Origin: Halomonas sp. TD01
GTDB taxonomy: Bacteria; Pseudomonadota; Gammaproteobacteria; Pseudomonadales; Halomonadaceae
Reading direction: 5' to 3'
NCBI RefSeq assembly: GCF_923868895.1
Contig: NZ_OV350343.1
Coordinates: forward strand, 3,224,001 to 3,288,000
Length of the DNA: 64,000 bases
The notes under the pieces are model-generated. The model was given only the letters and a program-made list of their open reading frames with translations, did no database searches and was not told where the DNA came from. The position numbers and the translations under genes were made by a program. The stretch's first letter is position 1. Each line of letters begins with the position of its first letter. Shown here one piece after another: positions 1 through 64,000 of this stretch.

Positions 1-294
1 GCGTTACTTTTCGCCCTTCGCTGGCTTCAATGTCAGCGACTTTATCGTCAACTTCCTCTTTTACAACAGATGCAGGAAGCAATCGCTCTTGGCGCAGGGC
101 TGAAAGTAGCCTGTGGCCTTGGATTTCATGCAGCCGCTGGCCACCACCCAGTCGGCCTGCCGGGGCTGTCCACCCTAAACGGCGCGCATCCGCATTACCT
201 AGCGGCTTGGCTGCATGCTCGTCTAGCGCATTCGCTAGTGTATCGCTATCAAGCTCAGGGGCGCCGTGAAGGCGGTATAAATGTAGGTGCTTAA
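1..294 (+). CDS. 3' end of an unrecognised protein (partial)
   Basis: An open frame runs from the first base to TAA at 292-294, giving the last 97 residues of a protein that starts outside the window. The visible part is rich in Ala, Leu, Gly and His, with a central stretch containing FHAAAGHH and PHYLAAWLHARLAHS and a basic end. I do not recognise a family. It is followed by about 175 bp before the thioesterase, which has its own start and RBS, so the two need not be co-transcribed. That the frame is coding at all rests only on its length and lack of stops. Confidence 0.4.
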   Translation, partial: ALLFALRWLQCQRLYRQLPLLQQMQEAIALGAGLKVACGLGFHAAAGHHPVGLPGLSTLNGAHPHYLAAWLHARLAHSLVYRYQAQGRREGGINVGA

Positions 295-470
295 ACCACA
301 TGTCACCAATCCTATTTAAAAGGTGGCACATTATGGCGAAACCAAGCCTTTCCTACCAGCGCCTTAGGGGATTGCCTTGTTGTTGCACTGGTTTAAAACT
401 TGTGTTTGATTTGAGGTGCTCCATGGATAATTCACAGATTTTAAAAACAGACTTTAAAAAAGGGGGAGTT

Positions 471-905
471 ATGTCCACAGCAATATCCAGTGTTGCGCTG
501 CGAGTGCGCGGTTACCAGTTGGATGGTTACGGCCACGTCAATAACGCACGCTATCTCGAATTTATGGAAGAGGGTCGCTGGGCTTTTTTTGATGACCATC
601 CGCGTTTGATAAAACAGCTTCATGAGGCAGGACGAGCGTTTGTCGTGGTCAATCTGAATATTGATTATCGAGCGGCCGCTGTTCAGAACGATGATTTGCA
701 GATTATGACCGGCATGGTAGACGTAGGTGATCGTAGCGCGATTTGTCATCATCGAATTGTGCGTCAAGACGGCGTGCTGGTTGCCCAGGCAGATTTGACC
801 TTTGTGCTGCTAGATATAAAGGCAAATAAGGCTGCTCCTATTGAAGGAGACGTGCGAGAGGTGCTTGAGGGCCTTGTGGTCGATAAAGGCGCCTTTTTAG
901 CGTAA
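471..905 (+). CDS. Acyl-CoA thioesterase, hotdog fold (4HBT/YbgC-like)
   Basis: A 144-residue single hotdog domain, the usual size for YbgC/FadM-type thioesterases that hydrolyse acyl-CoA to free acid and CoA in the cytoplasm. The family's catalytic region is seen near residues 17-32 as LDGYGHVNNARYLEFMEEG, where the Asp-to-Tyr/His-Asn segment carries the expected active-site residues; here the Asp is followed by Gly-Tyr-Gly-His. The start at 471 is chosen for the purine-rich GGGGGAG five bases upstream; an in-frame ATG at 423 would add 16 polar residues. A hairpin with T-tract follows at 973-1008, so this is probably a monocistronic unit. The natural acyl substrate cannot be told from sequence. 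Confidence 0.8.
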   Translation: MSTAISSVALRVRGYQLDGYGHVNNARYLEFMEEGRWAFFDDHPRLIKQLHEAGRAFVVVNLNIDYRAAAVQNDDLQIMTGMVDVGDRSAICHHRIVRQDGVLVAQADLTFVLLDIKANKAAPIEGDVREVLEGLVVDKGAFLA

Positions 906-972
906 ATCGTAATGCCGTTGCCACTGACTGCCCATGGTGCTTATGCAGTGGTATGATGGTGCTGTATCTGCG

Positions 973-1008
973 CGCCGCCTTGTTGTGGTATCAAGGGCGG
1001 CTTTTTTA
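973..1008 (+). terminator. Rho-independent terminator after the thioesterase gene
   Basis: A GC-rich stem (GCCGCCTTG pairing with CAAG-GGCGGC, one bulged G) is followed by six T residues. It separates the thioesterase gene from gyrA. Confidence 0.7.
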
Positions 1009-1058
1009 AGCGCTTTCAACTCTCGCAGTGCCAATGCAGTGCAAAGGATCTGACTTTC

Positions 1059-3818
1059 ATGGGTGACATCGCCAGAGAAATCTTGCCCGTCAATATTGAA
1101 GACGAGCTTAAACAGTCGTACCTCGACTACGCGATGAGTGTCATTATCGGTCGCGCTCTTCCTGATGTGCGTGACGGCCTCAAGCCTGTTCACCGGCGTG
1201 TGCTTTTTGCCATGCACGAGCTGAGCAACGATTGGAATAAACCGTACAAGAAGTCGGCGCGTGTCGTCGGCGATGTCATCGGTAAATACCATCCGCATGG
1301 TGATAGTGCGGTCTATGACACTATCGTTCGTATGGCCCAGCACTTTTCCATGCGTCACGTACTGGTGGATGGCCAGGGTAACTTTGGTTCCATTGACGGT
1401 GATAACGCGGCCGCCATGCGTTACACAGAGGTGCGCATGGCGCGCCTTGCCCACGAGCTACTAGCTGACCTGGAGAAAGACACCGTCGATTGGGTTGATA
1501 ACTACGACGGTACCGAACGCATACCCGCCGTGCTGCCAACCAAAGTTCCTAACCTGTTAATCAACGGGTCGTCAGGTATAGCGGTGGGCATGGCTACTAA
1601 TATCCCGCCCCATAACATGCGGGAAATAATTGATGGTTGTCTGGCGTTAATTGATGATTACACGCTCACCGTCGATGACCTGATGCAGTACATTCCAGGG
1701 CCGGATTTCCCTACCGGTGGCATTATTAATGGTCGCGCGGGTATCTTAGACGCTTACCGCACCGGGCGTGGGCGTATTTATGTGCGTGCCTGCCACACTA
1801 TTGAGCATGATGATAAGAGTGGCCGAGACCACATTATCATCACTGAACTGCCTTACCAGGTGAATAAAGCGCGATTGATCGAGAAAATCGCTGAGCTGGT
1901 AAAAGAGAAGAAAATCGAGGGTATTGCTGAACTTCGTGACGAATCGGATAAAGACGGCTTGCGCGTGGTGATCGAGATCAAGCGCGGCGAATCGGGTGAT
2001 GTTGTCGTCAACAACTTGTTTGCGCAAACACAGCTGCAAAATGTGTTTGGGATTAACATGGTGGCGCTGGAAAACGGCCAGCCGCGCACTCTGAACATAA
2101 AAGAGATGCTTGAGGCGTTTATTCGCCACCGCCGGGAAGTTGTTACTCGCCGTACCTTATATGAATTGAAAAAAGCCCGTGAGCGTGGTCATTTGTTGGA
2201 AGGTTTGGCAGTTGCCATCTCCAATATTGATGAAGTTATCGAGCTGATCAAGGCATCTCCCAATGCCGCCGAAGCACGCGAAAAACTGTTGGCTAAAACG
2301 TGGAAGCCTGGTCAGGTTACTGCGATGCTGGAGCGTGCTGGCGCAACCTCGTGCAAGCCAGAAGATCTAGATGAGGGGTTTGGTCTAAACACGGCTGCGA
2401 CGGAGTATCGACTGTCTCCCGCGCAGGCCCAAGCAATTCTCGAGCTTCGCTTGCACCGTCTAACGGGACTTGAGACCGAGAAGCTGTTAGACGAATACCT
2501 ATCGATTCTTGAAAAAATAGCGGAATTCACGACCATCCTGGCCTCTCCGGATCGTCTGATGGAAGTGATTCGGGAAGAGTTGCATGCTGTGCGTGAACAG
2601 TATGGCGATGATCGCCGTACGGAAATTCAGGCTAGCCACCTTGATCTGTCGATTGAAGATCTGATCGCTGAAGAAGATATGGTGGTAACTGTTTCCCGCT
2701 CAGGCTATGCCAAGACACAGCCGTTGTCTGATTATCAAGCGCAGCGCCGTGGTGGACGTGGTAAGTCAGCCACAGCGATGAAAGATGAAGACGTTATTGA
2801 GCACCTGTTGGTGGCGTCAACCCATGACACCGTGCTGCTGTTCTCTAACCGAGGCAAAGTGTATTGGCTGAAAGTGTACGAAATGCCAAATGCCAGCCGT
2901 GGTTCGCGGGGCAAACCGCTGGTCAATATGCTGCCGCTTGAAGAAGGTGAAGCCGTCAACGCTATTCTGCCGGTGCGTGACTACGACCCCGAGCACTACA
3001 TTTTCTTCGCTACGGCGAAAGGCACCGTTAAGCGCACCAGCCTTGAGCAGTTCTCCCGTCCGCGTAGTGTTGGCTTGATTGCCATTGATCTGGAAGAGGG
3101 TGACCGTTTGGTGGGAGCTGCCATTACGTCTGGCTCTGATCACGCCATGCTGCTTTCCTCCAACGGTAAGGCGATTCGCTTTGAAGAAGGCAATGTGCGC
3201 GCTATGGGGCGTACCGCCCGTGGTGTGCGCGGTATGCGCCTAGCGGGGGACGCGGAAGTCATTAGCTTGATCATACCGAAGAGCCAGCAAATTGACGCTG
3301 AAGATGACGCCGACGTAGATGCTGATGCACAGGTTGTCGCGGCCGAGAACGCTCAAGCGGAAGGTCAGATCTATATTCTCACGGCGAGTGAGAATGGCTA
3401 TGGTAAGCGTACGCGCCTGGAAGAATTCCCACTGCGCGGTCGTGGTGGACAGGGTGTCATCGCGATGCAAACCAGCGAGCGTAATGGCGCCTTGGTAGCG
3501 GCAATGCAGGTCTACGACAGCGACGAAATGATGCTGATCACTGATCGTGGCACCTTGGTCCGTACTCGGGTTGAAGAAGTGTCAACGACCTCGCGTAATA
3601 CTCAGGGGGTTATGCTAATTCGCCTGGGTAAAGAAGAAAAATTAGTCAAAACTGTCCGCGTGGACGAGCCTGCCGAAATAGATACGTTTGAGTCAGATAT
3701 TTCAGAAACAGACGTCCTTGGCACAGATGGGGTTGATACCGATCCAGTTGCCCCAGGCGAGCCAGGCAACACTGACGATGGCGAACAGGAACAGGGAACC
3801 GATGACACGTCATTATAA
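1059..3818 (+). CDS. gyrA: DNA gyrase subunit A
   Basis: A 919-residue GyrA, the breakage-reunion and DNA-wrapping subunit of the type II topoisomerase that introduces negative supercoils with GyrB. Numbering matches E. coli: catalytic Tyr122 lies in AAAMRYTE. The quinolone-resistance region reads [13 protein letters not shown], with Ser83 and Asp87 in the susceptible (wild-type) state. The C-terminal beta-pinwheel repeats (e.g. RGGRGKS near residue 565, RGVRGMR, RGRGGQG) are present. Two acidic additions stand out: an Asp/Glu/Ala-rich insert around residues 745-770 in the pinwheel and a tail of about 50 residues rich in Asp, Glu and Thr, fitting a halophile. The 3' end overlaps serC by 17 bp, so the two are translationally coupled as in the gyrA-serC-pheA supraoperon of pseudomonads. 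Confidence 0.97.
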
Positions 3819-4905
3819 CTTTTGCGCAGGGCCAGCGGCCCTGCCTGTTGCCGTGCTTGAGCGTGCGCGCAACGAACTGCTGGACTTTCAAGGGCGCGGT
3901 CTATCTGTCATGGAGATGAGCCATCGTAGCGATGATTTTGTCGCTATTGCGGACCGTGCAGAAGCCGATCTGCGTCATTTGCTGGGGATTCCCAGTAACT
4001 ACAAAGTGCTTTTCTTGCAGGGCGGAGCCAGCATGCAGTTTGCGATGCTGCCTATGAATTTGCTTGGGCAAGGGGGGAGCGCCAATTTCATCCAGACAGG
4101 CATTTGGGGTAAAAAGGCAATTAGTGAAGCCCGGCGGCTGGGCTTCAACTGTCACGTGGCAGCGAGTAGCGAGGCCAATGGTCATACAGCGGTGCCTGAT
4201 GAAGATGCACTGGCGATCAGCAGCGATGCCGCTTACTTGCATTACACCTCAAATGAAACCATCGGTGGTTTAGAGTTCGACTACACGCCAATGGTGCAGC
4301 GTGCAGATGGCGCGGATGTACCTTTGGTTTGCGATATGTCATCGAACATTCTGTCTGGCCCTATCGATGTGACCCAGTTTGGGGTGATTTACGCGGGTGC
4401 TCAAAAAAATATCGGGCCGGCTGGATTAACGCTGGTCGCTGTTCGTGATGATTTGCTTGGCAAAGCGCCTAGCTCTATTCCATCGCTGTTTGACTACCAA
4501 ATGCTTGCGGACGCAGGCTCTATGGTAAACACGCCGCCAACGTTTGCATGGTACTTGGCAGGCCTTGTTTTCCAGTGGTTAAAAGATGACATCGGTGGCT
4601 TAGAGGCGATGGATGAAATTAATCAGCGCAAAGCGCAGAAGCTTTACGCCGCTATCGATGCCAGTGATTTTTACACCAACCCGATTGCTAGCCGTAACCG
4701 TTCTCGTATGAACGTTCCGTTTGTGCTGGCCGATGCCAGTTTAGACAGTGTGTTCCTGCAAGAAGCTGACGAAGCAGGGTTTCTTAACCTGAAGGGCCAT
4801 CGCAGTGTTGGCGGCATGCGTGCAAGTTTATATAACGCGGTGCCTGAAGAGGCCGTTGATGAGTTAACCGCCTTTATGGCGGATTTTGAACAACGAAGAG
4901 GCTAA
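3802..4905 (+). CDS. serC: Phosphoserine aminotransferase
   Basis: A 367-residue PLP-dependent class V aminotransferase converting 3-phosphohydroxypyruvate and glutamate to O-phosphoserine (serine synthesis), also used in pyridoxine synthesis. The N-terminal [12 protein letters not shown] signature is typical, and the PLP lysine sits in [12 protein letters not shown] near residue 200. The start at 3802 is chosen because CAGGGA lies just upstream and the conserved N-terminus begins there; an upstream in-frame extension would lie wholly inside gyrA. It overlaps the end of gyrA by 17 bp and pheA follows after 5 bp, so it is part of one operon. Confidence 0.96.
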
Positions 4906-4910
4906 CCACC

Positions 4911-6002
4911 ATGTCCGATACGCCGATTAATTTAGACGATTTACGTCAACGTATCGACCAGTTGGATGGCGATATTCTGCGCTTGATTAGTGAGCGCGCC
5001 AACTGCGCCCAACAGGTGGCACACGTTAAGCTTGCCCAGGATAAAGACGCCATATTTTATCGTCCTGAGCGAGAGGCGCAGGTGTTGCGCCGTATTATGT
5101 CGTTGAATCAAGGCCCGCTAGATTCAGAAGAGATGGCGAGGCTGTTTCGCGAAATTATGTCGGCGTGTCTCGCGCTGGAACAACCTGTAAAAGTCGCCTA
5201 CTTAGGCCCTGAGGGTACATTTACCCAGCAGGCTGCGCTTAAACACTTCGGTGAGAGCGCTGTCAGTATGCCGATGGCAGCGATTGATGAAGTCTTTCGT
5301 GAAGTAGAGGCAGGCGCTGTTCATTACGGGGTTGTGCCGGTAGAGAACTCCACTGAAGGGGTTGTCAATCATACGCTCGACACCTTTATGGACTCGTCGA
5401 TCAAGATCTGCGGTGAAGTAGTGCTACGTATTCACCACCACCTGCTAATTAGCGAAACCACGCGTCGGGATAAGGTCTCACGCATCTATTCCCACCCACA
5501 GTCGTTTGGCCAGTGCCGTAAATGGCTTGATGCTCACTATCCACACGCTGAGCGAGTGCCAGTTTCCTCTAACGCAGAAGCTGCCAAGCTGGTCAAAACA
5601 GAGTGGCACAGCGCGGCAATTGCCGGAGATATGGCGGCCAAACTGTATGGTCTAGAACGCATTGCCGAAAAGATTGAAGATCGACCTGATAATTCCACGC
5701 GCTTTCTGATTATTGGTAATCAAGATGTGCCGATATCTGGCGAGGATAAAACCTCAATTGTTGTCGCTATGCGTAACCAGCCCGGTGCATTGCATGATTT
5801 GTTGGAGCCGTTCCATCGTCACCGTATTGATTTAACGCGGATAGAAACACGGCCTTCACGTACTGGTGTTTGGAATTATGTGTTTTTTATCGATTTCAAA
5901 GGGCATCGGGATGAACCACAGGTAGCGGCAGTGCTTGAAGAAGTAAGACTACGTGCTTCTGAGCTGCGTGTGCTTGGCTCCTATCCTCTAGGCGTGCTGT
6001 GA
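4911..6002 (+). CDS. pheA: Bifunctional chorismate mutase / prephenate dehydratase (P-protein)
   Basis: 363 residues with an AroQ-type chorismate mutase domain (about 5-90), a prephenate dehydratase domain (about 95-270, with VAYLGPEGTFTQQAA and VPVENSTEGVVNHTLD) and a C-terminal ACT regulatory domain (about 280-355, with NQPGALHDLLEPF and the ESRP-like IETRPSRTGVWNYVFFID). It makes phenylpyruvate from chorismate and is expected to be feedback-inhibited by phenylalanine through the ACT domain. The stop overlaps the GTG start of tyrA/aroA by 4 bp (GTGA). Confidence 0.95.
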   Translation: MSDTPINLDDLRQRIDQLDGDILRLISERANCAQQVAHVKLAQDKDAIFYRPEREAQVLRRIMSLNQGPLDSEEMARLFREIMSACLALEQPVKVAYLGPEGTFTQQAALKHFGESAVSMPMAAIDEVFREVEAGAVHYGVVPVENSTEGVVNHTLDTFMDSSIKICGEVVLRIHHHLLISETTRRDKVSRIYSHPQSFGQCRKWLDAHYPHAERVPVSSNAEAAKLVKTEWHSAAIAGDMAAKLYGLERIAEKIEDRPDNSTRFLIIGNQDVPISGEDKTSIVVAMRNQPGALHDLLEPFHRHRIDLTRIETRPSRTGVWNYVFFIDFKGHRDEPQVAAVLEEVRLRASELRVLGSYPLGVL

Positions 6003-8305
6003 CGGAGTGTGCTGTGCAAGCGTTGGAATCTAGCGCTGACGTTCGGTCATCTTGCCAAGAGTCACATTTACTGATAGTTGGCCTTGGCTTGATCGGAGGG
6101 TCGTTGGCCGCCGCGCTACGGCGCTCAGGTTTCAAAGGGCATATTTCAGCGTGTGACCCTAATGCATCAGAGATCGCCTTGGGGATTGATTTAGGGTTGA
6201 TAGATCATGGCGGTTCACAGCTAGCAGAACTGCTTGATGACGTCTCCATGGTGATTTTGGCTGTGCCCGTACTGGCCATGGAGAGTGTGATGACCACCCT
6301 GGCGGATTCGCTTCACCGTGCGTCTAAAAACGTGGTGATTACCGATGTGGGTAGCACGAAAGCGACGATCCGTGATTGTGCTGTGCGCGCCTTCGGGGAG
6401 ATGCCGCCTTCAGTGGTGCTAGGTCATCCGATTGCAGGCTCTGAAAAAAGTGGTGTTGCCGCGTCTGACCCAGCCCTCTATGTTAATCACAAAGTGATCC
6501 TTACTCCTGAGCCGAACGTGGACGCAGGTGCGCTTGCACGGGTTGAAGCGCTGTGGGGTGCCGCTGGTGCTGACGTGCTGCACATGAGCGTAGAACGGCA
6601 TGACCAAGTGCTGGCGCGTACCAGTCATTTGCCGCATTTACTGGCGTTTTCACTAGTCGATACACTGGCACGTCAAGACGAGCGATTAGAAATCTTTCGT
6701 TATGCAGCCGGTGGGTTTCGTGATTTTACCCGTATCGCTGGCAGTGACCCTGTTATGTGGCGAGATATCTTTATTGCCAACCGGGACGCCGTCTTGTCGT
6801 CGTTAGATGATTTTGAGGCAGGCCTCACGCGGTTGCGGCAGGCGGTAGAAAGCGGCGATAGCGATGCCCTTATTGCAACGTTTGATCGTGCCAGCCATGC
6901 ACGCCATTATTTCGATACGTTATTGAATAAAACCAGCTATCAGGCGGAATATCATATGCAACCACACGGTAAAGTGACTTATCGGGTGCAGCCGGGCGGC
7001 CAGGCGCAAGGTCGTCTGCGCGTGCCTGGCGACAAATCAATGTCCCATCGCTCTATTATGCTGGGCGCTCTGGCGGAGGGAGTCACCGAGGTTAAAGGGT
7101 TTCTTGAAGGCGAAGACAGCCTCGCAACATTGCAGTCTTTTCGTGAGATGGGTGTGGCAATTGAAGGGCCATATCAGGGGCGAGTCACTATTCACGGCGT
7201 GGGGATGCATGGCTTGAAAGCCCCAGCAGGCCCGCTGTATGTGGGTAATTCAGGTACTGCCATGCGTTTGTTTGCCGGGCTATTGGCAGGTCAAGCATTT
7301 GATAGTGAGCTAACCGGTGACGAGTCGTTAACCAAACGGCCAATGGGGCGTGTCGCTGACCCATTGCGTTTGATGGGCGCGACTATCGACACCGCTGAAG
7401 GCGGTCGTCCGCCACTTAAAATTAAAGGTGGCGCAGCATTGAAGGGTATTTACTACGACATGCCCATGGCTAGTGCGCAGGTTAAATCCTGCTTGCTGTT
7501 AGCAGGTATGTACGCCGAAGGTGAGACTCGCGTGCGTGAGCCAGCGCCTACTCGTGACCACACCGAGCGCATGCTTAATGGCTTTGGTTACGACGTATCG
7601 CGTGAGGACGATACCTGCTGGCTCCAGGGGGGCGGTAAGCTGGCGGCAGGCCCTATAGATGTTCCTTCCGATATTTCTTCTGCAACGTTCTTCTTAGTGG
7701 CAGCAGCCATTACGCCAGGGGCAGATATTACCCTTGAGCACGTTGGTATCAATCCTACGCGCATTGGCGTCATTAATATTCTCAGCCTGATGGGTGCTGA
7801 CTTAACGCTTGAAAATGAGCACGAGGTAGGCGGTGAACCGGTGGCGGATATTCGCATTCGTTATGCGCCTTTAAAAGGGATTGAAATCCCGGTTGATCAA
7901 GTACCGCTGGCTATTGACGAATTTCCCGCGTTGTTTATTGCGGCTGCTAACGCGCAAGGAAAAACGTGCTTGCGCGGCGCTGAAGAGCTGCGGGTCAAAG
8001 AGTCTGATCGAATTCAGGCAATGGCCGACGGGTTAGCGATACTAGGCGTGGAACACACAGTTGTTGAAGATGGCATTGATATCGTTGGTAATGGTGACAA
8101 TGGCGTGCCGAGCTACGGCGGCGGACGTATCGACAGCTTAGGTGATCACCGTATTGCCATGGCGTTTGCAATTGCCTCTTTGCGCGCAAACGATGAAATT
8201 ATCATCGATGACTGCGCGAATGTGGCCACCTCGTTCCCTGATTTTGTAGCCCTGGCGCAGCATATCGGTATGCGTGTGAGTGTGGAGGGTGCTAATGACG
8301 ATTAA
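5999..8305 (+). CDS. tyrA-aroA: Fused prephenate/arogenate dehydrogenase - EPSP synthase
   Basis: 768 residues joining two enzymes. Residues about 20-310 are TyrA, with the NAD-binding [15 protein letters not shown] motif and the catalytic [10 protein letters not shown] region, for tyrosine synthesis. Residues about 325-768 are 5-enolpyruvylshikimate-3-phosphate synthase, with [20 protein letters not shown] and [10 protein letters not shown]. The same fusion is known from Pseudomonas and relatives and ties tyrosine synthesis to chorismate supply. The GTG at 5999 overlaps the pheA stop; a second GTG at 6014 is a possible alternative start. The 3' end overlaps cmk by 11 bp. Confidence 0.95.
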
Positions 8306-8984
8306 TGTCCCTGTGCTAACGGTCGATGGCCCAGGCGGGGCAGGTAAAGGCACCATCAGTGGTTTGGTTGCCGAACGTCTAGGGTGGCACTTGTTAGACA
8401 GCGGAGCGTTATATCGACTCACCGCTCAGGCGGCCTTAAGACATGACGTGGCCTTAGATGATGAGGCGTCGTTGGCGTTGCTTGCTACGCAGCTTGATGT
8501 CGCTTTCCCGGTACTAGGTGGGCAGCCTCAAACGCTTTTAGAAGGTGAAGACGTTTCCCTAGCGATACGAACAGAGCAAGCTGGTGAGCGCGCTTCTCGT
8601 GTAGCGGCCTTACCTCAAGTTCGTGAAGCATTGCTGCAGCGCCAGCGAGATTTTCAACAACCCCCAGGTTTGGTGGCAGACGGTCGCGATATGGGAACCG
8701 TAGTGTTTCCTGACGCGCCACTGAAAATTTTTCTGACTGCAAGTGCGCAGGAACGGGCTCGGCGAAGGCATCTACAGTTGCAGGAAGCAGGGGTGGGTGC
8801 TAGTCTATCGAGTCTTTTAAAGGAGATTCAGGCACGCGATGCACGCGATACGCAACGCAGTGTGGCTCCTCTCAAGCCGGCAGATGATGCCATAACGCTT
8901 GATACCACATGCCTGAGCATACCGGAAGTGGTTGATCGGTTGACCGAATTATTAGCCCAGCGTGGCATGGTAAACGGCATTTGA
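8295..8984 (+). CDS. cmk: Cytidylate kinase
   Basis: A 229-residue (d)CMP kinase that phosphorylates CMP/dCMP with ATP. The P-loop is GPGGAGKGT near residues 12-20; the CMP-binding [13 protein letters not shown] and the lid-region [19 protein letters not shown] are both present. The start at 8295 has GGAGG seven bases upstream and is inside the end of tyrA/aroA, indicating coupling. Its place between aroA and rpsA is the conserved supraoperon order. Confidence 0.96.
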
Positions 8985-9168
8985 TTCTCCCTTGCGGCGT
9001 TTTTGGAAAGGTGTCACGACGTGGCAGGGCGATTACTCCATATCAGAGAGCCCGGTCAGGTCTAACCAGCGCTAACACCTCCAAAAGCTGAATGACATTA
9101 GGCCCGTACTTGCTGGTGGTACGGAGAAGGCATATATGCCTCAACAACGTTGATCACGTAGGAAAACC

Positions 9169-10845
9169 ATGAGCGAAAGCTTTGCTGAACTGTTTGAACA
9201 GTCTCTTAACGACATCAACATGGAGCCAGGCGCAATTGTCGCGGCTCAGGTTGTCGACATTGACGGTGACTGGGTTACCGTTAACGCTGGTCTGAAATCT
9301 GAAGGTCAGATCCCTGCGTCACAATTCCGCGATGAGAACGGTGAACTGACCATCGCTATCGGTGACGACGTACACGTTGCGCTTGAAGCCGTAGAAGATG
9401 GCTTCGGCGAAACGCGTCTGTCCCGTGAAAAAGCCAAGCGCGCAGAAGCTTGGAAGATTCTGGAAGCAGCCTTCGAGAAAGACGAAGTCGTCAAGGGCGT
9501 GATCAACGGTAAGGTCAAAGGCGGCTTCACTGTCGACGTCGACTCTATCCGTGCCTTCTTGCCGGGCTCTCTGGTTGACGTTCGTCCGGTTCGTGACACT
9601 GCGCACCTGGAAAACAAAGAGCTAGACTTCAAAGTCATCAAGCTTGACCCGAAGCGCAACAACGTTGTTGTTTCGCGTCGTGCCGTGCTGGAAGCCGAAA
9701 ACAGTGCTGAGCGTGAAGCACTGCTGGCAACCTTGCAGGAAGGTCAGCAAATCAAAGGTATCGTTAAGAACCTGACTGATTACGGTGCCTTCGTTGATCT
9801 AGGCGGCGTTGATGGTCTGCTGCACATCACTGACATGGCGTGGAAGCGCATTAAGCATCCGTCTGAAATCGTTGCTGTTGGCGACGAAATCAACGTCAAA
9901 GTGCTGAAATTTGACCGTGAGCGTAATCGCGTATCGCTAGGTCTTAAGCAGCTGGGTGAAGATCCTTGGGTCAACATCAAAGACCGTTACCCGGAAGGCA
10001 CAAAAGTGCACGCTGTCGTCACTAATCTGACTGACTACGGCTGCTTTGCTGAGCTGGAAGAGGGTGTCGAAGGTTTGGTTCACGTCTCAGAAATGGACTG
10101 GACTAACAAGAACATTCATCCGTCTAAAGTTGTCCAAGTTGGCGACGATGTTGACGTTATGGTTCTTGATATCGACGAAGAGCGTCGTCGTATTTCTCTG
10201 GGCATCAAGCAGTGTACTGCTAACCCGTGGGAAACCTTCAACGCTGAATACAACAAGGGCGACCGTGTTTCAGGTACCATCAAGTCAATCACTGACTTCG
10301 GTATCTTCATCGGCCTTGAAGGCGGTATTGATGGTCTGGTTCACCTGTCTGATATCTCTTGGACAGAAACCGGCGAAGAAGCCGTCCGTAACTTCAAGAA
10401 AGGTGACGAAGCTGAAGCCGTCATTCTTTCAATCGATCCTGAGCGTGAGCGTATCTCCTTAGGTATTAAGCAAATGGATTCCGATCCAGTCGCTGAATAT
10501 CTGTCGGTTAACGACAAAGGCAGCATCGTTACAGGCCGGATCGTAGAAGTTGATGCCAAAGAAGCACACGTTGAGCTGGCGACTGATGTTATCGCTATCC
10601 TCAAGGCGTCTGAAATCAGTGCTGATCGCATTGAAGATGCCCGCAACGTGCTGAATGAAGGCGACAGCATTGAAGCGCGTATCGTTAGCGTTGATCGTAA
10701 GAGCCGTCAGATTAATCTGTCGGTTAAGGCGAAAGAGCAAGACGATACTCGTCAAAACCTGAAGAAACTGCGTGATCAAGAGCCGGAAGCAGGTGGCCCG
10801 ACCACTATCGGTGATCTAATCAAGCAGCAGATGGGTCAAGACTAA
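9169..10845 (+). CDS. rpsA: 30S ribosomal protein S1
   Basis: 558 residues, the normal length of a six-S1-domain RpsA that binds mRNA and helps initiation on weak or structured leaders. Repeated S1 modules are visible (e.g. [60 protein letters not shown]). The 184-bp leader before it is long enough for a separate promoter, consistent with separate rpsA transcription in other gammaproteobacteria. Codon use is visibly more biased than in neighbouring genes, as expected for a highly expressed ribosomal protein. A strong terminator follows. Confidence 0.98.
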
Positions 10846-10866
10846 TTAATTAGTTTATAGCCTGTA

Positions 10867-10897
10867 AAAACGCCGCCCTAATGGGCGGCGTTTTTTA
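10867..10897 (+). terminator. Rho-independent terminator of rpsA
   Basis: A near-perfect stem (AACGCCGCCC / GGGCGGCGTT, loop TAAT) followed by a run of T. It ends the gyrA-rpsA supraoperon. Confidence 0.92.
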
Positions 10898-11130
10898 TGA
10901 ATTTGTATGAAGTGAAATAGATAATTAGCCTCTGTTTGACTTGAGTGTAAAGCTAGTTTTTATAGTGCCAACTAAGCAATAAAAATCGATTAGTATTTAA
11001 GGCAAAATCAACTAGACTATTGTCAGCTAGCGCATTTGCAGCAATAATGTACGCGCATCCTGAATTCGCGCGCATTGAGTTGATGAATTGATTAACTCGC
11101 GCAGTTAAACCTATGCTAAAAGGAACCCCT

Positions 11131-11505
11131 ATGTCGTTATTAAATGAGTATATTCAAAAGGAACAGCAGCTAAAACAACTGCAAGAAGACTTACAGCGCT
11201 TGGAAGGTGATCAGCGCTTGAAGAGTGAGCTTGAATTTAAAGCTAAGCTTGAAGCGCTAATGAACGAGTTTGGTAAGCGTCCTTCTGATGTTATTGCATT
11301 GCTAGACCCTAACGCGGATCAGCGTGGATCCAAAGGTGCTGCGGCATCTTCTACACGCCGTAAGCGTCGTCTGAAAATTTATAAAAACCCGCATACCGGT
11401 GAAGTGATTGAGACTCGTGGCGGCAATCATAAAGGTCTGCGTAGCTGGAAAGATGAGCATGGTGATGAAGCCGTCGAATCTTGGCTAGAGCGTATGGAAG
11501 ACTAA
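11131..11505 (+). CDS. mvaT: H-NS family transcriptional silencer, MvaT/MvaU type
   Basis: A 124-residue nucleoid protein that silences AT-rich and horizontally acquired DNA. It opens with the MvaT-like MSLLNEYIQKEQQLKQLQ coiled-coil oligomerisation region (residues 1-60). The C-terminal DNA-binding domain holds YKNPHTGEVIETRGGNHKGL, the AT-hook-like RGGNHK loop being the DNA-minor-groove reader in MvaT. The start at 11131 is preferred over 11113 because AAAGGAA lies seven bases upstream and it matches the family N-terminus. It has a 230-bp upstream region of its own and a terminator behind it, so it is monocistronic. Confidence 0.92.
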   Translation: MSLLNEYIQKEQQLKQLQEDLQRLEGDQRLKSELEFKAKLEALMNEFGKRPSDVIALLDPNADQRGSKGAAASSTRRKRRLKIYKNPHTGEVIETRGGNHKGLRSWKDEHGDEAVESWLERMED

Positions 11506-11513
11506 GTCGTTTT

Positions 11514-11551
11514 AAACCGGCATTTCTAATTAGAAGTGCCGGTTTTGGTTT
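11514..11551 (+). terminator. Rho-independent terminator of the mvaT-like gene
   Basis: A 9-bp perfect stem AAACCGGCA / TGCCGGTTT with an AT-rich loop, then a T-rich tail. Confidence 0.8.
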
Positions 11552-11582
11552 GATGAGAGCGGTAAAAATTATCCAGTTCGAG

Positions 11583-12458
11583 CTAGGCAGATAAAGGTAT
11601 TCGCAGCTCAATATGGTGGGGTTGCCATAATACTTGCGGTGCATCACCGCTGATATTTAAACGGTTTCTTTTATCCATTATTGCCACTAGCATTTCAGAC
11701 ATTACATAAGATAATTGTGAAATATTATCGAAGCATGTTTTTGCATAGTAGCGTGAAGGAATGTCTACCCGCCGGTAGGTGACAGGCAGCGCTAGATATT
11801 CGGCAGTATCTCTATTCTCTATATAGAGCCCGATATCGGTTCTAGTGTGGTTCAGTGCAGGTTCTTCTACAATGGCCTTCACTTTTTCTGTCAAAAGGTC
11901 TGGCAGCACCATGGCTGGAGTAGATGTCCCTAGTTGGGCTTGTAGGCACTCTAAATGGTTCGCGTGGTACTTAGTGTTGCCTAGCCCACGAATGTGGTCT
12001 GATGCTTGGTACAAGCGCATTAAAACAACCTGCGCGGGCCGGCTTCTTTCAATGCTGGTTGTAAAGTTTTTGCCAGGCTTGTTCAGAAGATACATGTTGC
12101 TAACCGCCTGACGGTATTCGCGGGGTGACAATTGATAGCGGCGCTGAAATGCGCGTGAGAAAGAAGAGTGATTGGTATATCCACAACAAATAGCGATTTG
12201 CGCTATATTTTGTGAGGTGAGTGATAGTAAGACAGCGGCTCGCTCAAGACGCCTTTTTTCACGGTAAGCGCTAGGCGAAATGTTGAAGCAGTGGCGGAAC
12301 TGTCGGCGTACTTGTGACGCTGAGTATCCTAAGTGGTTGGCAAGGTCTTCGATTCCGAATGGTTTATCGAGCGTGTCTTGCAGCCAGATCTCAGCTCGCA
12401 TCATTGCATTGAACATTATCTGGCCTCCTATGCTTGAGTCGTACTGGTCGTTGCTCAT
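11583..12458 (-). CDS. AraC/XylS-family regulator with C-terminal GyrI-like effector domain
   Basis: 291 residues with the DNA-binding domain at the N-terminus (about 20-118; two helix-turn-helix units, with IEDLANHLGYSASQVRRQF and IAQIAICCGYTNHSSFSRAF) and a C-terminal region of about 150 residues resembling the GyrI/Rob small-molecule-binding domain. This order is that of Rob and related multidrug or stress regulators rather than AraC itself. No divergent target gene is obvious: the facing 330 bp upstream is non-coding. Ligand unknown. Confidence 0.82.
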   Translation of the reverse strand: MSNDQYDSSIGGQIMFNAMMRAEIWLQDTLDKPFGIEDLANHLGYSASQVRRQFRHCFNISPSAYREKRRLERAAVLLSLTSQNIAQIAICCGYTNHSSFSRAFQRRYQLSPREYRQAVSNMYLLNKPGKNFTTSIERSRPAQVVLMRLYQASDHIRGLGNTKYHANHLECLQAQLGTSTPAMVLPDLLTEKVKAIVEEPALNHTRTDIGLYIENRDTAEYLALPVTYRRVDIPSRYYAKTCFDNISQLSYVMSEMLVAIMDKRNRLNISGDAPQVLWQPHHIELRIPLSA

Positions 12459-12788
12459 CTCACTTGTAATGCACCCTCCCGGTGCTTGCGTTGCTAGTAA
12501 TCTGATAGGCGATTAACATTGCTTCCTGCCTACTAGATGAATTTGCCGTTATATGCGCGACCTTTGGTTGCTTAACTGGGCGTTTTTTTGCTCTGCCAGT
12601 AGGAGCATCCTGCTTTATAACCGGGGGGCAGCTTGTTTATTGCTAAGCTGTGATGCCTTTATGCTGGCAAGAGAGAGCAAAGGCAAGTTTGCTCAGTGGT
12701 TTTACGCGTTTGGGCACAGTTTTAACGGAAAAAGGTCTGTTTCAGCAGACTTGCCATCCATTTCAAGTAAGGTGTAAATGAAACATCG
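12459..12788. other. Intergenic region without a recognised gene
   Basis: About 330 bp between the divergently read AraC-type gene and the 114-residue gene. A 74-codon frame at 12553-12777 has no RBS, a Cys/Phe/Ser-rich composition and no family resemblance, so I treat the stretch as promoter/leader DNA for the two flanking genes. Confidence 0.5.
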
Positions 12789-13133
12789 ATGAAATATCAA
12801 AAGGTTCAAAAACAGCTCGATGAGCGTGAAAAGCTACGTAAGTTTCGAGAGTTGGATGATGCTTTCGCGCAGGCGCTACGTCAGTTAGAAGATCCTAACA
12901 GCGATTTCGATATTCCAACGGGACCGCCAGTTCGGTCAATTGCGGCGTTAGAAGCTGACGACCAGGCAGCAGACCAAGCAGCTCACTCGCACGAGCAAGA
13001 CCGCGTGTTTGATCAACGCTTAAAAGCGCTGATTGGCGAATATGATTTGTCGGAGCGAGATGTAAGCGAGGTCATACATGCTTTGCTTGAGTCTAAGCAG
13101 TGGAAGCTTGATGACGTGCCTGCAGGTGAGTGA
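12789..13133 (+). CDS. Small acidic protein of unknown function
   Basis: 114 residues, strongly charged, with a probable N-terminal helix/coiled coil (residues 3-35: KYQKVQKQLDEREKLRKFRE) and a C-terminal helical part (about 80-108). No catalytic motif, signal peptide or membrane segment. The charge pattern and size recall H-NS-like or regulator-adaptor proteins, but there is no H-NS DNA-binding signature. It faces the Tus-like gene tail to tail with 31 bp between them. Function unknown. Confidence 0.6.
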   Translation: MKYQKVQKQLDEREKLRKFRELDDAFAQALRQLEDPNSDFDIPTGPPVRSIAALEADDQAADQAAHSHEQDRVFDQRLKALIGEYDLSERDVSEVIHALLESKQWKLDDVPAGE

Positions 13134-13164
13134 ATAACGCGTTTGAATAAAGTGAGATAGCTCG

Positions 13165-14037
13165 TTAGCGATAACGAAAGATGCGTAAGCTAGGTAAATA
13201 TACGTCGTCTTCTAGTTTTTCGTCGCGCCGCTTAGCTCTAGTGCGAGTAGTTGGAGGCGTTTCAGCAGGGGCTTTGAGATGCGGTAATCGTCCTTCATTA
13301 GCAGGCACAATTAACGGCATTGCAATATTAAGCGCCCGTCGCGTGTGCCCATCTGCAAGCGGTTCGACAAAAAACAGATTAGCGCGCATTAAAGGGGCTT
13401 GGGGTTGTACCTGTGCCAATATTTCTTCGCTAGGGATGTTGGCGAGCTTGCGCAGCTGTATACGGATATGTGGCGCATCACTATCTAGCTGTAACAATTT
13501 TTGCTCAGCTTCTTGGACACTTACTCTCTTGATTGAACGACCGCTGCTATACCACGCTAGCCTAACTCGGGACACTGGCGCTGGGGCAATGGGGAGTTGT
13601 CGCCAGCACTGTTTCAGATGGAGCCTTGCAAATCCGCTTTTACGTAGTATTTCGTTGATATGTGGATGCCGGCTCGGTAAGCGAGATTTAGCGTCGCTCA
13701 ACGCGTTTGGATGAGACTGCTTAATGCGCGTAAGTAAATCGCTGATGCGCGTTTTTGCGTGATTAATTTGATGGCATGCCTCTATTAATTTGTCACTAGC
13801 GGCGATAACTGCGATGTAGTTACGCGTTTCGCGCCCATCCTGCCCCTGTTGATGCCACATATCTAACAGTGCTTCCCGCAGCCAAATAGGGTTGCTAGCC
13901 GCATGATGAAACCGCCAAGTAGGCGGTTGCTCTGATTCATACAGCGCTGCAGCTCGCTCGATGGTGGCCATCAATTGGTCAAAGTGGGCATCAAGCTCAT
14001 GCAGCAGGTGGTACAAAGGCAGTGTGGCGTCGGTCAT
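13165..14037 (-). CDS. Replication-terminus site-binding protein, distant Tus family
   Basis: 290 residues. The pattern of conserved blocks resembles E. coli Tus: INHAKTRISDLL (compare INKLKTTFEHIV), RLPSRHPHINEILRKSGF, VRLAWYSSGRSIKRV (compare LRFGWANKHIIKNL) and a C-terminal strand block LMRANLFFVEPLADG. It lacks most E. coli residues, so orthology is inferred from block order and spacing. Tus binds Ter sites and arrests the replisome from one side. In E. coli a Ter site overlaps the tus promoter, and a weakly Ter-like stretch lies upstream here (about 14071-14090). It could alternatively be an uncharacterised DNA-binding protein with the same fold. Confidence 0.6.
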   Translation of the reverse strand: MTDATLPLYHLLHELDAHFDQLMATIERAAALYESEQPPTWRFHHAASNPIWLREALLDMWHQQGQDGRETRNYIAVIAASDKLIEACHQINHAKTRISDLLTRIKQSHPNALSDAKSRLPSRHPHINEILRKSGFARLHLKQCWRQLPIAPAPVSRVRLAWYSSGRSIKRVSVQEAEQKLLQLDSDAPHIRIQLRKLANIPSEEILAQVQPQAPLMRANLFFVEPLADGHTRRALNIAMPLIVPANEGRLPHLKAPAETPPTTRTRAKRRDEKLEDDVYLPSLRIFRYR

Positions 14038-14144
14038 TTAAGGTAGGCCTTGAAACTAGTAAAGCGACATTCTCTTAACAATACTTTCTCAGATAACAGC
14101 TAAAAGAAGATAAGAAATCAATTAATAAGTACCTAGGCCATTAT

Positions 14145-14378
14145 TTAAGAAAGAGGTGCATCTCTATCTGCTTGAGCAAGCAGGGTGTCTAAGTCCGCTT
14201 CATCCATAGCAGACTCACCAGCAATGCGATGCGACTCTTCTGCCCAAGCGCCCAAATCAAGCAGTTGGCAACGTTTGCTACAAAAAGGGCGATAAATGCT
14301 TTCTGGGCCCCAGACAACTTTCTTACTGCACTGGGGGCAAGCAACCTCAAGCGGTGAATCATTCGCCGGCGTAGGCAT
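14145..14378 (-). CDS. yacG: DNA gyrase inhibitor YacG, zinc-binding
   Basis: A 77-residue YacG. It binds one zinc through CPQCSKK (residues 14-20) and FCSKRCQ, followed by the family signature [10 protein letters not shown], and blocks GyrB DNA binding in E. coli. The start at 14378 is chosen for AGGAG seven bases upstream. It is the last gene of the leftward pilB-pilC-pilD-coaE-yacG cluster, a conserved order in Pseudomonas and Halomonas. Confidence 0.92.
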
Positions 14379-14440
14379 GACAAACTCCTGTTTCAAAAAC
14401 ACTCTTAATTACGATATTAATTACGGTATCAAGTAAGTCG

Positions 14441-15037
14441 TTAAGCGCACTCGGCACGATAGCGCCGATCCAGTTGAACGACTTGGCGCATCATAGCAGC
14501 ATGGTCACCACTGTTATCGATGACATCATTGCCTTTAGCAAGTCGCTCTTCGCGTGGAAGTTGGGCGGCGAGGATAGCACGCACCTGGGATTTACTCACC
14601 CCATCCCGCGCAAGCGTGCGTGATAATTGCAGCGATTCGGGCACATCGATGACGAGCGTGCGATTAACCAGCTTATCTTGTCCGGACTCAAACAGCAGTG
14701 GTGATACTAGCAAGACATAGGGCGACTGTTGCTGCAGGCGTTCAAGATGCAAAAGAAGACGCTCGCGTACTCTCGGGTGAGTGACCGATTCTAACCACTG
14801 CCGTTGCGCAGGATCTTCAAAAATGATGGTGCGCAGTGCTGATCTATTCAGTGTTCCGTCGGAGTTCAATACGTCTTCACCAAAGTGTTCGGCAATAGCG
14901 GCTAGCGCAGGTTCGCCAAGGGCAACGACTTCTCTAGCGACATCATCGGCATCCACCCAGCCAATCCCGAGTTCTTCAAACGCGCGGGCAACAGTAGATT
15001 TTCCCGAGCCAATACCACCTGTTAGCCCAATGATCAT
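14441..15037 (-). CDS. coaE: Dephospho-CoA kinase
   Basis: 198 residues. Catalyses the last step of CoA synthesis, phosphorylating the 3' hydroxyl of dephospho-CoA. P-loop GLTGGIGSGKST at residues 4-15, the substrate-binding WVDADDVAREV and the lid region with VTHPRVRERL are present. It lies 40 bp after pilD in the same direction. Confidence 0.96.
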   Translation of the reverse strand: MIIGLTGGIGSGKSTVARAFEELGIGWVDADDVAREVVALGEPALAAIAEHFGEDVLNSDGTLNRSALRTIIFEDPAQRQWLESVTHPRVRERLLLHLERLQQQSPYVLLVSPLLFESGQDKLVNRTLVIDVPESLQLSRTLARDGVSKSQVRAILAAQLPREERLAKGNDVIDNSGDHAAMMRQVVQLDRRYRAECA

Positions 15038-15077
15038 GCATGCTCCCTAAAAGATCGAATCAAAATTGGCGTTAGAA

Positions 15078-15923
15078 TTAATAAAGCAACGACGTATAGA
15101 GTGCCATTAACTCGTTGCCTACAAGTAAGCAAATCCAACCCGCTAACGCAAGAAAGGGGCCAAAGGGGAGAGGTTGGCCACGCAGCCGAGGAGATAGAGC
15201 TTGAGCGGTTAATCCTACTATCGCGCCAATGCCAGCAGATAAAATAAGCAGCAGCGGTAACATGCTCCACCCTACCCAAGCGCCAAGCGCCGCGAGTAAT
15301 TTGAAATCCCCGAACCCCATGCCTTCTTTGCCTGTTATTAGCTTAAATACCCAGTAAAAGCTCCACAGCACAAGATAGCCTGCCATCGCGCCGATGACAG
15401 CGCTAGGTAGCAACAAAGGCTGAAAGAGCAATTGATAGGCTAAGCCAACCCAAAGTAGCGGAAGGGTTAAAATATCAGGCAGTAAATAGGTGCGAAAATC
15501 GATGACAGCTAAGGCAAGCAGCGTTAAACAAGCGCCATAGATAAACACGGCGCTTAGCGTCGCGCCATGCAAGGCCACAATGGCCACGGCAAGCAGTCCG
15601 CCCACTAGCTCAACGAGTGGATACTGGACGCTGATAGGCGTATTGCAATGAGCGCATTTGCCCCTTCTTTTTAGCCAGCCTACTAAGGGAAGGTTGTCGT
15701 GCCAGGCAATCGGCTGTTCGCAACGTGGGCACATTGACTTTGGGGTAGCAAGGTTAAAGCGGGGAGATGCCTCTTCGGCGAGTTCAAGAGAGGCGCGTGC
15801 TTCATTGCGCCAGCTGCGCATCAATATAACGGGTAAACGGGTGATGACAACATTAAGAAAACTGCCGAAACAGAGGCCGATCAGTAAAGCAAAAAAAAGG
15901 TAAAAGCTTGGCGGTAAACCCAT
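15078..15923 (-). CDS. pilD: Type IV prepilin peptidase / N-methyltransferase
   Basis: 281 residues, polytopic inner-membrane protein that cleaves the leader of type IV prepilins and methylates the new N-terminal Phe. Family features in order: N-terminal membrane segment with GSFLNVVITRLP, the cytoplasmic zinc site CPRCEQPI...CAHCNTPI, then the two catalytic aspartates in VIDFRTYLLPD and GMGFGDFKLLAALG. The start at 15923 (MGLPPSFYLFF) matches the family; a longer frame would add 38 residues without homology. Its substrates are probably the two pilins encoded at 19214 and 19737. Confidence 0.95.
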   Translation of the reverse strand: MGLPPSFYLFFALLIGLCFGSFLNVVITRLPVILMRSWRNEARASLELAEEASPRFNLATPKSMCPRCEQPIAWHDNLPLVGWLKRRGKCAHCNTPISVQYPLVELVGGLLAVAIVALHGATLSAVFIYGACLTLLALAVIDFRTYLLPDILTLPLLWVGLAYQLLFQPLLLPSAVIGAMAGYLVLWSFYWVFKLITGKEGMGFGDFKLLAALGAWVGWSMLPLLLILSAGIGAIVGLTAQALSPRLRGQPLPFGPFLALAGWICLLVGNELMALYTSLLY

Positions 15924-15984
15924 AGTATTCCTATAGTTTGGGGAAGTTCGTGTATGCGTTGGAAATTGCCAGTGAACGGTGTAT

Positions 15985-17214
15985 TTACAGTGCGGTGCCA
16001 ATTTCAAAAATAGGCAGATACATAGAGACAACAACACCGCCCACTAGCGCACCAAGGACAACGATAATAATTGGTTCCATTAACGAGGTCAGGGCGTCTA
16101 CTTTGTTATCGACTTCTTCTTCGTAGTAATCTGCGACTCGGTTAAGCATGGCATCCAGCGAGCCGGCTTCCTCACCAATACTCACCATTTGAACGGCTAG
16201 CGCTGGAAAACGATTGGTCATACGCATGGCAAAATGCAGCTGCTGCCCGGTAGTTACATCTTGGCGCACTTCATTAATAGCTTTGATATACACGCGGTTA
16301 TCCGCTGCTCCTGCAGCAGTTTCGAGTCCCTCAATAAGTGGCACGCCTGAAGTAAAGGTAGTCGCTAAGGTACGTGTAAATCGAGAGACAGCCGATTTGT
16401 GCAAAATATCACCAAGGATAGGCAGGTGAAGCATTAAACTATCTAGCCGATAAGCAACACGTGGTGAGCGTCGCGCTGCAGCTTTCAACAGCATGATGCT
16501 GCCGATTAGTGTGCCAAGTGCTTGTAGCCAGTACGTCTGGGCCATATCTGATAAGTTAACCGTAAACTGAGTAAGCGCTGGAAGCTCCGCGCCAAAACCT
16601 TGAAACATACTTTCAAATTCGGGCACGACTTTGATGAGTAGTAGCATGGTAACGGCAACGCCGATGGTCATGACTGCAGTAGGGTACCAGAGCGCTTTTT
16701 TGACACGGTTCTTGAGTGATTCCACTTTCTCTTTATAACTGGCAATCCGTTCCAGCATCTGGTCAAGCGCGCCGGCTTGTTCACCTGCGTCGACCAAGTT
16801 AACAAACAGGCGGTCAAACTGTTTAGGGTGTTTTGCCATGGCGCTGGAAAGGCTATCGCCGGAAGAGACGTCTTCCATGATTTGCTGGGTAAGTGCCACC
16901 ATGGCGGGTTTTTTTAGGCTTTCCGAAACGGCCTGTAGTGCCTGAAGAATGGGAATGCCTGCCCGTACCATAGTGGCCATTTGCCGTGCAAAAATCATAA
17001 TGTCGACATTGGTTACTTTGCCGCGGCCACTAAAGCTGCTGCGCTTTTGCACTTTTGTGGCGACGATACGCTGCTTGGCTAGTTGTTCAATGATTTCGGG
17101 CTTGGTGCGACCAATCAGTTCGCCCCGCATGGCTCGGTCTTGTGGGCCTTTGCCTTCCCACTTCCATCGATGCAGCGGCGCTGGCTTTTTACGGCGTGCT
17201 TTAGCGTTAGCCAT
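15985..17214 (-). CDS. pilC: Type IV pilus inner-membrane platform protein
   Basis: 409 residues with two GspF/T2SF domains, about 70-195 and 270-395, each followed by membrane segments (VMTIGVAVTMLLLIKVVP; PIIIVVLGALVGGVVVSMYLP at the end). PilC anchors the PilB ATPase at the membrane and moves pilin subunits. The motif GEQAGALDQMLERIA and its second copy GEEAGSLDAMLNRVA mark the two repeats. It begins 8 bp after the stop of pilB. Confidence 0.95.
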   Translation of the reverse strand: MANAKARRKKPAPLHRWKWEGKGPQDRAMRGELIGRTKPEIIEQLAKQRIVATKVQKRSSFSGRGKVTNVDIMIFARQMATMVRAGIPILQALQAVSESLKKPAMVALTQQIMEDVSSGDSLSSAMAKHPKQFDRLFVNLVDAGEQAGALDQMLERIASYKEKVESLKNRVKKALWYPTAVMTIGVAVTMLLLIKVVPEFESMFQGFGAELPALTQFTVNLSDMAQTYWLQALGTLIGSIMLLKAAARRSPRVAYRLDSLMLHLPILGDILHKSAVSRFTRTLATTFTSGVPLIEGLETAAGAADNRVYIKAINEVRQDVTTGQQLHFAMRMTNRFPALAVQMVSIGEEAGSLDAMLNRVADYYEEEVDNKVDALTSLMEPIIIVVLGALVGGVVVSMYLPIFEIGTAL

Positions 17215-17222
17215 GTCGCGCG

Positions 17223-18977
17223 TTACTCCTTACTGATGCGGTTAACTTCTTCTAGGCTAGTGCTGCCATCCAGCACACGACTTAAGCAACGCTGATGAAG
17301 GCTAGGGTAGCCTTCGCGGCGGGCTTGCTGATCAATATCCAGCGCATCACCATCGCGCATAATCAACTGGCGCATGGCATCGGTAATGGGCACCACCTCA
17401 TAAATACCAATTCGCCCTTTGTAGCCCTGGGTGCACTGTTTGCAGCCGACCGCTGAGTAAATTGTGCCGTTGCGGATATCCTGCTGGCTAAAGCCAGCCT
17501 TACGCAGCGCTTCGGCCGGAATCTTAGCGGGTGTTTTACACAGGTTGCATAGTTTACGTGCCAAGCGCTGGGCAATGATCAGGCTAACTGAGCTTGCGAT
17601 GTTATAGGACGCGACGCCCATGTTCGCTAACCGGGTTAGCGTTTCAGCGGCTGAGTTAGTGTGTACGGTAGATAGCACTAAGTGGCCTGTTTGGGCTGCC
17701 TTTACGGCAATTTCGGCGGTTTCCAAGTCGCGAATTTCGCCAACCATGACGACGTCAGGGTCTTGGCGTAAAAAGGCGCGTAGAGCGCTGGCGAAGTTTA
17801 GGCCGATTTTAGGGAGAATGTTAACTTGATTGATTCCCGACACCTTAATTTCTACCGGGTCTTCTGCAGTGCAGATATTGCGCTCAATTTGGTTGAGAAT
17901 ATTGATGCCTGTGTAGAGCGTCACTGTTTTACCGCTACCTGTTGGCCCGGTAACCAGAATCATTCCCTGAGGCTTCTTAAGCGCATGCTCATAGGCGATC
18001 TGCTGTTCAGGACTAAAGCCTAGCTGCTCAATGCCCAGCTGAGCAGAGGCGGGGTCTAACAGGCGCAGTACTATTTTCTCACCGAATACGGTGGGCAGTG
18101 AGTTCACCCGGAAGTCAATTGATCGGGTGCGTGAAAGCTGTAGCTTGATTGCGCCATCCTGAGGCAGGCGGCGCTCAGAAATATCCAGCCGAGACATGAT
18201 TTTCAAACGTGCAGCAATGCGGTGTCGGAGCGCAAAAGGAGGGCGAGCAATTTCAATCAGCATGCCATCGATGCGGAAGCGCACTCGATACTGGGTTTCA
18301 TAAGGCTCAAAGTGAATATCGGAAGCGCCACGGCTGATAGCATCTAGCAGTATTTTATTAACGAATTTAACGACGGGGGCGTCTTCGCTATCTTTTACCG
18401 CCTTGTCAAACGTTGCCTCATCTTCGCCAAGATGAACAATATTTAGCGCGCTGACCGCATCATCAACGTTTTCCAGCTCATCCAGCATGCTGCGTTCATT
18501 TTGCGCCAGGTATTGCGTCAGGGTATTTTTAAGTTGATCAGCAGGCGCTAGCACGCCATCTACACTTAGCCCCGTAGCAAACTGCAGCTCATCCAGTTGG
18601 GTAAGTGTGGCGGGATAGGGCACCGCCACGGTAAGGCGATGCCCGTGACGCGCCAGGGGAAGAATATCCAGACGCTCTAATATTTTAACGGGATAGTCGT
18701 TGGCGGGGGGGAGTGCGTTAATACGAATGGCATCTAGATCAACAACCGGTAAACCATACTCCCAGGCAGCGGCCAGCGCTGCCGCGCCTGATTCCACTAA
18801 CCCACTATCAACCACGTGCTGTAACAGCGACACTTCAAGCTCTGCAGCCGTGCTCTCCGCGACAGTCGCCTGAGCGTCGGTCAGTACGCCATGTTTCACC
18901 AGCCGTTTAGCGATACCACGAAGGCCGCCATTTAAGGCCGCATGGCTCAGCGTAGACTCTGGGGCAGGTTGGCTCAT
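17223..18977 (-). CDS. pilB: Type IV pilus assembly ATPase
   Basis: 584 residues, the extension motor of type IV pili. N-terminal MshEN-type region (about 25-160), then the secretion ATPase core with Walker A GPTGSGKTVTLYT, Asp box and Walker B (DPDVVMVGEIRDLETAE), His box (GHLVLSTVHTNSAAETLTRL) and a four-cysteine zinc site (CNLCKTP and CKQCTQGYKGR). The start at 18977 (MSQPAPES) has GAG purines upstream; the earlier in-frame ATG at 19010 lacks an RBS. First gene of the leftward pilus operon, divergent from the pilin genes. Confidence 0.96.
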   Translation of the reverse strand: MSQPAPESTLSHAALNGGLRGIAKRLVKHGVLTDAQATVAESTAAELEVSLLQHVVDSGLVESGAAALAAAWEYGLPVVDLDAIRINALPPANDYPVKILERLDILPLARHGHRLTVAVPYPATLTQLDELQFATGLSVDGVLAPADQLKNTLTQYLAQNERSMLDELENVDDAVSALNIVHLGEDEATFDKAVKDSEDAPVVKFVNKILLDAISRGASDIHFEPYETQYRVRFRIDGMLIEIARPPFALRHRIAARLKIMSRLDISERRLPQDGAIKLQLSRTRSIDFRVNSLPTVFGEKIVLRLLDPASAQLGIEQLGFSPEQQIAYEHALKKPQGMILVTGPTGSGKTVTLYTGINILNQIERNICTAEDPVEIKVSGINQVNILPKIGLNFASALRAFLRQDPDVVMVGEIRDLETAEIAVKAAQTGHLVLSTVHTNSAAETLTRLANMGVASYNIASSVSLIIAQRLARKLCNLCKTPAKIPAEALRKAGFSQQDIRNGTIYSAVGCKQCTQGYKGRIGIYEVVPITDAMRQLIMRDGDALDIDQQARREGYPSLHQRCLSRVLDGSTSLEEVNRISKE

Positions 18978-19213
18978 AGCGATCTCGGCGGTATGGCAAA
19001 TGTAAGCCACCTTGTACCATATTCAGCTTACGCAAGGTACTCGCGCCCCTAACGATAAGGTGATGCCGTAACTCATTCAAAGGGTTGAATAGCGGGTAGT
19101 AAAAGCATGAGATCGTTCATTGCTAATAAGGAAAGGGTCGGATAATGTGAGTAGTGTTTCTCTAAGCCGATTTGGCCTGCTTCGTACATTAATAAACGCA
19201 AGGGATTTTTATA

Positions 19214-19654
19214 ATGCAATCTACCCAAACGCAACACCCGCGCCGTTTCAAACAACGTGGTTTCACCTTGATCGAGCTGCTGATTGTTGTCGCGATTATT
19301 GGTGTGCTCGCTGCTGTCGGTGTGCCGCAGTATGGTAACTATCTAGATCGTTCCTCTCTGAACGCTTGTCAAGGTGAGCTATCCGCTTTCCGTAGTGCTG
19401 TGGTTGCTGAATCTTCATTTACTCCAGGGGATGATGTAGCTGAAGTGGTAGAAACTGTAGACTTTAATTTTCAGGCTTGTGATATTGATTCTGGCACTGG
19501 GGATGGCCAAGATGAAGATATCGCAGCTGCCTTTATTACGGGTGATGATGTTACGGGTATTGTATCTACACGAGGTGATAGCGCTGGAAGAATTAACATT
19601 GTTAATGGAGCAATCCAAGTGCAGGGCGAAGATGATGAGGATGGTGAAGGGTAA
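19214..19654 (+). CDS. pilA: Type IV major pilin (PilA-like), acidic
   Basis: 146 residues. A 15-residue basic leader ends in QRG, followed by the mature N-terminus [20 protein letters not shown] with Glu5, the signature cut and methylated by PilD. Two Cys (in NACQGEL and FQACDID) could form the usual disulfide. The C-terminal half is short and very acidic, ending EDDEDGEG, which suits a halophile. AAGGGA lies seven bases before the start. A hairpin terminator follows and then a second pilin. Confidence 0.9.
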
Positions 19655-19694
19655 CTGAAGTAAGAATTTTGATGTAAAAGTATTTTTTACTAAA

Positions 19695-19724
19695 TTAAAA
19701 CCGCTCATTAGGGCGGTTTTTTTA
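19695..19724 (+). terminator. Terminator between the two pilin genes
   Basis: AAACCGC / GCGGTTT stem with an eight-base loop and a T-tract. It implies pilA is mainly transcribed alone and the second pilin by read-through or its own promoter. Confidence 0.75.
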
Positions 19725-19736
19725 CTGAAGAAATGT

Positions 19737-20129
19737 ATGCAATACTATTTCTATAATTTTCGTAATACTGGCTTTACACTAGCCGAATTACTTATTGTCA
19801 TATCCATTGTTGGATTACTCGCAGCGATAAGTTTTCCTGCCTACTTAACCTACCTCGACCACTCCGCTTTTGGTGCTTGCCAGCGAGAGTTGGCCACGTT
19901 TAAGACCCAGGTCTTAGCGAGTGATCACCTTGACGATACGTTAGTGCCGTTTGGTTTTGGTGCTTGTGCCATTGGCGGTGATGGCCAGCCCAGTCAAGCC
20001 ACCGTAGCAGCAGCGTTTCAAGGCGTGTTCGATGGCGAAGGTGACGCGCTGCCTATAGATACCCAACGCCAGGGTGTTCGGGCGCAAATCACCCAAAGGG
20101 GAATGGTTGAGCGCGTGTTAGCACCTTAG
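19737..20129 (+). CDS. Second type IV pilin-like protein
   Basis: 130 residues. The leader MQYYFYNFRNTG is followed by FTLAELLIVISIVGLLAAIS, with Glu5 kept, so it is a PilD substrate. The downstream alignment with PilA is visible (YLTYLDHSAFGACQRELATFKTQV against [24 protein letters not shown]), so it is a tandem paralogue. It is less acidic than PilA and ends with a basic, non-acidic tail. Major pilin variant and minor pilin are both possible. No good Shine-Dalgarno is seen (GAAGAAATGT only). Confidence 0.82.
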   Translation: MQYYFYNFRNTGFTLAELLIVISIVGLLAAISFPAYLTYLDHSAFGACQRELATFKTQVLASDHLDDTLVPFGFGACAIGGDGQPSQATVAAAFQGVFDGEGDALPIDTQRQGVRAQITQRGMVERVLAP

Positions 20130-20221
20130 TTCTCTTACCTCTCGCTAATCCTTTCCAAACGTCCACACTGCCTGCGCATTTCCACTCTACACTTAACGCT
20201 CCTGATCATAAGGAGCTGATG

Positions 20222-20677
20222 ATGAAATCGATCCCTCTTAGCGCTTGCTTGTTAGTTTGCACCCTTTTTTGGCAGGTGGCAGCAGTAGCGCAGCCTGCCC
20301 ACGCGCCCGCTCATGGTGCTAGAGACAACGGTTCGCATTCCGAACGCCAGGGTGGCGGGCATGATATAGGCCGCCATGAGCGTCGCCACCGCGATGAACG
20401 CGTTGTAGATCTTCCTCGTATCAACGAGCGTGAATTACTGCGCCTGTTGCGTCAATACGATGCGCCACGTGCCCAGCCATTGCCGCCTGGTATTCAGCGC
20501 AACTTAGAGCGCGGTAAACCATTGCCTCCGGGTATTGCAAAACGCTTCGATGGCCCGTTAGCGTCTCAACTGCCCCAATACCCCGGCTACGAATGGGAGC
20601 GCGTAGGAGCTGATGTTGTGCTCATTGAGGCAGCTACCCGCGTCGTTGTTGATGTACTGGTAGATGCGCTTCGTTAA
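20222..20677 (+). CDS. Secreted RcnB/CigR-like small protein
   Basis: About 151 residues with a signal peptide (KSIPLSACLLVCTLFWQVAAVAQ), a His/Arg-rich middle and a C-terminal PF11776-type region with two LPPGI repeats (QPLPPGIQRNLERGKPLPPG) ending in VLIEAATRVVVDVLVDAL, the layout of RcnB and CigR-type periplasmic or inner-membrane-anchored proteins. AAGGAG lies six bases before 20222 (ATG at 20219 is too close). Role in metal or stress tolerance would be guesswork. Confidence 0.75.
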   Translation: MKSIPLSACLLVCTLFWQVAAVAQPAHAPAHGARDNGSHSERQGGGHDIGRHERRHRDERVVDLPRINERELLRLLRQYDAPRAQPLPPGIQRNLERGKPLPPGIAKRFDGPLASQLPQYPGYEWERVGADVVLIEAATRVVVDVLVDALR

Positions 20678-20772
20678 AGACTGTTTCGTCTGCTGTCATG
20701 GTAATACCATACGCCACCGCTTAAGCTGAGCTTGTATTTAGGTAACGTGAAATAATCAAGCAAGGAGCGTTA

Positions 20773-21582
20773 ATGACGGCCTATACCTTAGAAGAGCGGC
20801 TGGCACTGGCCGTGCGTATCGCAGAGGAAGCGGGCGATATGATTCGCAGCGCCCGTGAGCAGCAAGGCTTCAGCCAGCGCTTGAAAGCTGGCATCGAACT
20901 GGTTACCGATGTTGATGTGGCAGTTGATACGCTAATTAGCCAACGCTTGGAAGAGCATTTTCCTGGCGAAGCAAGGCTGAGCGAAGAGTTAAGCCCTGAG
21001 CGCGCGCTGCATGCTCCCGCCGAGCGTCTGTGGGTGGTGGATCCTATCGATGGCACCGTCAATTTTGCCCAAGGCCTGCGCCATGTGGCGGTGTCGATAG
21101 GCTGGATAGAAAACTGTGTTGGTAAAGTTGGCGTTGTTCACGCGCCTTTCTTGGGTGATACCTTCAGTGCCGCACAAGGGTTAGGTGCGTTTTGCAATCA
21201 ACAGCCGATCAAGCCAAGTGAAGCGGATACGTTGGAAAGTACCCTGGTAGCCACCGGCTTTCCCTACGATAAACAGGCCCGCAAAAAGCTTTTACCTCGT
21301 TTAGAAGCCGTATTGACGAACTGCCAGGATGTTCGTCGCAATGGCGCTGCCGCGATTGACCTTTGTGATGTCGCCTGTGGTCGCTTAGATGCGTATTATG
21401 AAAGCGTTTCACCATGGGACTTTGTTGCTGGCTGGGTAATTGCTCGTGAAGCAGGTGCGAAAGTAGGGCACTTAGCTAAGGTGCCTGACGGCGTGCCAGC
21501 CGACCTCTATCCAGAGCAACTGCTCGTAACGACGCCAAAGGTATATGATGCAATGGCATCGTTGCTCAAGAGTGTCGATTAG
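20773..21582 (+). CDS. Inositol monophosphatase family protein
   Basis: 269 residues, Mg-dependent phosphatase fold. Metal-site motifs: SEE at about residue 75, DPIDGTVNFAQGL near 94 and WDFVAGWVIAREAGA near 215, all intact. Family members hydrolyse inositol-1-phosphate or related sugar phosphates; SuhB also modulates rRNA transcription. This one differs from typical SuhB in sequence, so I do not assign the symbol. CAAGGAG lies before the ATG. It stands just upstream of the tRNA-Pro gene. Confidence 0.85.
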   Translation: MTAYTLEERLALAVRIAEEAGDMIRSAREQQGFSQRLKAGIELVTDVDVAVDTLISQRLEEHFPGEARLSEELSPERALHAPAERLWVVDPIDGTVNFAQGLRHVAVSIGWIENCVGKVGVVHAPFLGDTFSAAQGLGAFCNQQPIKPSEADTLESTLVATGFPYDKQARKKLLPRLEAVLTNCQDVRRNGAAAIDLCDVACGRLDAYYESVSPWDFVAGWVIAREAGAKVGHLAKVPDGVPADLYPEQLLVTTPKVYDAMASLLKSVD

Positions 21583-21623
21583 GTGCAAACGGCAAGCAAT
21601 TGAAAAGAAAGCGCAAAAAGAGC

Positions 21624-21652
21624 TTTTCATTTGGTTAATAAAACGCTAGTAT
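21624..21652 (+). promoter_or_regulatory. Candidate promoter of tRNA-Pro
   Basis: TTTTCA and TAGTAT hexamers with 17 bp between them, about 55 bp upstream of the tRNA. Each matches four of six consensus positions. Confidence 0.4.
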
Positions 21653-21707
21653 ACGCACCGTCTTGAGGCAAACGATGTTGGTTAACAATCGTTGCTGAGC
21701 AAGGCAT

Positions 21708-21784
21708 CGGAGTGTGGCGCAGCTTGGTAGCGCGTTGCAATGGGGTTGCAAAGGTCGCAGGTTCGAATCCTGTCACTCCGACCA
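21708..21784 (+). tRNA. tRNA-Pro (anticodon GGG)
   Basis: A 77-nt cloverleaf: acceptor CGGAGTG/CACTCCG, D-arm with GCGCAGCTTGGTAGCGC, anticodon stem TTGCA/TGCAA with loop ATGGGGT (anticodon GGG), T-loop GTTCGAATC and encoded CCA. The 3' 46 bases belong to the prophage attachment core, so the present gene is a hybrid whose 3' part came with the phage but is identical to the displaced bacterial copy at 62784-62829. Confidence 0.97.
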
Positions 21785-21785
21785 A
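21739..21785 (+). repeat. attL (47-bp core in tRNA-Pro 3' end)
   Basis: Identical to 62784-62830. It spans the anticodon loop to one base past CCA, the usual target of tRNA-specific tyrosine integrases. Confidence 0.95.
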
Positions 21786-21797
21786 GAATATCTAATG

Positions 21798-21838
21798 AAA
21801 ACCGCCGCTTACGGGTAAAACCTAGCGGCGGTTTTTTT
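21798..21838. terminator. Terminator brought by the prophage behind tRNA-Pro
   Basis: AAACCGCCGCT / AGCGGCGGTTT stem with 14-base loop and T7. It replaces the tRNA's own terminator, displaced to about 62839, and may also act leftward for the integrase transcript. Confidence 0.8.
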
Positions 21839-21893
21839 GTGCTTGGTAAAACTTTCGAAATATTTTAGAAAAACAATCCACCATTTCAAGGGC

Positions 21894-23033
21894 TTAAGAT
21901 GTGACGTTTTCCATGCCTGAAAGCAGTGCGTCCATTGTGAACGGGTTGCCCTTAGCTGATTGCCAGCGTGTGTCGTGACCGTCTAAATACACCTGGGTCG
22001 TGCTATCGTCTGCGTGACCCATGAGTACTTGAATGTCTTCAACTGAAGTACCTTTTAGCTCAAGTAGCCGTGAGCCAAGCGAGCGTATTTCATGAAACGT
22101 TGGGCGTTCCTCTTGAGGCATAGATTTTATATCTGGTATTAAGTCGCGAAGCTTTTCAAACTCTCTCGATAAATAATCAGGTGTTACTTGTGACCAATGC
22201 CTATTCCCTTTCCGGCTTGGCATTCTTAATGGCTTGCGATGAATTATAAAAGGAGATACTGGTTCAATCTGTCGTGACCTCTTAATTAAATCTTCAATCG
22301 CGGGTGTTAATTCAATAGCTACATAAGCTGTTTTGCTACGTTCTTTAGTTTTCTCACGAATATAATGTAGTCGCTCGTTTTTAATATCTTCGTATTTAGC
22401 GGCAACTGCTTCTGCTCTACCAAACAAACATAGCAGAGATAACTCCATTGCTATTTTCATCCAGTCATCTGCTAAAGCATGGATGTTTTGGAATTGCGCA
22501 ACGCTTAAGCGCGCCCTGACTTTCTTGTAATAGTTGTTCTTACGCGTGGGCTCTACTGGGTTGTGGTCAACCCAGCCCTTAGTTTGAGAGAACTGGAATA
22601 TCTGCGATAGCACTGAACGGTATTGAACGTACGCCGTGTTGTGATGATTTTCGCTCAGATATTCGGCACACCATCGGGTGGTGATGTTCTCTAGCAGCAT
22701 GCTGCCAGCATCATTGATGATGCGCTCGCCCCGGCCACGTTTTGCTTCTTTGGTCCAGTCCCCCAATGGGCTAGGTTTAACCCACTCTGCTAGCCAGGCT
22801 TTAATTGCGGTTTCCAGTGTGACACCGCTTTCGCCCATCACGTCCGCCACTAGATCCGCGCCTTTCATCAGGCGCACATTAAGTATGCGCGCCGCATCCT
22901 GGGCTTTAGCCCGATCCCTACCCATGCCGTGCCGGGAGCCAGTATCAGGGCGACGATAAATATAGTAACCGTTGCTCTCATACAGATTTGGCTCCAGCCC
23001 TTTGTTCTTTCGTATCCGTGGCCGTGGTGGCAT
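21894..23033 (-). CDS. int: Tyrosine recombinase (lambda-type integrase)
   Basis: 379 residues. N-terminal arm-site-binding domain with EPNLYESNGYYIYRRPDTG, very like lambda Int; core-binding SAM-like domain about 70-170; catalytic domain with Arg206, His314-x-x-Arg317 (HEIRSLGSRL), His340 (MGHADD) and nucleophile Tyr349. It should integrate and, with the small neighbour, excise the phage at tRNA-Pro. The stop of the excisionase and the integrase start are one base apart, indicating coupling. Confidence 0.96.
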   Translation of the reverse strand: MPPRPRIRKNKGLEPNLYESNGYYIYRRPDTGSRHGMGRDRAKAQDAARILNVRLMKGADLVADVMGESGVTLETAIKAWLAEWVKPSPLGDWTKEAKRGRGERIINDAGSMLLENITTRWCAEYLSENHHNTAYVQYRSVLSQIFQFSQTKGWVDHNPVEPTRKNNYYKKVRARLSVAQFQNIHALADDWMKIAMELSLLCLFGRAEAVAAKYEDIKNERLHYIREKTKERSKTAYVAIELTPAIEDLIKRSRQIEPVSPFIIHRKPLRMPSRKGNRHWSQVTPDYLSREFEKLRDLIPDIKSMPQEERPTFHEIRSLGSRLLELKGTSVEDIQVLMGHADDSTTQVYLDGHDTRWQSAKGNPFTMDALLSGMENVTS

Positions 23034-23034
23034 G

Positions 23035-23238
23035 TCACATCCCTAATACGTTATCAGCCAGGTCATTGCCGGTTTGCCGACGCTCAGCATCAAGATCGAT
23101 AAACCAAGTGCCACCGATTTTTTTAGCCGGCACGTGGCCTTCACGACACCAGCGGCGCACGGTAGTAGGCGAGGGTGGCGCGCCTTCAAAACGTGCCCGA
23201 CACCACTGCTCAAGCTCCATTAATTTGCCAGTTTTCAT
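23035..23238 (-). CDS. xis: Excisionase (Xis-like, winged-helix)
   Basis: 67 residues with a MerR-like winged HTH: PPSPTTVRRWCREGHVP then a wing AKKIGGTWFIDLDAE. Size, basic charge and place next to the integrase fit a recombination directionality factor that bends DNA at the attachment arms. Confidence 0.85.
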   Translation of the reverse strand: MKTGKLMELEQWCRARFEGAPPSPTTVRRWCREGHVPAKKIGGTWFIDLDAERRQTGNDLADNVLGM

Positions 23239-23239
23239 A

Positions 23240-23752
23240 TCAGTCTCCTGTCATCCTCTGGCCACCAGGGCCGTGGCCGCGACCATCACGCCACTGCCGT
23301 TCTTGCCGCGCTACGCTGTCCTCAATCGCTTGCTGGCGCTGCTGCTCGATCAGTGCTTGTACGGCAGGGTTGTTCGCAATCTGTCGCAGCTGGTGTAGCT
23401 CTGCCTGATGGCGCTGAATAATGCCGGTTGCTATCGAGGCTAGATCCCATACACCGCCAGCCGCTTTGCCGCTTTCCATGACCTTTCCTAAACCAAAGCA
23501 ATGCCCGCAAGGGTTGGCTTTGTTGCCTTTGATATGGTCGGTGCCGGTACCCATGCATACCGTGCAATCATCGGGGGCGATTTCTCGCCAGTTTTCTAAC
23601 CAATTCTCCTGCGTGGTCACGCTTTGTACGCTCAGGATCAAGTCTTCGTAGGCGACTAGCCACTGGCCCTCAAGCGGGCCGGTGCCCTGATATTGCTGCA
23701 GCTCGGCGTATTTCCCACCGCTAGTGCAGTGGGTGTGGGTGGGCTGGGTCAT
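23240..23752 (-). CDS. Phage protein with DnaJ-like CxxCxGxG zinc motifs
   Basis: 170 residues. Two cysteine pairs, CTVCMGTG (about residue 72) and CGHCFGLG (about 91), look like one DnaJ-type zinc unit. The C-terminal third is a charged helix (RQQAIEDSVARQERQWRDG). Unknown function. Start and the previous gene's stop share ATGA. Confidence 0.65.
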   Translation of the reverse strand: MTQPTHTHCTSGGKYAELQQYQGTGPLEGQWLVAYEDLILSVQSVTTQENWLENWREIAPDDCTVCMGTGTDHIKGNKANPCGHCFGLGKVMESGKAAGGVWDLASIATGIIQRHQAELHQLRQIANNPAVQALIEQQRQQAIEDSVARQERQWRDGRGHGPGGQRMTGD

Positions 23753-24351
23753 TGGTGGCCCTCGGCTTCTTCTCTCAGCTCGATAGATCTATCTAGCATG
23801 ATGGCGCACCTCACCATGCCGTCACCGCCATGGCCTAGACAGTCGTTATAAAGCGCAACAAGTGCTTCCGACTGCTTAGTCAGGTCGCGACAGGCGAGGC
23901 TGGTGGCGGGTGTCTGTTGGCTCAGCTTCTCTATGTTGGCAATAACCTCTTTGGCAAAGGCTTGATAATCTGATGCCTTATAATTAGACGGGAACGCAAT
24001 AACAGCAGCGCTGCGCTTAGCGTCAACGAGTACATAGCCCAGTTGGTCTAAATGAGCAGCAAGCGCGTCTCGCTCTTGCTCAACCTTTGCCAGCTGGCGC
24101 TCCGCCTTTTCCATTCGCCTGCGCCACATCTCGGCATATTCATTGGCGCTCTTAGTAGCAGCGTCTTTGTTTTTGATGTGCGCTTCGATCATTCGCCCCA
24201 CGCCGTCGGGCCTGTCAGGGAAACGAGCACGATCTTCGATGAGGACTTCACGCTCCCGCAGCGCTTCAAGGATCTTCTCAATAGTGAGCGGTTGGCCGTC
24301 TTTCAGAATCGCCGCGCCGTCGTGGCATACGCCTTGTGTGTAATTGCTCAT
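23749..24351 (-). CDS. Phage protein with central coiled coil, unknown function
   Basis: 200 residues. A long heptad-rich helix about residues 60-105 (RMEKAERQLAKVEQERDALAA) between a polar N-terminus and a C-terminal helical region. Resembles the accessory ead/Ea22-like early proteins of lambdoid phages in position and layout only. Overlaps both neighbours by 4 bp. Confidence 0.6.
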   Translation of the reverse strand: MSNYTQGVCHDGAAILKDGQPLTIEKILEALREREVLIEDRARFPDRPDGVGRMIEAHIKNKDAATKSANEYAEMWRRRMEKAERQLAKVEQERDALAAHLDQLGYVLVDAKRSAAVIAFPSNYKASDYQAFAKEVIANIEKLSQQTPATSLACRDLTKQSEALVALYNDCLGHGGDGMVRCAIMLDRSIELREEAEGHQ

Positions 24352-24764
24352 TCGCTTAACTCCATAGGCGCTACCAGCTCTTCTACGATCTCACCGGTTT
24401 CTACGTAGTAGTGGTCGCAGTCGGTGAGGTTGTCGATGAAGAAAGCCTCTTGCTGGCGCGGCGTCAGCTTGTTCAAGTGGCGTAGGAATTTAGCACCAGC
24501 TGTGGTGAAAGTTGGCTCTACGCCGCACAGCTTCGCCGCTGCATAGTTGTGGTGGCCATCCACCAGGAAGCGGTACCGCTTACCGCGTAGCGTGCACTCA
24601 TGGACCCGCACCACGAATACCTTGAATGTCTTGGCTTTGCGCTTAATGACAGCATCGTTTAGGTAACGCTGAGTGCTGATCAGCGGCGGCTTTTCGGGAG
24701 GCTGTAGCGCCTCACTTAAATTGGCAAAGTGGCGTGACTGAATGCCGAGTTTCATTGCTTTCAT
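24348..24764 (-). CDS. ParB/sulfiredoxin-fold-like phage protein
   Basis: 138 residues. The stretch FLVDGHHNYAAAKLCG (about 73-88) matches the ParB-type motif in which Gly-His/Arg-His residues bind a nucleotide, and the N-terminal part has the preceding strands. In phages such domains occur in nucleases and DNA-modification helpers. No DNA-binding domain follows, so partitioning is unlikely. Function inferred only as far as the fold. Confidence 0.6.
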   Translation of the reverse strand: MKAMKLGIQSRHFANLSEALQPPEKPPLISTQRYLNDAVIKRKAKTFKVFVVRVHECTLRGKRYRFLVDGHHNYAAAKLCGVEPTFTTAGAKFLRHLNKLTPRQQEAFFIDNLTDCDHYYVETGEIVEELVAPMELSE

Positions 24765-25057
24765 ACCTCCATGCCCTCCTGAATAACTTCCCGAGGCTCT
24801 GGCCGGTTAACAACGTCGAAGCACTCGATGTGTGGGTCTGGTGCGTGGGCGTTGCAGATCTGCGTGGCGAACACCTGCACACCGTGGCGGCTGCATTGGC
24901 CGTAGGGTGTGCGTGTTGGATTTTCCTGCAAGCCAGAGTGCCGCTGAAACGGGCAGTGCTTGTCTTCATCAAAGCTCTGGTGTTCGTAACTCTGGCAGCT
25001 AACGCACGCTTTGGGCGAGTGCATGAAGGGCTCTACGTTGGGCTTTTGGTAGTTCAC
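24761..25057 (-). CDS. Cys/His-rich small phage protein
   Basis: 98 residues with six Cys and several His (CVSCQSYEH, HCPFQRH, QCSRHG, QICNAH), suggesting one or two zinc sites. No named family recognised. Coupled by 4-bp overlaps to both neighbours. Confidence 0.6.
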   Translation of the reverse strand: MNYQKPNVEPFMHSPKACVSCQSYEHQSFDEDKHCPFQRHSGLQENPTRTPYGQCSRHGVQVFATQICNAHAPDPHIECFDVVNRPEPREVIQEGMEV

Positions 25058-25830
25058 TGGCTGGCCTCCACGCGCTTGAACTCAATAACCCATACCCAGG
25101 GGTTGGCTTTGCAGCTATCAAGGCCGTTTATTTTCTCCCACAGGGAAATAAACGAATCTTGAGGGCATAGGTAGTAGTCGTGACCTTCATTGTCTTCAGG
25201 CTTAACGGCATAGTCTCGATACGTTTCGCCTTCGGGCGGCTCAATGCCTTCGGCAGTCGCGTCCTCTTTGCTAATATCCTGCAGCCGCTCCACGCGAACG
25301 CGGACGATCTCTAGCGTGATGCGGGAGGCAATGCGGGGCATGTGGATACTGGGCTTCCATGCTGATCGCGTATTACCACCGCCGTCATCGTCACCAGCCC
25401 ATTCAAAGGCACCGTCAGCCGCATAAATTACATGTCCATGGTAGTAGCCTTGGCCGAACGGCATCTCTTGAATCGGCGTAGCAGGCCTGTCCGGTTGGTA
25501 TTGGCTGCGCTCTCCATTCGCATCAAACGAATGAGAAACCACACCCCATGTTTCACGTACCCACAGTCGATCACCGGGCTGGCCGTAGGGGCACTGGGCA
25601 ATCTCAGTCACAAAGCAGGGCTTCTTCTTGAAAGCGTAAACCGGCTTTTTTGCTTTATTGCATGCCTGCCAGTCCATACGCCCTGTCCTGGCGCATGTGG
25701 TCACGTGCCTAAAATGATCAACGTGAACCGCTGGCTGTGGTTTCATTGCCCGCCGCGTCTGTGTTTTGTGGCCGTTGAGAATGGCGCGCACCATGGCAGC
25801 GTTGAATAATATCGGGCGCTCTTTAGGCAT
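25054..25830 (-). CDS. ASCH-domain-like phage protein
   Basis: 258 residues. Begins PILFNAAMVRAILNGHKTQT-RR, the hallmark of a widespread phage family with a PUA-like ASCH fold, and later has GDRLWVRETWGV and ARITLEIVRVRVERLQDI-like strands (here SRITLEIVRVRVERLQDIS). ASCH domains bind RNA or modified nucleosides; in phage the role is unknown. Contains a central insertion rich in Gly/Asp. Confidence 0.75.
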   Translation of the reverse strand: MPKERPILFNAAMVRAILNGHKTQTRRAMKPQPAVHVDHFRHVTTCARTGRMDWQACNKAKKPVYAFKKKPCFVTEIAQCPYGQPGDRLWVRETWGVVSHSFDANGERSQYQPDRPATPIQEMPFGQGYYHGHVIYAADGAFEWAGDDDGGGNTRSAWKPSIHMPRIASRITLEIVRVRVERLQDISKEDATAEGIEPPEGETYRDYAVKPEDNEGHDYYLCPQDSFISLWEKINGLDSCKANPWVWVIEFKRVEASQ

Positions 25831-26113
25831 GCTGGCTACCTCCTAACTGTTTAAGCGGCATCGCAAGCGGCGTGTGCTTTGCTTCTTCTATGTAGCGTTT
25901 ACGGTCTTCCATCGCGATTTGATCACGCACAGCCTCGCTGATGTTGCCGGTCGAGGGCTGCTCGATGAGCTCCATGCCGCGTTGGCCGCGGTCATATCGG
26001 GCGCGCACCGTTGTTCTGCGCAAGCCGTAGCGCTTTGCGAGTTCGGGCAGCGTCATCGTTTCGCCCGTATGCGGGTCCGCAACGATTTTGGATTGGCGGT
26101 TAAGTTTGCTCAT
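25823..26113 (-). CDS. Small HTH protein
   Basis: 96 residues. MTLPELAKRYGLRRTTVRARYDRGQRG is a helix-turn-helix resembling sigma-region-4/NUMOD-type HTH. The rest is charged. Probably a DNA-binding accessory protein; partners unknown. Confidence 0.6.
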   Translation of the reverse strand: MSKLNRQSKIVADPHTGETMTLPELAKRYGLRRTTVRARYDRGQRGMELIEQPSTGNISEAVRDQIAMEDRKRYIEEAKHTPLAMPLKQLGGSQHA

Positions 26114-27078
26114 GCACTTGGCTCCTGCTCATCTTCGTCGTCGGCTACGGCTTCGAGAACGGGCTGTTCGTAGTCCATGAGCTCGCAAAGCTCTTGCACC
26201 ACGGCAACCATGCCTTCCACTTCCCGCATGGCATTCATTCGCCAATCGTGCGCCCCGTCGTCGCCGTCGTAGTCCTCAAGCTCTACCGCTGCAAAGTCGA
26301 TGCTTTTGAAACGGAATTGGTGAGTTAGGCGAAACGACATAGCGGCAGGCGGGAATGTCAGGCCGATCTCTTCGACTTCAAAGCCGTCTTCCAACTGATG
26401 TAACAATTCATCATTGCTAGCTAGCCAGGTGCCTTTATAGGTAACCACTTCCACCGGCTCGCCCGGGGCCATTTTGCGGCGCAGGCGAGCCATGTCGTCA
26501 GCTTCCAAGCGGCCAAAGGGAAGGTCTTCACTTGCAGAACCGGCGGCAATTAAGCGCTGCAGGCGAGAGGTCACACCGTTTTTCACGGCGCTGATGTGGA
26601 TAGTGACCGTTTGCACCTTGCCTGCCAGCTTAATCAGGGTGTTCATGAACCGCTTAACATCACCGGGCGAGGTGGCATTGACGAACAGGAATTCGCTTTC
26701 GATGTGATAGAAGGCTTGTACGTAACGCGTTTTCACGAAGGCCTGCTTGCAGACCTCCACCGCCACATCGGCATAAAGCGTGTCGTGCTCTTCCGTGGTC
26801 AGCGGCTCGCCGCGCTCCTCCTCGATCTCGGTGGCGCGCTTGAAAACGGCTTCTCCAATAGCTCCGGAGGGAATGGTTTTTTCCTGGCAACGCAGGCACA
26901 GCGCAAAGCCGGACGGAAACTCTGCCACCATTTCACCGGCAGCGGCTTCTACGAACGCATCACGACGAAACTCTGTATCTGCGATCTCGCCGTTCTCAGC
27001 GGCTTCAAGCTGCTGGCGCAGCAGCGCAACGTCAGGGAGTAGGGCTTTTAGGACGATAGCGTTTTTGATCATGGTCAT
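26110..27078 (-). CDS. rdgC: RdgC-family recombination-associated protein
   Basis: 322 residues. RdgC forms a ring around duplex DNA and restrains RecA. The family core is recognisable: FALCLRCQEKTIPSGAIGE, then EVCKQAFVKTRYVQAFYHIE and EFLFVNATSPGDVKRFMNTL, then RLRRKMAPGEPVEVVTYKG. It starts with MIKNAIVLKALLPDV, matching the N-terminal strand of RdgC, and ends with an acidic DDEDEQEPSA tail. A phage copy could tune recombination during replication or lysogeny. Confidence 0.82.
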   Translation of the reverse strand: MTMIKNAIVLKALLPDVALLRQQLEAAENGEIADTEFRRDAFVEAAAGEMVAEFPSGFALCLRCQEKTIPSGAIGEAVFKRATEIEEERGEPLTTEEHDTLYADVAVEVCKQAFVKTRYVQAFYHIESEFLFVNATSPGDVKRFMNTLIKLAGKVQTVTIHISAVKNGVTSRLQRLIAAGSASEDLPFGRLEADDMARLRRKMAPGEPVEVVTYKGTWLASNDELLHQLEDGFEVEEIGLTFPPAAMSFRLTHQFRFKSIDFAAVELEDYDGDDGAHDWRMNAMREVEGMVAVVQELCELMDYEQPVLEAVADDEDEQEPSA

Positions 27079-27089
27079 TGCTCTGTTCC

Positions 27090-27167
27090 TTACTGTTCGC
27101 GCTGGGGTGGCTGGTTGGTTTTCGCTGGCTGTTTGAAAATTCGGTCGAACTGTTCATCAAAGGTCAT
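27090..27167 (-). CDS. Possible 25-residue peptide gene
   Basis: An ATG eight bases after the stop of the upstream zinc-ribbon gene opens a 25-codon frame (MTFDEQFDRIFKQP...) ending 11 bases before rdgC. Amphipathic start, polar Pro/Gln-rich end. Support is only position in a tightly packed operon; it may be untranslated. Confidence 0.3.
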   Translation of the reverse strand: MTFDEQFDRIFKQPAKTNQPPQREQ

Positions 27168-27174
27168 GGCTGGC

Positions 27175-27489
27175 TCACATGCCGCCGTACATCGCGCGCT
27201 GCGCTTCCTCGGCGGGGTAGTTGGGGTTGTGGTAGCACCACTCTGATTTGATCCGGGGCGGGAAGTGGTAGCCGTCGCAGTAGCACGTCAGGTGCCGCCA
27301 TCCGCGGTTATCTGCCCAGGCATCGATCCGGAGCGAGTCGACGCTGCCGCAGCTTCTGCAGCGGATAGGGCGCAGGTAATCGCTGGGGTGCTTGGCTTTT
27401 ACCTGCCGTGCACCGCATACCCGACAACGGCAGTGGCGGCGGCGGTTGCCGACTGTCACGGCTTGGCCGAGCCGGTTGCGGACTATCAC
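27175..27489 (-). CDS. Zinc-ribbon phage protein
   Basis: 104 residues with CRCRVCGARQ and CRSCGSVDSL as one four-Cys ribbon, followed by a second Cys/His cluster TCYCDGYHFPPRI and CYHN. Likely nucleic-acid binding. Overlaps the following larger gene's stop by 4 bp. Confidence 0.65.
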   Translation of the reverse strand: MIVRNRLGQAVTVGNRRRHCRCRVCGARQVKAKHPSDYLRPIRCRSCGSVDSLRIDAWADNRGWRHLTCYCDGYHFPPRIKSEWCYHNPNYPAEEAQRAMYGGM

Positions 27490-28541
27490 GCGGCTTCTCC
27501 AAGCGGTACCGCCTTGGTCAGATAATCCTCTTGGATGTAGCTACCCAGTTCGGCGCGGGTGTATTTGCCTGCATCGCTGGCGCTGGTGCGGTACCCGCAG
27601 AAATTGGGCGCATACCAAGCCGAGTGGCCTTTGTGCCAAATCAGGTAGAGGGGTTCGTTGTCAGGGAATAAGACTTCTTTAAGCACCTGGGCGCGCTTGA
27701 AGTCCATGGCCTTGATGGCTTTAGCCATTTCACGCTCTAGGCGTTGGCGGCGCTGGCGTTCATTGCGCTTGACGCGCAGGCAGCCTGGGTTATGCAGGTA
27801 GATCTCGGAGGCTTGGCTACACAACACGCCGTACTTACCCGTGACCACGTGCCAGCTGCTGTTCAAGTCGTAGTAGGCGGTACCGGAAACGATGCGGCCC
27901 TTGTTGTCTATCGTGAAAACACGAGCGCCATGGGTGATGGTTTCGCCTTCGGCCGAGGTTTCGTTCCTGCCCATGCTGATGCGGGCATGCCCTAGTTCTT
28001 CGACAAAGTGGCCAGTACTGCGAATGTCACGCTCAACCCACTCCATTGCAGTGAGACCACCAGGGCCTCGCCGATTGGCGTTAGGGCTCATGTCTTTAAA
28101 GTCGTACCCAGCAAACACATTGCACAGGTAATCGCGGATGCGGTTACGGGTGCGCTGCATTTCCAAATGAATCAGGTAAGGCATCCGCTTTTCTTTATCG
28201 AACTCGTAGCGGCCTTTCCCGTCTTCCCGGGTAATGTTAGCTACGTCTTGCCACATCTGAAATTGAACAGTGCGGCCAGTTATTTCTAATTGGCCCTGTA
28301 GATCGCCCTTTGTGCAGGTGCGGTGGTTATGAGCGATACAGCGGTATTCATCGGCTTCGTCCCACTCGCCAACATGCCAGCCAAGCCGGTTAAGCTGCTG
28401 AATAAAGCGCTTGAATACCTGCTTACGAAATAGCTTTTCCCATTCATTCCACTGAGCAATGCTGGTGCGTTTAGGCTCTTCCCAAATGTTGATGCTGGCA
28501 TCGCCAAAGCATACGGTTCCTGAGCGGTTAATCTGTGTCAT
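27486..28541 (-). CDS. Large early phage protein, unknown function
   Basis: About 351 residues from the ATG at 28541, chosen because GAGGTG lies seven bases upstream; ATG at 28547 is too close to that site and the frame further upstream lies in the preceding gene. Mixed alpha/beta composition; a basic helix KRNERQRRQRLEREMAKAIK about two-thirds along, and a C-terminal LYLIWHKGHSAWYAPN segment. No family recognised. It sits among early leftward genes. Confidence 0.65.
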   Translation of the reverse strand: MTQINRSGTVCFGDASINIWEEPKRTSIAQWNEWEKLFRKQVFKRFIQQLNRLGWHVGEWDEADEYRCIAHNHRTCTKGDLQGQLEITGRTVQFQMWQDVANITREDGKGRYEFDKEKRMPYLIHLEMQRTRNRIRDYLCNVFAGYDFKDMSPNANRRGPGGLTAMEWVERDIRSTGHFVEELGHARISMGRNETSAEGETITHGARVFTIDNKGRIVSGTAYYDLNSSWHVVTGKYGVLCSQASEIYLHNPGCLRVKRNERQRRQRLEREMAKAIKAMDFKRAQVLKEVLFPDNEPLYLIWHKGHSAWYAPNFCGYRTSASDAGKYTRAELGSYIQEDYLTKAVPLGEAA

Positions 28542-28551
28542 CGTCATCACC

Positions 28552-28827
28552 TCAAAACTGAACAAGTTGGTAAGCGGGTTGGGCTGGACCCGCCGGACGC
28601 ATACCTGGGCACTGTTCTTCAGCAATGCCTCTGTAATCAGGCTGGCCGGTGCGCTCACTCAGCGGCACGCCGCGTGCTTCTTCGGCTTGCCACACGGCGG
28701 CATCGGTGCAGTAGCTAATGAGCCAGTCGGCTTGTTCCTGGGCTTCGCCCTTCGATAACTGGCCCATGACGACCAGCGCGACAAACAGAAACGCGGCCCA
28801 GAGTAATTTGGTGGCTTGTTTGCTCAT
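28552..28827 (-). CDS. Small membrane-anchored phage protein
   Basis: 91 residues. MSKQATKLLWAAFLFVALVV is a signal anchor; the rest is outside the membrane with two Cys (SYCTDAAVW, EEQCPGM) that could pair in the periplasm. Start 28827 shares ATGA with the preceding gene's stop. Unknown function. Confidence 0.6.
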   Translation of the reverse strand: MSKQATKLLWAAFLFVALVVMGQLSKGEAQEQADWLISYCTDAAVWQAEEARGVPLSERTGQPDYRGIAEEQCPGMRPAGPAQPAYQLVQF

Positions 28828-29114
28828 GCGGCGCGCTCCTGTGCTGCAGGGTTTTCGTTTAGGTTGATTCGCTGCTCGACGTGCGCACCCCACAGCACAT
28901 CACGCAGGCTGTTGCGCGCGGCTTCTGCCGTAGGTAGTGGCGTAGCCATCTCAACGATGACGCGGGTGTCGTACTTGCCCACGAAGGCGGGCAGGTAACC
29001 GCCATCAACGGGCTCTGCTTCAATCTCGGTGCGGTGATCGGTGTAGCCGTCTTGCATGGCCAGCAGCTGCCAGTGCTTCACGACGAAGCGGCAGGAAATC
29101 AACAGGGCGCTCAT
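28824..29114 (-). CDS. Small phage protein, unknown function
   Basis: 96 residues. Mixed composition with ISCRFVVKHWQLLAMQDGY at the N-terminus. No motif recognised. Kept because it is coupled by 4-bp overlaps at both ends in an unbroken operon. Confidence 0.55.
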   Translation of the reverse strand: MSALLISCRFVVKHWQLLAMQDGYTDHRTEIEAEPVDGGYLPAFVGKYDTRVIVEMATPLPTAEAARNSLRDVLWGAHVEQRINLNENPAAQERAA

Positions 29115-29392
29115 TGGGCACCGCCTGTCAGATAAACGCGGGTTTGGTTTAGCGCGATGTCTAGCTCAGCCAGCGCCAGCCTGTCGCTAACGTCACTTCT
29201 CGGGAGCTGAGCCGCATAGGTGTTAATGGTGTTAATGTCGCTACTGTGAGACACGGCCAGAACGATGCAGCTTTTAGTGAGCGTTACCGTTGCGCGATGG
29301 TTGCCGAGGCTATTGATGTTCATTGCGCGGTCGGTGAGGTCGTGAACGCGGTTGCGCACTAGCTGCTGAATGGTTTTGTCTACGATGCTCAT
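29111..29392 (-). CDS. Small phage protein, unknown function
   Basis: 93 residues, mainly helical, no Cys motif beyond a single Cys. The C-terminal segment VSDRLALAELDIALNQTRVYL reads as an amphipathic helix. 4-bp overlaps both sides. Confidence 0.55.
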   Translation of the reverse strand: MSIVDKTIQQLVRNRVHDLTDRAMNINSLGNHRATVTLTKSCIVLAVSHSSDINTINTYAAQLPRSDVSDRLALAELDIALNQTRVYLTGGAQ

Positions 29393-29775
29393 GCGTACAC
29401 ACTCCCTGTGTCGCGCCGGGCTAGCGTGCGGCTGGCACTGACCTGCTGGCGGGTGCGTGTTGGCTGACGGTGGCGCAGGGCGTCGGCATCGCCGTTGATG
29501 CAGCCAATCATGAGCGCGACTAACAGCGGGGCGATCCAGCCACGGCGCATCGCTTCTGCTACGGCACCAGCTGCTTTGTAAACGCCTAACTTGTGGTAGC
29601 CCTTCTTAAGGCTGCCGTGCACGGTTTCTGGTGAACGACCTGTGGCGCGTGCAATCTCTTTGTAGGTATTGCCCGCTGCAAGCAGCATGATGTCGACCGC
29701 TTGAGTGCGGGTAAGGCCTAAGCTGCCGCGCTCTGGGTTAATGGTCGCCTGCCAATTACCTTGTGTGATTTGCAT
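29389..29775 (-). CDS. LuxR-type HTH protein with C-terminal membrane segment
   Basis: 128 residues. Residues 20-82 form a GerE/LuxR HTH (LTRTQAVDIMLLAAGNTYKE, IARATGRSPETVHGSLKKGY, HKLGVYKAAGAVAEAMRRG), then IAPLLVALMIGCI, short but membrane-like, and a basic tail. It is the first gene behind the pL-like promoter, whose two operators lie directly upstream, so it is expected to be made on induction. It may regulate early genes; N-protein-like function is not indicated by sequence. Confidence 0.7.
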   Translation of the reverse strand: MQITQGNWQATINPERGSLGLTRTQAVDIMLLAAGNTYKEIARATGRSPETVHGSLKKGYHKLGVYKAAGAVAEAMRRGWIAPLLVALMIGCINGDADALRHRQPTRTRQQVSASRTLARRDTGSVYA

Positions 29776-29808
29776 TTTACTGGCCCTTGCCTGTATTTCG
29801 ATGGTCTA

Positions 29809-29837
29809 AATATAGGCAAACACATAAAATACGTCAA
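29809..29837 (-). promoter_or_regulatory. pL-like early leftward promoter
   Basis: On the minus strand TTGACG (29837-29832), 17 bp, TATATT (29814-29809), close to the sigma-70 consensus. Two operator-like elements overlap it: one covers the end of the -35 and upstream, the other the -10. It should drive the leftward operon from the LuxR-type gene to the integrase. Confidence 0.75.
29811..29826 (-). promoter_or_regulatory. Operator-like element OL1 (pL -10 side)
   Basis: Minus strand TATGTGTTTGCCTATA; fits TATGGG-WW-Y-GCCTATW at all but one or two positions. Overlaps the -10 of pL. Confidence 0.6.
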
Positions 29838-29851
29838 TAGGCATTCCCATA
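29836..29851 (-). promoter_or_regulatory. Operator-like element OL2 (pL -35 side)
   Basis: Minus strand TATGGGAATGCCTATT, identical over 16 bases to the element at 31292-31307. Centre-to-centre distance to the other pL element is 25 bp. Confidence 0.7.
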
Positions 29852-29866
29852 TTTTGGATATGGGCA

Positions 29867-29892
29867 CAAAAAAACCGCCTCAATGGGCGGCT
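29867..29892 (-). terminator. Terminator of the repressor operon
   Basis: Minus strand CCGCC / GGCGG stem with short loop, then T8. It separates the repressor operon from the pL unit. Confidence 0.6.
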
Positions 29893-29914
29893 CTTCAAGC
29901 GATGTTAAGAGGTA

Positions 29915-30232
29915 TTACGCGGCGGGGAGCCAGCGCATTATGGCAAACACCAATGCTCCAGCGGCGATAACGGTGGCGACTCCCCACTGAATCATGCTCA
30001 CCTTCGTCTCGGCCAAATCAGCTTTAGTGGCAAAGGTGTCTAGCTTGGTATTCATGGCGTTAAACTTTTCGTCGACCGTATCAAAGCGGCCTTCGATACG
30101 CGCTAGCGTCACCTTGATGTCGCTAACATCGCGCTCCAGATGTTCTACACGGGCCTCAAGATTGCTCATTGGTGGTTCGCCTCCTGTGCCTCCGCCGCCC
30201 CTTGCTGGAAGATAGCTTACATTATCTGTCAC
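29915..30232 (-). CDS. Coiled-coil protein with C-terminal membrane anchor
   Basis: 105 residues from the GTG at 30232 (GAGGAG seven bases upstream); ATG at 30169 with AGGAGG is an alternative. Residues 23-75 are a heptad-rich coiled coil (LEARVEHLERDVSDIKVTLA), then WGVATVIAAGALVFAIMRWL. Layout matches small tail-anchored phage proteins near repressors, some of which act in superinfection exclusion or as XhlA-like proteins. As part of the repressor operon it is probably expressed in the lysogen. Confidence 0.65.
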   Translation of the reverse strand: MTDNVSYLPARGGGGTGGEPPMSNLEARVEHLERDVSDIKVTLARIEGRFDTVDEKFNAMNTKLDTFATKADLAETKVSMIQWGVATVIAAGALVFAIMRWLPAA

Positions 30233-30554
30233 TGGGTGGCTCCTCTTCTTCCCAATTTATAGACCCTGGTGGCGCGATTTCTTTCCACTCGACCACCATC
30301 TGGGCCGCAAACATTCTCAAGTGCCCGCAGTTCGGACAGGTGACACCGACCATTTCCACAGCGCCTTCCTCTGGCAATCCCGGATGCAAGAGCGGCATGG
30401 CATAAATATGTAGCGGCATATCTGGTCCGTGAGACATGATGGCTACGTGGTCGTGACCGCAGGCAGGGCAGTCATGCGTGATGCCTTTTGCGTCAACAAA
30501 GGCATGCAAGTCTTCTCCTTTCAGCTCCCGAGCTTTGAGGGCTTTCTCATTCAT
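30222..30554 (-). CDS. Zinc-ribbon protein in the repressor operon
   Basis: 110 residues with CPACGHDH (about 29-36) and CPNCGHLRMF (about 73-82), one zinc ribbon split by about 40 residues. Acidic C-terminus (INWEEEEPPSDR). Lies 11 bp behind the repressor, so should be lysogenically expressed. Unknown function. Confidence 0.65.
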   Translation of the reverse strand: MNEKALKARELKGEDLHAFVDAKGITHDCPACGHDHVAIMSHGPDMPLHIYAMPLLHPGLPEEGAVEMVGVTCPNCGHLRMFAAQMVVEWKEIAPPGSINWEEEEPPSDR

Positions 30555-30565
30555 AAGTGGGCCTG

Positions 30566-31234
30566 CTATAGCTTGGTTTTGGCCTCAACAGCCACCCCGA
30601 TAATCCGGCAGTTTCCATTGATCGGTATGAGAGGGTAAGCGGGGTTGAGCGGCTTCAGGTATTTCTGCCCGCTTTCTACGATGTATTTTTTGAAGGTGGC
30701 TTCGTTGCTTTCGTCTAGCTGAGCCACTACCAGTTTTCCGGGTGTTGCTTCTATTCCGGTGTCCACTAACACCAGCGTGCCCTCTGGGATGCTGGGCCTT
30801 ACGCCTGCTGGTGCGGTCATCGAATCCCCTGAAACCTCTAGCCAGAAAGCTGGCCCCTTGGCGTCATAGTCAGTGCTTTCGTGCTGTTCTTCCATGCCGG
30901 AAGGATACGGAACCACGCATTCTGCAAACTTGCCTGCTTGAACGCTAGAAATCACTGGGTAGCGATAGTAGCGCAGCGGCGTAGGTGCCATAGATACGTT
31001 GCTGTCAGTCACAGAGCTTACTGCGCCTGCGTTCATTTCCCCTTTTCCAGTGGCAAGCCATAAAGCGCTAACGCCTAGCTCATGGGCAATCTGAGTAGAA
31101 AATGACGTTGACTTAGACTTGCCGCGCTCTAAATCCGAGATGCTGGTTTGCTGCACGCCAATTTTTTGGGCGAGCTCAGCTTGATTGAGGCCAGCTAACT
31201 TCCTGGCTTTTTTAAGGCGGTCTTTGAATTCCAT
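30566..31234 (-). CDS. cI: CI/LexA-type repressor (HTH + S24 peptidase)
   Basis: 222 residues. HTH_3 domain 5-58 (LNQAELAQKIGVQQTSISDL). S24 autoprotease: cleavage site Ala100-Gly101 in SSVQAGKFAE, nucleophile Ser138 in SGDSMT, general-base Lys182 in ATFKKY. It should hold the lysogen by binding the operator elements at pL and pR/pRM and be cleaved with RecA help after DNA damage. The pRM-like -10 ends seven bases before the ATG, so the lysogenic cI mRNA is probably leaderless. Confidence 0.93.
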   Translation of the reverse strand: MEFKDRLKKARKLAGLNQAELAQKIGVQQTSISDLERGKSKSTSFSTQIAHELGVSALWLATGKGEMNAGAVSSVTDSNVSMAPTPLRYYRYPVISSVQAGKFAECVVPYPSGMEEQHESTDYDAKGPAFWLEVSGDSMTAPAGVRPSIPEGTLVLVDTGIEATPGKLVVAQLDESNEATFKKYIVESGQKYLKPLNPAYPLIPINGNCRIIGVAVEAKTKL

Positions 31235-31240
31235 AAGCGT

Positions 31241-31269
31241 TTTATATAGGCGAACCCATACGCTTGCAA
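31241..31269 (-). promoter_or_regulatory. pRM-like promoter for cI
   Basis: Minus strand TTGCAA (31269-31264), 17 bp, TATAAA (31246-31241). The expected start point falls on the A of the cI ATG at 31234. The hexamer TTGCAA is its own reverse complement and is also the -35 of the opposing pR. Confidence 0.65.
31245..31260 (-). promoter_or_regulatory. Operator-like element OR3 (next to cI)
   Basis: Minus strand TATGGGTTCGCCTATA. Overlaps the pRM -10 and spacer, so filling it should shut off cI, by analogy with lambda OR3. Confidence 0.65.
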
Positions 31270-31292
31270 ACGGGTATGCCTATACCTATTAT
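31264..31292 (+). promoter_or_regulatory. pR-like promoter for cro and replication genes
   Basis: TTGCAA (31264-31269), 17 bp, TATTAT (31287-31292). One operator element fills the spacer and another covers the start point. Confidence 0.7.
31269..31284 (+). promoter_or_regulatory. Operator-like element OR2
   Basis: AACGGGTATGCCTATA in the pR spacer, 24 bp from the centre of OR3 and 23 bp from OR1. Confidence 0.6.
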
Positions 31293-31307
31293 ATGGGAAT
31301 GCCTATT
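31292..31307 (+). promoter_or_regulatory. Operator-like element OR1
   Basis: TATGGGAATGCCTATT, from the last base of the pR -10 across the start point. Identical to the pL element at 29836-29851. Confidence 0.7.
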
Positions 31308-31322
31308 ATGGAGCGCGCAAAG

Positions 31323-31559
31323 ATGAGCCAAACCTCTACCTTCCAAAGTCTGGTGGGTTTCTTCGGCAACCAAATTAAAACAGCAGAACTGCTCAAAGTT
31401 GACCAAGCAACTGTTTCAGGGTGGGTGCGTGGAAAGCACGGCATGTCTCCTGCTGTTGCGCTGCGAGCGGAAAAGTTAACGAACGGCAAGTTTACTGCTG
31501 CTCAACTGTGCCCGTCTGTGTTTGTTCAGCCGCCCGCTAACGAGGTGGCTTCTCAATGA
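31323..31559 (+). CDS. cro: Cro-like regulator (YdaS-type HTH)
   Basis: 78 residues. HTH with NQIKTAELLKVDQATVSGWVRG and the YdaS/Cro pattern MSPAVALRAEKLTNGKFTAA. First gene from pR, hence likely the lytic antirepressor. Start at 31323 chosen because GGAG lies nine bases upstream and the in-frame ATG at 31308 would be only a few bases from the transcription start. Confidence 0.85.
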   Translation: MSQTSTFQSLVGFFGNQIKTAELLKVDQATVSGWVRGKHGMSPAVALRAEKLTNGKFTAAQLCPSVFVQPPANEVASQ

Positions 31560-31661
31560 TTCCAGTATATGAGCCAGCCCATAGCAGAACAGCCCACGCT
31601 GCTGGTCTGTTTGTATGCACAGGTGTTTTTAAATCCGCTGGCGGCAAAAGACAGGCATGAA

Positions 31662-31699
31662 AAAGCCCCGTCGGGTCGGCAAACCAATGACGGGGCTTT
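31662..31699 (+). terminator. Hairpin after cro (tR1-like)
   Basis: 11-bp perfect stem AAAGCCCCGTC / GACGGGGCTTT with a 16-base loop but no further T run. Placed between cro and the replication genes, where lambda has tR1; could equally be an mRNA-stabilising hairpin. Confidence 0.5.
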
Positions 31700-31722
31700 C
31701 AACTACCCAGGAGTTAATCGTA

Positions 31723-31866
31723 ATGCAGAAAGCCAAAGTTTACCAGTTTCCTAAGCGGGGGCGTTTTGCGAAGGCAAAGCCACGGGCATTGACGGCAGAG
31801 CGTCAGGCAAAGGGTAACCAGCAGATCGCTAAGCTGCGCGCACTGATTGAGGAGAGCCGCTCATGA
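31723..31866 (+). CDS. Small basic phage protein
   Basis: 47 residues, MQKAKVYQFPKRGRFAKAKP then a helix ending LRALIEESRS. GGAG lies eight bases before the ATG, and its stop overlaps the replication gene start (ATGA). Upstream ATG at 31657 lies inside the hairpin and is rejected. Function unknown; its place recalls lambda cII but it has no clear HTH. Confidence 0.6.
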   Translation: MQKAKVYQFPKRGRFAKAKPRALTAERQAKGNQQIAKLRALIEESRS

Positions 31867-32792
31867 GTAACGTATTGCGCTTTCCTGACCTGCCAGAGCG
31901 TGCGCCCACTAAAACCAAGGGGCCGCAAGTGGAGGACGGATATACCCGAATCGCTAATGAATTGCTTGATGCGCTTTGTGTGGCTGACTTTACCAACCGT
32001 GAATTCCGCGTGGTGAACTTTATCATCCGCCAAACCTACGGGTGGGGAACGAAGCAGAAGCGCCTTGCCTCCACGTTCATTGCTGGCGGCACTGGACTAC
32101 ATGCCACCGATTGCTCGAAAGTCCTGAACGAGCTTATTCGGCGCCAGGTTGTTGTTCGTCACGGCGGAAGCCGTGCGCCCGTGTCACTGAACAAGCGTCA
32201 TACCGAGTGGCTAGCAGCTGAAAGCCGCAAGAAAAGCGCTCCTGACTCATGCCCTCAGTCAGGGCAAGATGCCCTAACTCAGTCAGGGCAAGACGCCCTA
32301 ACAAAGAAAGACAGGAAAGACATTAATACTTCCCCTTACGGGGAAGAGTCGACGGCTGGCGCCGACGACGAGCAAACGCTGGCAGTGGAAAACACGAAAA
32401 GCGAAACCCTTCCCCCTGCCGAACCAAAAGCCGCTTCGCTGCCTAACTGCCCCCATCAAGCCATTCTTGATCAGTGGGCAGAGATCATGCCGGAAAAGCG
32501 CCAGCCGCTGCGCAGCTTGTGGACGGGCAGCTCAGCAGGGTCACGCGCATTGGCTGCTCGCTGGAAACAGGGTTTCTCGATCATCAACGAGCAAACCGGT
32601 GATGCGCTGTACGCGGACGAGGCCACTGGCATCGACTGGTGGGGGCGGTTTTTCAAGTTCCTTCGCCGTTCTGAGTTCCTGATGCGTGACGACTCGCGCT
32701 TTTTCGGCCTCGACTGGATCGTGAAGGCTGAGAATTTCCGCAAGATCATGGAGTTCAAGTATCACCCTGAACTGACTGGGGGTGACGCATGA
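31863..32792 (+). CDS. Phage replication protein O-like
   Basis: 309 residues. N-terminal phage-O winged helix (about 20-115: GYTRIANELLDAL, FTNREFRVVNFIIRQTYGWG, GGTGLHATDCSKVLNEL), a polar linker (about 120-190) and a C-terminal domain that should contact the helicase encoded next. The linker DNA contains two 24-bp tandem repeats, as lambda O contains the origin iterons. Overlaps the helicase by 4 bp. Confidence 0.85.
   Translation: MSNVLRFPDLPERAPTKTKGPQVEDGYTRIANELLDALCVADFTNREFRVVNFIIRQTYGWGTKQKRLASTFIAGGTGLHATDCSKVLNELIRRQVVVRHGGSRAPVSLNKRHTEWLAAESRKKSAPDSCPQSGQDALTQSGQDALTKKDRKDINTSPYGEESTAGADDEQTLAVENTKSETLPPAEPKAASLPNCPHQAILDQWAEIMPEKRQPLRSLWTGSSAGSRALAARWKQGFSIINEQTGDALYADEATGIDWWGRFFKFLRRSEFLMRDDSRFFGLDWIVKAENFRKIMEFKYHPELTGGDA
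32254..32301 (+). repeat. Two tandem 24-bp repeats, candidate origin iterons
   Basis: Units 32254-32277 and 32278-32301 differ at one base, and each holds an inverted repeat AGGGCAAGAYGCCCT. They lie in the middle of the replication gene and encode SGQDALTQSGQDALT. An origin role is inferred from the lambda precedent; only two clear units are seen. Confidence 0.55.
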
Positions 32793-34228
32793 GCTATTAC
32801 GATCAGGATTACGGCCAAAGCCATGACGCTAGTGCTACGCCGCTGGCTAGCCATGAGGCTGAACAGAGCGTGATTGGTGCGTGTTTGCAGCGCCCTGCGC
32901 TGATTGATCGCTTAGCCGACCAGCTACGCCCCCATGATTTTTACAACCATACCCACCAGATGCTGTGGGCAGAAATGAACCGCCTGAGCGCCAGCGGACA
33001 AGCAGTGGACCTGCTAACGCTGACTGACTCATTGGCAGATAACGGCCAGTTGGAATCAGCGGGCGGCATGGGCTACTTGGCTGAGATCGCCAAGAACACG
33101 CCTAGCGTAGCAAACGCCGACGCATACGCGGGCATCGTGACGGACATGAGTAATCGCCGCCGATTGCTGGATACGGTTTCCCAGGTTCAGCGAATGGCGA
33201 GTGATAAGCGCCAACCGTTTGCTGACGTGATTGATTCTGCCCAAGGGAGCATTGCTCGCTTACTGCGTGCAGATGCGGGCGCGATTGGCCCTATCGGCCA
33301 GTTTCTTGATCAGGATTTGATTGCGCCATTGGAAAAGCGCCAGAGCGGCGAAACCAGCGCTATGGGCATGAGCTTTGGCTTACCTGATCTTGATAACCGA
33401 ACGCTCGGCATGCACCCAGAGCAACTTGTAGTTATCGGCGCCCGCCCTGGCATGGGTAAAACCGCGCTGAGCCTGACTTCGCTTGCTCAGTGCGCTATTC
33501 ACGAAAAGCGCCCCGCCGTGATGTTCTCGATGGAAATGGGCCGCGCCAGCTTACTGCAGCGTTTGACCGCTCAAGTGGGCGATATACCCATTCAAGCCAT
33601 TCGCGACCCTAAGAACCACTTGCACGATGAGCACTACCCACGCCTAACCCATGCCGTTAATGCGCTGAAAGATGCCCCGCTGGTAATTGACGATCGGGCA
33701 GCCCTCACGCCAAGCCAAATACGCGGTGCAGCTAAGCGCTGGCGCGATTACTACGGTGACCTGGGGCTGGTGGTCGTGGATTACCTAGGCCTAATGAAAC
33801 CCGACGGCCGCCACGGCACCCGTGAACAGGAAGTGGCGGAAATGAGCGGCGCGATGAAGGCCCTTGCTAAAGAACTCAAGGTGCCGGTGATGCTGCTGAG
33901 TCAGCTCAACCGAGGACTAGAAAGCCGTACCGATAAGCGCCCACTAATGGCCGACCTTCGTGAAAGCGGCAGCGTAGAGCAAGACGCCGACATCATCGTG
34001 TTTCTGTATCGCCATGAGCGCTACTACCCCGACGACTACCAGCACAAAGGCATCATGGAGCTGATCGTTTCCAAGCAGCGCGAGGGCGATACCGGCACCG
34101 AGTATGCCGCTGCCAAGCTCGCCAACGCCCGTATTCAACCGTTAGACGCGGGCACTATTACCCAACTGCGCAACCCGCCACCGCCTGAGCCTAAGCGCCG
34201 CGCAAAATCCGCCATGGAGGTTATCTGA
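32789..34228 (+). CDS. dnaB: Replicative DNA helicase, DnaB family
   Basis: 479 residues. DnaB N-terminal domain (about 18-120) and RecA-like ATPase domain with Walker A GARPGMGKTALS (about 214-225), Walker B LVVVDYLGLM and the C-terminal MADLRESGSVEQDADIIVFL plus LIVSKQREG typical of DnaB. The phage thus brings its own helicase rather than a lambda-P-type loader. Confidence 0.95.
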   Translation: MSYYDQDYGQSHDASATPLASHEAEQSVIGACLQRPALIDRLADQLRPHDFYNHTHQMLWAEMNRLSASGQAVDLLTLTDSLADNGQLESAGGMGYLAEIAKNTPSVANADAYAGIVTDMSNRRRLLDTVSQVQRMASDKRQPFADVIDSAQGSIARLLRADAGAIGPIGQFLDQDLIAPLEKRQSGETSAMGMSFGLPDLDNRTLGMHPEQLVVIGARPGMGKTALSLTSLAQCAIHEKRPAVMFSMEMGRASLLQRLTAQVGDIPIQAIRDPKNHLHDEHYPRLTHAVNALKDAPLVIDDRAALTPSQIRGAAKRWRDYYGDLGLVVVDYLGLMKPDGRHGTREQEVAEMSGAMKALAKELKVPVMLLSQLNRGLESRTDKRPLMADLRESGSVEQDADIIVFLYRHERYYPDDYQHKGIMELIVSKQREGDTGTEYAAAKLANARIQPLDAGTITQLRNPPPPEPKRRAKSAMEVI

Positions 34229-34548
34229 TGAATACCGCATTTCAACCGAGCGGCAGTGAAGTGAAGCGCGCCGCGTTTAGCGAGCACCGCCGTAGCGGGC
34301 GCCTCAAATCGACGCAGGGCGTGGTGATCGCTGCACTGGTCAGTAAGGGGCCCATGACACGCAACCAGCTAGCTGAGGCAACCGGCTTGCCGCTTTCCAG
34401 CATTTGCGGCCGCTGCCGTGAGTTGTTGGATCTGGATTATGTCGACGTGGCGGGTATGAGCGCTGATTCTCCATCGCGCCAGGTGCTGGGGCTGACTGAG
34501 AGCGGCAAAGCGCTGGCAATGGAAGCGGCTAAGGGGGTGGCGTCGTGA
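34228..34548 (+). CDS. Winged-helix DNA-binding protein
   Basis: 106 residues. MTRNQLAEATGLPLSSICGRCRELL is a MarR/ArsR-like HTH, followed by a wing region and LTESGKALAMEA. Overlaps the helicase stop by 1 bp and the next gene by 4 bp. Regulatory role inferred. Confidence 0.65.
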   Translation: MNTAFQPSGSEVKRAAFSEHRRSGRLKSTQGVVIAALVSKGPMTRNQLAEATGLPLSSICGRCRELLDLDYVDVAGMSADSPSRQVLGLTESGKALAMEAAKGVAS

Positions 34549-34976
34549 GCACCCTAAAGCCCATCGATCACCAAAACATCGTCCTGCGCCTGCTGGCGCG
34601 TTCAGCGGCCTGTGATGCCCAGCACCTCGCTACGCTGGCGCAGGCCTACAAGCTGCCCGTTTCGTTGCACCAGGTGCGCGTTGCTTGTGATGAGCTATGC
34701 GAGCAGCAGTTTGTGGCCCGCACGATCACGGGTTACCGCCTCACCGCGCATGGCGAATGCGAACTGCCCGCCGTGCCGCTGCTTGAGAGCTATTACGTCG
34801 CGCCTGCAGGGGGGTGTTGCATGACGCGCCACGCCTACCAGCAGCCCAAATGCCCGGAGTGCCAGTACCGCAAGCCGCCTAGCGAGTTTCGCGACCCAGG
34901 TACGTTTGAGCCATTACCCGCGTGCAAACACTGCTTACGCAAATCACAGCGAGGTGGCCAGCGATGGACGGCGTAA
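34545..34976 (+). CDS. HTH plus zinc-ribbon phage protein
   Basis: 143 residues: an N-terminal winged-helix-like part (about 8-70) and a C-terminal CPECQYRK...CKHCLRKS zinc pair (about 108-135). Overlaps the following gene start. NinB/NinG-type recombination genes occupy this place in lambdoid phages, but no match is seen. Confidence 0.6.
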   Translation: MSTLKPIDHQNIVLRLLARSAACDAQHLATLAQAYKLPVSLHQVRVACDELCEQQFVARTITGYRLTAHGECELPAVPLLESYYVAPAGGCCMTRHAYQQPKCPECQYRKPPSEFRDPGTFEPLPACKHCLRKSQRGGQRWTA

Positions 34977-35707
34977 GGCAATGGACCCATGCCGAGCTGT
35001 GCGCCATCGCCGTGAAGTGGCTCAAGCGCCCCAACAGCAATAACGGCCATGGCTGTCATGTAGCAGTGAGCGAGGTGCGTTCTGGTTGGACGGGTGAGAT
35101 CCCGGATGCGATCGGCTTTCGCCAGTCAGGGTACACGCCTAGTGATGGCTCGGTAGTGGTGGAAGTGAAGGTGTCGCGCTCTGACTTCCTCGCTGATCGT
35201 AAGAAACCGCACCGCATTGAGGGTGGCCTGGGCAACTGGCGTTATTTCATGTGCCCTGAAGGGATGATTCAGCCCGACGAGCTGCCCGAAGGTTGGGGGC
35301 TGCTGTGGATCAACAAGCGTGGTCACGTAAAGCCTAAAGCGGGCTTTGCCCTGGCGCTGGCTGGTAGCAGCAACTACCACCGCCACCAGGAAGCCATGGC
35401 CGCGTTTCGTCAGGAAAGCGACTTGTTAGGCGAGCAGTTCATCTTGGTGAAGCTGTATTCCCGCATCGGTGATGCCGAGGAGCTGAACCAGAAGATGCGT
35501 GAAGCCTGGGCAGAGCGCCAGCAGTTGGCGAAACGCTGTGACCAGTTGCGCGAAGAGGTGCGCAGCCTTAGGCGTGATTTGCGAGTTGCACGGCGACGGC
35601 CTGCCAACGAACTGGACGAATTGACGGAATCCCTCGGGAATCTCAACGCCAACCGAGATAGCACACGCAAGAGCCCTGTTCGGTCGTGGGCTGGGGGTGA
35701 ATCATGA
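34964..35707 (+). CDS. Putative PD-(D/E)xK nuclease-like phage protein
   Basis: 247 residues from ATG 34964, chosen for GAGGT eight bases upstream. DAIGF...VVVEVKVSRSDFLADRKKPHR has the D...ExK layout of MmcB-type nucleases, followed by WRYFMCPEGMIQPDELPEGW and a C-terminal coiled coil (QQLAKRCDQLREEVRSLRRD). Often annotated only as phage protein. Nuclease activity is inferred from the motif. Confidence 0.65.
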   Translation: MDGVRQWTHAELCAIAVKWLKRPNSNNGHGCHVAVSEVRSGWTGEIPDAIGFRQSGYTPSDGSVVVEVKVSRSDFLADRKKPHRIEGGLGNWRYFMCPEGMIQPDELPEGWGLLWINKRGHVKPKAGFALALAGSSNYHRHQEAMAAFRQESDLLGEQFILVKLYSRIGDAEELNQKMREAWAERQQLAKRCDQLREEVRSLRRDLRVARRRPANELDELTESLGNLNANRDSTRKSPVRSWAGGES

Positions 35708-35835
35708 TGGACGGCATGACGTTGTACCTGCTGGGCGTCCTTTCGGGCGTAGTGTTGACCGTAGGCTGCGCAGTCTTGGCCTTTTGTCGCAGCGTAGAAG
35801 GCCTAGATGATCAGGGAGAGCAAAGCGATGGATAA
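35704..35835 (+). CDS. Small single-span membrane protein
   Basis: 43 residues with one hydrophobic helix (LYLLGVLSGVVLTVGCAVLA) and an acidic tail. It shares ATGA with the stop of the preceding gene and overlaps the next start by 8 bp, so the operon geometry supports it. Function unknown. Confidence 0.6.
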   Translation: MMDGMTLYLLGVLSGVVLTVGCAVLAFCRSVEGLDDQGEQSDG

Positions 35836-36121
35836 CGCCCAAAAAGGGGGCCAGCAGGCCCGACGCGCTGCGCTGCTTTGCCAGAACAAGCGCTTTTGGT
35901 TGTACCTAGATCACCGCTGGCGCGCCAAGCATCACCTGACACCTGAGCAGTACCCAAACGGCACGCACCAGCTGGCTGGCGCTACACGGTGGCTGCGTAA
36001 AGCGTGTGGCATCCAGAGTCGAGCCGAGCTTGATCATAACGATGAAGCCGCAGCCATGTTGGAGAAGGTGCTGGCGGCTTACAGCAAGTGGGAACGCGGC
36101 CAACGGAGGGCGGGGCAGTGA
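35828..36121 (+). CDS. Small phage protein, unknown function
   Basis: 97 residues, basic. GGGAGAG lies eight bases before the ATG at 35828. Contains FWLYLDHRWRAKHHLTPEQ and THQLAGATRWLRKACGIQSR; looks helical and possibly nucleic-acid binding. No family assigned. Confidence 0.6.
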   Translation: MDNAQKGGQQARRAALLCQNKRFWLYLDHRWRAKHHLTPEQYPNGTHQLAGATRWLRKACGIQSRAELDHNDEAAAMLEKVLAAYSKWERGQRRAGQ

Positions 36122-36378
36122 CCGAGAACGCACACCCGATAGAAGACCACGCCAAGTCGCTGGCAGACGATAACCGCTTTTGTGAATGGCTGGATGCTAT
36201 CGATGCGCTGGATAGCGGGTGGCCACACAGCCACTACACCGCCCGCCGCTGGATTGAGGATCAGTGCGAGGTGGAAAGCCTGGGTCGCTTAGCCACTGAC
36301 CCAGTGGCGGCGGCCTCGCTTCATCAAATCGCGCGTCGGTTTGCCGTGTGGGATAGAAACCAGGAGCTAGACCTATGA
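36118..36378 (+). CDS. Small acidic phage protein
   Basis: 86 residues from GTG 36118 (GGAGG eight bases upstream; GTGA overlap with the previous stop). Helical, with SHYTARRWIEDQCEVESLGR. It resembles the preceding protein in size but is acidic. Overlaps the VRR-NUC gene by 4 bp. Confidence 0.6.
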   Translation: MTENAHPIEDHAKSLADDNRFCEWLDAIDALDSGWPHSHYTARRWIEDQCEVESLGRLATDPVAAASLHQIARRFAVWDRNQELDL

Positions 36379-36890
36379 CCGTTCGCGGACTACCCGCCAG
36401 CAAGCGCCGCGCACCTAAGCCAAAGGCTGACGGCACACCCCGTAAAAAGCCAGTGGATTGGGAAGGCAACGAACAGGCGGTTGTCATTCGCTGGTTGCAG
36501 GGCGAGAAGATGCGCGGTCAGCCGGTCGGGGAGCTATTCGACGCCATTTATCACGTACCGAACGGCGGCGTTCGCAGTTTCAAGACGGCGGTGGCGATGA
36601 AGCGGCAGGGTGCTAAGGCAGGCGTGTCCGATCTGCCGGTGCGTCAAGCGCGTGGGGGCTGGCACGGCCTGTATCTGGAGTTTAAGGCAACCCCGCCGCG
36701 TGATGCCGACCTGAGCGATAGCCAATTCACGTGGCTGGAAGGCAGCGAGTATGAGGGCTATTGCGCTGTGCTGGCGCGGGGTATCGAAGAGGCCAAGGCG
36801 GTGCTAAGGGAATACGCGAGCTGGCCACGCACGAAGGTAGTGGGGCAGCGTCAGGTGATGAACAGCGGTACCGAGTGGAGAAAGGGCTAA
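36375..36890 (+). CDS. VRR-NUC domain nuclease
   Basis: 171 residues. The VRR-NUC layout is clear: EGNEQAVVIRWLQG, IYHVPNGGVRS, AVAMKRQGAKAGVSDLPV and GLYLEFKA (catalytic Asp and ExK). Standalone VRR-NUC proteins are Holliday-junction or structure-specific nucleases in phages and may replace RusA/NinG. Confidence 0.88.
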   Translation: MTVRGLPASKRRAPKPKADGTPRKKPVDWEGNEQAVVIRWLQGEKMRGQPVGELFDAIYHVPNGGVRSFKTAVAMKRQGAKAGVSDLPVRQARGGWHGLYLEFKATPPRDADLSDSQFTWLEGSEYEGYCAVLARGIEEAKAVLREYASWPRTKVVGQRQVMNSGTEWRKG

Positions 36891-36919
36891 TGGGCATGGC
36901 ATTAATGAAAGAGGTGAGC

Positions 36920-37546
36920 ATGGCGCGCAACTATGAGCGTATGGGTATTCGTGATCTGCGAGAGCTGGCGCGTAGCAGTCACCCAGAGCATGACCCGGAA
37001 GCGGCACGCGTGTTTGTGGATCGTGTGCTTGATATGGAAGTAGAGCGCCTGACGTGGCACTGGCATGAAAACACCGGCTTTCAGCCGTTCAGCTCTGCCG
37101 CGACCGTAGGCGAGCAGCCAGGAGGGGGAACCGCTGCCGCTGAGCCGCTGGCGATTGCCTGTGAGCGCGGCTGCCGGATTCATGCTGGCCATGAGTTTGC
37201 GCGAGAGTGGCTAGAAGGCGCTCGCTTACGTCCGCGTGCCCGCTTGGCGGTGCTGATCCGTGCGGCCAAGTTGTACTCGATGCCCACTCAGCAGAAAGCC
37301 CCATGGGCGAAGCCGTATGACTTTATTGCCCAGCACTTGCCCATCTACTCGCGCATGCTTCAAATGGGCTCGCTTACCACTATGGCTGAGTTGACTCAGG
37401 TGGAGGTTGTGCGCGTTACGGAAAAAGAAACCTACCGACGGTGCCGAAACGAACATAAAAGCGTGCCGATTTTTAAGAATGGTCAGGCGCTCAAGGATGC
37501 GGCTAAGCCTGCAAGGGTGGCTTTGTTGATGCTGGCACAGCTTTGA
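36920..37546 (+). CDS. Unknown protein in the position of the late antiterminator
   Basis: 208 residues from ATG 36920 (GAGGTGAGC upstream); ATG 36890, overlapping the previous stop, would add ten residues. Two parts: about 1-55 helical, 75-208 with KAPWAKPYDFIAQHLP, LTQVEVVRVTEKETYRRC and a basic end. It is the last gene before a promoter-terminator pair and the lysis genes, where lambdoid phages encode Q. No Q family match can be seen. Confidence 0.6.
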   Translation: MARNYERMGIRDLRELARSSHPEHDPEAARVFVDRVLDMEVERLTWHWHENTGFQPFSSAATVGEQPGGGTAAAEPLAIACERGCRIHAGHEFAREWLEGARLRPRARLAVLIRAAKLYSMPTQQKAPWAKPYDFIAQHLPIYSRMLQMGSLTTMAELTQVEVVRVTEKETYRRCRNEHKSVPIFKNGQALKDAAKPARVALLMLAQL

Positions 37547-37557
37547 AACACTAGATG

Positions 37558-37586
37558 TTGTATTAACTCCACGGCTGATCTACTAT
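37558..37586 (+). promoter_or_regulatory. Candidate late promoter (pR'-like)
   Basis: TTGTAT, 17 bp, TACTAT between the putative antiterminator and a strong terminator. Matches are moderate; position is the main argument. Confidence 0.4.
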
Positions 37587-37633
37587 GTTTCTAGGCTGGC
37601 GCTCAATGTCGCTAGCCGCCACACATCATGAAG

Positions 37634-37660
37634 CCCTGCCGGTTACCCGGCGGGGTTTTT
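37634..37660 (+). terminator. Strong terminator upstream of the late genes (tR'-like)
   Basis: CCCTGCCGG / CCGGCGGGG stem (one G-T pair), TTAC loop, T5. About 48 bp beyond the candidate late promoter. Confidence 0.85.
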
Positions 37661-37668
37661 GCGTTTCT

Positions 37669-37744
37669 AGCGGCTGTGGACCACTGGCTGGTTGCCGGGC
37701 TCATATCCCGGAGATAGAGGGTTCGATTTCCGCCGCCGCTACCA
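37669..37744 (+). tRNA. Phage tRNA-Met-like gene (anticodon CAT)
   Basis: 76 nt ending in encoded CCA. Acceptor AGCGGC/GCCGCT with position 7:66 mismatched, anticodon stem CCGGG/CCCGG with loop CTCATAT, five-base variable loop, T-stem with one mismatch and T-loop TTCGATT. The D-arm (GACC/GGTT) pairs but needs one extra base before it. Lambdoid phages often carry tRNAs just here, ahead of lysis genes. It may be degraded or unusual; Met or Ile (if C34 is lysidinylated) are possible. Confidence 0.55.
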
Positions 37745-37811
37745 TTTCATGCGTTGCCGCCTGGGCTTCGCTTTGCCCCTTCGTGCGGGGCCTTTTCTCC
37801 CTGAGGTTGCC

Positions 37812-38342
37812 ATGTCTGCTCACTCGCCTGCCCATTGGTATGACGAGGCGGAACTGCTGCGCGTGGAGCCAGCACCGCCCAAAGACACGCGAGCGGGTAA
37901 CGTGGCCGCGTTCCTGGACATGCTTGCCTATGCCGAGGGTACGCCGCGCTTCGGTTATGAGGATGGTTATGATGTGATTGTCGGCGGTCAGACGTTCGAC
38001 AGTTACGACGATCACCCACGCGTTATGGTGTGGCTGCCTGCGTACAAGATCCATTCCAGTGCGGCGGGCCGTTATCAGTTCCTCTTGCGCACATGGGACG
38101 ATCTGGCAGACCGTTTCAACTTGCCCGACTTCACTCCAGCCAGCCAAGACTTGGCGGCGGTGCACCTGATTCGCCAATGCAAGGCGCTTTCCCTTATCCA
38201 TGATGGCCGCATTCGTGAGGCCATTTACGCATGCCGCCGTATCTGGGCGAGCCTGCCGGGTGCTGGCTATGGCCAGCGTGAGCTAGCCACCGATGAGCTG
38301 CTGCGCGTCTATGAGACGGTTGGCGGTATTTCCATCGACTAA
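37812..38342 (+). CDS. R: Endolysin, lambda R-type lytic transglycosylase (GH104)
   Basis: 176 residues. Matches lambda R closely in AAFLDMLAYAEGT (catalytic Glu), YDVIVGGQTFDSYDDHPRV, AAGRYQFLLRTWDDLAD, FTPASQDLAAVHLI and IWASLPGAGYGQ. No signal peptide, so release depends on the holin encoded next. The start at 37812 has GAGG upstream and removes an unrelated 40-codon extension that runs through the tRNA. Confidence 0.95.
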   Translation: MSAHSPAHWYDEAELLRVEPAPPKDTRAGNVAAFLDMLAYAEGTPRFGYEDGYDVIVGGQTFDSYDDHPRVMVWLPAYKIHSSAAGRYQFLLRTWDDLADRFNLPDFTPASQDLAAVHLIRQCKALSLIHDGRIREAIYACRRIWASLPGAGYGQRELATDELLRVYETVGGISID

Positions 38343-38370
38343 CTGACGAGGCCCGCCCGAGAGGTGCGCC

Positions 38371-38733
38371 ATGAAAAAACGAACCAAAGAGAAACGCACC
38401 ATGCCAAACCGCGACCCGAATAACTGGCAGTGGCTGGTGAACATGATCCCCTGGATGCTCTTAAGCGCTGCCACGTTCACAGTGGGGTTTATCACCGCGT
38501 TACATAACGGCGGCCCTTGGACTAAGGCGTTTATGAGCGCCACCGTGGGCACCATCCTGTCGCTCTCGCTGTACCCGGTGTTCCTCTGGGTCTCTGCCTA
38601 CTACGGCCTACCTGAAGAGGTGGCGTTTGCTCCCTGCGTGTTTTTAGCCATCATGGGTGTGGAGTGGGTGCGTAACAAAGCCGACGGCATCTATGATGTG
38701 TTGCTGGCGTTTGTGACGAAGTGGCTCAAATGA
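38371..38733 (+). CDS. Holin
   Basis: 120 residues with three hydrophobic segments (about 22-45, 50-75, 83-102) and a short basic end, the lambda-family holin layout. There are two ATGs, 38371 and 38401. The ten residues between them (KKRTKEKRT) are strongly basic, recalling dual-start holins in which the longer form is an antiholin. GAGAGG precedes the first start. Confidence 0.75.
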   Translation: MKKRTKEKRTMPNRDPNNWQWLVNMIPWMLLSAATFTVGFITALHNGGPWTKAFMSATVGTILSLSLYPVFLWVSAYYGLPEEVAFAPCVFLAIMGVEWVRNKADGIYDVLLAFVTKWLK

Positions 38734-39146
38734 TTGCCGCGTTCAAGAGCAAGGCAATGGGCTGGGCACTGGGTGGCCTAGCGCTTGTGAGCGCCTACCT
38801 CTACTGGCAGCACATCACTACCCAGCGAGACGCCTACCAATCCGAAGTCGAGCGCCAGAGCGCCCGCGCTGAGATCCTGCAAGAGCACCAGCAGTGGCAG
38901 CGCCAGCAGATTGAAACCCTAAACGACGCGCTAGCAGAGCGAGATCGAGCGTTAACTATCATCGCTGACGACATGCGCGCCAGCACGGCAGCGCTGGAAC
39001 GACTGGGAGATACAGATGCTGAAGCGCGCGAGTGGCTGTATAGCGATCTGCCTGCTGGCATTACTGACTGGGTGCGCGAGGTCCAGCAGCCCAGCGCCAG
39101 TGATGGCGTGCGACTGCCCAACGGTGCCCGCGCACCTGACGAGTGA
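38730..39146 (+). CDS. Rz: i-spanin (Rz)
   Basis: 138 residues with an N-terminal signal anchor (MGWALGGLALVSAYLYW) and a periplasmic coiled coil (about 30-90). ATGA overlap with the holin. Together with the embedded Rz1 it fuses inner and outer membranes in the last lysis step. Confidence 0.85.
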   Translation: MIAAFKSKAMGWALGGLALVSAYLYWQHITTQRDAYQSEVERQSARAEILQEHQQWQRQQIETLNDALAERDRALTIIADDMRASTAALERLGDTDAEAREWLYSDLPAGITDWVREVQQPSASDGVRLPNGARAPDE

Positions 39147-39288
39147 GCTGCCCGCGCCTGAGCGCTTGCTATCAAACCAGCGGGGGTTATTGCTGCTGCT
39201 GGCTGAGTATGAGGCACTGAGGCGTCGCTTCAATGCAGATCGGGCTGTGGTGGTAGAGATCATGGTGCGCGGGGCCGGGGAGGATTAG
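39016..39288 (+). CDS. Rz1: o-spanin lipoprotein (Rz1), embedded in Rz
   Basis: 90 residues in the +1 frame, overlapping Rz by 131 bp. The signal CIAICLLALLTGC ends in a lipobox cysteine followed by a Ser/Pro-rich start (ARSSSPAP), as expected for an outer-membrane lipoprotein. Confidence 0.85.
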   Translation: MLKRASGCIAICLLALLTGCARSSSPAPVMACDCPTVPAHLTSELPAPERLLSNQRGLLLLLAEYEALRRRFNADRAVVVEIMVRGAGED

Positions 39289-39644
39289 CGGGGCCAGTTA
39301 TCTGAAGGCGGTGGCGCACTAGGCACATCGCCACGGCGCTTGAGCTTCTGAGCACCTACGGGGGTGCCTTGCTTTTCAGTGACCACCGGGGGCTGTTGCT
39401 CCGAAACGCCAGTGGCGTCTGCTTTTTGTCGATCATTCATTTCTATTTGGGCAGCAGCGCCACGAAGTGTTATTGACGCGCCTACTACCGACCCAAGTGC
39501 CATCACGAAAAAGAAAATCCAGACGGGGATGTAAACCCACATCGGATAGCTCCAACTCCAGATTGCGCCGAATAGCCATGTTGGCCCAGACGCGAAGATG
39601 GAAGAGAAAATAAATTGCCAAGGTTTGAATGGTGATTCGTTCAT
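39285..39644 (-). CDS. Membrane protein on the opposite strand (candidate moron)
   Basis: 119 residues from ATG 39644 (ACAGG seven bases upstream); 39650 is an alternative. Two membrane helices (FIFSSIFASGPTWLFGAIW; YIPVWIFFFVMALGSVVGAS) and a Pro/Gln/Lys-rich cytoplasmic tail. It is read against the late operon between lysis and packaging, the layout of a lysogenic-conversion gene such as superinfection exclusion. Ends 4 bp inside Rz1. Confidence 0.6.
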   Translation of the reverse strand: MNESPFKPWQFIFSSIFASGPTWLFGAIWSWSYPMWVYIPVWIFFFVMALGSVVGASITLRGAAAQIEMNDRQKADATGVSEQQPPVVTEKQGTPVGAQKLKRRGDVPSAPPPSDNWPR

Positions 39645-39871
39645 ATACATGCCTGTTGATGCGCGGAACTTACAGCGTAACAGAAAAAAACGCGGGTCCT
39701 TCTGGCCGCCAAAAGACGCGCCACGGGGGCGCAGACTCCCGGAACTCGGCAAATTTTCGGGGTTTCATGGTCGTCAGCAGCACCTAGCTTTTACCCGCGT
39801 GGTTGCTGCGTTTAGCGGTGCCGATGCTGCCGAAACCAATATAGGTACAGTGCCGATAGGATGATAACCGT

Positions 39872-40372
39872 GTGGCTGAGATCAATCGCCTGGAAGAGGC
39901 CTACAACTGGAACATCACCAGACTGGCCGATGCGTTTGGTCTACACCGCGATACGGTGCGCAAACGGCTGAAAGAGGCGGGCGTGGTGCCCGCTGGTTCA
40001 CGCAACAACGCGAATATCTACGCTCTAAAAGATGCAGGCCCAGCGCTGTTCAGTGAGTCCCGCCCAGGCACTGCCGCTAATCCAGATGATTACCACCCCA
40101 GTGACCGCAAAGATTGGTATGCGTCCGAAATTTCACGCGTAAAGCTTGAGAAGGAAATGCGCCTGTTGGTACCGGTTGAAGAAGCGCACCGGGAAATGTC
40201 GCGCTTGGCTAAAGCGGTGGCCAGTGGGCTGGATAGCCTCGCCGATATGCTTGAGCGTGATGCGGGCTTGCCACCAGAGGCGATTGAGATGGTAGAAAAA
40301 ACCACTGACAACCTGCGCGAGCAGATGTATCACGTCATTGTGAGCGACGACGAAGGTGAGGGCGATGAGTAG
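39872..40372 (+). CDS. Terminase small subunit
   Basis: 166 residues. N-terminal HTH (NITRLADAFGLHRDTVRKRLKE) for DNA recognition, then a long helical part to contact the large subunit; acidic C-terminus. GTG start with AGGAT upstream. Layout of the Nu1/DUF1441 type used with GpA-family large subunits. Confidence 0.88.
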   Translation: MAEINRLEEAYNWNITRLADAFGLHRDTVRKRLKEAGVVPAGSRNNANIYALKDAGPALFSESRPGTAANPDDYHPSDRKDWYASEISRVKLEKEMRLLVPVEEAHREMSRLAKAVASGLDSLADMLERDAGLPPEAIEMVEKTTDNLREQMYHVIVSDDEGEGDE

Positions 40373-42434
40373 TTTAGCCAGTGCTGCCGCTATTCGTCGT
40401 GACGTTGCCGAGCTGATCCGCCCACCACGCCGTATTCGCGCAAGCCAAGCCGCTGCCGAAAAGATGAAGGTAGTCGATGGCGCGGGCACCGTGATGGATT
40501 GGTCGCCAGAAGCCACGCCCTACATGGTAGAGCCGCTTGATTGCATGGGCAGCCGCTTATATGACGCGGTGATCTTCGTGGGCCCTGCGCGTACAGGTAA
40601 GACCAACGCACTGATTGATGGCTATGTGGCCTATAAAATCTCGTGCGACCCCGGCGATGGGCTGATCGTTCAGATCTCCGAAGAGAAGGCGAGGGAGTTC
40701 AGCAAAAAGCGCATTGACAGAATGCTGCAAAACTCGCCGAAATTAGCAAAACGACTTAGCCCGCGCGGTCACGACAATAACGTTCACGATAAAACCTTTC
40801 GGGCTGGCAATTATTTAGGCATCAAGTGGCCGTCGAAGAACGTGCTGGCCTCATCTGATTACCAGTTTGTACTGATTACCGACTATGACCGCTTAGACGA
40901 AAACATCGACGGAGAGGGTCATGCTTTCACGCTAGCCAGCAAACGAACTCAAACGTTTGGCTCTACCGGTATGACCCTGGCTGAGTCCTCGCCGGGCCGC
41001 GAAGTAGTCGACCCTGATTGGGAGCGCCCGGCGGACTGCCCGCATATGGCGCCACCTACTACCGGTATTCTGGACTTGTTTAACCAGGGTGACCGCCGAC
41101 TTTGGTACTGGCAGTGCCCTGAGTCAGTCTGTCAACGGTGGTTCACACCCACGATGGATCACTTTATTCAGTCGTCAAAGCGCGTGGCGTGCCCGCATTG
41201 CGGTAGTGAAATCGATCCCAAGTCAAAGCGAGCGCTTAACTTGACGGGTCGCTGGGTGCCGGAAGGAATGCAGTTATCGCATGACGGAGAGCTAACCGGT
41301 ACGCGCCGTCCGGTGCGTATTGCTTCTTTTTGGATGGAAGGCCCCGCCGCCGCATTCCAGAGCTGGCTCAGCTTGGCGGAAAAGCTGGCTCGCGCTGAAG
41401 AAACATTCGAGCAAAGTGGTAGCCAGGAAACGCTCAAGACTGTCATCAACACCGACTGGGGCAGGCCGTACCTGCACCGGCGTGCCGAAGTGCAGCGCTC
41501 CAGCCAGCAACTAATGGACCGTGCCGAGCAAACGGAGCGGCGTACTGTTCCCCCGGGCGTGCGCTTCTTAACCGCCACGGTGGACGTGCAGGGCGGCAAA
41601 GAGCGCCGCTTTGTGGTGCAGGTTCACGGCTGGGGTGCCCATCGTGAAATGTGGGTGGTCGACCGCTTTAATATCAAAGACGACCGAGGTCCGAAAGGCG
41701 ACGAACCACCCCGGCAGATCAGCCCAGCCACACAGCCAGAAGACTGGGATTTACTGACCCGCGACGTACTCAATCGCAGCTACCGTCTTGCCGACGGTAG
41801 CGGGCGCAGAATGCCGATACTCGCAGCGGGGGTAGATACAGGCGGGGAGGGCGATGGCGTGGAATCGGTTACCTCTCAGGCCTATGAATGGTTTCGGCGG
41901 CTACGCAAAGACGGCCTGCAAAGCCGAGCCTTTCTTTTCAAAGGCGGCAGTTCCAAAACCACCAACCGTATTCGCAAGACGTGGCCGGACAACACCGGCC
42001 GTAAAAACCGCAAAAGCAAAGCCCGTGGTGATGTGCCGCTTTATATTCTCGGTACCGACCTGCTGAAAGACGCAGTCGCCGCGATGATGGACCGTAACAA
42101 CCCCGGCGCTGGCTACATGCACATACCCGCATGGCTAGGCCGTTGGTGGTATGACGAGCTCACCTATGAAGTGCGTGACCCCGCCACCGGCAAATGGTCA
42201 CGCCCCGGCAAGCGACCCAACGAAGCCTTTGATTTGTGCGTTTACAACCTGGCGCTGTTCGTCCTGCTCAAATGTGAAGTAATCCAGTGGGATGCGCCGC
42301 CGCCGTGGGCTGCGCCGTGGGACGAGAACCCGCTAATCATCGACCCTAACTCAGATGGCGCACCGTTAGCGCCCACTCAAAAACAGCGACAGCCACAATC
42401 GCGCAAGCGTCGCGTTGCCAAACCCCGAATCTAG
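40365..42434 (+). CDS. A: Terminase large subunit, lambda GpA family
   Basis: 689 residues. ATPase Walker A VGPARTGKTNALIDG near residues 72-86, Walker B region FVLITDYDRLDE, zinc-like CPESVCQ...CPHCGSEI, and nuclease domain with AGVDTGGEGDGVES (Asp). Packages the genome from cohesive ends in lambda-like phages, so cos rather than pac packaging is likely. Start 40365 overlaps the small subunit by 8 bp. Confidence 0.95.
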   Translation: MSSLASAAAIRRDVAELIRPPRRIRASQAAAEKMKVVDGAGTVMDWSPEATPYMVEPLDCMGSRLYDAVIFVGPARTGKTNALIDGYVAYKISCDPGDGLIVQISEEKAREFSKKRIDRMLQNSPKLAKRLSPRGHDNNVHDKTFRAGNYLGIKWPSKNVLASSDYQFVLITDYDRLDENIDGEGHAFTLASKRTQTFGSTGMTLAESSPGREVVDPDWERPADCPHMAPPTTGILDLFNQGDRRLWYWQCPESVCQRWFTPTMDHFIQSSKRVACPHCGSEIDPKSKRALNLTGRWVPEGMQLSHDGELTGTRRPVRIASFWMEGPAAAFQSWLSLAEKLARAEETFEQSGSQETLKTVINTDWGRPYLHRRAEVQRSSQQLMDRAEQTERRTVPPGVRFLTATVDVQGGKERRFVVQVHGWGAHREMWVVDRFNIKDDRGPKGDEPPRQISPATQPEDWDLLTRDVLNRSYRLADGSGRRMPILAAGVDTGGEGDGVESVTSQAYEWFRRLRKDGLQSRAFLFKGGSSKTTNRIRKTWPDNTGRKNRKSKARGDVPLYILGTDLLKDAVAAMMDRNNPGAGYMHIPAWLGRWWYDELTYEVRDPATGKWSRPGKRPNEAFDLCVYNLALFVLLKCEVIQWDAPPPWAAPWDENPLIIDPNSDGAPLAPTQKQRQPQSRKRRVAKPRI

Positions 42435-42442
42435 GAGCACCC

Positions 42443-42664
42443 ATGGCCTACACAGCCGAACAGCTCGCCCAGGTGCGTCAGGCCATTGTGGATCTCGGTA
42501 CCGGCGCTCGCGTCACCCGCATCACGCACAACGGGCGCACCGTCCAGTACGGCGAGGTCGATCTACCCAAGCTGCGCGCCCTAGAGCGCACCATCGCCAG
42601 CGGCTTGCAGACTAACACCCGCCGAACCCGCACCCGCTACGCCTTTACCAATAAAGGGCTTTGA
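42443..42664 (+). CDS. W: Head-tail joining protein gpW
   Basis: 73 residues, two-helix/hairpin gpW: AEQLAQVRQAIVDLGTGARV, VQYGEVDLPKLRALERTI. Sits between terminase and portal as in lambda. Confidence 0.92.
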   Translation: MAYTAEQLAQVRQAIVDLGTGARVTRITHNGRTVQYGEVDLPKLRALERTIASGLQTNTRRTRTRYAFTNKGL

Positions 42665-42665
42665 T

Positions 42666-44144
42666 ATGAGCGTGACTACCAAGCCTCGACTCCGCTACCG
42701 AGGCAACGACCTGGTGCGCGCTCAATATGAAGGCGCAAGCACCAAGCGCCGCATGGCGGGAAAAGGCACCACCGTCACCGGCCCAAACGGACCCATTGAA
42801 CGTAGCTTGCCCCTGCTGGTGGCCCGCAGTCATAACGCCATTCGCAACAATGCCTATGCCGCCAGTGCTAAAGAAAAATACATGTCTAATCTGGTCGGCA
42901 CCGGTATTAAGCCGCAGTGGGGCAACGCGACCATTCAGGCGCTTTGGGATCGCTGGGTTGGCGAGTGTGATGCTGATGGCGTCGATAATTTTTACGGCCT
43001 GCAATCCATGGCGATTGGCAGCCAGTTTGAAGCCGGTGAAGCGCTGGCGCGGATACGCTACCGCCGCCCGAGTGACGGGTTGAGTGTGCCAATGCAGATC
43101 CAGGTGATCGAGCCTGAACACCTCGACCCCAGCTTTTCCCGCGCTTTTGGCGGGCGACTGATCAAGATGGGCATTGAGTTCAATGGCATCGGCCAGCGTG
43201 CCGCCTACCACCTATGGCGCTTTCACCCACACGAAAAACTGACCAGCGAGATCAACACCCGTGTGGCAGTGCCCGCGGATAACGTCATTCATATGTATCG
43301 CCGGGGTCGGCCCGGCCAGTTGCGCGGCGTGCCCGAGCTGACCAGCGTCATTATCCGACTTTATGAAATAGACGAAATGCAGGACGCCACGCTGGCGCGG
43401 CAAAAACTGGCCCAACTGTTTGGCGTTTTCGTGAACCGCAAGACAGCCCATGACCCAGAAGACGATGGCCCTAGCTTTGGCAGTCTAGTCAGCATGCCGG
43501 GAGACGTTGAGCCGCTTGATGAGTTCACGCCGGGCGGCATCCACTACCTGGAAGACGACGAAGAGGTGTCTTTCTCGAACCCGCCAGACATCCAAAGCCA
43601 ATATACCGAATGGCTGCGCACCGAACTCTTAGCGGTAGCCGCTGGCGCGGGCATTACCTACGAACAGCTGACCGGCGACCTTAAGGGCGTCAATTACTCA
43701 TCCATTCGCGCCGGCCTGCTGGAATTCCGCCGGCGTGCCGAAGCGCTGCAAGCGCAGTTGATCGTGCACCAGTGGTGCCGCCGCATCGCCGCCAAATGGC
43801 TTGATGTGGCCGTCACTAGCGGTGCGCTTAGCCTGCCTGATTACTGGCGCAACCGCTCGGCTCACTTAGCCATCGACTGGATAGCGCCCAAGTGGGCATG
43901 GGTCGATCCCCTTAAAGAAAGCATCGCCGACCTGCTTGAAGTGCGCGCCGGGTTTAAGCCACGCAGCGAGGCAGCGGGCGAACGCGGATGGTCACTTGAA
44001 CTGCTTGACGCTGAAATCGACAAAGGCCACCAGAGCGCCGACCGCTACGGCCTACTGCTCGACTCCGACCCACGCCACATGGCCAAAAACGGCTCCCTAC
44101 ATGCGGCGCTTCAAGCGCTGGCAGCTACCGAGGAAGAGGACTGA
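42666..44144 (+). CDS. B: Portal protein, lambda gpB family
   Basis: 492 residues. Starts with the KPRLRYRGNDLVRAQYEGA-type N-terminus and has QIQVIEPEHLDP, GIEFNGIGQRAAYHLWRFHP and YEQLTGDLKGVNYSSIRAGL, all typical. Forms the dodecameric DNA channel at one capsid vertex. Confidence 0.95.
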   Translation: MSVTTKPRLRYRGNDLVRAQYEGASTKRRMAGKGTTVTGPNGPIERSLPLLVARSHNAIRNNAYAASAKEKYMSNLVGTGIKPQWGNATIQALWDRWVGECDADGVDNFYGLQSMAIGSQFEAGEALARIRYRRPSDGLSVPMQIQVIEPEHLDPSFSRAFGGRLIKMGIEFNGIGQRAAYHLWRFHPHEKLTSEINTRVAVPADNVIHMYRRGRPGQLRGVPELTSVIIRLYEIDEMQDATLARQKLAQLFGVFVNRKTAHDPEDDGPSFGSLVSMPGDVEPLDEFTPGGIHYLEDDEEVSFSNPPDIQSQYTEWLRTELLAVAAGAGITYEQLTGDLKGVNYSSIRAGLLEFRRRAEALQAQLIVHQWCRRIAAKWLDVAVTSGALSLPDYWRNRSAHLAIDWIAPKWAWVDPLKESIADLLEVRAGFKPRSEAAGERGWSLELLDAEIDKGHQSADRYGLLLDSDPRHMAKNGSLHAALQALAATEEED

Positions 44145-44147
44145 CCG

Positions 44148-44345
44148 ATGCCATCACCAATTATTAAGTATTTTGCCTACAGCCACTTACCTGAGCGCTT
44201 GCAAAAAGTGAGTCGCCCAATTGGCGAGCTCGCTGAACAGGTGGATACAAATCTCCCAGATTGTGCGGAGAAAGCAGTGGGGCTGCGAAAGCTTCTCGAA
44301 GCGAAAGACGCGCTAGTGCGTGCCCAGCTTGAATCCAAGGAGTAA
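44148..44345 (+). CDS. Small conserved-type phage protein after portal
   Basis: 65 residues: IIKYFAYSHLPERLQKVSRP then helical QVDTNLPDCAEKAVGLRKLL. Similar small proteins recur near portal or tail genes; role unknown. Confidence 0.7.
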   Translation: MPSPIIKYFAYSHLPERLQKVSRPIGELAEQVDTNLPDCAEKAVGLRKLLEAKDALVRAQLESKE

Positions 44346-44349
44346 CTCT

Positions 44350-45516
44350 ATGTCCTGGTTTAAAGCAAAAGCCTTGGCGGATAACCCGCGCAAGGCTCAC
44401 GTTGTTATCGACAAGCCCATTGGCAGCGACTGGGCGCCCGACTGGATCGCTGACTTCACCGGCGAAAAGGCGGCCCGTGAGTTTATCGCCGAAGTCGACG
44501 CCCTTGGCGAGTTGGATGAAATCACCGTTGAGATCAACAGCCCCGGCGGGGATGTGGCCAGCGGCGTTCGCATCATGAACTACCTGAAGAACCACCAAGC
44601 CACGATCCATATTCGTGTGACTGGTATGGCGGCGAGCATCGCCACGGTGATCATGATGGCCGGTGATACCCGGACTATGGGCGTCGGGACTACCATTATG
44701 ACGCACCGCGCAAGCTCGCTGATGGTCGGCTTCTTCAACGCCAAGGAAATGGAAGAGACGGCGCGAAACCTCTCCAAGTTTGACGATGCCCTGGTAGACG
44801 CTTACGCGATGGCCACGGGCAAGACGGCAGATGAGATTAACGGCCTGCTCGATCAGGGCGACACCATTATGGGTGCCGACGAAGCCATAGAGTGGGGCTT
44901 TGCAACCGACAAAGACGCCAAGCTTGCCGCTGTGGCCAGTGCAGATATTGCCCCTTATCTGCGTCAGCTCAAGCAAGAAGGCGAGTTGGTCAACATGCGC
45001 GCCCAGATCGCTGGGCAGCAGGGCAACCAAACTATGACCGCCGCCGATGCGCTGGCGCTTGCTTTCGACCTAACTCCCGAAGAAGCCGAAGCCCAAGCGG
45101 CTGATCTGGGCGATCAGATTATCGCGCTGCGTAATAGTGCTGAGCCTAAAGATGACTTTCAGGCCTATCAGGCGGTGATGGCCATTAAACAGAGCCACCC
45201 CGATGTGATTGCAGGTATTGAGGCGAAGGCACGTGAAGGGGCGCTGAGCAGCGAAGCTGTATTGGAGATCGTGGATAAAGAACGCACCCGCATTACTGCT
45301 ATCGTCAAAGCCTGCCAGACCACCGGGCAAAACCAGCTACTCGAAAAACTGGTTACCAACGGTATGGATGACCAGCAAGCCAGCGAATACATCTACGACG
45401 TAGCCGCTGCCCACGGTAACCAGCACAGCATTCATAACAGTCACTCGCCCGAAGGCGGGCAAAAAGCGGGAATTGACTACGCCAAGATATACGCCCGCCA
45501 GAACCGCACCGCTTAA
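44350..45516 (+). CDS. Head maturation protease (ClpP-type) with scaffold-like C-terminus
   Basis: 388 residues. Residues 15-200 are ClpP-like: EINSPGGDVASGVRI, catalytic Ser96 in TGMAASIATV and His119 in TIMTHRAS. Residues about 220-388 are helical and Glu/Gln-rich, and could act as the scaffold as in protease-scaffold fusions (compare lambda C/Nu3). An internal start would give scaffold alone. Confidence 0.9.
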   Translation: MSWFKAKALADNPRKAHVVIDKPIGSDWAPDWIADFTGEKAAREFIAEVDALGELDEITVEINSPGGDVASGVRIMNYLKNHQATIHIRVTGMAASIATVIMMAGDTRTMGVGTTIMTHRASSLMVGFFNAKEMEETARNLSKFDDALVDAYAMATGKTADEINGLLDQGDTIMGADEAIEWGFATDKDAKLAAVASADIAPYLRQLKQEGELVNMRAQIAGQQGNQTMTAADALALAFDLTPEEAEAQAADLGDQIIALRNSAEPKDDFQAYQAVMAIKQSHPDVIAGIEAKAREGALSSEAVLEIVDKERTRITAIVKACQTTGQNQLLEKLVTNGMDDQQASEYIYDVAAAHGNQHSIHNSHSPEGGQKAGIDYAKIYARQNRTA

Positions 45517-45563
45517 CCCCGCGCCTTCGCGCACATCAACCAGCCATTAAAGGAGATTACCTC

Positions 45564-45923
45564 ATGGCGACCCATACCGAGCCACGCCACACCGGCGAGC
45601 ACATCGTATCTGAGGCCAGCGGCGCTCGCTCTCGTGAGCAAGGCATCTTGGCCGCAGGCAATCTACCCGCTGGCGCTGTGCTGGCGCTGAATGGCGCGGG
45701 CAATTACGTACCGTTGGCACCCGCTGCCAGCGACGGTACCGAAAATGCCAAGGCTGTTCTTTACGCCGCCACCGACGCTAGCGAAGCCCCAGCGCCCTGT
45801 ACCGTGCATGTGCGCGCCTGTGAGGTGGAAGAAGCCGCCCTTGGCTTGCCGGATGACATTACCGAAGGCCAAACCACTGCGGCATTTAACGACCTGATTG
45901 GCGTCGGCATTATCCCGCGTTAA
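45564..45923 (+). CDS. D: Capsid decoration protein, gpD family
   Basis: 119 residues. Contains SREQGILAAGNLPAGAVLAL, AKAVLYAATDASEAPAPCTV, VRACEVEEAALGLP, matching lambda-D-type decoration proteins that lock expanded capsids. AAAGGAGA upstream. Confidence 0.9.
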   Translation: MATHTEPRHTGEHIVSEASGARSREQGILAAGNLPAGAVLALNGAGNYVPLAPAASDGTENAKAVLYAATDASEAPAPCTVHVRACEVEEAALGLPDDITEGQTTAAFNDLIGVGIIPR

Positions 45924-45988
45924 CCCCGCTGACTGCCCAGGCAGGGCAGCGGCAACCTTATTGATCACTTAATAGAGAGAGGCTAACC

Positions 45989-46984
45989 ATGGCTGGTGTC
46001 TTCGATTCCGATATTTTTACGCTGTCGTCGCTTACTGCGGCGATTAATGAAGTGCAGTACGTGCCTAGCCAGATCGGCGATATGGGTGCGTTTGAGGCAG
46101 AGGGCATTAGCACTACGTCGCTAGTCATCGAAAAAGATGGCGACAAGCTCGGCTTAGTTGAAAACAAGCCTCGCGGCGCGCCGGGCACCGTGGTTGGTGG
46201 TGATAAGCGCACTGGCGTTAGCTTTCAAACTGCCCACTTGCCGACCACTGCTACCGTGCTGGCGGACGAAGTGCAGAACGTGCGCGCCTTCGGTACCGAG
46301 GACAGTGAGCAAGCGGTGCAAACCATCGTTAATCGTCGCCTCGCCAAGATGGCCCAGCGCATTGATATGACTCACGAGTATCACCGCATTGGCGCCATCA
46401 AAGGGCTGGTGCTAGACAGCGACGGCACTACCGAGCTTTACAACCTATACCAGACGTTTGGTGTAACGCAGCAAACCGTTGCGATGAGCCTCGGCACCGC
46501 TACCACCGACGTTCAGGGCAAGGCGCTAGATATTCACGAGAAGATCGAGGAGGCGCTTGACGGGCTTTCCTACACCGGCGTGACCGTGCTGTGCGGCAAA
46601 AGCTTCTGGCGCAAGTTTATCACCCACAAAACCGTAAAAGACGCCTATGACCGCTGGCAGGCTGGCGCACGCCTACGCGCTGACCCGCGCGAAGCCTTCG
46701 CCTTTGGCGGTATTTTTTGGGAGCGCTACCGCGCTGGTGGCCCGGTTAAAATCGCGGACGGTGAAGCACACGCGTTCCCGCAGGGCGTGCTGGATCTATT
46801 CATTACCCGCTTTGCCCCCGGCGACTATATGGATACGGTCAACACGCTAGGCCTGCCGTTGTACTCCAGCTCTAAAATGCTGGATCACAATAAAGGCGTG
46901 GAGCTTGAAGCGCAGTCCAACCCGGCGCACCTATGCACCCGGCCCAAGGCCTGCATCAAGCTTTACGAGGACACTGCCACCTAA
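45989..46984 (+). CDS. E: Major capsid protein, lambda gpE family
   Basis: 331 residues of HK97 fold. Typical: FTLSSLTAAINEVQYVPSQI at the N-terminus, RIDMTHEYHRIGAIKGLVLD and GDYMDTVNTLGLPLYSSSK at the C-terminal side. Confidence 0.95.
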   Translation: MAGVFDSDIFTLSSLTAAINEVQYVPSQIGDMGAFEAEGISTTSLVIEKDGDKLGLVENKPRGAPGTVVGGDKRTGVSFQTAHLPTTATVLADEVQNVRAFGTEDSEQAVQTIVNRRLAKMAQRIDMTHEYHRIGAIKGLVLDSDGTTELYNLYQTFGVTQQTVAMSLGTATTDVQGKALDIHEKIEEALDGLSYTGVTVLCGKSFWRKFITHKTVKDAYDRWQAGARLRADPREAFAFGGIFWERYRAGGPVKIADGEAHAFPQGVLDLFITRFAPGDYMDTVNTLGLPLYSSSKMLDHNKGVELEAQSNPAHLCTRPKACIKLYEDTAT

Positions 46985-46995
46985 GCGGTGAACTT

Positions 46996-47319
46996 ATGAG
47001 CTTCTCCGACCTCACCAGCCGCCTCAATGAGGCGGTTATGCATCACTTGGCTGATACGCAGTCAGCCACCTATACCCCATTAAACGGCACCCCCATTACG
47101 GTAAGCGTGATCCTCGACCGAGACGTGGAGCGCACCGTAGCGGGCATGCAGGGCGTCGTGATGGAGACCCGTACCGAGCTAACCGGCTACACCAGCGAAC
47201 TAGGCGAGGGCGCGCGGGGCGACGTAGTGACCGTTAACGGCACTGGCTGGCGGTTAGGCCAGAAAGCCAGCGACGACGGCTATCTAGTGACGTGGGTCGT
47301 GACGCAGGAGCGCATATGA
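46996..47319 (+). CDS. Head-tail joining protein (gpFII-like position)
   Basis: 107 residues from ATG 46996 (GGTGAAC upstream). Beta-rich: YTPLNGTPITVSVILDRDVE, VVTVNGTGWRLGQKASDD. Size and place after gpE match lambda FII-type head-completion proteins. Overlaps the next gene by 4 bp. Confidence 0.72.
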   Translation: MSFSDLTSRLNEAVMHHLADTQSATYTPLNGTPITVSVILDRDVERTVAGMQGVVMETRTELTGYTSELGEGARGDVVTVNGTGWRLGQKASDDGYLVTWVVTQERI

Positions 47320-47888
47320 GCCAGTTAGCCCCCATTAAGATCACGGTCGATAAGCAAGCAATGCGCCGTGTCGAAAGCGATTTGGCGCACATCAAGAATG
47401 GCGCACCGCGTGCCATGAGCCTTGCCATCAACCACACCCTAGGCGTGACCCGCACGGAAGCGAGCAAAGAGATCCGTAAACAGGTCAAGCTGAAAGCGGG
47501 GTATGTGCGAGACAAGCTGAAGATCAAGCGCGCCACGGCGAATAGCTTGAACGGCGCTATCCAAACGCCGACGCGCGGCACGCTTCTAACGCGCTACTCG
47601 CATCGTCAGTATAAAAATGGCGGCATTGGCGTTCAGGTAAAACCTACAGGCGGAAAAAAGAAGATGCCTGGCGCGTTTTTCATCCGCTTTGCTAATGGCG
47701 TGCAAGCTATCGCTGTTCGCACTGAATACGGCCCAGGGCTTGGCCGCAGTGAAGGCCTGAAAGTTTTATACGGCCCATCCACTAGCCAAGTATTCACTGA
47801 CGTAAAAGACGACCTGCAGGCCCCAAGCGGAAACCGCTTAATGCAACGCCTTGGCTATGAGTCAGAGCGACTACTCAGACGGCAGTGA
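47316..47888 (+). CDS. Z: Minor tail protein Z-like
   Basis: 190 residues, basic. Features of the gpZ family: NGAPRAMSLAINHTLGVTRT, KEIRKQVKLKAGYVRDKL, TTYGPGLG-like TEYGPGLGRSEG. In lambda Z is needed for DNA positioning and tail joining. Confidence 0.82.
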   Translation: MSQLAPIKITVDKQAMRRVESDLAHIKNGAPRAMSLAINHTLGVTRTEASKEIRKQVKLKAGYVRDKLKIKRATANSLNGAIQTPTRGTLLTRYSHRQYKNGGIGVQVKPTGGKKKMPGAFFIRFANGVQAIAVRTEYGPGLGRSEGLKVLYGPSTSQVFTDVKDDLQAPSGNRLMQRLGYESERLLRRQ

Positions 47889-47889
47889 T

Positions 47890-48300
47890 ATGACCCCAAT
47901 ACGTGAACAGATCATCGCAGCGCTGGCCGCGCGGCTGAACGCTGAGCGTGCCAACAGCATCATCGACACGCTACCCGCTCGCAGTATTTGGGACGGCAGT
48001 GACGGCAATGTGGAGCGTAACCGCTACGGCGGCGTGAACGTCACCACGGAAATCACTGTTGAAACCGTGCACCAAGCTGACCGCGACCACCGCCAGTGGA
48101 GTACGCAAGGCAACGCGATATTGGCCGAGCTAATTGCCATTGCAACAGGCACTGACCGAACGCTAGGCGGGCTGGCTGAAGATATGGCCTACGCGGGCGG
48201 TACGATTTATTACCCCGAAGAAGGCAGCGACATTATCGGCGTCGATCTGGTGCTAACAGTGCGCTGGTCGCACCGTATTGGCGACCCATATTCACAGTAA
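47890..48300 (+). CDS. Tail terminator/completion protein (gpU position)
   Basis: 136 residues. MTPIREQIIAALAARLNAE then a beta-rich part (VTTEITVETVHQADRD; IIGVDLVLTVRWSHRIGDPY). Resembles tail-terminator proteins in layout. Assigned mainly by position. Confidence 0.65.
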   Translation: MTPIREQIIAALAARLNAERANSIIDTLPARSIWDGSDGNVERNRYGGVNVTTEITVETVHQADRDHRQWSTQGNAILAELIAIATGTDRTLGGLAEDMAYAGGTIYYPEEGSDIIGVDLVLTVRWSHRIGDPYSQ

Positions 48301-48321
48301 ACACCGACAGGAGGGCGTGAT

Positions 48322-48666
48322 GTGTCTCGCATCGACCTACAGCCCCAGCGGCTAGATATAAGCATGGTCCGGGGCGATAGCTTGCGCCTGATTGTGACGT
48401 TGACTGAGCAGGAAAGCGGCGCGCCGCTGGATTTAGCGGGCAAAGAGGTGGCTGCTGCTGTGCGAGCCACTGACCGAGCCGGCAGTGATGCAGTGCCGAT
48501 GCAGGTCACGATTAGCGGCAGCGAGGTAGAGCTGTTCATGGCGCCTGACGCCACCCGCCAGCTAGGTGCGCGCAATCATTGGGATGTGTCGCTGGTGAGC
48601 GAGCAGGAAAGCCGCACCGTGTTAAGCGGCAATTTGAGCCTGAGTGCGGAGGTATCCAGTGGCTAA
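48322..48666 (+). CDS. Beta-rich phage structural protein (BppU-N-like)
   Basis: 114 residues from GTG 48322 with AGGAGG upstream. MVRGDSLRLIVTLTEQESGA and LDLAGKEVAAAVRATDRAG recall the N-terminal baseplate-attachment domain of BppU-type proteins. Its stop overlaps the start of the collagen-like gene by 8 bp. Likely a tail-tip/fibre-anchor component of the DGR-target module; inference. Confidence 0.6.
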   Translation: MSRIDLQPQRLDISMVRGDSLRLIVTLTEQESGAPLDLAGKEVAAAVRATDRAGSDAVPMQVTISGSEVELFMAPDATRQLGARNHWDVSLVSEQESRTVLSGNLSLSAEVSSG

Positions 48667-48808
48667 CGTGGTGTATCGCATAACCGTGATTGTCCCGCCT
48701 AGCGCGGAAGTTAAGACCGTTTACGTTCCCGGTATTCAAGGCCCCCCAGGGCCACCAGGTAGCAGCGGCCCTAGTGGCGCAATGCAGTGGGCATCTACAC
48801 AGTGGTAA
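48659..48808 (+). CDS. Short collagen-like phage protein
   Basis: 49 residues from GTG 48659 (GGAGG seven bases upstream), overlapping the previous gene by 8 bp. VYRITVIVPPSAEVKTVYVP is followed by five Gly-X-Y triplets (GIQGPPGPPGSSGPSG) and a Trp-rich tail. Short collagen-like stretches trimerise phage fibres; this could link the upstream beta-rich protein to the fibre proteins downstream. Confidence 0.72.
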   Translation: MANVVYRITVIVPPSAEVKTVYVPGIQGPPGPPGSSGPSGAMQWASTQW

Positions 48809-48824
48809 TAAGAGGAAAATAACC

Positions 48825-49394
48825 ATGGCATCTTTAACCGTGTATCGCGAAACAGCGCTACCTGGCACGCTAACCGCCAACAGCATTTATTTTGTCGCCC
48901 CAGCATCCCGACCCGATTATGTCGAAATTTACGTCACCGGCAACGACCCTGCCACCGTGAAGCGCGTCATTGATGAAGAGGATGTTCAGGCGCTGATCGA
49001 CGCCTCAATGGCCAGCGGTGGCGCCAATACATTAGAGATCGTCAACGATATAGCGGCCCGCGATGCGCTTGTGCTCGAAGGCAACACTTTGGTGCTAGTG
49101 TTAGACGCGTCAGCAGATGCGACCGTAGCAAGCGGCGCGGCAACCTACGCTTATCGACATAGCGATACCAGCTGGACAAAAATATCCGAAGCCGAATCGC
49201 TAGATATTAATTTCAACTGGTCGAGCCTTGCGGATAAACCTGTAAGCGCTGTTTCCGATATTGATGATGCAGTAACCAAGCGCCACGCCCACGCAAACAA
49301 AACCCAGCTCGATAAAATTGACGAAGATGCCAACGGCAACATGACTTACGGCGGCAGCCTGCCGGTCACCGCATGGGCGTCCAACAGCTGGTGA
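48825..49394 (+). CDS. Tail-associated protein sharing an N-terminal module with the DGR target
   Basis: 189 residues from ATG 48825 (GAGG upstream). N-terminal strands LPGTLTANSIYFVAP...VEIYVTG match in spacing the target's LPNVLVPDTVYYVRT...FDIYVSD. Middle part Asp/Ala-rich; the end has WSSLADKPVSAVSDIDDAVT, a phrase common in phage tail fibres. Probably a fibre or adaptor protein assembled with the target. Confidence 0.65.
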   Translation: MASLTVYRETALPGTLTANSIYFVAPASRPDYVEIYVTGNDPATVKRVIDEEDVQALIDASMASGGANTLEIVNDIAARDALVLEGNTLVLVLDASADATVASGAATYAYRHSDTSWTKISEAESLDINFNWSSLADKPVSAVSDIDDAVTKRHAHANKTQLDKIDEDANGNMTYGGSLPVTAWASNSW

Positions 49395-49402
49395 GGTGAT
49401 GC

Positions 49403-50512
49403 ATGGCAGAATTTAGAGCTGAAAAGGTAGTATCGACGCTGCCTAATGTGCTGGTACCCGATACCGTGTATTACGTGCGTACCGGCGAAGGGTTTGATAT
49501 TTATGTGTCGGACGCAACAGGAGCGGTAGCGCATAAACAGAATAATGCCCCCGCCAGCGAGCTAGACGCCGAAGCCATTGACCAGGTCCGGTCAACGTTT
49601 CAGATTTACGTGCCAGACCCGCTGCGGCGCTCAGTCGAGTCGGCCAGCGGCGGCAAGTGCACGGTTGAGTACACCGCCAATAAGCAACCCTGTTTTATGC
49701 ACGTTATCCCCAAGCTGCGCTGGGAAGACCTTATGCCTGGCCAAGAGCTTGGCACCGGTACCCATGAAGCATTTATTGAAAACGGCGTTGAGAAAAGCGA
49801 GCTGCTGGTGGGCATGTACATGGCGGCGGAAATCAATGGCGAGATGGTCAGCCAGCCCCGGACTACCGGGCGGCGATCCATCACTTGGGATCAATCAGTC
49901 TCAGCGGCGCAGGCCAGCGGCTTTGAGCTATTTGGCAGCTGGGAGTGGTCGGCTGTAGCGCTCTGGTGCATGGCAAACGGCTTTCAGCCTCGCGGCAACA
50001 CGGATTTTGGCAAAAGCCATAGCCATCCGCATGAGCGCGGCGTTTATGACGCGGACTCTGTGAGCAACGAGTACACGCTGCTAGGTAGCGGCCCTAACAC
50101 CTGGAGCCATAACAACTCCCCGAACGGCATCGCTGACTTGGTCGGCAATCGTTGGGAGTGGGTACGCGGCTTCAAGATGGTTGATGGGAGAATTCTATTA
50201 ACTCCCGATAACGATCCAGCGTTAGCAGAAAACGCCTGGGTAGATACTGGCTGGGATATGCCTAGTAATCGGACGTGGTCAACGGTTGATAGCGCTGGCG
50301 CGCCCCAGTCGGTAAAGCGCGCGCTGATTGTCCCTAATGGCGTTTCAGATCCTGACGGCTATCTATACACGAACCTCAGCGGCGAGCGCTTCCCGCTCCG
50401 TGGCGGCTACCGCAGCACCGGTGCCTACGCTGGTTTGGCCGCGCTGTTTCTCATCATTGCGCGCTCCAGCTCGAATGCGTATCTCGGGCTGCGGCTCTCG
50501 CGTTTGGTCTAA
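49403..50512 (+). CDS. DGR target protein with C-type-lectin/FGE-like variable domain
   Basis: 369 residues. Residues 1-50 form a small beta module shared with the upstream protein, probably for attachment to the tail. Residues about 70-369 are a formylglycine-generating-enzyme-sulfatase-like domain, the C-type-lectin fold used by many DGR targets: GSWEWSAVALWCMANG, GIADLVGNRWEWVRG, then the C-terminal RGGYRSTGAYAGLAALFLII region, which is the variable repeat (residues 329-369). Variable residues include 332, 336, 338, 339, 342, 349, 351, 352, 356 and 359-361. The protein should sit on the virion and bind host surface ligands; catalysis is not expected. Stop lies at the VR end. Confidence 0.93.
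   Translation: MAEFRAEKVVSTLPNVLVPDTVYYVRTGEGFDIYVSDATGAVAHKQNNAPASELDAEAIDQVRSTFQIYVPDPLRRSVESASGGKCTVEYTANKQPCFMHVIPKLRWEDLMPGQELGTGTHEAFIENGVEKSELLVGMYMAAEINGEMVSQPRTTGRRSITWDQSVSAAQASGFELFGSWEWSAVALWCMANGFQPRGNTDFGKSHSHPHERGVYDADSVSNEYTLLGSGPNTWSHNNSPNGIADLVGNRWEWVRGFKMVDGRILLTPDNDPALAENAWVDTGWDMPSNRTWSTVDSAGAPQSVKRALIVPNGVSDPDGYLYTNLSGERFPLRGGYRSTGAYAGLAALFLIIARSSSNAYLGLRLSRLV
50387..50509 (+). repeat. DGR variable repeat (VR)
   Basis: Aligns gap-free over 123 bp with TR 50970-51092. Thirteen differences in the core are at template adenines: 50396, 50408, 50415, 50418, 50426, 50447, 50448, 50454, 50457, 50469, 50477, 50480 and 50483. One core difference (50434, C to T) is not. A 19-bp identical GC-rich block (50484-50502) follows, which is the expected initiation-of-mutagenic-homing (IMH) site; beyond it VR and TR diverge. 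Confidence 0.95.
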
Positions 50513-50542
50513 TCGGGCATCTGGATACCTGGGTTCTGTTTT

Positions 50543-50558
50543 CGCCGCGATAGCGGCG
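50543..50558 (+). promoter_or_regulatory. Hairpin/cruciform downstream of VR
   Basis: CGCCGC-GATA-GCGGCG, a perfect 6-bp stem with a GATA tetraloop, 34 bp after VR. In studied phage DGRs a short hairpin with a GRNA-type tetraloop just past IMH is needed for target recognition. It could instead be a weak terminator, since TTTAAGGTTTTT follows. Confidence 0.65.
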
Positions 50559-50572
50559 TTTAAGGTTTTTGC

Positions 50573-50938
50573 ATGGAAGATTTGAAAATCAAGCTCAAGA
50601 TTGAGCGCATGATTGTGTATGGGTATTCCGCGTTACGTCAGTTTCCCAAGAGCGAAAAGCACACGCTTGCAGCAGAAATACGCCAGTGCATGTACGAGCT
50701 GTTGCGGCTGGTGTTAACCACTAATCGTAGATACCACAAGAAAACTACCGCAAGCGCCGTCGACACCGAGCTTGATGTGCTTCGCTCGCTCATTCGAGTT
50801 AGCTATGAGCTGGGCTTTCTCCCCATCCGCAAATATCAAATATGGAGTGAGCACCTGTATGAAATCGGATGCATGATTGGTGGCTGGCTGAAGTGGATCG
50901 GCAGTAACCCGCCTACGCCGCAAGTGCAGGCCGATTAG
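50573..50938 (+). CDS. avd: DGR accessory variability determinant (Avd)
   Basis: 121 residues, basic and all-helical, the four-helix-bundle layout of Avd (bAvd): KLKIERMIVYGYSALRQFPK, HTLAAEIRQCMYELLRLVLT, LDVLRSLIRVSYELGFLPIR and KYQIWSEHLYEIGCMIGGWL. Avd forms a pentameric barrel that binds the RT and TR-RNA and is required for cDNA synthesis. It stands between VR and TR, as in Bordetella phage BPP-1. Confidence 0.92.
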   Translation: MEDLKIKLKIERMIVYGYSALRQFPKSEKHTLAAEIRQCMYELLRLVLTTNRRYHKKTTASAVDTELDVLRSLIRVSYELGFLPIRKYQIWSEHLYEIGCMIGGWLKWIGSNPPTPQVQAD

Positions 50939-50969
50939 TAAGAAAGGGCTATGTGTTGAATTGTCCCTC

Positions 50970-51092
50970 CGCTTCCCGATCCGTGGCGGCAACCGCAACA
51001 ACGGTGCCAACGCTGGCTTGGCCGCGCTGAATCTCAACAATGCGCGCTCCAACTCGAATACGAATATCGGGCTGCGGCTCTCGCGCTTGATT
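50970..51092 (+). repeat. DGR template repeat (TR)
   Basis: The invariant template. Its core has 23 adenines in 13 codons of the VR frame, ten of which are AAC/AAT; none can become a stop by a change at A. It lies 31 bp after avd. The open reading frame through TR (from 50961) only reflects its match to the target gene and is not taken as a gene. Confidence 0.95.
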
Positions 51093-51241
51093 TGGCCAGA
51101 AGATGGTGGCTCACGGGCTGCCATCCAGCGCCTTCAAACGGATGCATAGCCCTCGGCAGAGCCGAAAAAACGTAAGCGCCTTGCGTGTGGTACTAAGCGG
51201 AAGCCCGCAAGGCGCGCCTTTAACTACAGCAAGGAAGCAGC
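51093..51241 (+). ncRNA. TR-RT spacer, structured part of the DGR template RNA
   Basis: 149 nt between TR and the RT start. In BPP-1 a downstream spacer of similar size is needed for priming and cDNA synthesis. It has a 9-bp perfect stem, 51176-51184 with 51207-51215 (GCGCCTTGC/GCAAGGCGC), and a smaller CGGC-AGA-GCCG hairpin at about 51154-51164. That it is part of the functional RNA is inferred. Confidence 0.6.
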
Positions 51242-52306
51242 GTGACACGAACAGGCCACCTTTTTGAACGCTATGCAAATTTTGATGCATTACACACAGG
51301 GTATTTAAGCGCCCGAAAAGGGTGCCGCGATAGCCATGCCTGCATGCGGTTTGAGTTACGGCTTGAAGAGAACCTTATTGAGCTTCTTAACCACTTGCAC
51401 TGGGGTAGCTATTCAACTGGCCCTTATAGACATTTCTATGTACACGAACCAAAGACGCGGCGAATCACAGCGCTAACGCAGTTTCGGGACCGTGTGCTGC
51501 AGCATGCCATGTATGCCGTGCTAGAGCCTATTTGGGAAAAGCGCTTCATATCGGACAGCTATGCATGTCGCGTGGGTAAAGGCACTCACCGCGCGGCGGA
51601 TAAGGCCCAGGCCATGCTAGGCGAGTGTCTCCGGAGTCACGGTAAGGTTTATGTGCTGAAGGCAGACATCGCGAAGTATTTCGCTAGCATCGATCACGTA
51701 ATAGCCAAGAGCCTACTAAATCGTGCAATTAAGTGTCCGCGAACAATTCTGCTGCTAGAAGCGATGATCGATACTTATCACGAGCCAGGAAAGACAGGGA
51801 AAGGCATGCCGATAGGCAACTTAATTAGCCAGCTGCTAGCTAACGTCTATCTGGATGCACTTGATCAGCATGTAAAGTGCCGGCTAAGCGAGCGATGGTA
51901 TTGTCGGTATATGGATGATTGGCTGATTATCGGGCCGGATAAGCAACACTTGCATAAAAGGCGCATCGAGCTGGACTGGTGGCTCGCAGAGCATCTGGCG
52001 CTGGAAACTAACCATAAAACCAGCGTTTTTCCAGTAAGCCCAGCAAATGGCCGAGGCTTGGATTTCGTTGGTTACCACATGTGGCCGCACAAGCGACGAC
52101 TACGCAAAGGAAGCATGAAGCGATTTAAGCGCCGCGTGAATCGGCTTCGTCAGCAATACTCAGCCGGCGATGTCGACGTGCGTGACGTGCAGATGCAGAT
52201 TAGTTCGTGGTTAGCCCATGCTAGTCACGCTAACGCTGAGGGATTTGTGCGCTCGGTTATTTATGATCAGCCTTGGGAGCGACAGAATGCCGCTATTTGT
52301 GATTGA
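51242..52306 (+). CDS. DGR reverse transcriptase
   Basis: 354 residues from GTG 51242 with AAGGAAG upstream. RT motifs in order: FRDRVLQHAMYAVLEPIWE (motif 1-2 region), KADIAKYFASIDH with catalytic Asp142, GMPIGNLISQLLANVYLDAL with IGNLISQ at 191-197 (DGR RTs have SQ where group II introns and retrons have SP), YMDD at 223-226, HKTSVFPVSPANGRGLDFVGY (motif 6-7) and a basic thumb KRRLRKGSMKRFKRRVNRLR. No maturase, endonuclease or protease domain. Copies TR-RNA with adenine-specific errors. Confidence 0.96.
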   Translation: MTRTGHLFERYANFDALHTGYLSARKGCRDSHACMRFELRLEENLIELLNHLHWGSYSTGPYRHFYVHEPKTRRITALTQFRDRVLQHAMYAVLEPIWEKRFISDSYACRVGKGTHRAADKAQAMLGECLRSHGKVYVLKADIAKYFASIDHVIAKSLLNRAIKCPRTILLLEAMIDTYHEPGKTGKGMPIGNLISQLLANVYLDALDQHVKCRLSERWYCRYMDDWLIIGPDKQHLHKRRIELDWWLAEHLALETNHKTSVFPVSPANGRGLDFVGYHMWPHKRRLRKGSMKRFKRRVNRLRQQYSAGDVDVRDVQMQISSWLAHASHANAEGFVRSVIYDQPWERQNAAICD

Positions 52307-52814
52307 GCCTATTGATACTCAAAACGGCGAGCGCCAGACAGAGCCGCAGGGTGCGCAATCGCTCGGGCACGCCGCCGGGGTGCGCTGGTACAAAGCCGAC
52401 GCTATTCCGACGGAAGGGCGCGCGCCTACTACTGATGAGATGACAGCCGCCAATCTTGAGTTGCCCGCCATCCGCAACCTTAAAGCGTCAGCACGTCGAA
52501 AGATAGAAGCTGAGGTGGGTGATCTGCATGAGGTCGTGGCAGATCAGGCAAAGCAGATCGAAGCACTCACCGTGATGCTTTGCCACTTATCCGCGGAATA
52601 TCTTGGCGGCAAAGTGATGAGCGAAGTTGCTAAAACGACCTATCTAGCGCGCGTGCAAAAAGTGCTGAGTGCGATCGATAGCGGCGCGTTACAGCTGCGG
52701 GGTGATCTGGAGGGTACTGACGACATGCTAGAGAAAACGCTTTACCGCACTAATCGCATTAATGAGATCGTAGGTAGCGATTACCTGCCTCAGAGGGAAA
52801 GCTTGCTTAATTAA
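52287..52814 (+). CDS. Unknown protein overlapping the RT gene end
   Basis: 175 residues from ATG 52287 (GGGAG upstream), overlapping the RT by 20 bp, so translationally coupled. N-terminal polar part with YKADAIPTEGRAPTTDE and a central helix DLHEVVADQAKQIEALTVML with a second helix toward the end. No known DGR factor (HRDC, MSL) is recognised; a tail/fibre-assembly protein displaced downstream by DGR insertion is equally likely. Confidence 0.55.
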   Translation: MPLFVIEPIDTQNGERQTEPQGAQSLGHAAGVRWYKADAIPTEGRAPTTDEMTAANLELPAIRNLKASARRKIEAEVGDLHEVVADQAKQIEALTVMLCHLSAEYLGGKVMSEVAKTTYLARVQKVLSAIDSGALQLRGDLEGTDDMLEKTLYRTNRINEIVGSDYLPQRESLLN

Positions 52815-52837
52815 GCGCGAGCGAAGAGCACTGCTAT

Positions 52838-52882
52838 GCCCGCCATTGCGCGGGCTTTTTCTTGCCCGTTCGCCGGGCTTTT
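52838..52882 (+). terminator. Tandem terminators after the DGR unit
   Basis: GCCCGC/GCGGGC with T5, then GCCCG/CGGGC with T4, directly before the major tail protein. They would set the upstream DGR unit apart from tail-tube transcription. Confidence 0.75.
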
Positions 52883-52907
52883 GATAACGCACTACAGGAG
52901 AGCGCCC

Positions 52908-53897
52908 GTGGCGATCACTGAAAACCCCAAACTAGAGTACGAGTCCGGCCAGTCTTTTAATGATTGGGAGCACATGAGCGACACCGGCGACGCCATGGTG
53001 TTTGAAGCCACGTTTGCGCCATGGAGCGCCCGCGCGGGGTTTGATGCCTCTGTGCGCCCATGGGGCCTGGCAACAGGCGGCCAGATTCGCGCAGGCAGCG
53101 GTAACGACAATGTGACCGTATCAGCGCTTAGCGCCTACATGCCCACGGCAGTGGCGGCTGAGGCTGACGGCGTGGTCAATGTCGCAAGCGGCGATGTGTC
53201 TGTTTCACGCGCGGCGACCGCCACGCACATGATCACGAGCATTACCGTTGATGCGAGCGGTGCACTGGAGGCGATTTCAGGCACCGAGGGCAGCGCATTT
53301 ACCGAGCAGCGCGGTGAAGCCGGTGGCCCGCCCTTCATCCCCGTAGAAAGCATCGAGATCGGCCAAGTACGTGTGAACGGTGCCGATGCTGCGCCTGTCT
53401 CTGACACTCAGATCATGCAAGTGGTCGGCTTGCATCAGGAGCGCTACGACAGCCCTGTGTTCGAGGCGGACCCCGCTACCGGCGAGGTGCATTTTGCAGC
53501 AGAGCTGCCACGCATTCACACAGGAAGCGTGACCAAGAAAGTGTCAGTTCGTGGCTACACACCAATCTTTGCCGAGATCCCGCGTGCCAGCGACTGGGTG
53601 CCGGCGGAAACTTCACACTCAACCACGTCAACCGAGATTTACAACGGCACGCTGGGCAGTGTTTCCCGCTCGCTGGGCCAGGCATCGTTTACCTACTACG
53701 GCGAAGGCAACGCTAACGACCCGCTTGTACGGCTGAAAAACCAGCGTCTCTGGTTCCGCTGGTACCAGGATCGCAACCGCTCGCCGTTCTCGCTAACGCA
53801 GGGCATTTTGGGTATTGGACGCACATACCCAGCGGGTGATCACGTCAACATCGCGTGCACGGTCTCTGCTGAGCAAGAAACCGCAGATTTTGAGTAA
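52908..53897 (+). CDS. Major tail (tube) protein
   Basis: 329 residues from GTG 52908 (CAGGAGA upstream; the ATG frame start at 52836 lies in the terminators). Tail-tube-like beta architecture with Ig-like insert region (VSRAATATHMITSITVDASG); ends FSLTQGILGIGRTYPAGD-HVNI. Immediately precedes the G/GT chaperone, as in lambda V-G-T-H. Confidence 0.75.
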   Translation: MAITENPKLEYESGQSFNDWEHMSDTGDAMVFEATFAPWSARAGFDASVRPWGLATGGQIRAGSGNDNVTVSALSAYMPTAVAAEADGVVNVASGDVSVSRAATATHMITSITVDASGALEAISGTEGSAFTEQRGEAGGPPFIPVESIEIGQVRVNGADAAPVSDTQIMQVVGLHQERYDSPVFEADPATGEVHFAAELPRIHTGSVTKKVSVRGYTPIFAEIPRASDWVPAETSHSTTSTEIYNGTLGSVSRSLGQASFTYYGEGNANDPLVRLKNQRLWFRWYQDRNRSPFSLTQGILGIGRTYPAGDHVNIACTVSAEQETADFE

Positions 53898-53952
53898 CCG
53901 CTAATTGCCACAGCCCTGGCATAAACGGTCAGGGCTGTGGCTGGAGAACGCT

Positions 53953-54450
53953 ATGGAATTTGATGCGAACCGCTTCGCCAGCGCTGCATTCAAGCGCCGC
54001 GAAGAAGATGTGCCAGTAAAGGATTTGCGCGACTGGTTCAAGGGCACCAAAAAAGACGAAGTGCCCGTATGGCGGGTGCGTGGCCTGACTGGCGAAGAGT
54101 TGGCACGTGTAAACGAGGCCCAAGCGCGCAATCGCAACAAGAACGCCGTGATTGATGCGCTCAGCTCTGACAAGCAAGAGAAGATGACCGACGCTATCCG
54201 GGAGTTGATCGGGACCGGCAGCAGCGTCCCCGACGATCTTGCGCGGCGTATTGAGATGCTGACCATTGCCAGCGTTGCGCCCGAATGCTCGCACCAGGTC
54301 GCCGTTAAACTAGCCGAGGCGTTTCCGGTAGAGTTTTACGAACTGACCAACAAAATCACCACGCTGACAGGGCTGGGAAGCGAAGCGGGAAAGCCCAAGC
54401 GCTCTTCAGGCAGCCTAGCATCCAGCTCGCCCTCCAGCTCTGCGACTTGA
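53953..54450 (+). CDS. G: Tail assembly chaperone G-like
   Basis: 165 residues. Starts MEFDANRFASAAFKRREEDV, central LRDWFKGTKKDEVPVWRVRG and LTIASVAPECSHQVAVKLAE, a pattern of G-type chaperones that coat the tape measure during tail assembly. Contains the slippery heptamer near its end. The last 18 zero-frame residues are Ser-rich and low-complexity. Confidence 0.8.
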   Translation: MEFDANRFASAAFKRREEDVPVKDLRDWFKGTKKDEVPVWRVRGLTGEELARVNEAQARNRNKNAVIDALSSDKQEKMTDAIRELIGTGSSVPDDLARRIEMLTIASVAPECSHQVAVKLAEAFPVEFYELTNKITTLTGLGSEAGKPKRSSGSLASSSPSSSAT

Positions 54451-54560
54451 AGGGCGAATTCCTGTTTCGCGTCAGGCCCGACCTATTCCCACTAGCTATG
54501 CTGACTGACCTTGAGTGCGACCTATGGGGCCTGTACTTCGAGCAGCGCAATCGTAAATAA
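53953..54560 (+). CDS. GT: G-T fusion made by -1 frameshift
   Basis: Shift at 54387-54393 followed by 55 codons in the -1 frame to TAA at 54558-54560, giving about 202 residues. The -1 region encodes a well-composed domain (LCDLKGEFLFRVRPDLF, MLTDLECDLWGLYFEQRNR), unlike the Ser-rich zero-frame tail, which supports real use. In lambda the T part recruits the tail-tube protein. Confidence 0.8.
54387..54393 (+). promoter_or_regulatory. Programmed -1 frameshift site GGGAAAG
   Basis: Read in the zero frame as G GGA AAG, the same heptamer and phase as the lambda G/T site. Confidence 0.85.
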
Positions 54561-54598
54561 TGCTACGCTAAGCGAAATGAGTCGGCGAGGCGGAAGCG

Positions 54599-55144
54599 AT
54601 GCGTAGAGCAATATGGGCAGTATGGTTTTTGGTGGCGTCATTGCCGACAGTGGCGCAGGATCAAATTTATAAATGCATCGACGGCGCTGATCATGTGACG
54701 TATCAGAGCTTACCTTGCCCACTTGGCTCGGTTCATGTGCCTATGGGATCAGCTGCCGTTTCTGACATGGACTCTACTGCTGTTCAGCAGGCGGGTAGAG
54801 TCGCCAGAATTCAGGAATTACAAAGGCAGCAGACTGCGCTTGAGCGTCAACTTGAGCAGAGTAGGCAACGCCTGCAGTCAGCCAATTCTTCAACTAGTAG
54901 CTACCAGGAGCGGTTGGACGCCAGGAATGCTGATGTCCGAGCGCGAGCCAGCGGCGTAGTGCCAACCGGATCAACGGTCACGCAGGCCATCAATATGATG
55001 GGGCGGCCAGATAATCGCCGCGCCTACTCTATTGGTGGGCAGAATTGCGAGGAGCTAACCTGGCGAAACAGAGAGGGCTGGATCTCAGGTTCTGCCCGTG
55101 CCTGCGATGGCAAGATCACTTATTTCAGTAATCGCGGTAACTAG
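54599..55144 (+). CDS. Secreted DUF4124-type protein (candidate moron)
   Basis: 181 residues. Signal peptide (RRAIWAVWFLVASLPTVAQ), then a DUF4124-like start QIYKCIDGADHVTYQSLPCP, a coiled coil (about 70-100: QELQRQQTALERQLEQSRQR) and a C-terminal SmpA/Bame-like part (GSTVTQAINMMGRPDNRR, CEELTWRN). Such proteins are normally chromosomal periplasmic ones. It sits between G/GT and the tape measure, with a terminator behind, as an extra gene. Confidence 0.7.
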   Translation: MRRAIWAVWFLVASLPTVAQDQIYKCIDGADHVTYQSLPCPLGSVHVPMGSAAVSDMDSTAVQQAGRVARIQELQRQQTALERQLEQSRQRLQSANSSTSSYQERLDARNADVRARASGVVPTGSTVTQAINMMGRPDNRRAYSIGGQNCEELTWRNREGWISGSARACDGKITYFSNRGN

Positions 55145-55178
55145 CCAGCTTGGCAGCTCCCGCTTAACTTTCCCATTA

Positions 55179-55199
55179 ACCCGCTCCGGCGGGTTTTTT
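55179..55199 (+). terminator. Terminator after the DUF4124-type gene
   Basis: ACCCGC-TCCG-GCGGGT stem and loop with T5. It lies between a moron-like gene and the tape measure. Confidence 0.8.
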
Positions 55200-55223
55200 A
55201 TTGCCCGTTTTTAGAGGTGCCTT

Positions 55224-58064
55224 ATGGCCGATTTAGAACAAACCGTTGCCATTATCTTTGAAGGCGTCGATAGAATGGGCTCGGGTGTCGATAGCGCTAC
55301 TAAACGAATGAATAGTATCGTGGGTGCCGCCCAAGGCGTGGTTGACCCAATAGCTAACGCGACTGCGGGCCTATTGAAGTTCGAGGCCGCGTTGCTTGGT
55401 AGTGGCGTTGCCGTAACTGGTTTGGCTATTAAGCTGGCTGGCGACTTTGATGCACAGTTTAGAGAAATCAGTACGCTGATCGACGCGCCTGCTGATGACC
55501 TTGATAGGTTTAGAGAATCAGTGCTGGCGTATGGTGCTCAAAGCACCAACTCAATCGAGAGAGTGAACGGTGCGGTTTACAATGCCATATCGGCGGGCGT
55601 TGACTACACGCAATCTCTTGATGCGGTGAATACTGCTGAGCAGCTATCTGTTGCAGGTAAGGCAGATTTAGGCGACGCATTAACGACCCTGGTTTCATCG
55701 CTAAACGCCTACGGCCTAGGTATGGATCAGGCGTCCACCTTTAGCGACCAGCTTTTCACAACTGTTAAAAACGGGCAGACCACCATCCCAGAGCTAGGCG
55801 GGTCGCTGGCTCAGGTAACCGGCCTGGCTGCTACCGCTGGCGTGAGCTTTGGAGAGCTACTGGCAGGCATCGCCACGCTGACAGCTACCGGCTCTGGCAC
55901 GAGCGAATCAATCACACAGATCCGCGCTGCAATCTCTGCCTTGATTAATCCTGCGAGCGCTGCAAGAACGCTGGCCGAGGAGCTAGGGCTAGAGTTCAGT
56001 GCCACAGCACTAGAGAGTGAGGGCCTTAGAGCCGTATTAAACAATGTGGCAGAGGCGACAGGCGGAAACACCGAGCAGATAGCACAGCTATTCGGAAGCG
56101 TTGAAGCGCTGAACGGGGTGCTGACGCTGACAGGCTTGGGCGCTGAGTCGTTTGCTCAAAACATTGATGCCATGGGCAATAGCGCTGGCGCAACTGAAGA
56201 AGCCTACAACAAGATGGCTGGCACGGTTGAGCAGGGAAATCAGCGCATCTCGAACGCTTTTACCGCTACCTTGATTGCGATCGGCGATCCTTTGCTTGAT
56301 GAATTTGGCGGTATACAGCAGGCCATTGCCAGTATTTTTAGCAGTATTGGTGTCAGTGTTAGCAATGGTCAGCTCCAGCAGTTCGTGGGCCTGATTGAAG
56401 GGGTAATGCAGTCCCTAGAGCAGGGCCTAAAAGATGTGGCGGCTAATCTACCCGCCGCGCTTGAAACTGAAGGCGTGTTTGATGGTTTCGTTAACGGCTT
56501 CGAAGTTGTGCGCGATGCGATTGGCAGCCTGTTTGATGGCGCTGACGTTACCACCGTGGAAGGCCTCGCCAGCGTTATCGCTACGCTTGGTTCTGGTGTT
56601 CAGCTTCTTGGGGAGTTTACTGCCGAGACTATAACCACTATCGGCCCGTTTCTTGAGAAATTAACTGAACTGGCTAAGTGGGTAACCGAACTAGACCCCA
56701 AAATAGCCCAATTCGCAGGCACTATTGGAGGGTTAAGCCTAGTAATTTCACCCGTGTTAAGCGCACTAGCGTTATTTACCAGCGCTATCGCGCTATTAGG
56801 CGGTTCTAGCGGTGCCGTCGTCGTGGCCACAAGAGCATTAGGCGGCATGGTCACCATGCTAGGTCGATTTGCTGGCCCCGCGGGGGCCACCTTCTTGGCG
56901 ATTCAGGGGCTTGCCGAGCTAAAAAGCACGCTGGAAGAGTTCGATGATTTTAAGTTCAATTTCTCTGATGAGCTGGTCGAAGAGCTAGAAAAAACTTCTG
57001 GCGCGCAGCGGGTCACGACGGAAGCCGGGCTTTTTAGTATTCAAAAGCTGGCAGAGGGTTACGTTGCCCTGTCAGACCGCTTTGGCTGGGGTGATAAAGC
57101 TGAGGCGGATTTTACCCAGCTTTCTGACGCCGCCATTGATGCTGCTATCAAAGTGGCAGAGTCTGCTAGCCGGATAGGCGGCGAAAGCACTGACGATATT
57201 AAGCTGATCAGCGATGCCGCAATACAGGCTGCCGTTGCGGTTGCTACTGCCAGCAACGAGATGCGCGCAGGCCTTGAGCGCGTAGAAGCCCCTTTCTTTG
57301 ATCAGCTGGACGAGCTTCCCGAGTCGTTATCGAGAGTTAGAGAGGTTTTCGAGAAGGATGGGCGAGGGGTCATTGTCAGTGCAGAAGCGGTTGGTAAGGC
57401 GCTGCGTGGCATTCAAGATGCCTACGACTCAGGCGAGATCGATGAAGCCAAATACAACGAATTAAGAAACGCGCTACTCAGGCTAAGAGATAGCTCCAAC
57501 GACGCAGCCAAAGGCCAGGAGGTGCTGGCTGGCGAGGCTCTAAGTAGTGAAGACGCAATACTAAAGGCTCGAAAAGCCGTCCTAGAGCAAACGCTGGCGC
57601 TAGAACAGCTGGCAAGTAACGAGCGTATCAAAAACATCGAATTCTCGGTTGATTTCCAAGTGGCGAAAATGGAAACCGAGGCAAAGCGGGTCGAGTCGAT
57701 CCTAAACGCTACAAGCGCGACCATCACAAGCACAGCAGAAGCCGCCGCTAGCATGTTTGACACGCTGGGCGGCGGAAGCCTTAGCGGCAGCGACCGCTTC
57801 CGAGCGCGAGACGCCATTGATCAGCAGCTAAAAGTTCAAGAGCAAGCCGCAGAGCAGCAGGGCCGGCTGATTGATGCGCAGATTGAAAGCCTGACTGCTA
57901 AAACAAAAGCGCTGCAGAACGGCGAAGGGCTAATCAAGATCGAAAGCGATGGATTAGAACCCGCGCTTGAAATGTTCATGTGGCAAGTCCTCGAAAAAAT
58001 TCAACTGCGCGCAAATGCCGAAAGCGCTGAGTTCCTGCTGGGCATTAACAGCACCGCACCCTGA
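55224..58064 (+). CDS. H: Tail tape measure protein
   Basis: 946 residues. TP901-type core near the N-terminus (about 60-330, with AGDFDAQFREISTLIDAP, LAQVTGLAATAGVSFGELLA and ATLTATGSGTSESITQIRAA), a hydrophobic region about 495-560 that may enter the inner membrane on injection, then a long helical C-terminal half. Its length sets tail length, suggesting a tail about as long as lambda's. Confidence 0.92.
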   Translation: MADLEQTVAIIFEGVDRMGSGVDSATKRMNSIVGAAQGVVDPIANATAGLLKFEAALLGSGVAVTGLAIKLAGDFDAQFREISTLIDAPADDLDRFRESVLAYGAQSTNSIERVNGAVYNAISAGVDYTQSLDAVNTAEQLSVAGKADLGDALTTLVSSLNAYGLGMDQASTFSDQLFTTVKNGQTTIPELGGSLAQVTGLAATAGVSFGELLAGIATLTATGSGTSESITQIRAAISALINPASAARTLAEELGLEFSATALESEGLRAVLNNVAEATGGNTEQIAQLFGSVEALNGVLTLTGLGAESFAQNIDAMGNSAGATEEAYNKMAGTVEQGNQRISNAFTATLIAIGDPLLDEFGGIQQAIASIFSSIGVSVSNGQLQQFVGLIEGVMQSLEQGLKDVAANLPAALETEGVFDGFVNGFEVVRDAIGSLFDGADVTTVEGLASVIATLGSGVQLLGEFTAETITTIGPFLEKLTELAKWVTELDPKIAQFAGTIGGLSLVISPVLSALALFTSAIALLGGSSGAVVVATRALGGMVTMLGRFAGPAGATFLAIQGLAELKSTLEEFDDFKFNFSDELVEELEKTSGAQRVTTEAGLFSIQKLAEGYVALSDRFGWGDKAEADFTQLSDAAIDAAIKVAESASRIGGESTDDIKLISDAAIQAAVAVATASNEMRAGLERVEAPFFDQLDELPESLSRVREVFEKDGRGVIVSAEAVGKALRGIQDAYDSGEIDEAKYNELRNALLRLRDSSNDAAKGQEVLAGEALSSEDAILKARKAVLEQTLALEQLASNERIKNIEFSVDFQVAKMETEAKRVESILNATSATITSTAEAAASMFDTLGGGSLSGSDRFRARDAIDQQLKVQEQAAEQQGRLIDAQIESLTAKTKALQNGEGLIKIESDGLEPALEMFMWQVLEKIQLRANAESAEFLLGINSTAP

Positions 58065-58085
58065 TACCTGAAAGTGAGACACAGT

Positions 58086-58430
58086 ATGTACCTAATAGGA
58101 TTAGCTGCGCGGAGCTATGACCCGCTTGGCGCTTTGCTGTTGCCGCACCGAGAAGGCACGTCGATGGGTGACTTAAGCCGCCGGGTGAGTCGTGTGCGCA
58201 CGCTAGATGGTGGCGTGGCGGTAACGAATCGCGGGCACAGTCCAGGCGATCGAACCCTAACAATCTCGCTTTCTGGCTTGCCCATGGCTGTAGTTGATCG
58301 CGCCCGCCGTCTTGTGCGTCTGCACGCCAGTATCACGGTGTCGATGCCTGATGGCTGCTTTATCGGCGTGCCAAGCGAATACGTGGAGAACAGACAGCTG
58401 CTTACCATCCTAGTTACCGAGGAAGCCTAA
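58086..58430 (+). CDS. Small tail-tip-region protein
   Basis: 114 residues from ATG 58086 (GTG 58074 possible). Contains VRTLDGGVAVTNRGHSPGDR and LTISLSGLPMAVVDRARRLV, beta-rich. In the place of lambda M; likely tail-tip, unproven. Confidence 0.65.
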   Translation: MYLIGLAARSYDPLGALLLPHREGTSMGDLSRRVSRVRTLDGGVAVTNRGHSPGDRTLTISLSGLPMAVVDRARRLVRLHASITVSMPDGCFIGVPSEYVENRQLLTILVTEEA

Positions 58431-58431
58431 T

Positions 58432-60447
58432 ATGTACTTTGGCCACATTAACAACTTTAAGGCATTGCTTGCAGCGCCTGTCACTGCATCGGGCACCACG
58501 ATAGAGCTGAAGTCTGGAGCTGACAAAATTGCGGAAGTGCTTGAGCGAGACTCGCGCGTAGCGCTAACACTGTTTGCTTCTGACGGTAGAGGCGGCGACC
58601 TAAAAAGGGAAGTAGTGCATGCAACGGAAGTTAATGGCGCTGCTGTAACCGTGATCAGGGGGCAGGAGGGTACTGAAGCCAAAGAGTTTTTCACAGACGA
58701 GGGCGTTGAAGCCAGGCTGACAGCAAAGGGGCTGGATGACTTCGCCCATGACGATATTGTAATAATTGGCAGCTCGTCAGTTCTTCAAGGTCAGGCTGGA
58801 GTGGCAATTGGCAAAGATGTGATTCTTGGTAGAGAGAACGGCGTCACCGAGCAACTAGGGACCAGTATTGCGATTGGTCTAAGGGCTACCATACGCGCGC
58901 TTAACTCGATCGCTGTGGGCGAGGATGCAACGGTTGATGTTAGCGGAGGGCTTAGCGGAGTAGGCGATGCTCTTGCACTTGGTCGCGCATCTAGGGTCAC
59001 TTTTCAGAAATCAATGGCTATAGGACTTCGTGCAGAGTGCAATAGTACCGACTCGGTTGCGATGGGTACTGACGCAAAAACAAGTGGCGCCGGATCCCTG
59101 GCTCTTGGCTCTCAAGCCGAAACGGAGTTTGCTCAGTTTTCTGTTGCCTTGGGCCATATGGCAAAAGCCAGTCAAAACGCCGCAGTGGCGGTGGGTGATC
59201 AGGCAAAAGCAGAGAGCCAAGAAGCCATCGCCTTAGGCCTGTTTTCTACCACTCGGGGGCATAAGTCAGTTTCAATTGGTTCGGAATCACTAGTTGACGT
59301 TCCGGGGCATATTCAGACTGATGTGCTCAACGGTCGCGCTGTGGCTGTGGGTGAGCGCAGTACCGTAACTGCTGAGGGCGGTGTCGCTGTCGGCAGTGAC
59401 GCGCGCGCAAATGGCACCGCGGCACTTGCTGTTGGGCGCGCGACCCGAGCTACTGGCGATCACAGCATTGCCGTTGGCAGTGGCGCGAACACGGCGTCCT
59501 TTGAGGCAATTGCGATAGGCAGGGGGGCTAGCTGTGGCAACGTTAAGTCTGTAGCGCTAGGAGTCGGGGCCAGTGCTTTCGGTTCGTCTGATGTCTGTGT
59601 TGGTGAAAACTCCAACACGGCAGGCCCGGGGGCTACCGCAATTGGAAGCGGCGCGGCGGCGCGCGCTAACGGTGCGTCCTCTTTTGGGCAATATTCCTAT
59701 AGCGACTCGCAAAACGCCACGGCTTTGGGCGTTAACTCTTCAGCAATGGCCAACTTTTCTTTATCGCTCGGCGCTTCGAGCGGAGCGTTTGGGGCTGCTA
59801 GCAGCGCCCTATCTCCGGCAGCGGTAACTCTGCAAGAGGGAAGTGTGGCCATAGGTCTGGCGGCTGTTTCAACGCTGGCGGGCGGACGCAAGAGCAACGC
59901 ACTGCCGTACCTCTCTTTTGAGCCGTTTCCAACTCCTCAGCCACTAATCGATGAGGGGCTAATACCGTCTGGCGTGCCTTACAAGCAGCTCGTTGAGGCA
60001 GCTGGTGGTGCAGCTATACCCGATGCCCTGGGGCTTGTTAGCGAGCAAATAGTTTTGGGCAGTGATCTCATAGACCTGACAGACGGTGCGGCATCGACGC
60101 AAATCTATCTGCCTCCTCGCGCAATGTTTTTTGTAGACGCATTTGATGTTGTTGTTGTGAGCGCAATAAGCGCTGGCGGCTCGCCTAGTATTCAGATAGG
60201 CCCCGACTCGCTGAGCGAAAGCGCCTACCTCACGCCATCTGCAGTGACCAAGACGGCAGCTGGCGGTAGGCAGGTCTTTTCGCCTGCAGTGCAAGATGGC
60301 GTCACCTCTCTCCGTGTTTCAGTCGCGAATGCTGGCACCGGCACACTGTCAGTAAAGGTGATCGCGCGCGGCTATGTCATGGAGATGGAAGCGCTTGATC
60401 AGAGTGCGATCGGCGGTGGTGGAGGCGGTGGTGGCGATATAGTTTAA
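58432..60447 (+). CDS. Tail protein with YadA-head-like repeats
   Basis: 671 residues. N-terminal domain (about 1-105) with ALLAAPVTASGTTIELKSG, then about 370 residues of degenerate 14-16-residue repeats of the form S-x-A-x-G-x-x-A (SIAIGLRAT, SIAVGEDAT, SVAMGTDAK, SLALGSQAE, SVALGHMAK, AVAVGDQAK, SIAVGSGAN, AIAIGRGAS), the left-handed beta-roll of trimeric autotransporter heads. A C-terminal beta domain follows, ending in a Gly8 run. No autotransporter barrel, so the repeats form a phage fibre or tip. A second candidate receptor-contact protein next to the DGR target. Confidence 0.82.
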   Translation: MYFGHINNFKALLAAPVTASGTTIELKSGADKIAEVLERDSRVALTLFASDGRGGDLKREVVHATEVNGAAVTVIRGQEGTEAKEFFTDEGVEARLTAKGLDDFAHDDIVIIGSSSVLQGQAGVAIGKDVILGRENGVTEQLGTSIAIGLRATIRALNSIAVGEDATVDVSGGLSGVGDALALGRASRVTFQKSMAIGLRAECNSTDSVAMGTDAKTSGAGSLALGSQAETEFAQFSVALGHMAKASQNAAVAVGDQAKAESQEAIALGLFSTTRGHKSVSIGSESLVDVPGHIQTDVLNGRAVAVGERSTVTAEGGVAVGSDARANGTAALAVGRATRATGDHSIAVGSGANTASFEAIAIGRGASCGNVKSVALGVGASAFGSSDVCVGENSNTAGPGATAIGSGAAARANGASSFGQYSYSDSQNATALGVNSSAMANFSLSLGASSGAFGAASSALSPAAVTLQEGSVAIGLAAVSTLAGGRKSNALPYLSFEPFPTPQPLIDEGLIPSGVPYKQLVEAAGGAAIPDALGLVSEQIVLGSDLIDLTDGAASTQIYLPPRAMFFVDAFDVVVVSAISAGGSPSIQIGPDSLSESAYLTPSAVTKTAAGGRQVFSPAVQDGVTSLRVSVANAGTGTLSVKVIARGYVMEMEALDQSAIGGGGGGGGDIV

Positions 60448-60459
60448 AGGAGGTTTAAG

Positions 60460-61044
60460 GTGCTAAACGCTCAACAGATAAACGTCCTGACACTCAACAG
60501 CCCGCAGCCACTTCTATCTAGTCTATTTAACCCGATAGAGCGAACAGAGGTCTATCTGCTCGACATCGGGATTCATCGGGTGCCGATGTCATCATTTCAG
60601 GCGACGATGCGGCGGCAAGGGAAATCCTTTCTGCAGGTTATTGTGCCAAATGGGGATGAGTCGTTATCAGCGCTGCAGTATGGCTCCATGATGCGCGTGC
60701 AATTGGGGTATTACTACCCAAGCAACGACGAGTTTGATGGTTTAGAGGTTATTGCACAGGTTCCGCTGGAGATTATCAGAAGCGATCAAGGCCCAACGCG
60801 AAACACATTGTCGCTGTCTGGGTACGGTGATGTCGAGCAGGGCGCATCAATCACGCGCTCCCTAATAGGCGTTAGCACTCGATCGATAAACCAAGGCGTT
60901 CGACGTGTCCGCTGTAGCGTCGATTTGCTGCTAAGGCCTGGCGATACCGCGATTGATCAAGATGGCTCAGAGTTTGTTGTTGATCAGATCCAGTATTTCG
61001 TAAACGCAAACAGTGCAGCTATGGAGGTAACCGAAGGTGGGTAA
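60460..61044 (+). CDS. Tail-tip-region protein, unknown
   Basis: 194 residues from GTG 60460 with AAGGAGG, the strongest RBS in the region. Beta-rich: RTEVYLLDIGIHRVPMSSFQ, MMRVQLGYYYPSNDEFDG, NTLSLSGYGDVEQGAS. Overlaps the next gene by 8 bp. Probably hub or baseplate-like. Confidence 0.65.
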   Translation: MLNAQQINVLTLNSPQPLLSSLFNPIERTEVYLLDIGIHRVPMSSFQATMRRQGKSFLQVIVPNGDESLSALQYGSMMRVQLGYYYPSNDEFDGLEVIAQVPLEIIRSDQGPTRNTLSLSGYGDVEQGASITRSLIGVSTRSINQGVRRVRCSVDLLLRPGDTAIDQDGSEFVVDQIQYFVNANSAAMEVTEGG

Positions 61045-62644
61045 AGCTCGCATACTGGAAGACCTGGGCGAAGGCCGCTACACAATTGAAATCATTGAGT
61101 CGCGGGAGCGTGCAGAAATTGCAAAGCAGCAAGCAGGGGCGCGAGCGCTAAGACTGGAAATAGAGATCATAGATCTTACTAACCAGATCTATCAGGCTCA
61201 GCTTGCAGTAGATGCCGCGGCTGATTTGCAAAACCAAGCCATCACCCAGTATCAGCAAGAGATTGCCAGCGATGGGGAGTCAGGCGTAAATCTGAGTGAG
61301 TTTTCAGAAGCGCTACTTCGTGCAGCGGGTAAGCGTGACGCACTTAGAGCAGAGCGCCGCGCAAAAGAAGCGCTAAAGGCCTCCGATGAGGCGTTAATTG
61401 CCCGCGTCAATCGCTTGCCGCCATTACGGCAAATTCAGGCGTGGTGTGCTGACTATACCGAAGAGCTAGAAGGCGAGGTGGCCACGGCTGAGGTGCCTGG
61501 GGAAATTGGCAACGTCATTATCAAGCCTGGGTTTGATGGCGGCGAGGATAGCCCGCTAAAAGGAAATTTGTGGTCAGCAGAAACGGATGGCGTTATTCAG
61601 CCTGCTTTATCCGGCACACCTGCTGGAGTATTTTACAATCTAGCTATGATGCCCGGCTGGCAAAAGTGGCGGCCTACGTATCGCGTGGCCACCATTACTG
61701 CGCTAGACGGTGACGCTTGCACCATCGTCCTTGATTTCGCCACCAGCAGCCAGCAGCAGCTGCCGGTAAATGAACGCAGTCAGTACGAAAGCGTACCCAT
61801 TCTCTACATGGACTGCAACGGCGTAGCCTTTGAAGAAGGCGATCGTGTGCTAGCCGCCTTTGCTGGCAATGTTGATGGACCCACCGTGGTAGGGTTTGAA
61901 TCAGAGCCAAGATCATGCGGCATTAGTTTCGACCTGCAGCACTTTTCGAACTGGAACGGCTACTCCTATCAATTCCGCACCACTGACAATGGATTCGATA
62001 ATCCTGACTTCGACGCAGGGGTTGGTGAGAACTGGCCAGATCTAGACGACAGTATCACCTGGGTTGAAAACGGGGAACCCGGCACGCTGGCGTATTACTT
62101 TGTCAGCTCAAAAGAAATAATTGCCTTCAAGATGCGTCTTTACTCGTTCAGCCCTTCAGCAATGATGACACTTGCGTTTTATGAGTGTGATGCGAACAGG
62201 GTGCCGATCGCGTTGGTTTATAGCCTACAGAAAGAAACGAGCACAATTTATCTAGATGAGCAGCTTGACCTGCCGGTGACTTTCAAGAGCGATACCATTT
62301 ATATGGTCGCTGCTATCAGCACTTATCGGTACTACCCAGCTGTTATCGAGTTTTTTCCAGCCTGCATTCCTGACGCGCATTTTTCCGCTAGCCAATTCGT
62401 GGAAAGCTATCCGTTTATTGACATCATTCTGCCCCCTGGCGGCGGGCTTTATGGATACTCGGGTAAGTGGCGCGCAAGTGCGATTAACAGTTTAGTGGGG
62501 CAGCTACCTGATACTACCTATAAGCTTTCCATTTCAGCCTCGTCATTCCCACCTGATGCTGGCGACTATAGCGGACTCATTAACATCATGCCGTTTGCGA
62601 TTAACCCGAAGAGCGACCCAGTCCCATATGAGTCTTATGGTTAG
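61037..62644 (+). CDS. Large terminal tail protein, unknown
   Basis: 535 residues from GTG 61037 (GGAGG upstream). Coiled coil about 25-130 (RALRLEIEIIDLTNQIYQAQ), then SH3/OB-like beta region (RVATITALDGDACTIVLDFA, FEEGDRVLAAFAGNVDGPTV-VGF) and a C-terminal beta domain (about 300-535) with aromatic-rich ends. Last prophage gene before attR; likely a tail-tip/adhesin part. Confidence 0.68.
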   Translation: MGKARILEDLGEGRYTIEIIESRERAEIAKQQAGARALRLEIEIIDLTNQIYQAQLAVDAAADLQNQAITQYQQEIASDGESGVNLSEFSEALLRAAGKRDALRAERRAKEALKASDEALIARVNRLPPLRQIQAWCADYTEELEGEVATAEVPGEIGNVIIKPGFDGGEDSPLKGNLWSAETDGVIQPALSGTPAGVFYNLAMMPGWQKWRPTYRVATITALDGDACTIVLDFATSSQQQLPVNERSQYESVPILYMDCNGVAFEEGDRVLAAFAGNVDGPTVVGFESEPRSCGISFDLQHFSNWNGYSYQFRTTDNGFDNPDFDAGVGENWPDLDDSITWVENGEPGTLAYYFVSSKEIIAFKMRLYSFSPSAMMTLAFYECDANRVPIALVYSLQKETSTIYLDEQLDLPVTFKSDTIYMVAAISTYRYYPAVIEFFPACIPDAHFSASQFVESYPFIDIILPPGGGLYGYSGKWRASAINSLVGQLPDTTYKLSISASSFPPDAGDYSGLINIMPFAINPKSDPVPYESYG

Positions 62645-62783
62645 CCTTGCATTCACAGCCAAGGCGACTGAAAACTACCGTGTAACCTGTTGATATTTAT
62701 AGAGCGTATTAGCCGTATTGGCTGGCGCTAAAATGCTATGTTATCTATTTTTAATCAATAGCTTACTGAGATAGTCGCGTGAA

Positions 62784-62830
62784 AATGGGGTTGCAAAGGT
62801 CGCAGGTTCGAATCCTGTCACTCCGACCAA
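62784..62830 (+). repeat. attR (47-bp core)
   Basis: Perfect copy of 21739-21785. Represents the displaced bacterial 3' end of tRNA-Pro; no 5' half is present, so it is not a tRNA gene. Confidence 0.95.
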
Positions 62831-62838
62831 ACAGACAA

Positions 62839-62877
62839 AACGGTCACTTAGCTATTACAGCGGTGGCCGTTTTTTTG
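62839..62877 (+). terminator. Original tRNA-Pro terminator, displaced
   Basis: CGGTCAC/GTGGCCG stem (one G-T) and T7 just beyond attR. Before insertion it would have followed the tRNA. Confidence 0.7.
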
Positions 62878-63203
62878 GTTTTAAATCTTCCTTCCACACT
62901 AGTACTCATTAGCATAAGTCGCCATCAGCTTAATCGGTGAAAGCTAGCCTATGATCTGCTCTCTGCGTTGACTTGGTAAGTCCGTCGTCTAGAGTTTGCC
63001 CGTTTTGAGATGACCTGTGCTGCACCCTCTGCTGAGCGGTGTGGGGGGGTTGTAAGGTTTTTTATTCTAAATGATCGAGGTTGTTCAGCTAGTGCTCATT
63101 AGTTAATCAATATGGCATGCTAAATAAAACTAATTAAGGTACATTACCGCTATTTAAGTAGACTTGCGTATAGGGATTGCTAGTCGAATGTAATGGAGAT
63201 GTT
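62878..63203. other. Intergenic region without a recognised gene
   Basis: About 325 bp, AT-rich towards the right, with no frame of good composition. Probably the promoter region of the EAL/HDOD gene; I see no clear hexamer pair. Confidence 0.5.
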
Positions 63204-64000
63204 ATGGCTGAACAAACGTCGCTTGCGACGCTTATGGCAACCCAACCTATTTTTGATCGTCACCAAAAAATGGTTGCTGCTGAGCTACTATATCGAAGCG
63301 ACGATAATCGTAGCGTTTTTGATGTTGGTGAAAAACAGGCGACCACTGAGCTGCTTTATAACCTCGGCACCGGTATCACAGAGCAGATTAGTCATTTTCA
63401 AACACTGGTGTTTATTAATGTGTCGGCAGATTTTCTTATGTCGCGAGCATTTTTGCCTGTGCCGCCTGAAAACGTAGTCATCGAACTCGTTGAGCGCATA
63501 GAGCCGACGCAAGCGCTTGTCGAAAGTGTGCGTCATTGGTATCAGCAAGGGTTTCGCTTTGCGCTGGATGATTTTGAATTTAAGCCCAGTTGGCACTCTC
63601 TTTTAGATTACGCTTCCTACATTAAAGTTGATACTTTAGGCGCTAATCCGCAGGAAGTTTTAAGAAAAAAAGATGCCCTTTCTCATTATCCGGTTGCATG
63701 GCTTGCCGAGCGCGTTGAAACCAAAGAAGAGTATGAAATCTACTACGATGCGGGTTTTGAGCTATTCCAAGGTTATTATTTTGCTAAACCGTCTATTATT
63801 TATGGCAAAGTGTTACCCCCGTCTTCGCTACAGTTCACACGAATTTTGAGTGCGCTATCCAATCAAAATGTAGGTATTAGTGAACTTGCTGAGATGGTGT
63901 CTGCAGATCCCAACCTCGCCTTTAAGCTACTTAAAATTGCCAATAGCCCGCTCTATCGTGGCCATTTGCCGGTCGAAAGCGTGCATGATGTAATTTCTCG
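63204..64000 (+). CDS. Degenerate EAL - HDOD signalling protein (partial)
   Basis: First 265 residues, cut by the window end. Residues about 10-205 are an EAL-type fold in which the signature reads AELLYR instead of EAxxR; the VIELVER, FALDDFE and IKVDTLG segments are kept in position with key metal residues altered (DDFEF, DTLG), so c-di-GMP hydrolysis is doubtful. HDOD begins at about 215 (LSNQNVGISELAEMVSADPN, FKLLKIANSPLY). This YuxH/CdgJ-type order is known from proteins linking signalling to motility or biofilm. GGAG precedes the start. An antisense frame over the same stretch was discarded. Confidence 0.85.
   Translation, partial: MAEQTSLATLMATQPIFDRHQKMVAAELLYRSDDNRSVFDVGEKQATTELLYNLGTGITEQISHFQTLVFINVSADFLMSRAFLPVPPENVVIELVERIEPTQALVESVRHWYQQGFRFALDDFEFKPSWHSLLDYASYIKVDTLGANPQEVLRKKDALSHYPVAWLAERVETKEEYEIYYDAGFELFQGYYFAKPSIIYGKVLPPSSLQFTRILSALSNQNVGISELAEMVSADPNLAFKLLKIANSPLYRGHLPVESVHDVIS

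What the first reader, a model, noticed from the sequence alone, without database searches (positions are those of the whole stretch)
49403..52306. Complete diversity-generating retroelement inside the prophage tail region
All parts are present in the order target (CLec/FGE fold) - VR - hairpin - avd - TR - spacer - RT, the same order as mtd-avd-TR-brt in Bordetella phage BPP-1. The RT has IGNLISQ and YMDD, an Avd-like helical protein is present, and VR and TR show adenine-specific differences. It is likely active or recently active, and would let this Halomonas-type phage change receptor specificity. The cassette stands upstream of the major tail protein rather than at the end of the tail genes.
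Basis: partly seen in the sequence, partly recalled or inferred. Interest (0 to 1): 0.95.

Follow-up and report, generated by a model that had tools for sequence, protein, structure and literature searches.

The report
Hypermutating tail-protein cassette in a prophage
A dormant virus in a bacterium of the Halomonas family carries a complete, known type of machine that rewrites part of one of its own proteins; the machine is ordinary, but relatives that lost the machine and kept the protein, and an unknown companion gene, make it somewhat interesting.

Summary
VR and TR differ at 15 of 120 bases, 13 at TR adenines (p 1e-9). Avd and RT match DGR families, the RT groups with BPP-1 Brt, the target models as the TaqVP lectin fold, and a GRNA-loop hairpin follows VR. 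It lies in a 41-kb tRNA-Pro prophage with both att sites. In 47 target proteins the 13 codons holding A in this TR are hypervariable (2.99 against 0.47 bits). No VR change was seen in this strain. Verdict: new member of a known kind.

Beyond the finding: (1) an orphan 175-aa gene (52287-52814) overlaps the RT stop and follows the DGR RT, or its remnant, in the five loci read; (2) three relatives lost the RT but kept the target, two of them keeping this gene, so it more likely serves the fibre than the RT; (3) covarying RNA hairpins lie between TR and RT. The place before the presumed tail tube gene is an optional-gene slot in relatives.

The parts
21739..21785 (+). attL, 3' end of tRNA-Pro; 47-bp core
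   Evidence: 47-bp exact repeat at 62784-62830; tRNA
62784..62830 (+). attR, 47-bp core
   Evidence: ORFs without phage look follow in L094 (judged by eye)
21894..23033 (-). integrase next to attL
   Evidence: PHROG 1, 3.2e-41
48825..49394 (+). 189-aa protein upstream of the target, PHROG 7946; in L087 its homolog (54%) also precedes a protein with the target's N-terminus
49403..50512 (+). DGR target (variable) protein, FGE-type C-type-lectin fold from about residue 70; residues 1-51 match PHROG 7980, probable docking part (inferred)
   Evidence: PDB 5vf4 TaqVP 3.5e-54 by sequence, Foldseek TMq 0.74; PHROGs; model
50387..50506 (+). variable repeat VR
50486..50502 (+). GC-rich 17 nt identical in VR and TR (IMH-like; TR copy 51069-51085); role inferred
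   Evidence: alignment
50543..50558 (+). hairpin, 6-bp stem, GATA (GRNA) loop
   Evidence: 26 of 42 stretches have such a stem, 24 with GRNA; 3% of shuffles
50573..50938 (+). avd
   Evidence: Pfam bAvd 9.3e-30, NCBIfam NF033474 116.5 bits, cut-off 80, PHROG 3206
50970..51089 (+). template repeat TR
51104..51213 (+). TR-RT spacer RNA with three hairpins (51104-51111/51116-51123; 51154-51157/51161-51164; 51178-51185/51206-51213), places read off the alignment
   Evidence: 90.8% of cells paired, 72 two-sided changes; at most 48.6% paired when slid
51242..52306 (+). DGR reverse transcriptase, IGNLISQ, YMDD
   Evidence: PHROG 1423 6.4e-126; PDB 8ub7 1.6e-51; tree
52287..52814 (+). g52287, 175-aa orphan protein, start overlaps RT 3' end by 20 nt
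52836..53897 (+). probable tail tube (major tail) protein, by gene order only
   Evidence: PHROG 30644 unknown function; Marinobacter phage PS3 synteny

Best explanation
A complete BPP-1-type DGR inside a temperate phage that is complete at its ends. The TR transcript, with its conserved hairpin spacer, is copied by the RT-Avd complex with errors at adenines; the cDNA replaces VR at the 3' end of the target gene, whose GC-rich IMH-like end is followed by the GRNA hairpin. This rewrites up to 13 codons near the C-terminus of an FGE-type lectin fold in a small fibre-like protein, most likely used in adsorption. Shown here: parts, A-specificity, predicted fold, family-level hypervariability at the expected codons, RNA covariation. 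Inferred from BPP-1: retrohoming, priming, ligand binding. The gene after the RT (g52287) most likely makes a small structural or assembly partner of the fibre that travels with it; this last part alone deserves about 0.6.
For: 13 of 15 VR/TR mismatches at TR A. 53 of 66 loci from the RT searches (L005-L070; L005 is the same or a near-identical strain) have such an A-biased pair by one finder, 13 do not; the own-genome RT-like loci L002-L004 have none. Pooled over 45 distinct pairs 556 of 1103 A sites but 60 of 4169 other sites are changed (these pairs were selected for A-bias). RT: PHROG 1423, best PDB sequence match 8ub7, tree. Avd over curated cut-offs. TaqVP fold. 47 target proteins: 2.99 bits at 13 TR-A codons, 0.47 at 27 others, p 2.3e-7; nearest relative P0076: 12 of 12 VR differences at those codons. 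Hairpin. Spacer RNA covariation. Prophage ends.
Against: VR identical in the one other assembly found. Hairpin stem one pair shorter and slightly further from VR than the published range. A single-sequence fold of TR plus spacer is no better than shuffles (z -0.40). Virion location of the target unknown; most of its first 69 residues model below pLDDT 50. For g52287 as fibre partner: one relative (L076) keeps the target but has lost g52287.
Confidence: 0.93

Rival explanations
1. The DGR is intact in sequence but silent in this lysogen; VR is a frozen record of past mutagenesis.
For: Identical VR in two assemblies; RT lost in three relatives read, so loss is tolerated.
Against: RT, Avd, TR and target are all open and intact; only 2 of 97 non-A sites differ between VR and TR, both silent, so little drift since the last transfer.
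Confidence: 0.35
2. g52287 is a dedicated DGR accessory factor (a fifth component acting with RT or Avd), not a fibre partner.
For: Directly after, or overlapping the end of, the RT or its remnant in the five loci read (window, L006, L007, L054, G185); lost together with the RT in L076.
Against: Intact where the RT is gone in two loci (L099/L054 and G185). In L036 the same slot holds a Pfam tail assembly chaperone (1.1e-18).
Confidence: 0.3
3. The RT belongs to a retron or group II intron and the repeat is a chance or segmental duplication.
For: Sub-cut-off match to NCBIfam group II maturase (143.7 of 300 bits).
Against: TR/VR asymmetry (p 1e-9), tree, Avd, retron model 35.4 of 235 bits.
Confidence: 0.01

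Closest known systems
Bordetella phage BPP-1 DGR (mtd-avd-TR-brt; AY029185)
   Same: Same gene order and RT clade, 3'-terminal VR, hairpin with GRNA loop after VR (passages of PMC3240598); the gene after brt (bbp4) also overlaps it by 20 nt in the record
   Different: RT 35% identical; other target architecture (recalled); here the cassette stands before the presumed tail tube gene, and the post-RT gene found no match in the phage records at E 0.01
Thermus aquaticus prophage DGR variable protein TaqVP (PDB 5vf4; PMC6328139, passages read)
   Same: Target fold and sequence relationship, C-terminal VR, AAY codons
   Different: Target here aligns from residue 69 on: an N-terminal extension, probably for docking
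Decayed DGR of Halomonas sp. SSL-5 (genome G185; target identical to P0109)
   Same: Target 60%, avd 78%, g52287 56%
   Different: TR matches only to base 72, and a LAGLIDADG-like ORF stands where most of the RT should be
Chromohalobacter phage YPCBV-1 DGR (OP380511; PMC9769972, passages read)
   Same: Target-Avd-TR-RT; 14 of 14 VR/TR mismatches at TR A
   Different: Mu-like phage by its paper; RT 40% identical; the paper lists the target gene as an auxiliary metabolic gene with a possible antioxidant role

Membership tests
Diversity-generating retroelement | RT of the DGR clade with YxDD | tested here: met
Diversity-generating retroelement | TR/VR pair differing mainly at TR adenines | tested here: met
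Diversity-generating retroelement | Accessory protein Avd (in this class) | tested here: met
Diversity-generating retroelement | Target with C-type-lectin fold, VR at the 3' end | tested here: met
   (fold is a prediction)
Diversity-generating retroelement | IMH: GC-rich 3' end shared by VR and TR | tested here: inconclusive
   17 identical GC-rich nt seen; function not testable here
Diversity-generating retroelement | Hairpin/cruciform with GRNA loop after VR (published 7-10 bp stem, 4-34 bp away) | tested here: inconclusive
   GATA loop present, but 6-bp stem with 36 nt between VR and stem
Diversity-generating retroelement | Mutagenic retrohoming observed | not testable with these tools
   needs sequencing of phage populations; only family variation seen
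Retron | Retron RT over curated cut-off (one model, St85 family) | tested here: not met
   35.4 of 235 bits
Group II intron | Group II RT/maturase over curated cut-off | tested here: not met
   143.7 of 300 bits

The most novel reading that the evidence does not exclude
Diversify, then freeze: in Halomonas-family phages the DGR serves for a time to search receptor space and is then deleted or disrupted, leaving the fibre (and usually its partner g52287) fixed with a VR that still bears the A-substitution imprint. The family thus holds live DGRs, scars and fixed fibres side by side, and g52287 is an unrecognised component of the hypervariable fibre.
Probability: 0.25. Interest if true: 0.6.

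Novelty: new member of a known kind. Interest (0 to 1): 0.37.

Why it matters
It is a well-preserved DGR in a host family where the genomes held here have few: RT in 1 of 82 genus genomes at E 1e-60, avd in 3 of 275 family genomes at E 1e-10, the third weak. Relatives with RT scars would make a question testable for which I found little in print: when and how a phage gives up a hypermutation machine and keeps one version of its receptor-binding protein. g52287 is a concrete new gene to test.

Tried and rejected
Retron or group II identity: rejected. The tree tool warns of long branches among outgroup rows. The outgroup labels are mine: only one of the five 'retron' rows passes the retron model's cut-off, and the 'group II' rows were named from length and scores. 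So only the grouping of the window RT with other DGR RTs is used.

A second VR in the genome: none found.

g52287 by fold or family: no match at E <= 0.001 in PDB or BFVD; no Pfam or PHROG at 0.001, only sub-cut-off hits in a loose scan; no match in the phage records at E 0.01. Function is argued from context only.

Thermodynamic folding of TR plus spacer: z -0.40; only covariation supports structure. The structure was predicted from the same alignment, which favours it on cells paired, and the 15 rows were picked by me from the loci at hand. One of the five measures, pairs with a change on both sides, was reached by 66 of 500 shuffles.

Shared deletion breakpoint in L076 and L099 just after the target stop: dropped, since L076 may keep about 11 more nt of the old 3' region.

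The RT table (best 120 of 5206) does not list the window's own RT, and the g52287 of G185 sits in cluster P0050, whose listed contig is another one. I lowered the novel case from 0.3 to 0.25 for this.

N-termini of 48825-49394 and the target: similarity weak (5 of 15 residues, E 0.007).

G185, in the same family, matches Halomonas sp. SSL-5. That the strain may be Halomonas bluephagenesis TD01 is recall only; the name was merely looked up.
Full report
Observation. The stretch 49403-52306 holds, in order, target gene with VR at its end, hairpin, avd, TR, spacer and RT. VR 50387-50506 and TR 50970-51089 align without gaps over 120 bases. Of 15 mismatches, 13 lie at TR adenines (7 to T, 3 to C, 3 to G) and two are silent C/T differences; none lies at a VR adenine (p = 1.1e-9). 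In the 4.14-Mb genome TR matches itself and this VR only.

Identity of the parts. Avd matches Pfam bAvd (9.3e-30), NCBIfam DivGenRetAVD (116.5 bits, cut-off 80) and PHROG 3206. The RT matches PHROG 1423 (6.4e-126); its best PDB sequence match is 8ub7 (1.6e-51; that this entry is the BPP-1 DGR RT is recalled), ahead of 6ar1, a group II RT (7.6e-21). It stays far below the curated cut-offs for group II (143.7 of 300 bits) and the St85 retron model (35.4 of 235). In a 40-row tree it groups with L006, L007 and L008 (100/100) inside a set of 29 rows (97/92) that holds the 27 DGR rows, BPP-1 included, and two rows labelled 'other', one of which (L069) has an A-specific repeat pair. Five rows labelled group II and five labelled retron lie outside; those labels are mine, and only one of the retron rows passes that model's cut-off. 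The tool warns of long branches among them.

The target matches TaqVP (5vf4) by sequence (3.5e-54, residues 69-277). Its model (mean pLDDT 83; below 50 for most of residues 1-69) finds TaqVP first (TMq 0.74); formylglycine-generating enzymes, EgtB, Mtd and TvpA follow at E about 1e-4 to 1e-3 with TM-scores near 0.3.

Is it more than one lucky pair? Of the 66 loci that the RT searches brought from viral and genome contigs (L005-L070), 53 gave a TR/VR pair biased to A with one finder; 13 did not (L009, L010, L011, L013, L018, L019, L030, L046, L049, L053, L054, L068, L070), several of them cut by contig ends; L002-L004, other RT-like loci of this genome, gave none. Some of the 53 are near-copies; over 45 distinct pairs, selected for A-bias, 556 of 1103 A sites and 60 of 4169 other sites were changed. 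In the 47 target proteins nearest to this one (P0075-P0121, the query included), the 13 VR codons that contain A in this TR have mean entropy 2.99 bits, the other 27 codons 0.47 (p = 2.3e-7). The nearest relative, P0076, differs at 55 of 369 residues; its 12 differences within VR all fall on those codons. This is family-level evidence that the mechanism works in nature. For this strain there is none: L005, 99.97% identical over 15.7 kb, has the same VR, and it is probably the same strain sequenced earlier (inference).

Cis signals. After VR lies CGCCGC-GATA-GCGGCG. A perfect stem of 6 or more pairs was found in 26 of 42 distinct stretches after VR (the window included), 24 with a GRNA loop, against 3% of shuffles; 16 had none by this rule. 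Guo et al. 2011 (PMC3240598, passages read) give 7-10 bp stems, GRNA loops and 4-34 bp distance for phage DGRs; here the stem is 6 bp and 36 nt from VR, slightly outside both. Between TR and RT, 15 stretches that I chose share three hairpins: 90.8% of cells pair (at most 48.6% when slid) and 72 cells change on both sides against 25.3 in shuffles; the number of pairs with a two-sided change (15) is reached by 66 of 500 shuffles. Single-sequence folding energy is unremarkable. I take this as the structured 3' part of the TR RNA, by analogy with BPP-1 (recalled).

Setting. The prophage has both ends: 47-bp att cores at 21739-21785 (3' end of tRNA-Pro) and 62784-62830, integrase beside attL. Terminase, portal, protease, decoration, capsid, closure and neck genes precede the DGR, the tape measure gene follows. 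The gene just after the cassette, 52836-53897, has no named family; its place shortly before the tape measure gene, as in Marinobacter phage PS3, suggests the tail tube protein.

Eleven viral loci carry that gene; one is the same strain. In the other ten the site between the homologs of 47851-48300 and of the tube gene holds: a 130-aa ORF plus a target homolog without DGR (L076); other forward ORFs (L078, L083, L084); an opposite-strand ORF of 255 or 161 aa (L077, L081); 184 nt with one 63-aa ORF (L082); or 17-53 nt (L079, L080, L085). The site is a slot for optional genes. Three DGR loci that I picked by eye, because the following ORF looked like a tail sheath, do lie upstream of one (L021, L012, and VP58.5 with one gene between), so placement near tail shaft genes is not foreign to DGRs; I did not survey the rest. 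L087 carries a homolog of 48825-49394 followed by a protein with the target's first 51 residues (61%) and a different rest, which points to an exchangeable docking part.

The extra gene. g52287 (52287-52814) starts 20 nt before the RT end. The search found 74 relatives at E 0.001, none with a Pfam domain or a name other than hypothetical; 2 of 275 family genomes match at E 1e-10. The model (pLDDT 87) is a small strand region plus helices without a significant fold match. Four viral loci were found with a family profile: one is the same strain, L006 and L007 have it at the end of a full RT, L054 after an RT remnant; G185 is the fifth case. In BPP-1 the gene after brt also overlaps it by 20 nt, and in L036 that slot encodes a Pfam tail assembly chaperone (1.1e-18); the corresponding ORFs of VP58.5 and phiARM81mr match no Pfam family.

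Scars. (a) L076, whose target is identical to P0083 of Halomonas citrativorans, keeps the target (76%) and the tube gene. Between the conserved 3' end of the one and the conserved leader of the other lie 47 nt, 37 of which match RT codons around DIAKYFASIDH (32 of 37 in L006 and L007, 29 of 37 here, worked out from the scores; observed score 21, best of 300 shuffles 14). (b) L099 and L054, contigs of one metagenome that overlap by 62 identical bases, run from the target stop straight into the RT C-terminus and then g52287. (c) G185, Halomonas sp. SSL-5, keeps target, avd and 72 bases of TR (8 of 8 VR/TR mismatches at A), then a LAGLIDADG-like ORF, then an RT C-terminal remnant and an intact g52287 relative. 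Two of three keep g52287 without RT, one has lost both. L127 shows an intact avd after its target, then the contig ends.

Literature. One held paper has both 'diversity-generating retroelement' and Halomonas, on Chromohalobacter phage YPCBV-1 (passages read). In Roux et al. 2021 (PMC8144416) I searched six terms and read the passages shown; the words accessory, Avd and Halomonas do not occur in its main text. In the tentaclin paper (PMC10743442) six loss-type terms gave no passage. Searches for DGR decay or remnants listed no paper whose title or shown abstract start treats it; I did not read those papers.

Verdict. An intact DGR, very probably functional as a type, and ordinary as a kind. The scars and the companion gene are what a specialist might follow up.

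Noticed in passing
L122 4256-5305 (Chromohalobacter phage YPCBV-1, OP380511): The gene published as a SUMF1/EgtB auxiliary metabolic gene with a possible antioxidant role is the DGR target: VR 5171-5296 lies in it and 14 of 14 mismatches to TR 5688-5813 are at TR adenines.
   Followed up: yes
L062 7757-12723 and L029 5856-10723 (Pigmentiphaga humi; IMGVR_UViG_2574180442_000002): Tandem double DGR: avd-TR-RT followed by a second avd, a second TR-like stretch and a second RT; no separate VR for the second TR seen in the fetched flank.
   Followed up: partly
L091 521-1465 (-) / L096 5207-6151 (-), genome G185: A LAGLIDADG-like ORF (24.8 bits, cut-off 22.5) stands where TR base 73 to most of the RT should be; whether homing endonucleases attack TRs is open.
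   Followed up: partly
L106 and L107: Target homologs (45%) with no match to avd or RT and no TR-like repeat in the 6 kb downstream; next genes look replication-like (judged by eye).
   Followed up: no
window 37669-37744: Weak tRNA-Met gene (Rfam 30.1 bits, cut-off 29) inside the prophage.
   Followed up: no
G000:C1:3165927-3166793 and 3168733-3169599 (outside the window): Two RT genes (607-aa frames, probably group II) with identical scores about 2.8 kb apart, some 54-58 kb before the window.
   Followed up: no
L099 end and L054 start: The two contigs overlap by exactly 62 bases starting just after VR, which may be an assembly break at a variable site.
   Followed up: no
table: The protein search with the window RT does not list the window's own RT although target and g52287 of this genome are listed (checked).
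   Followed up: partly
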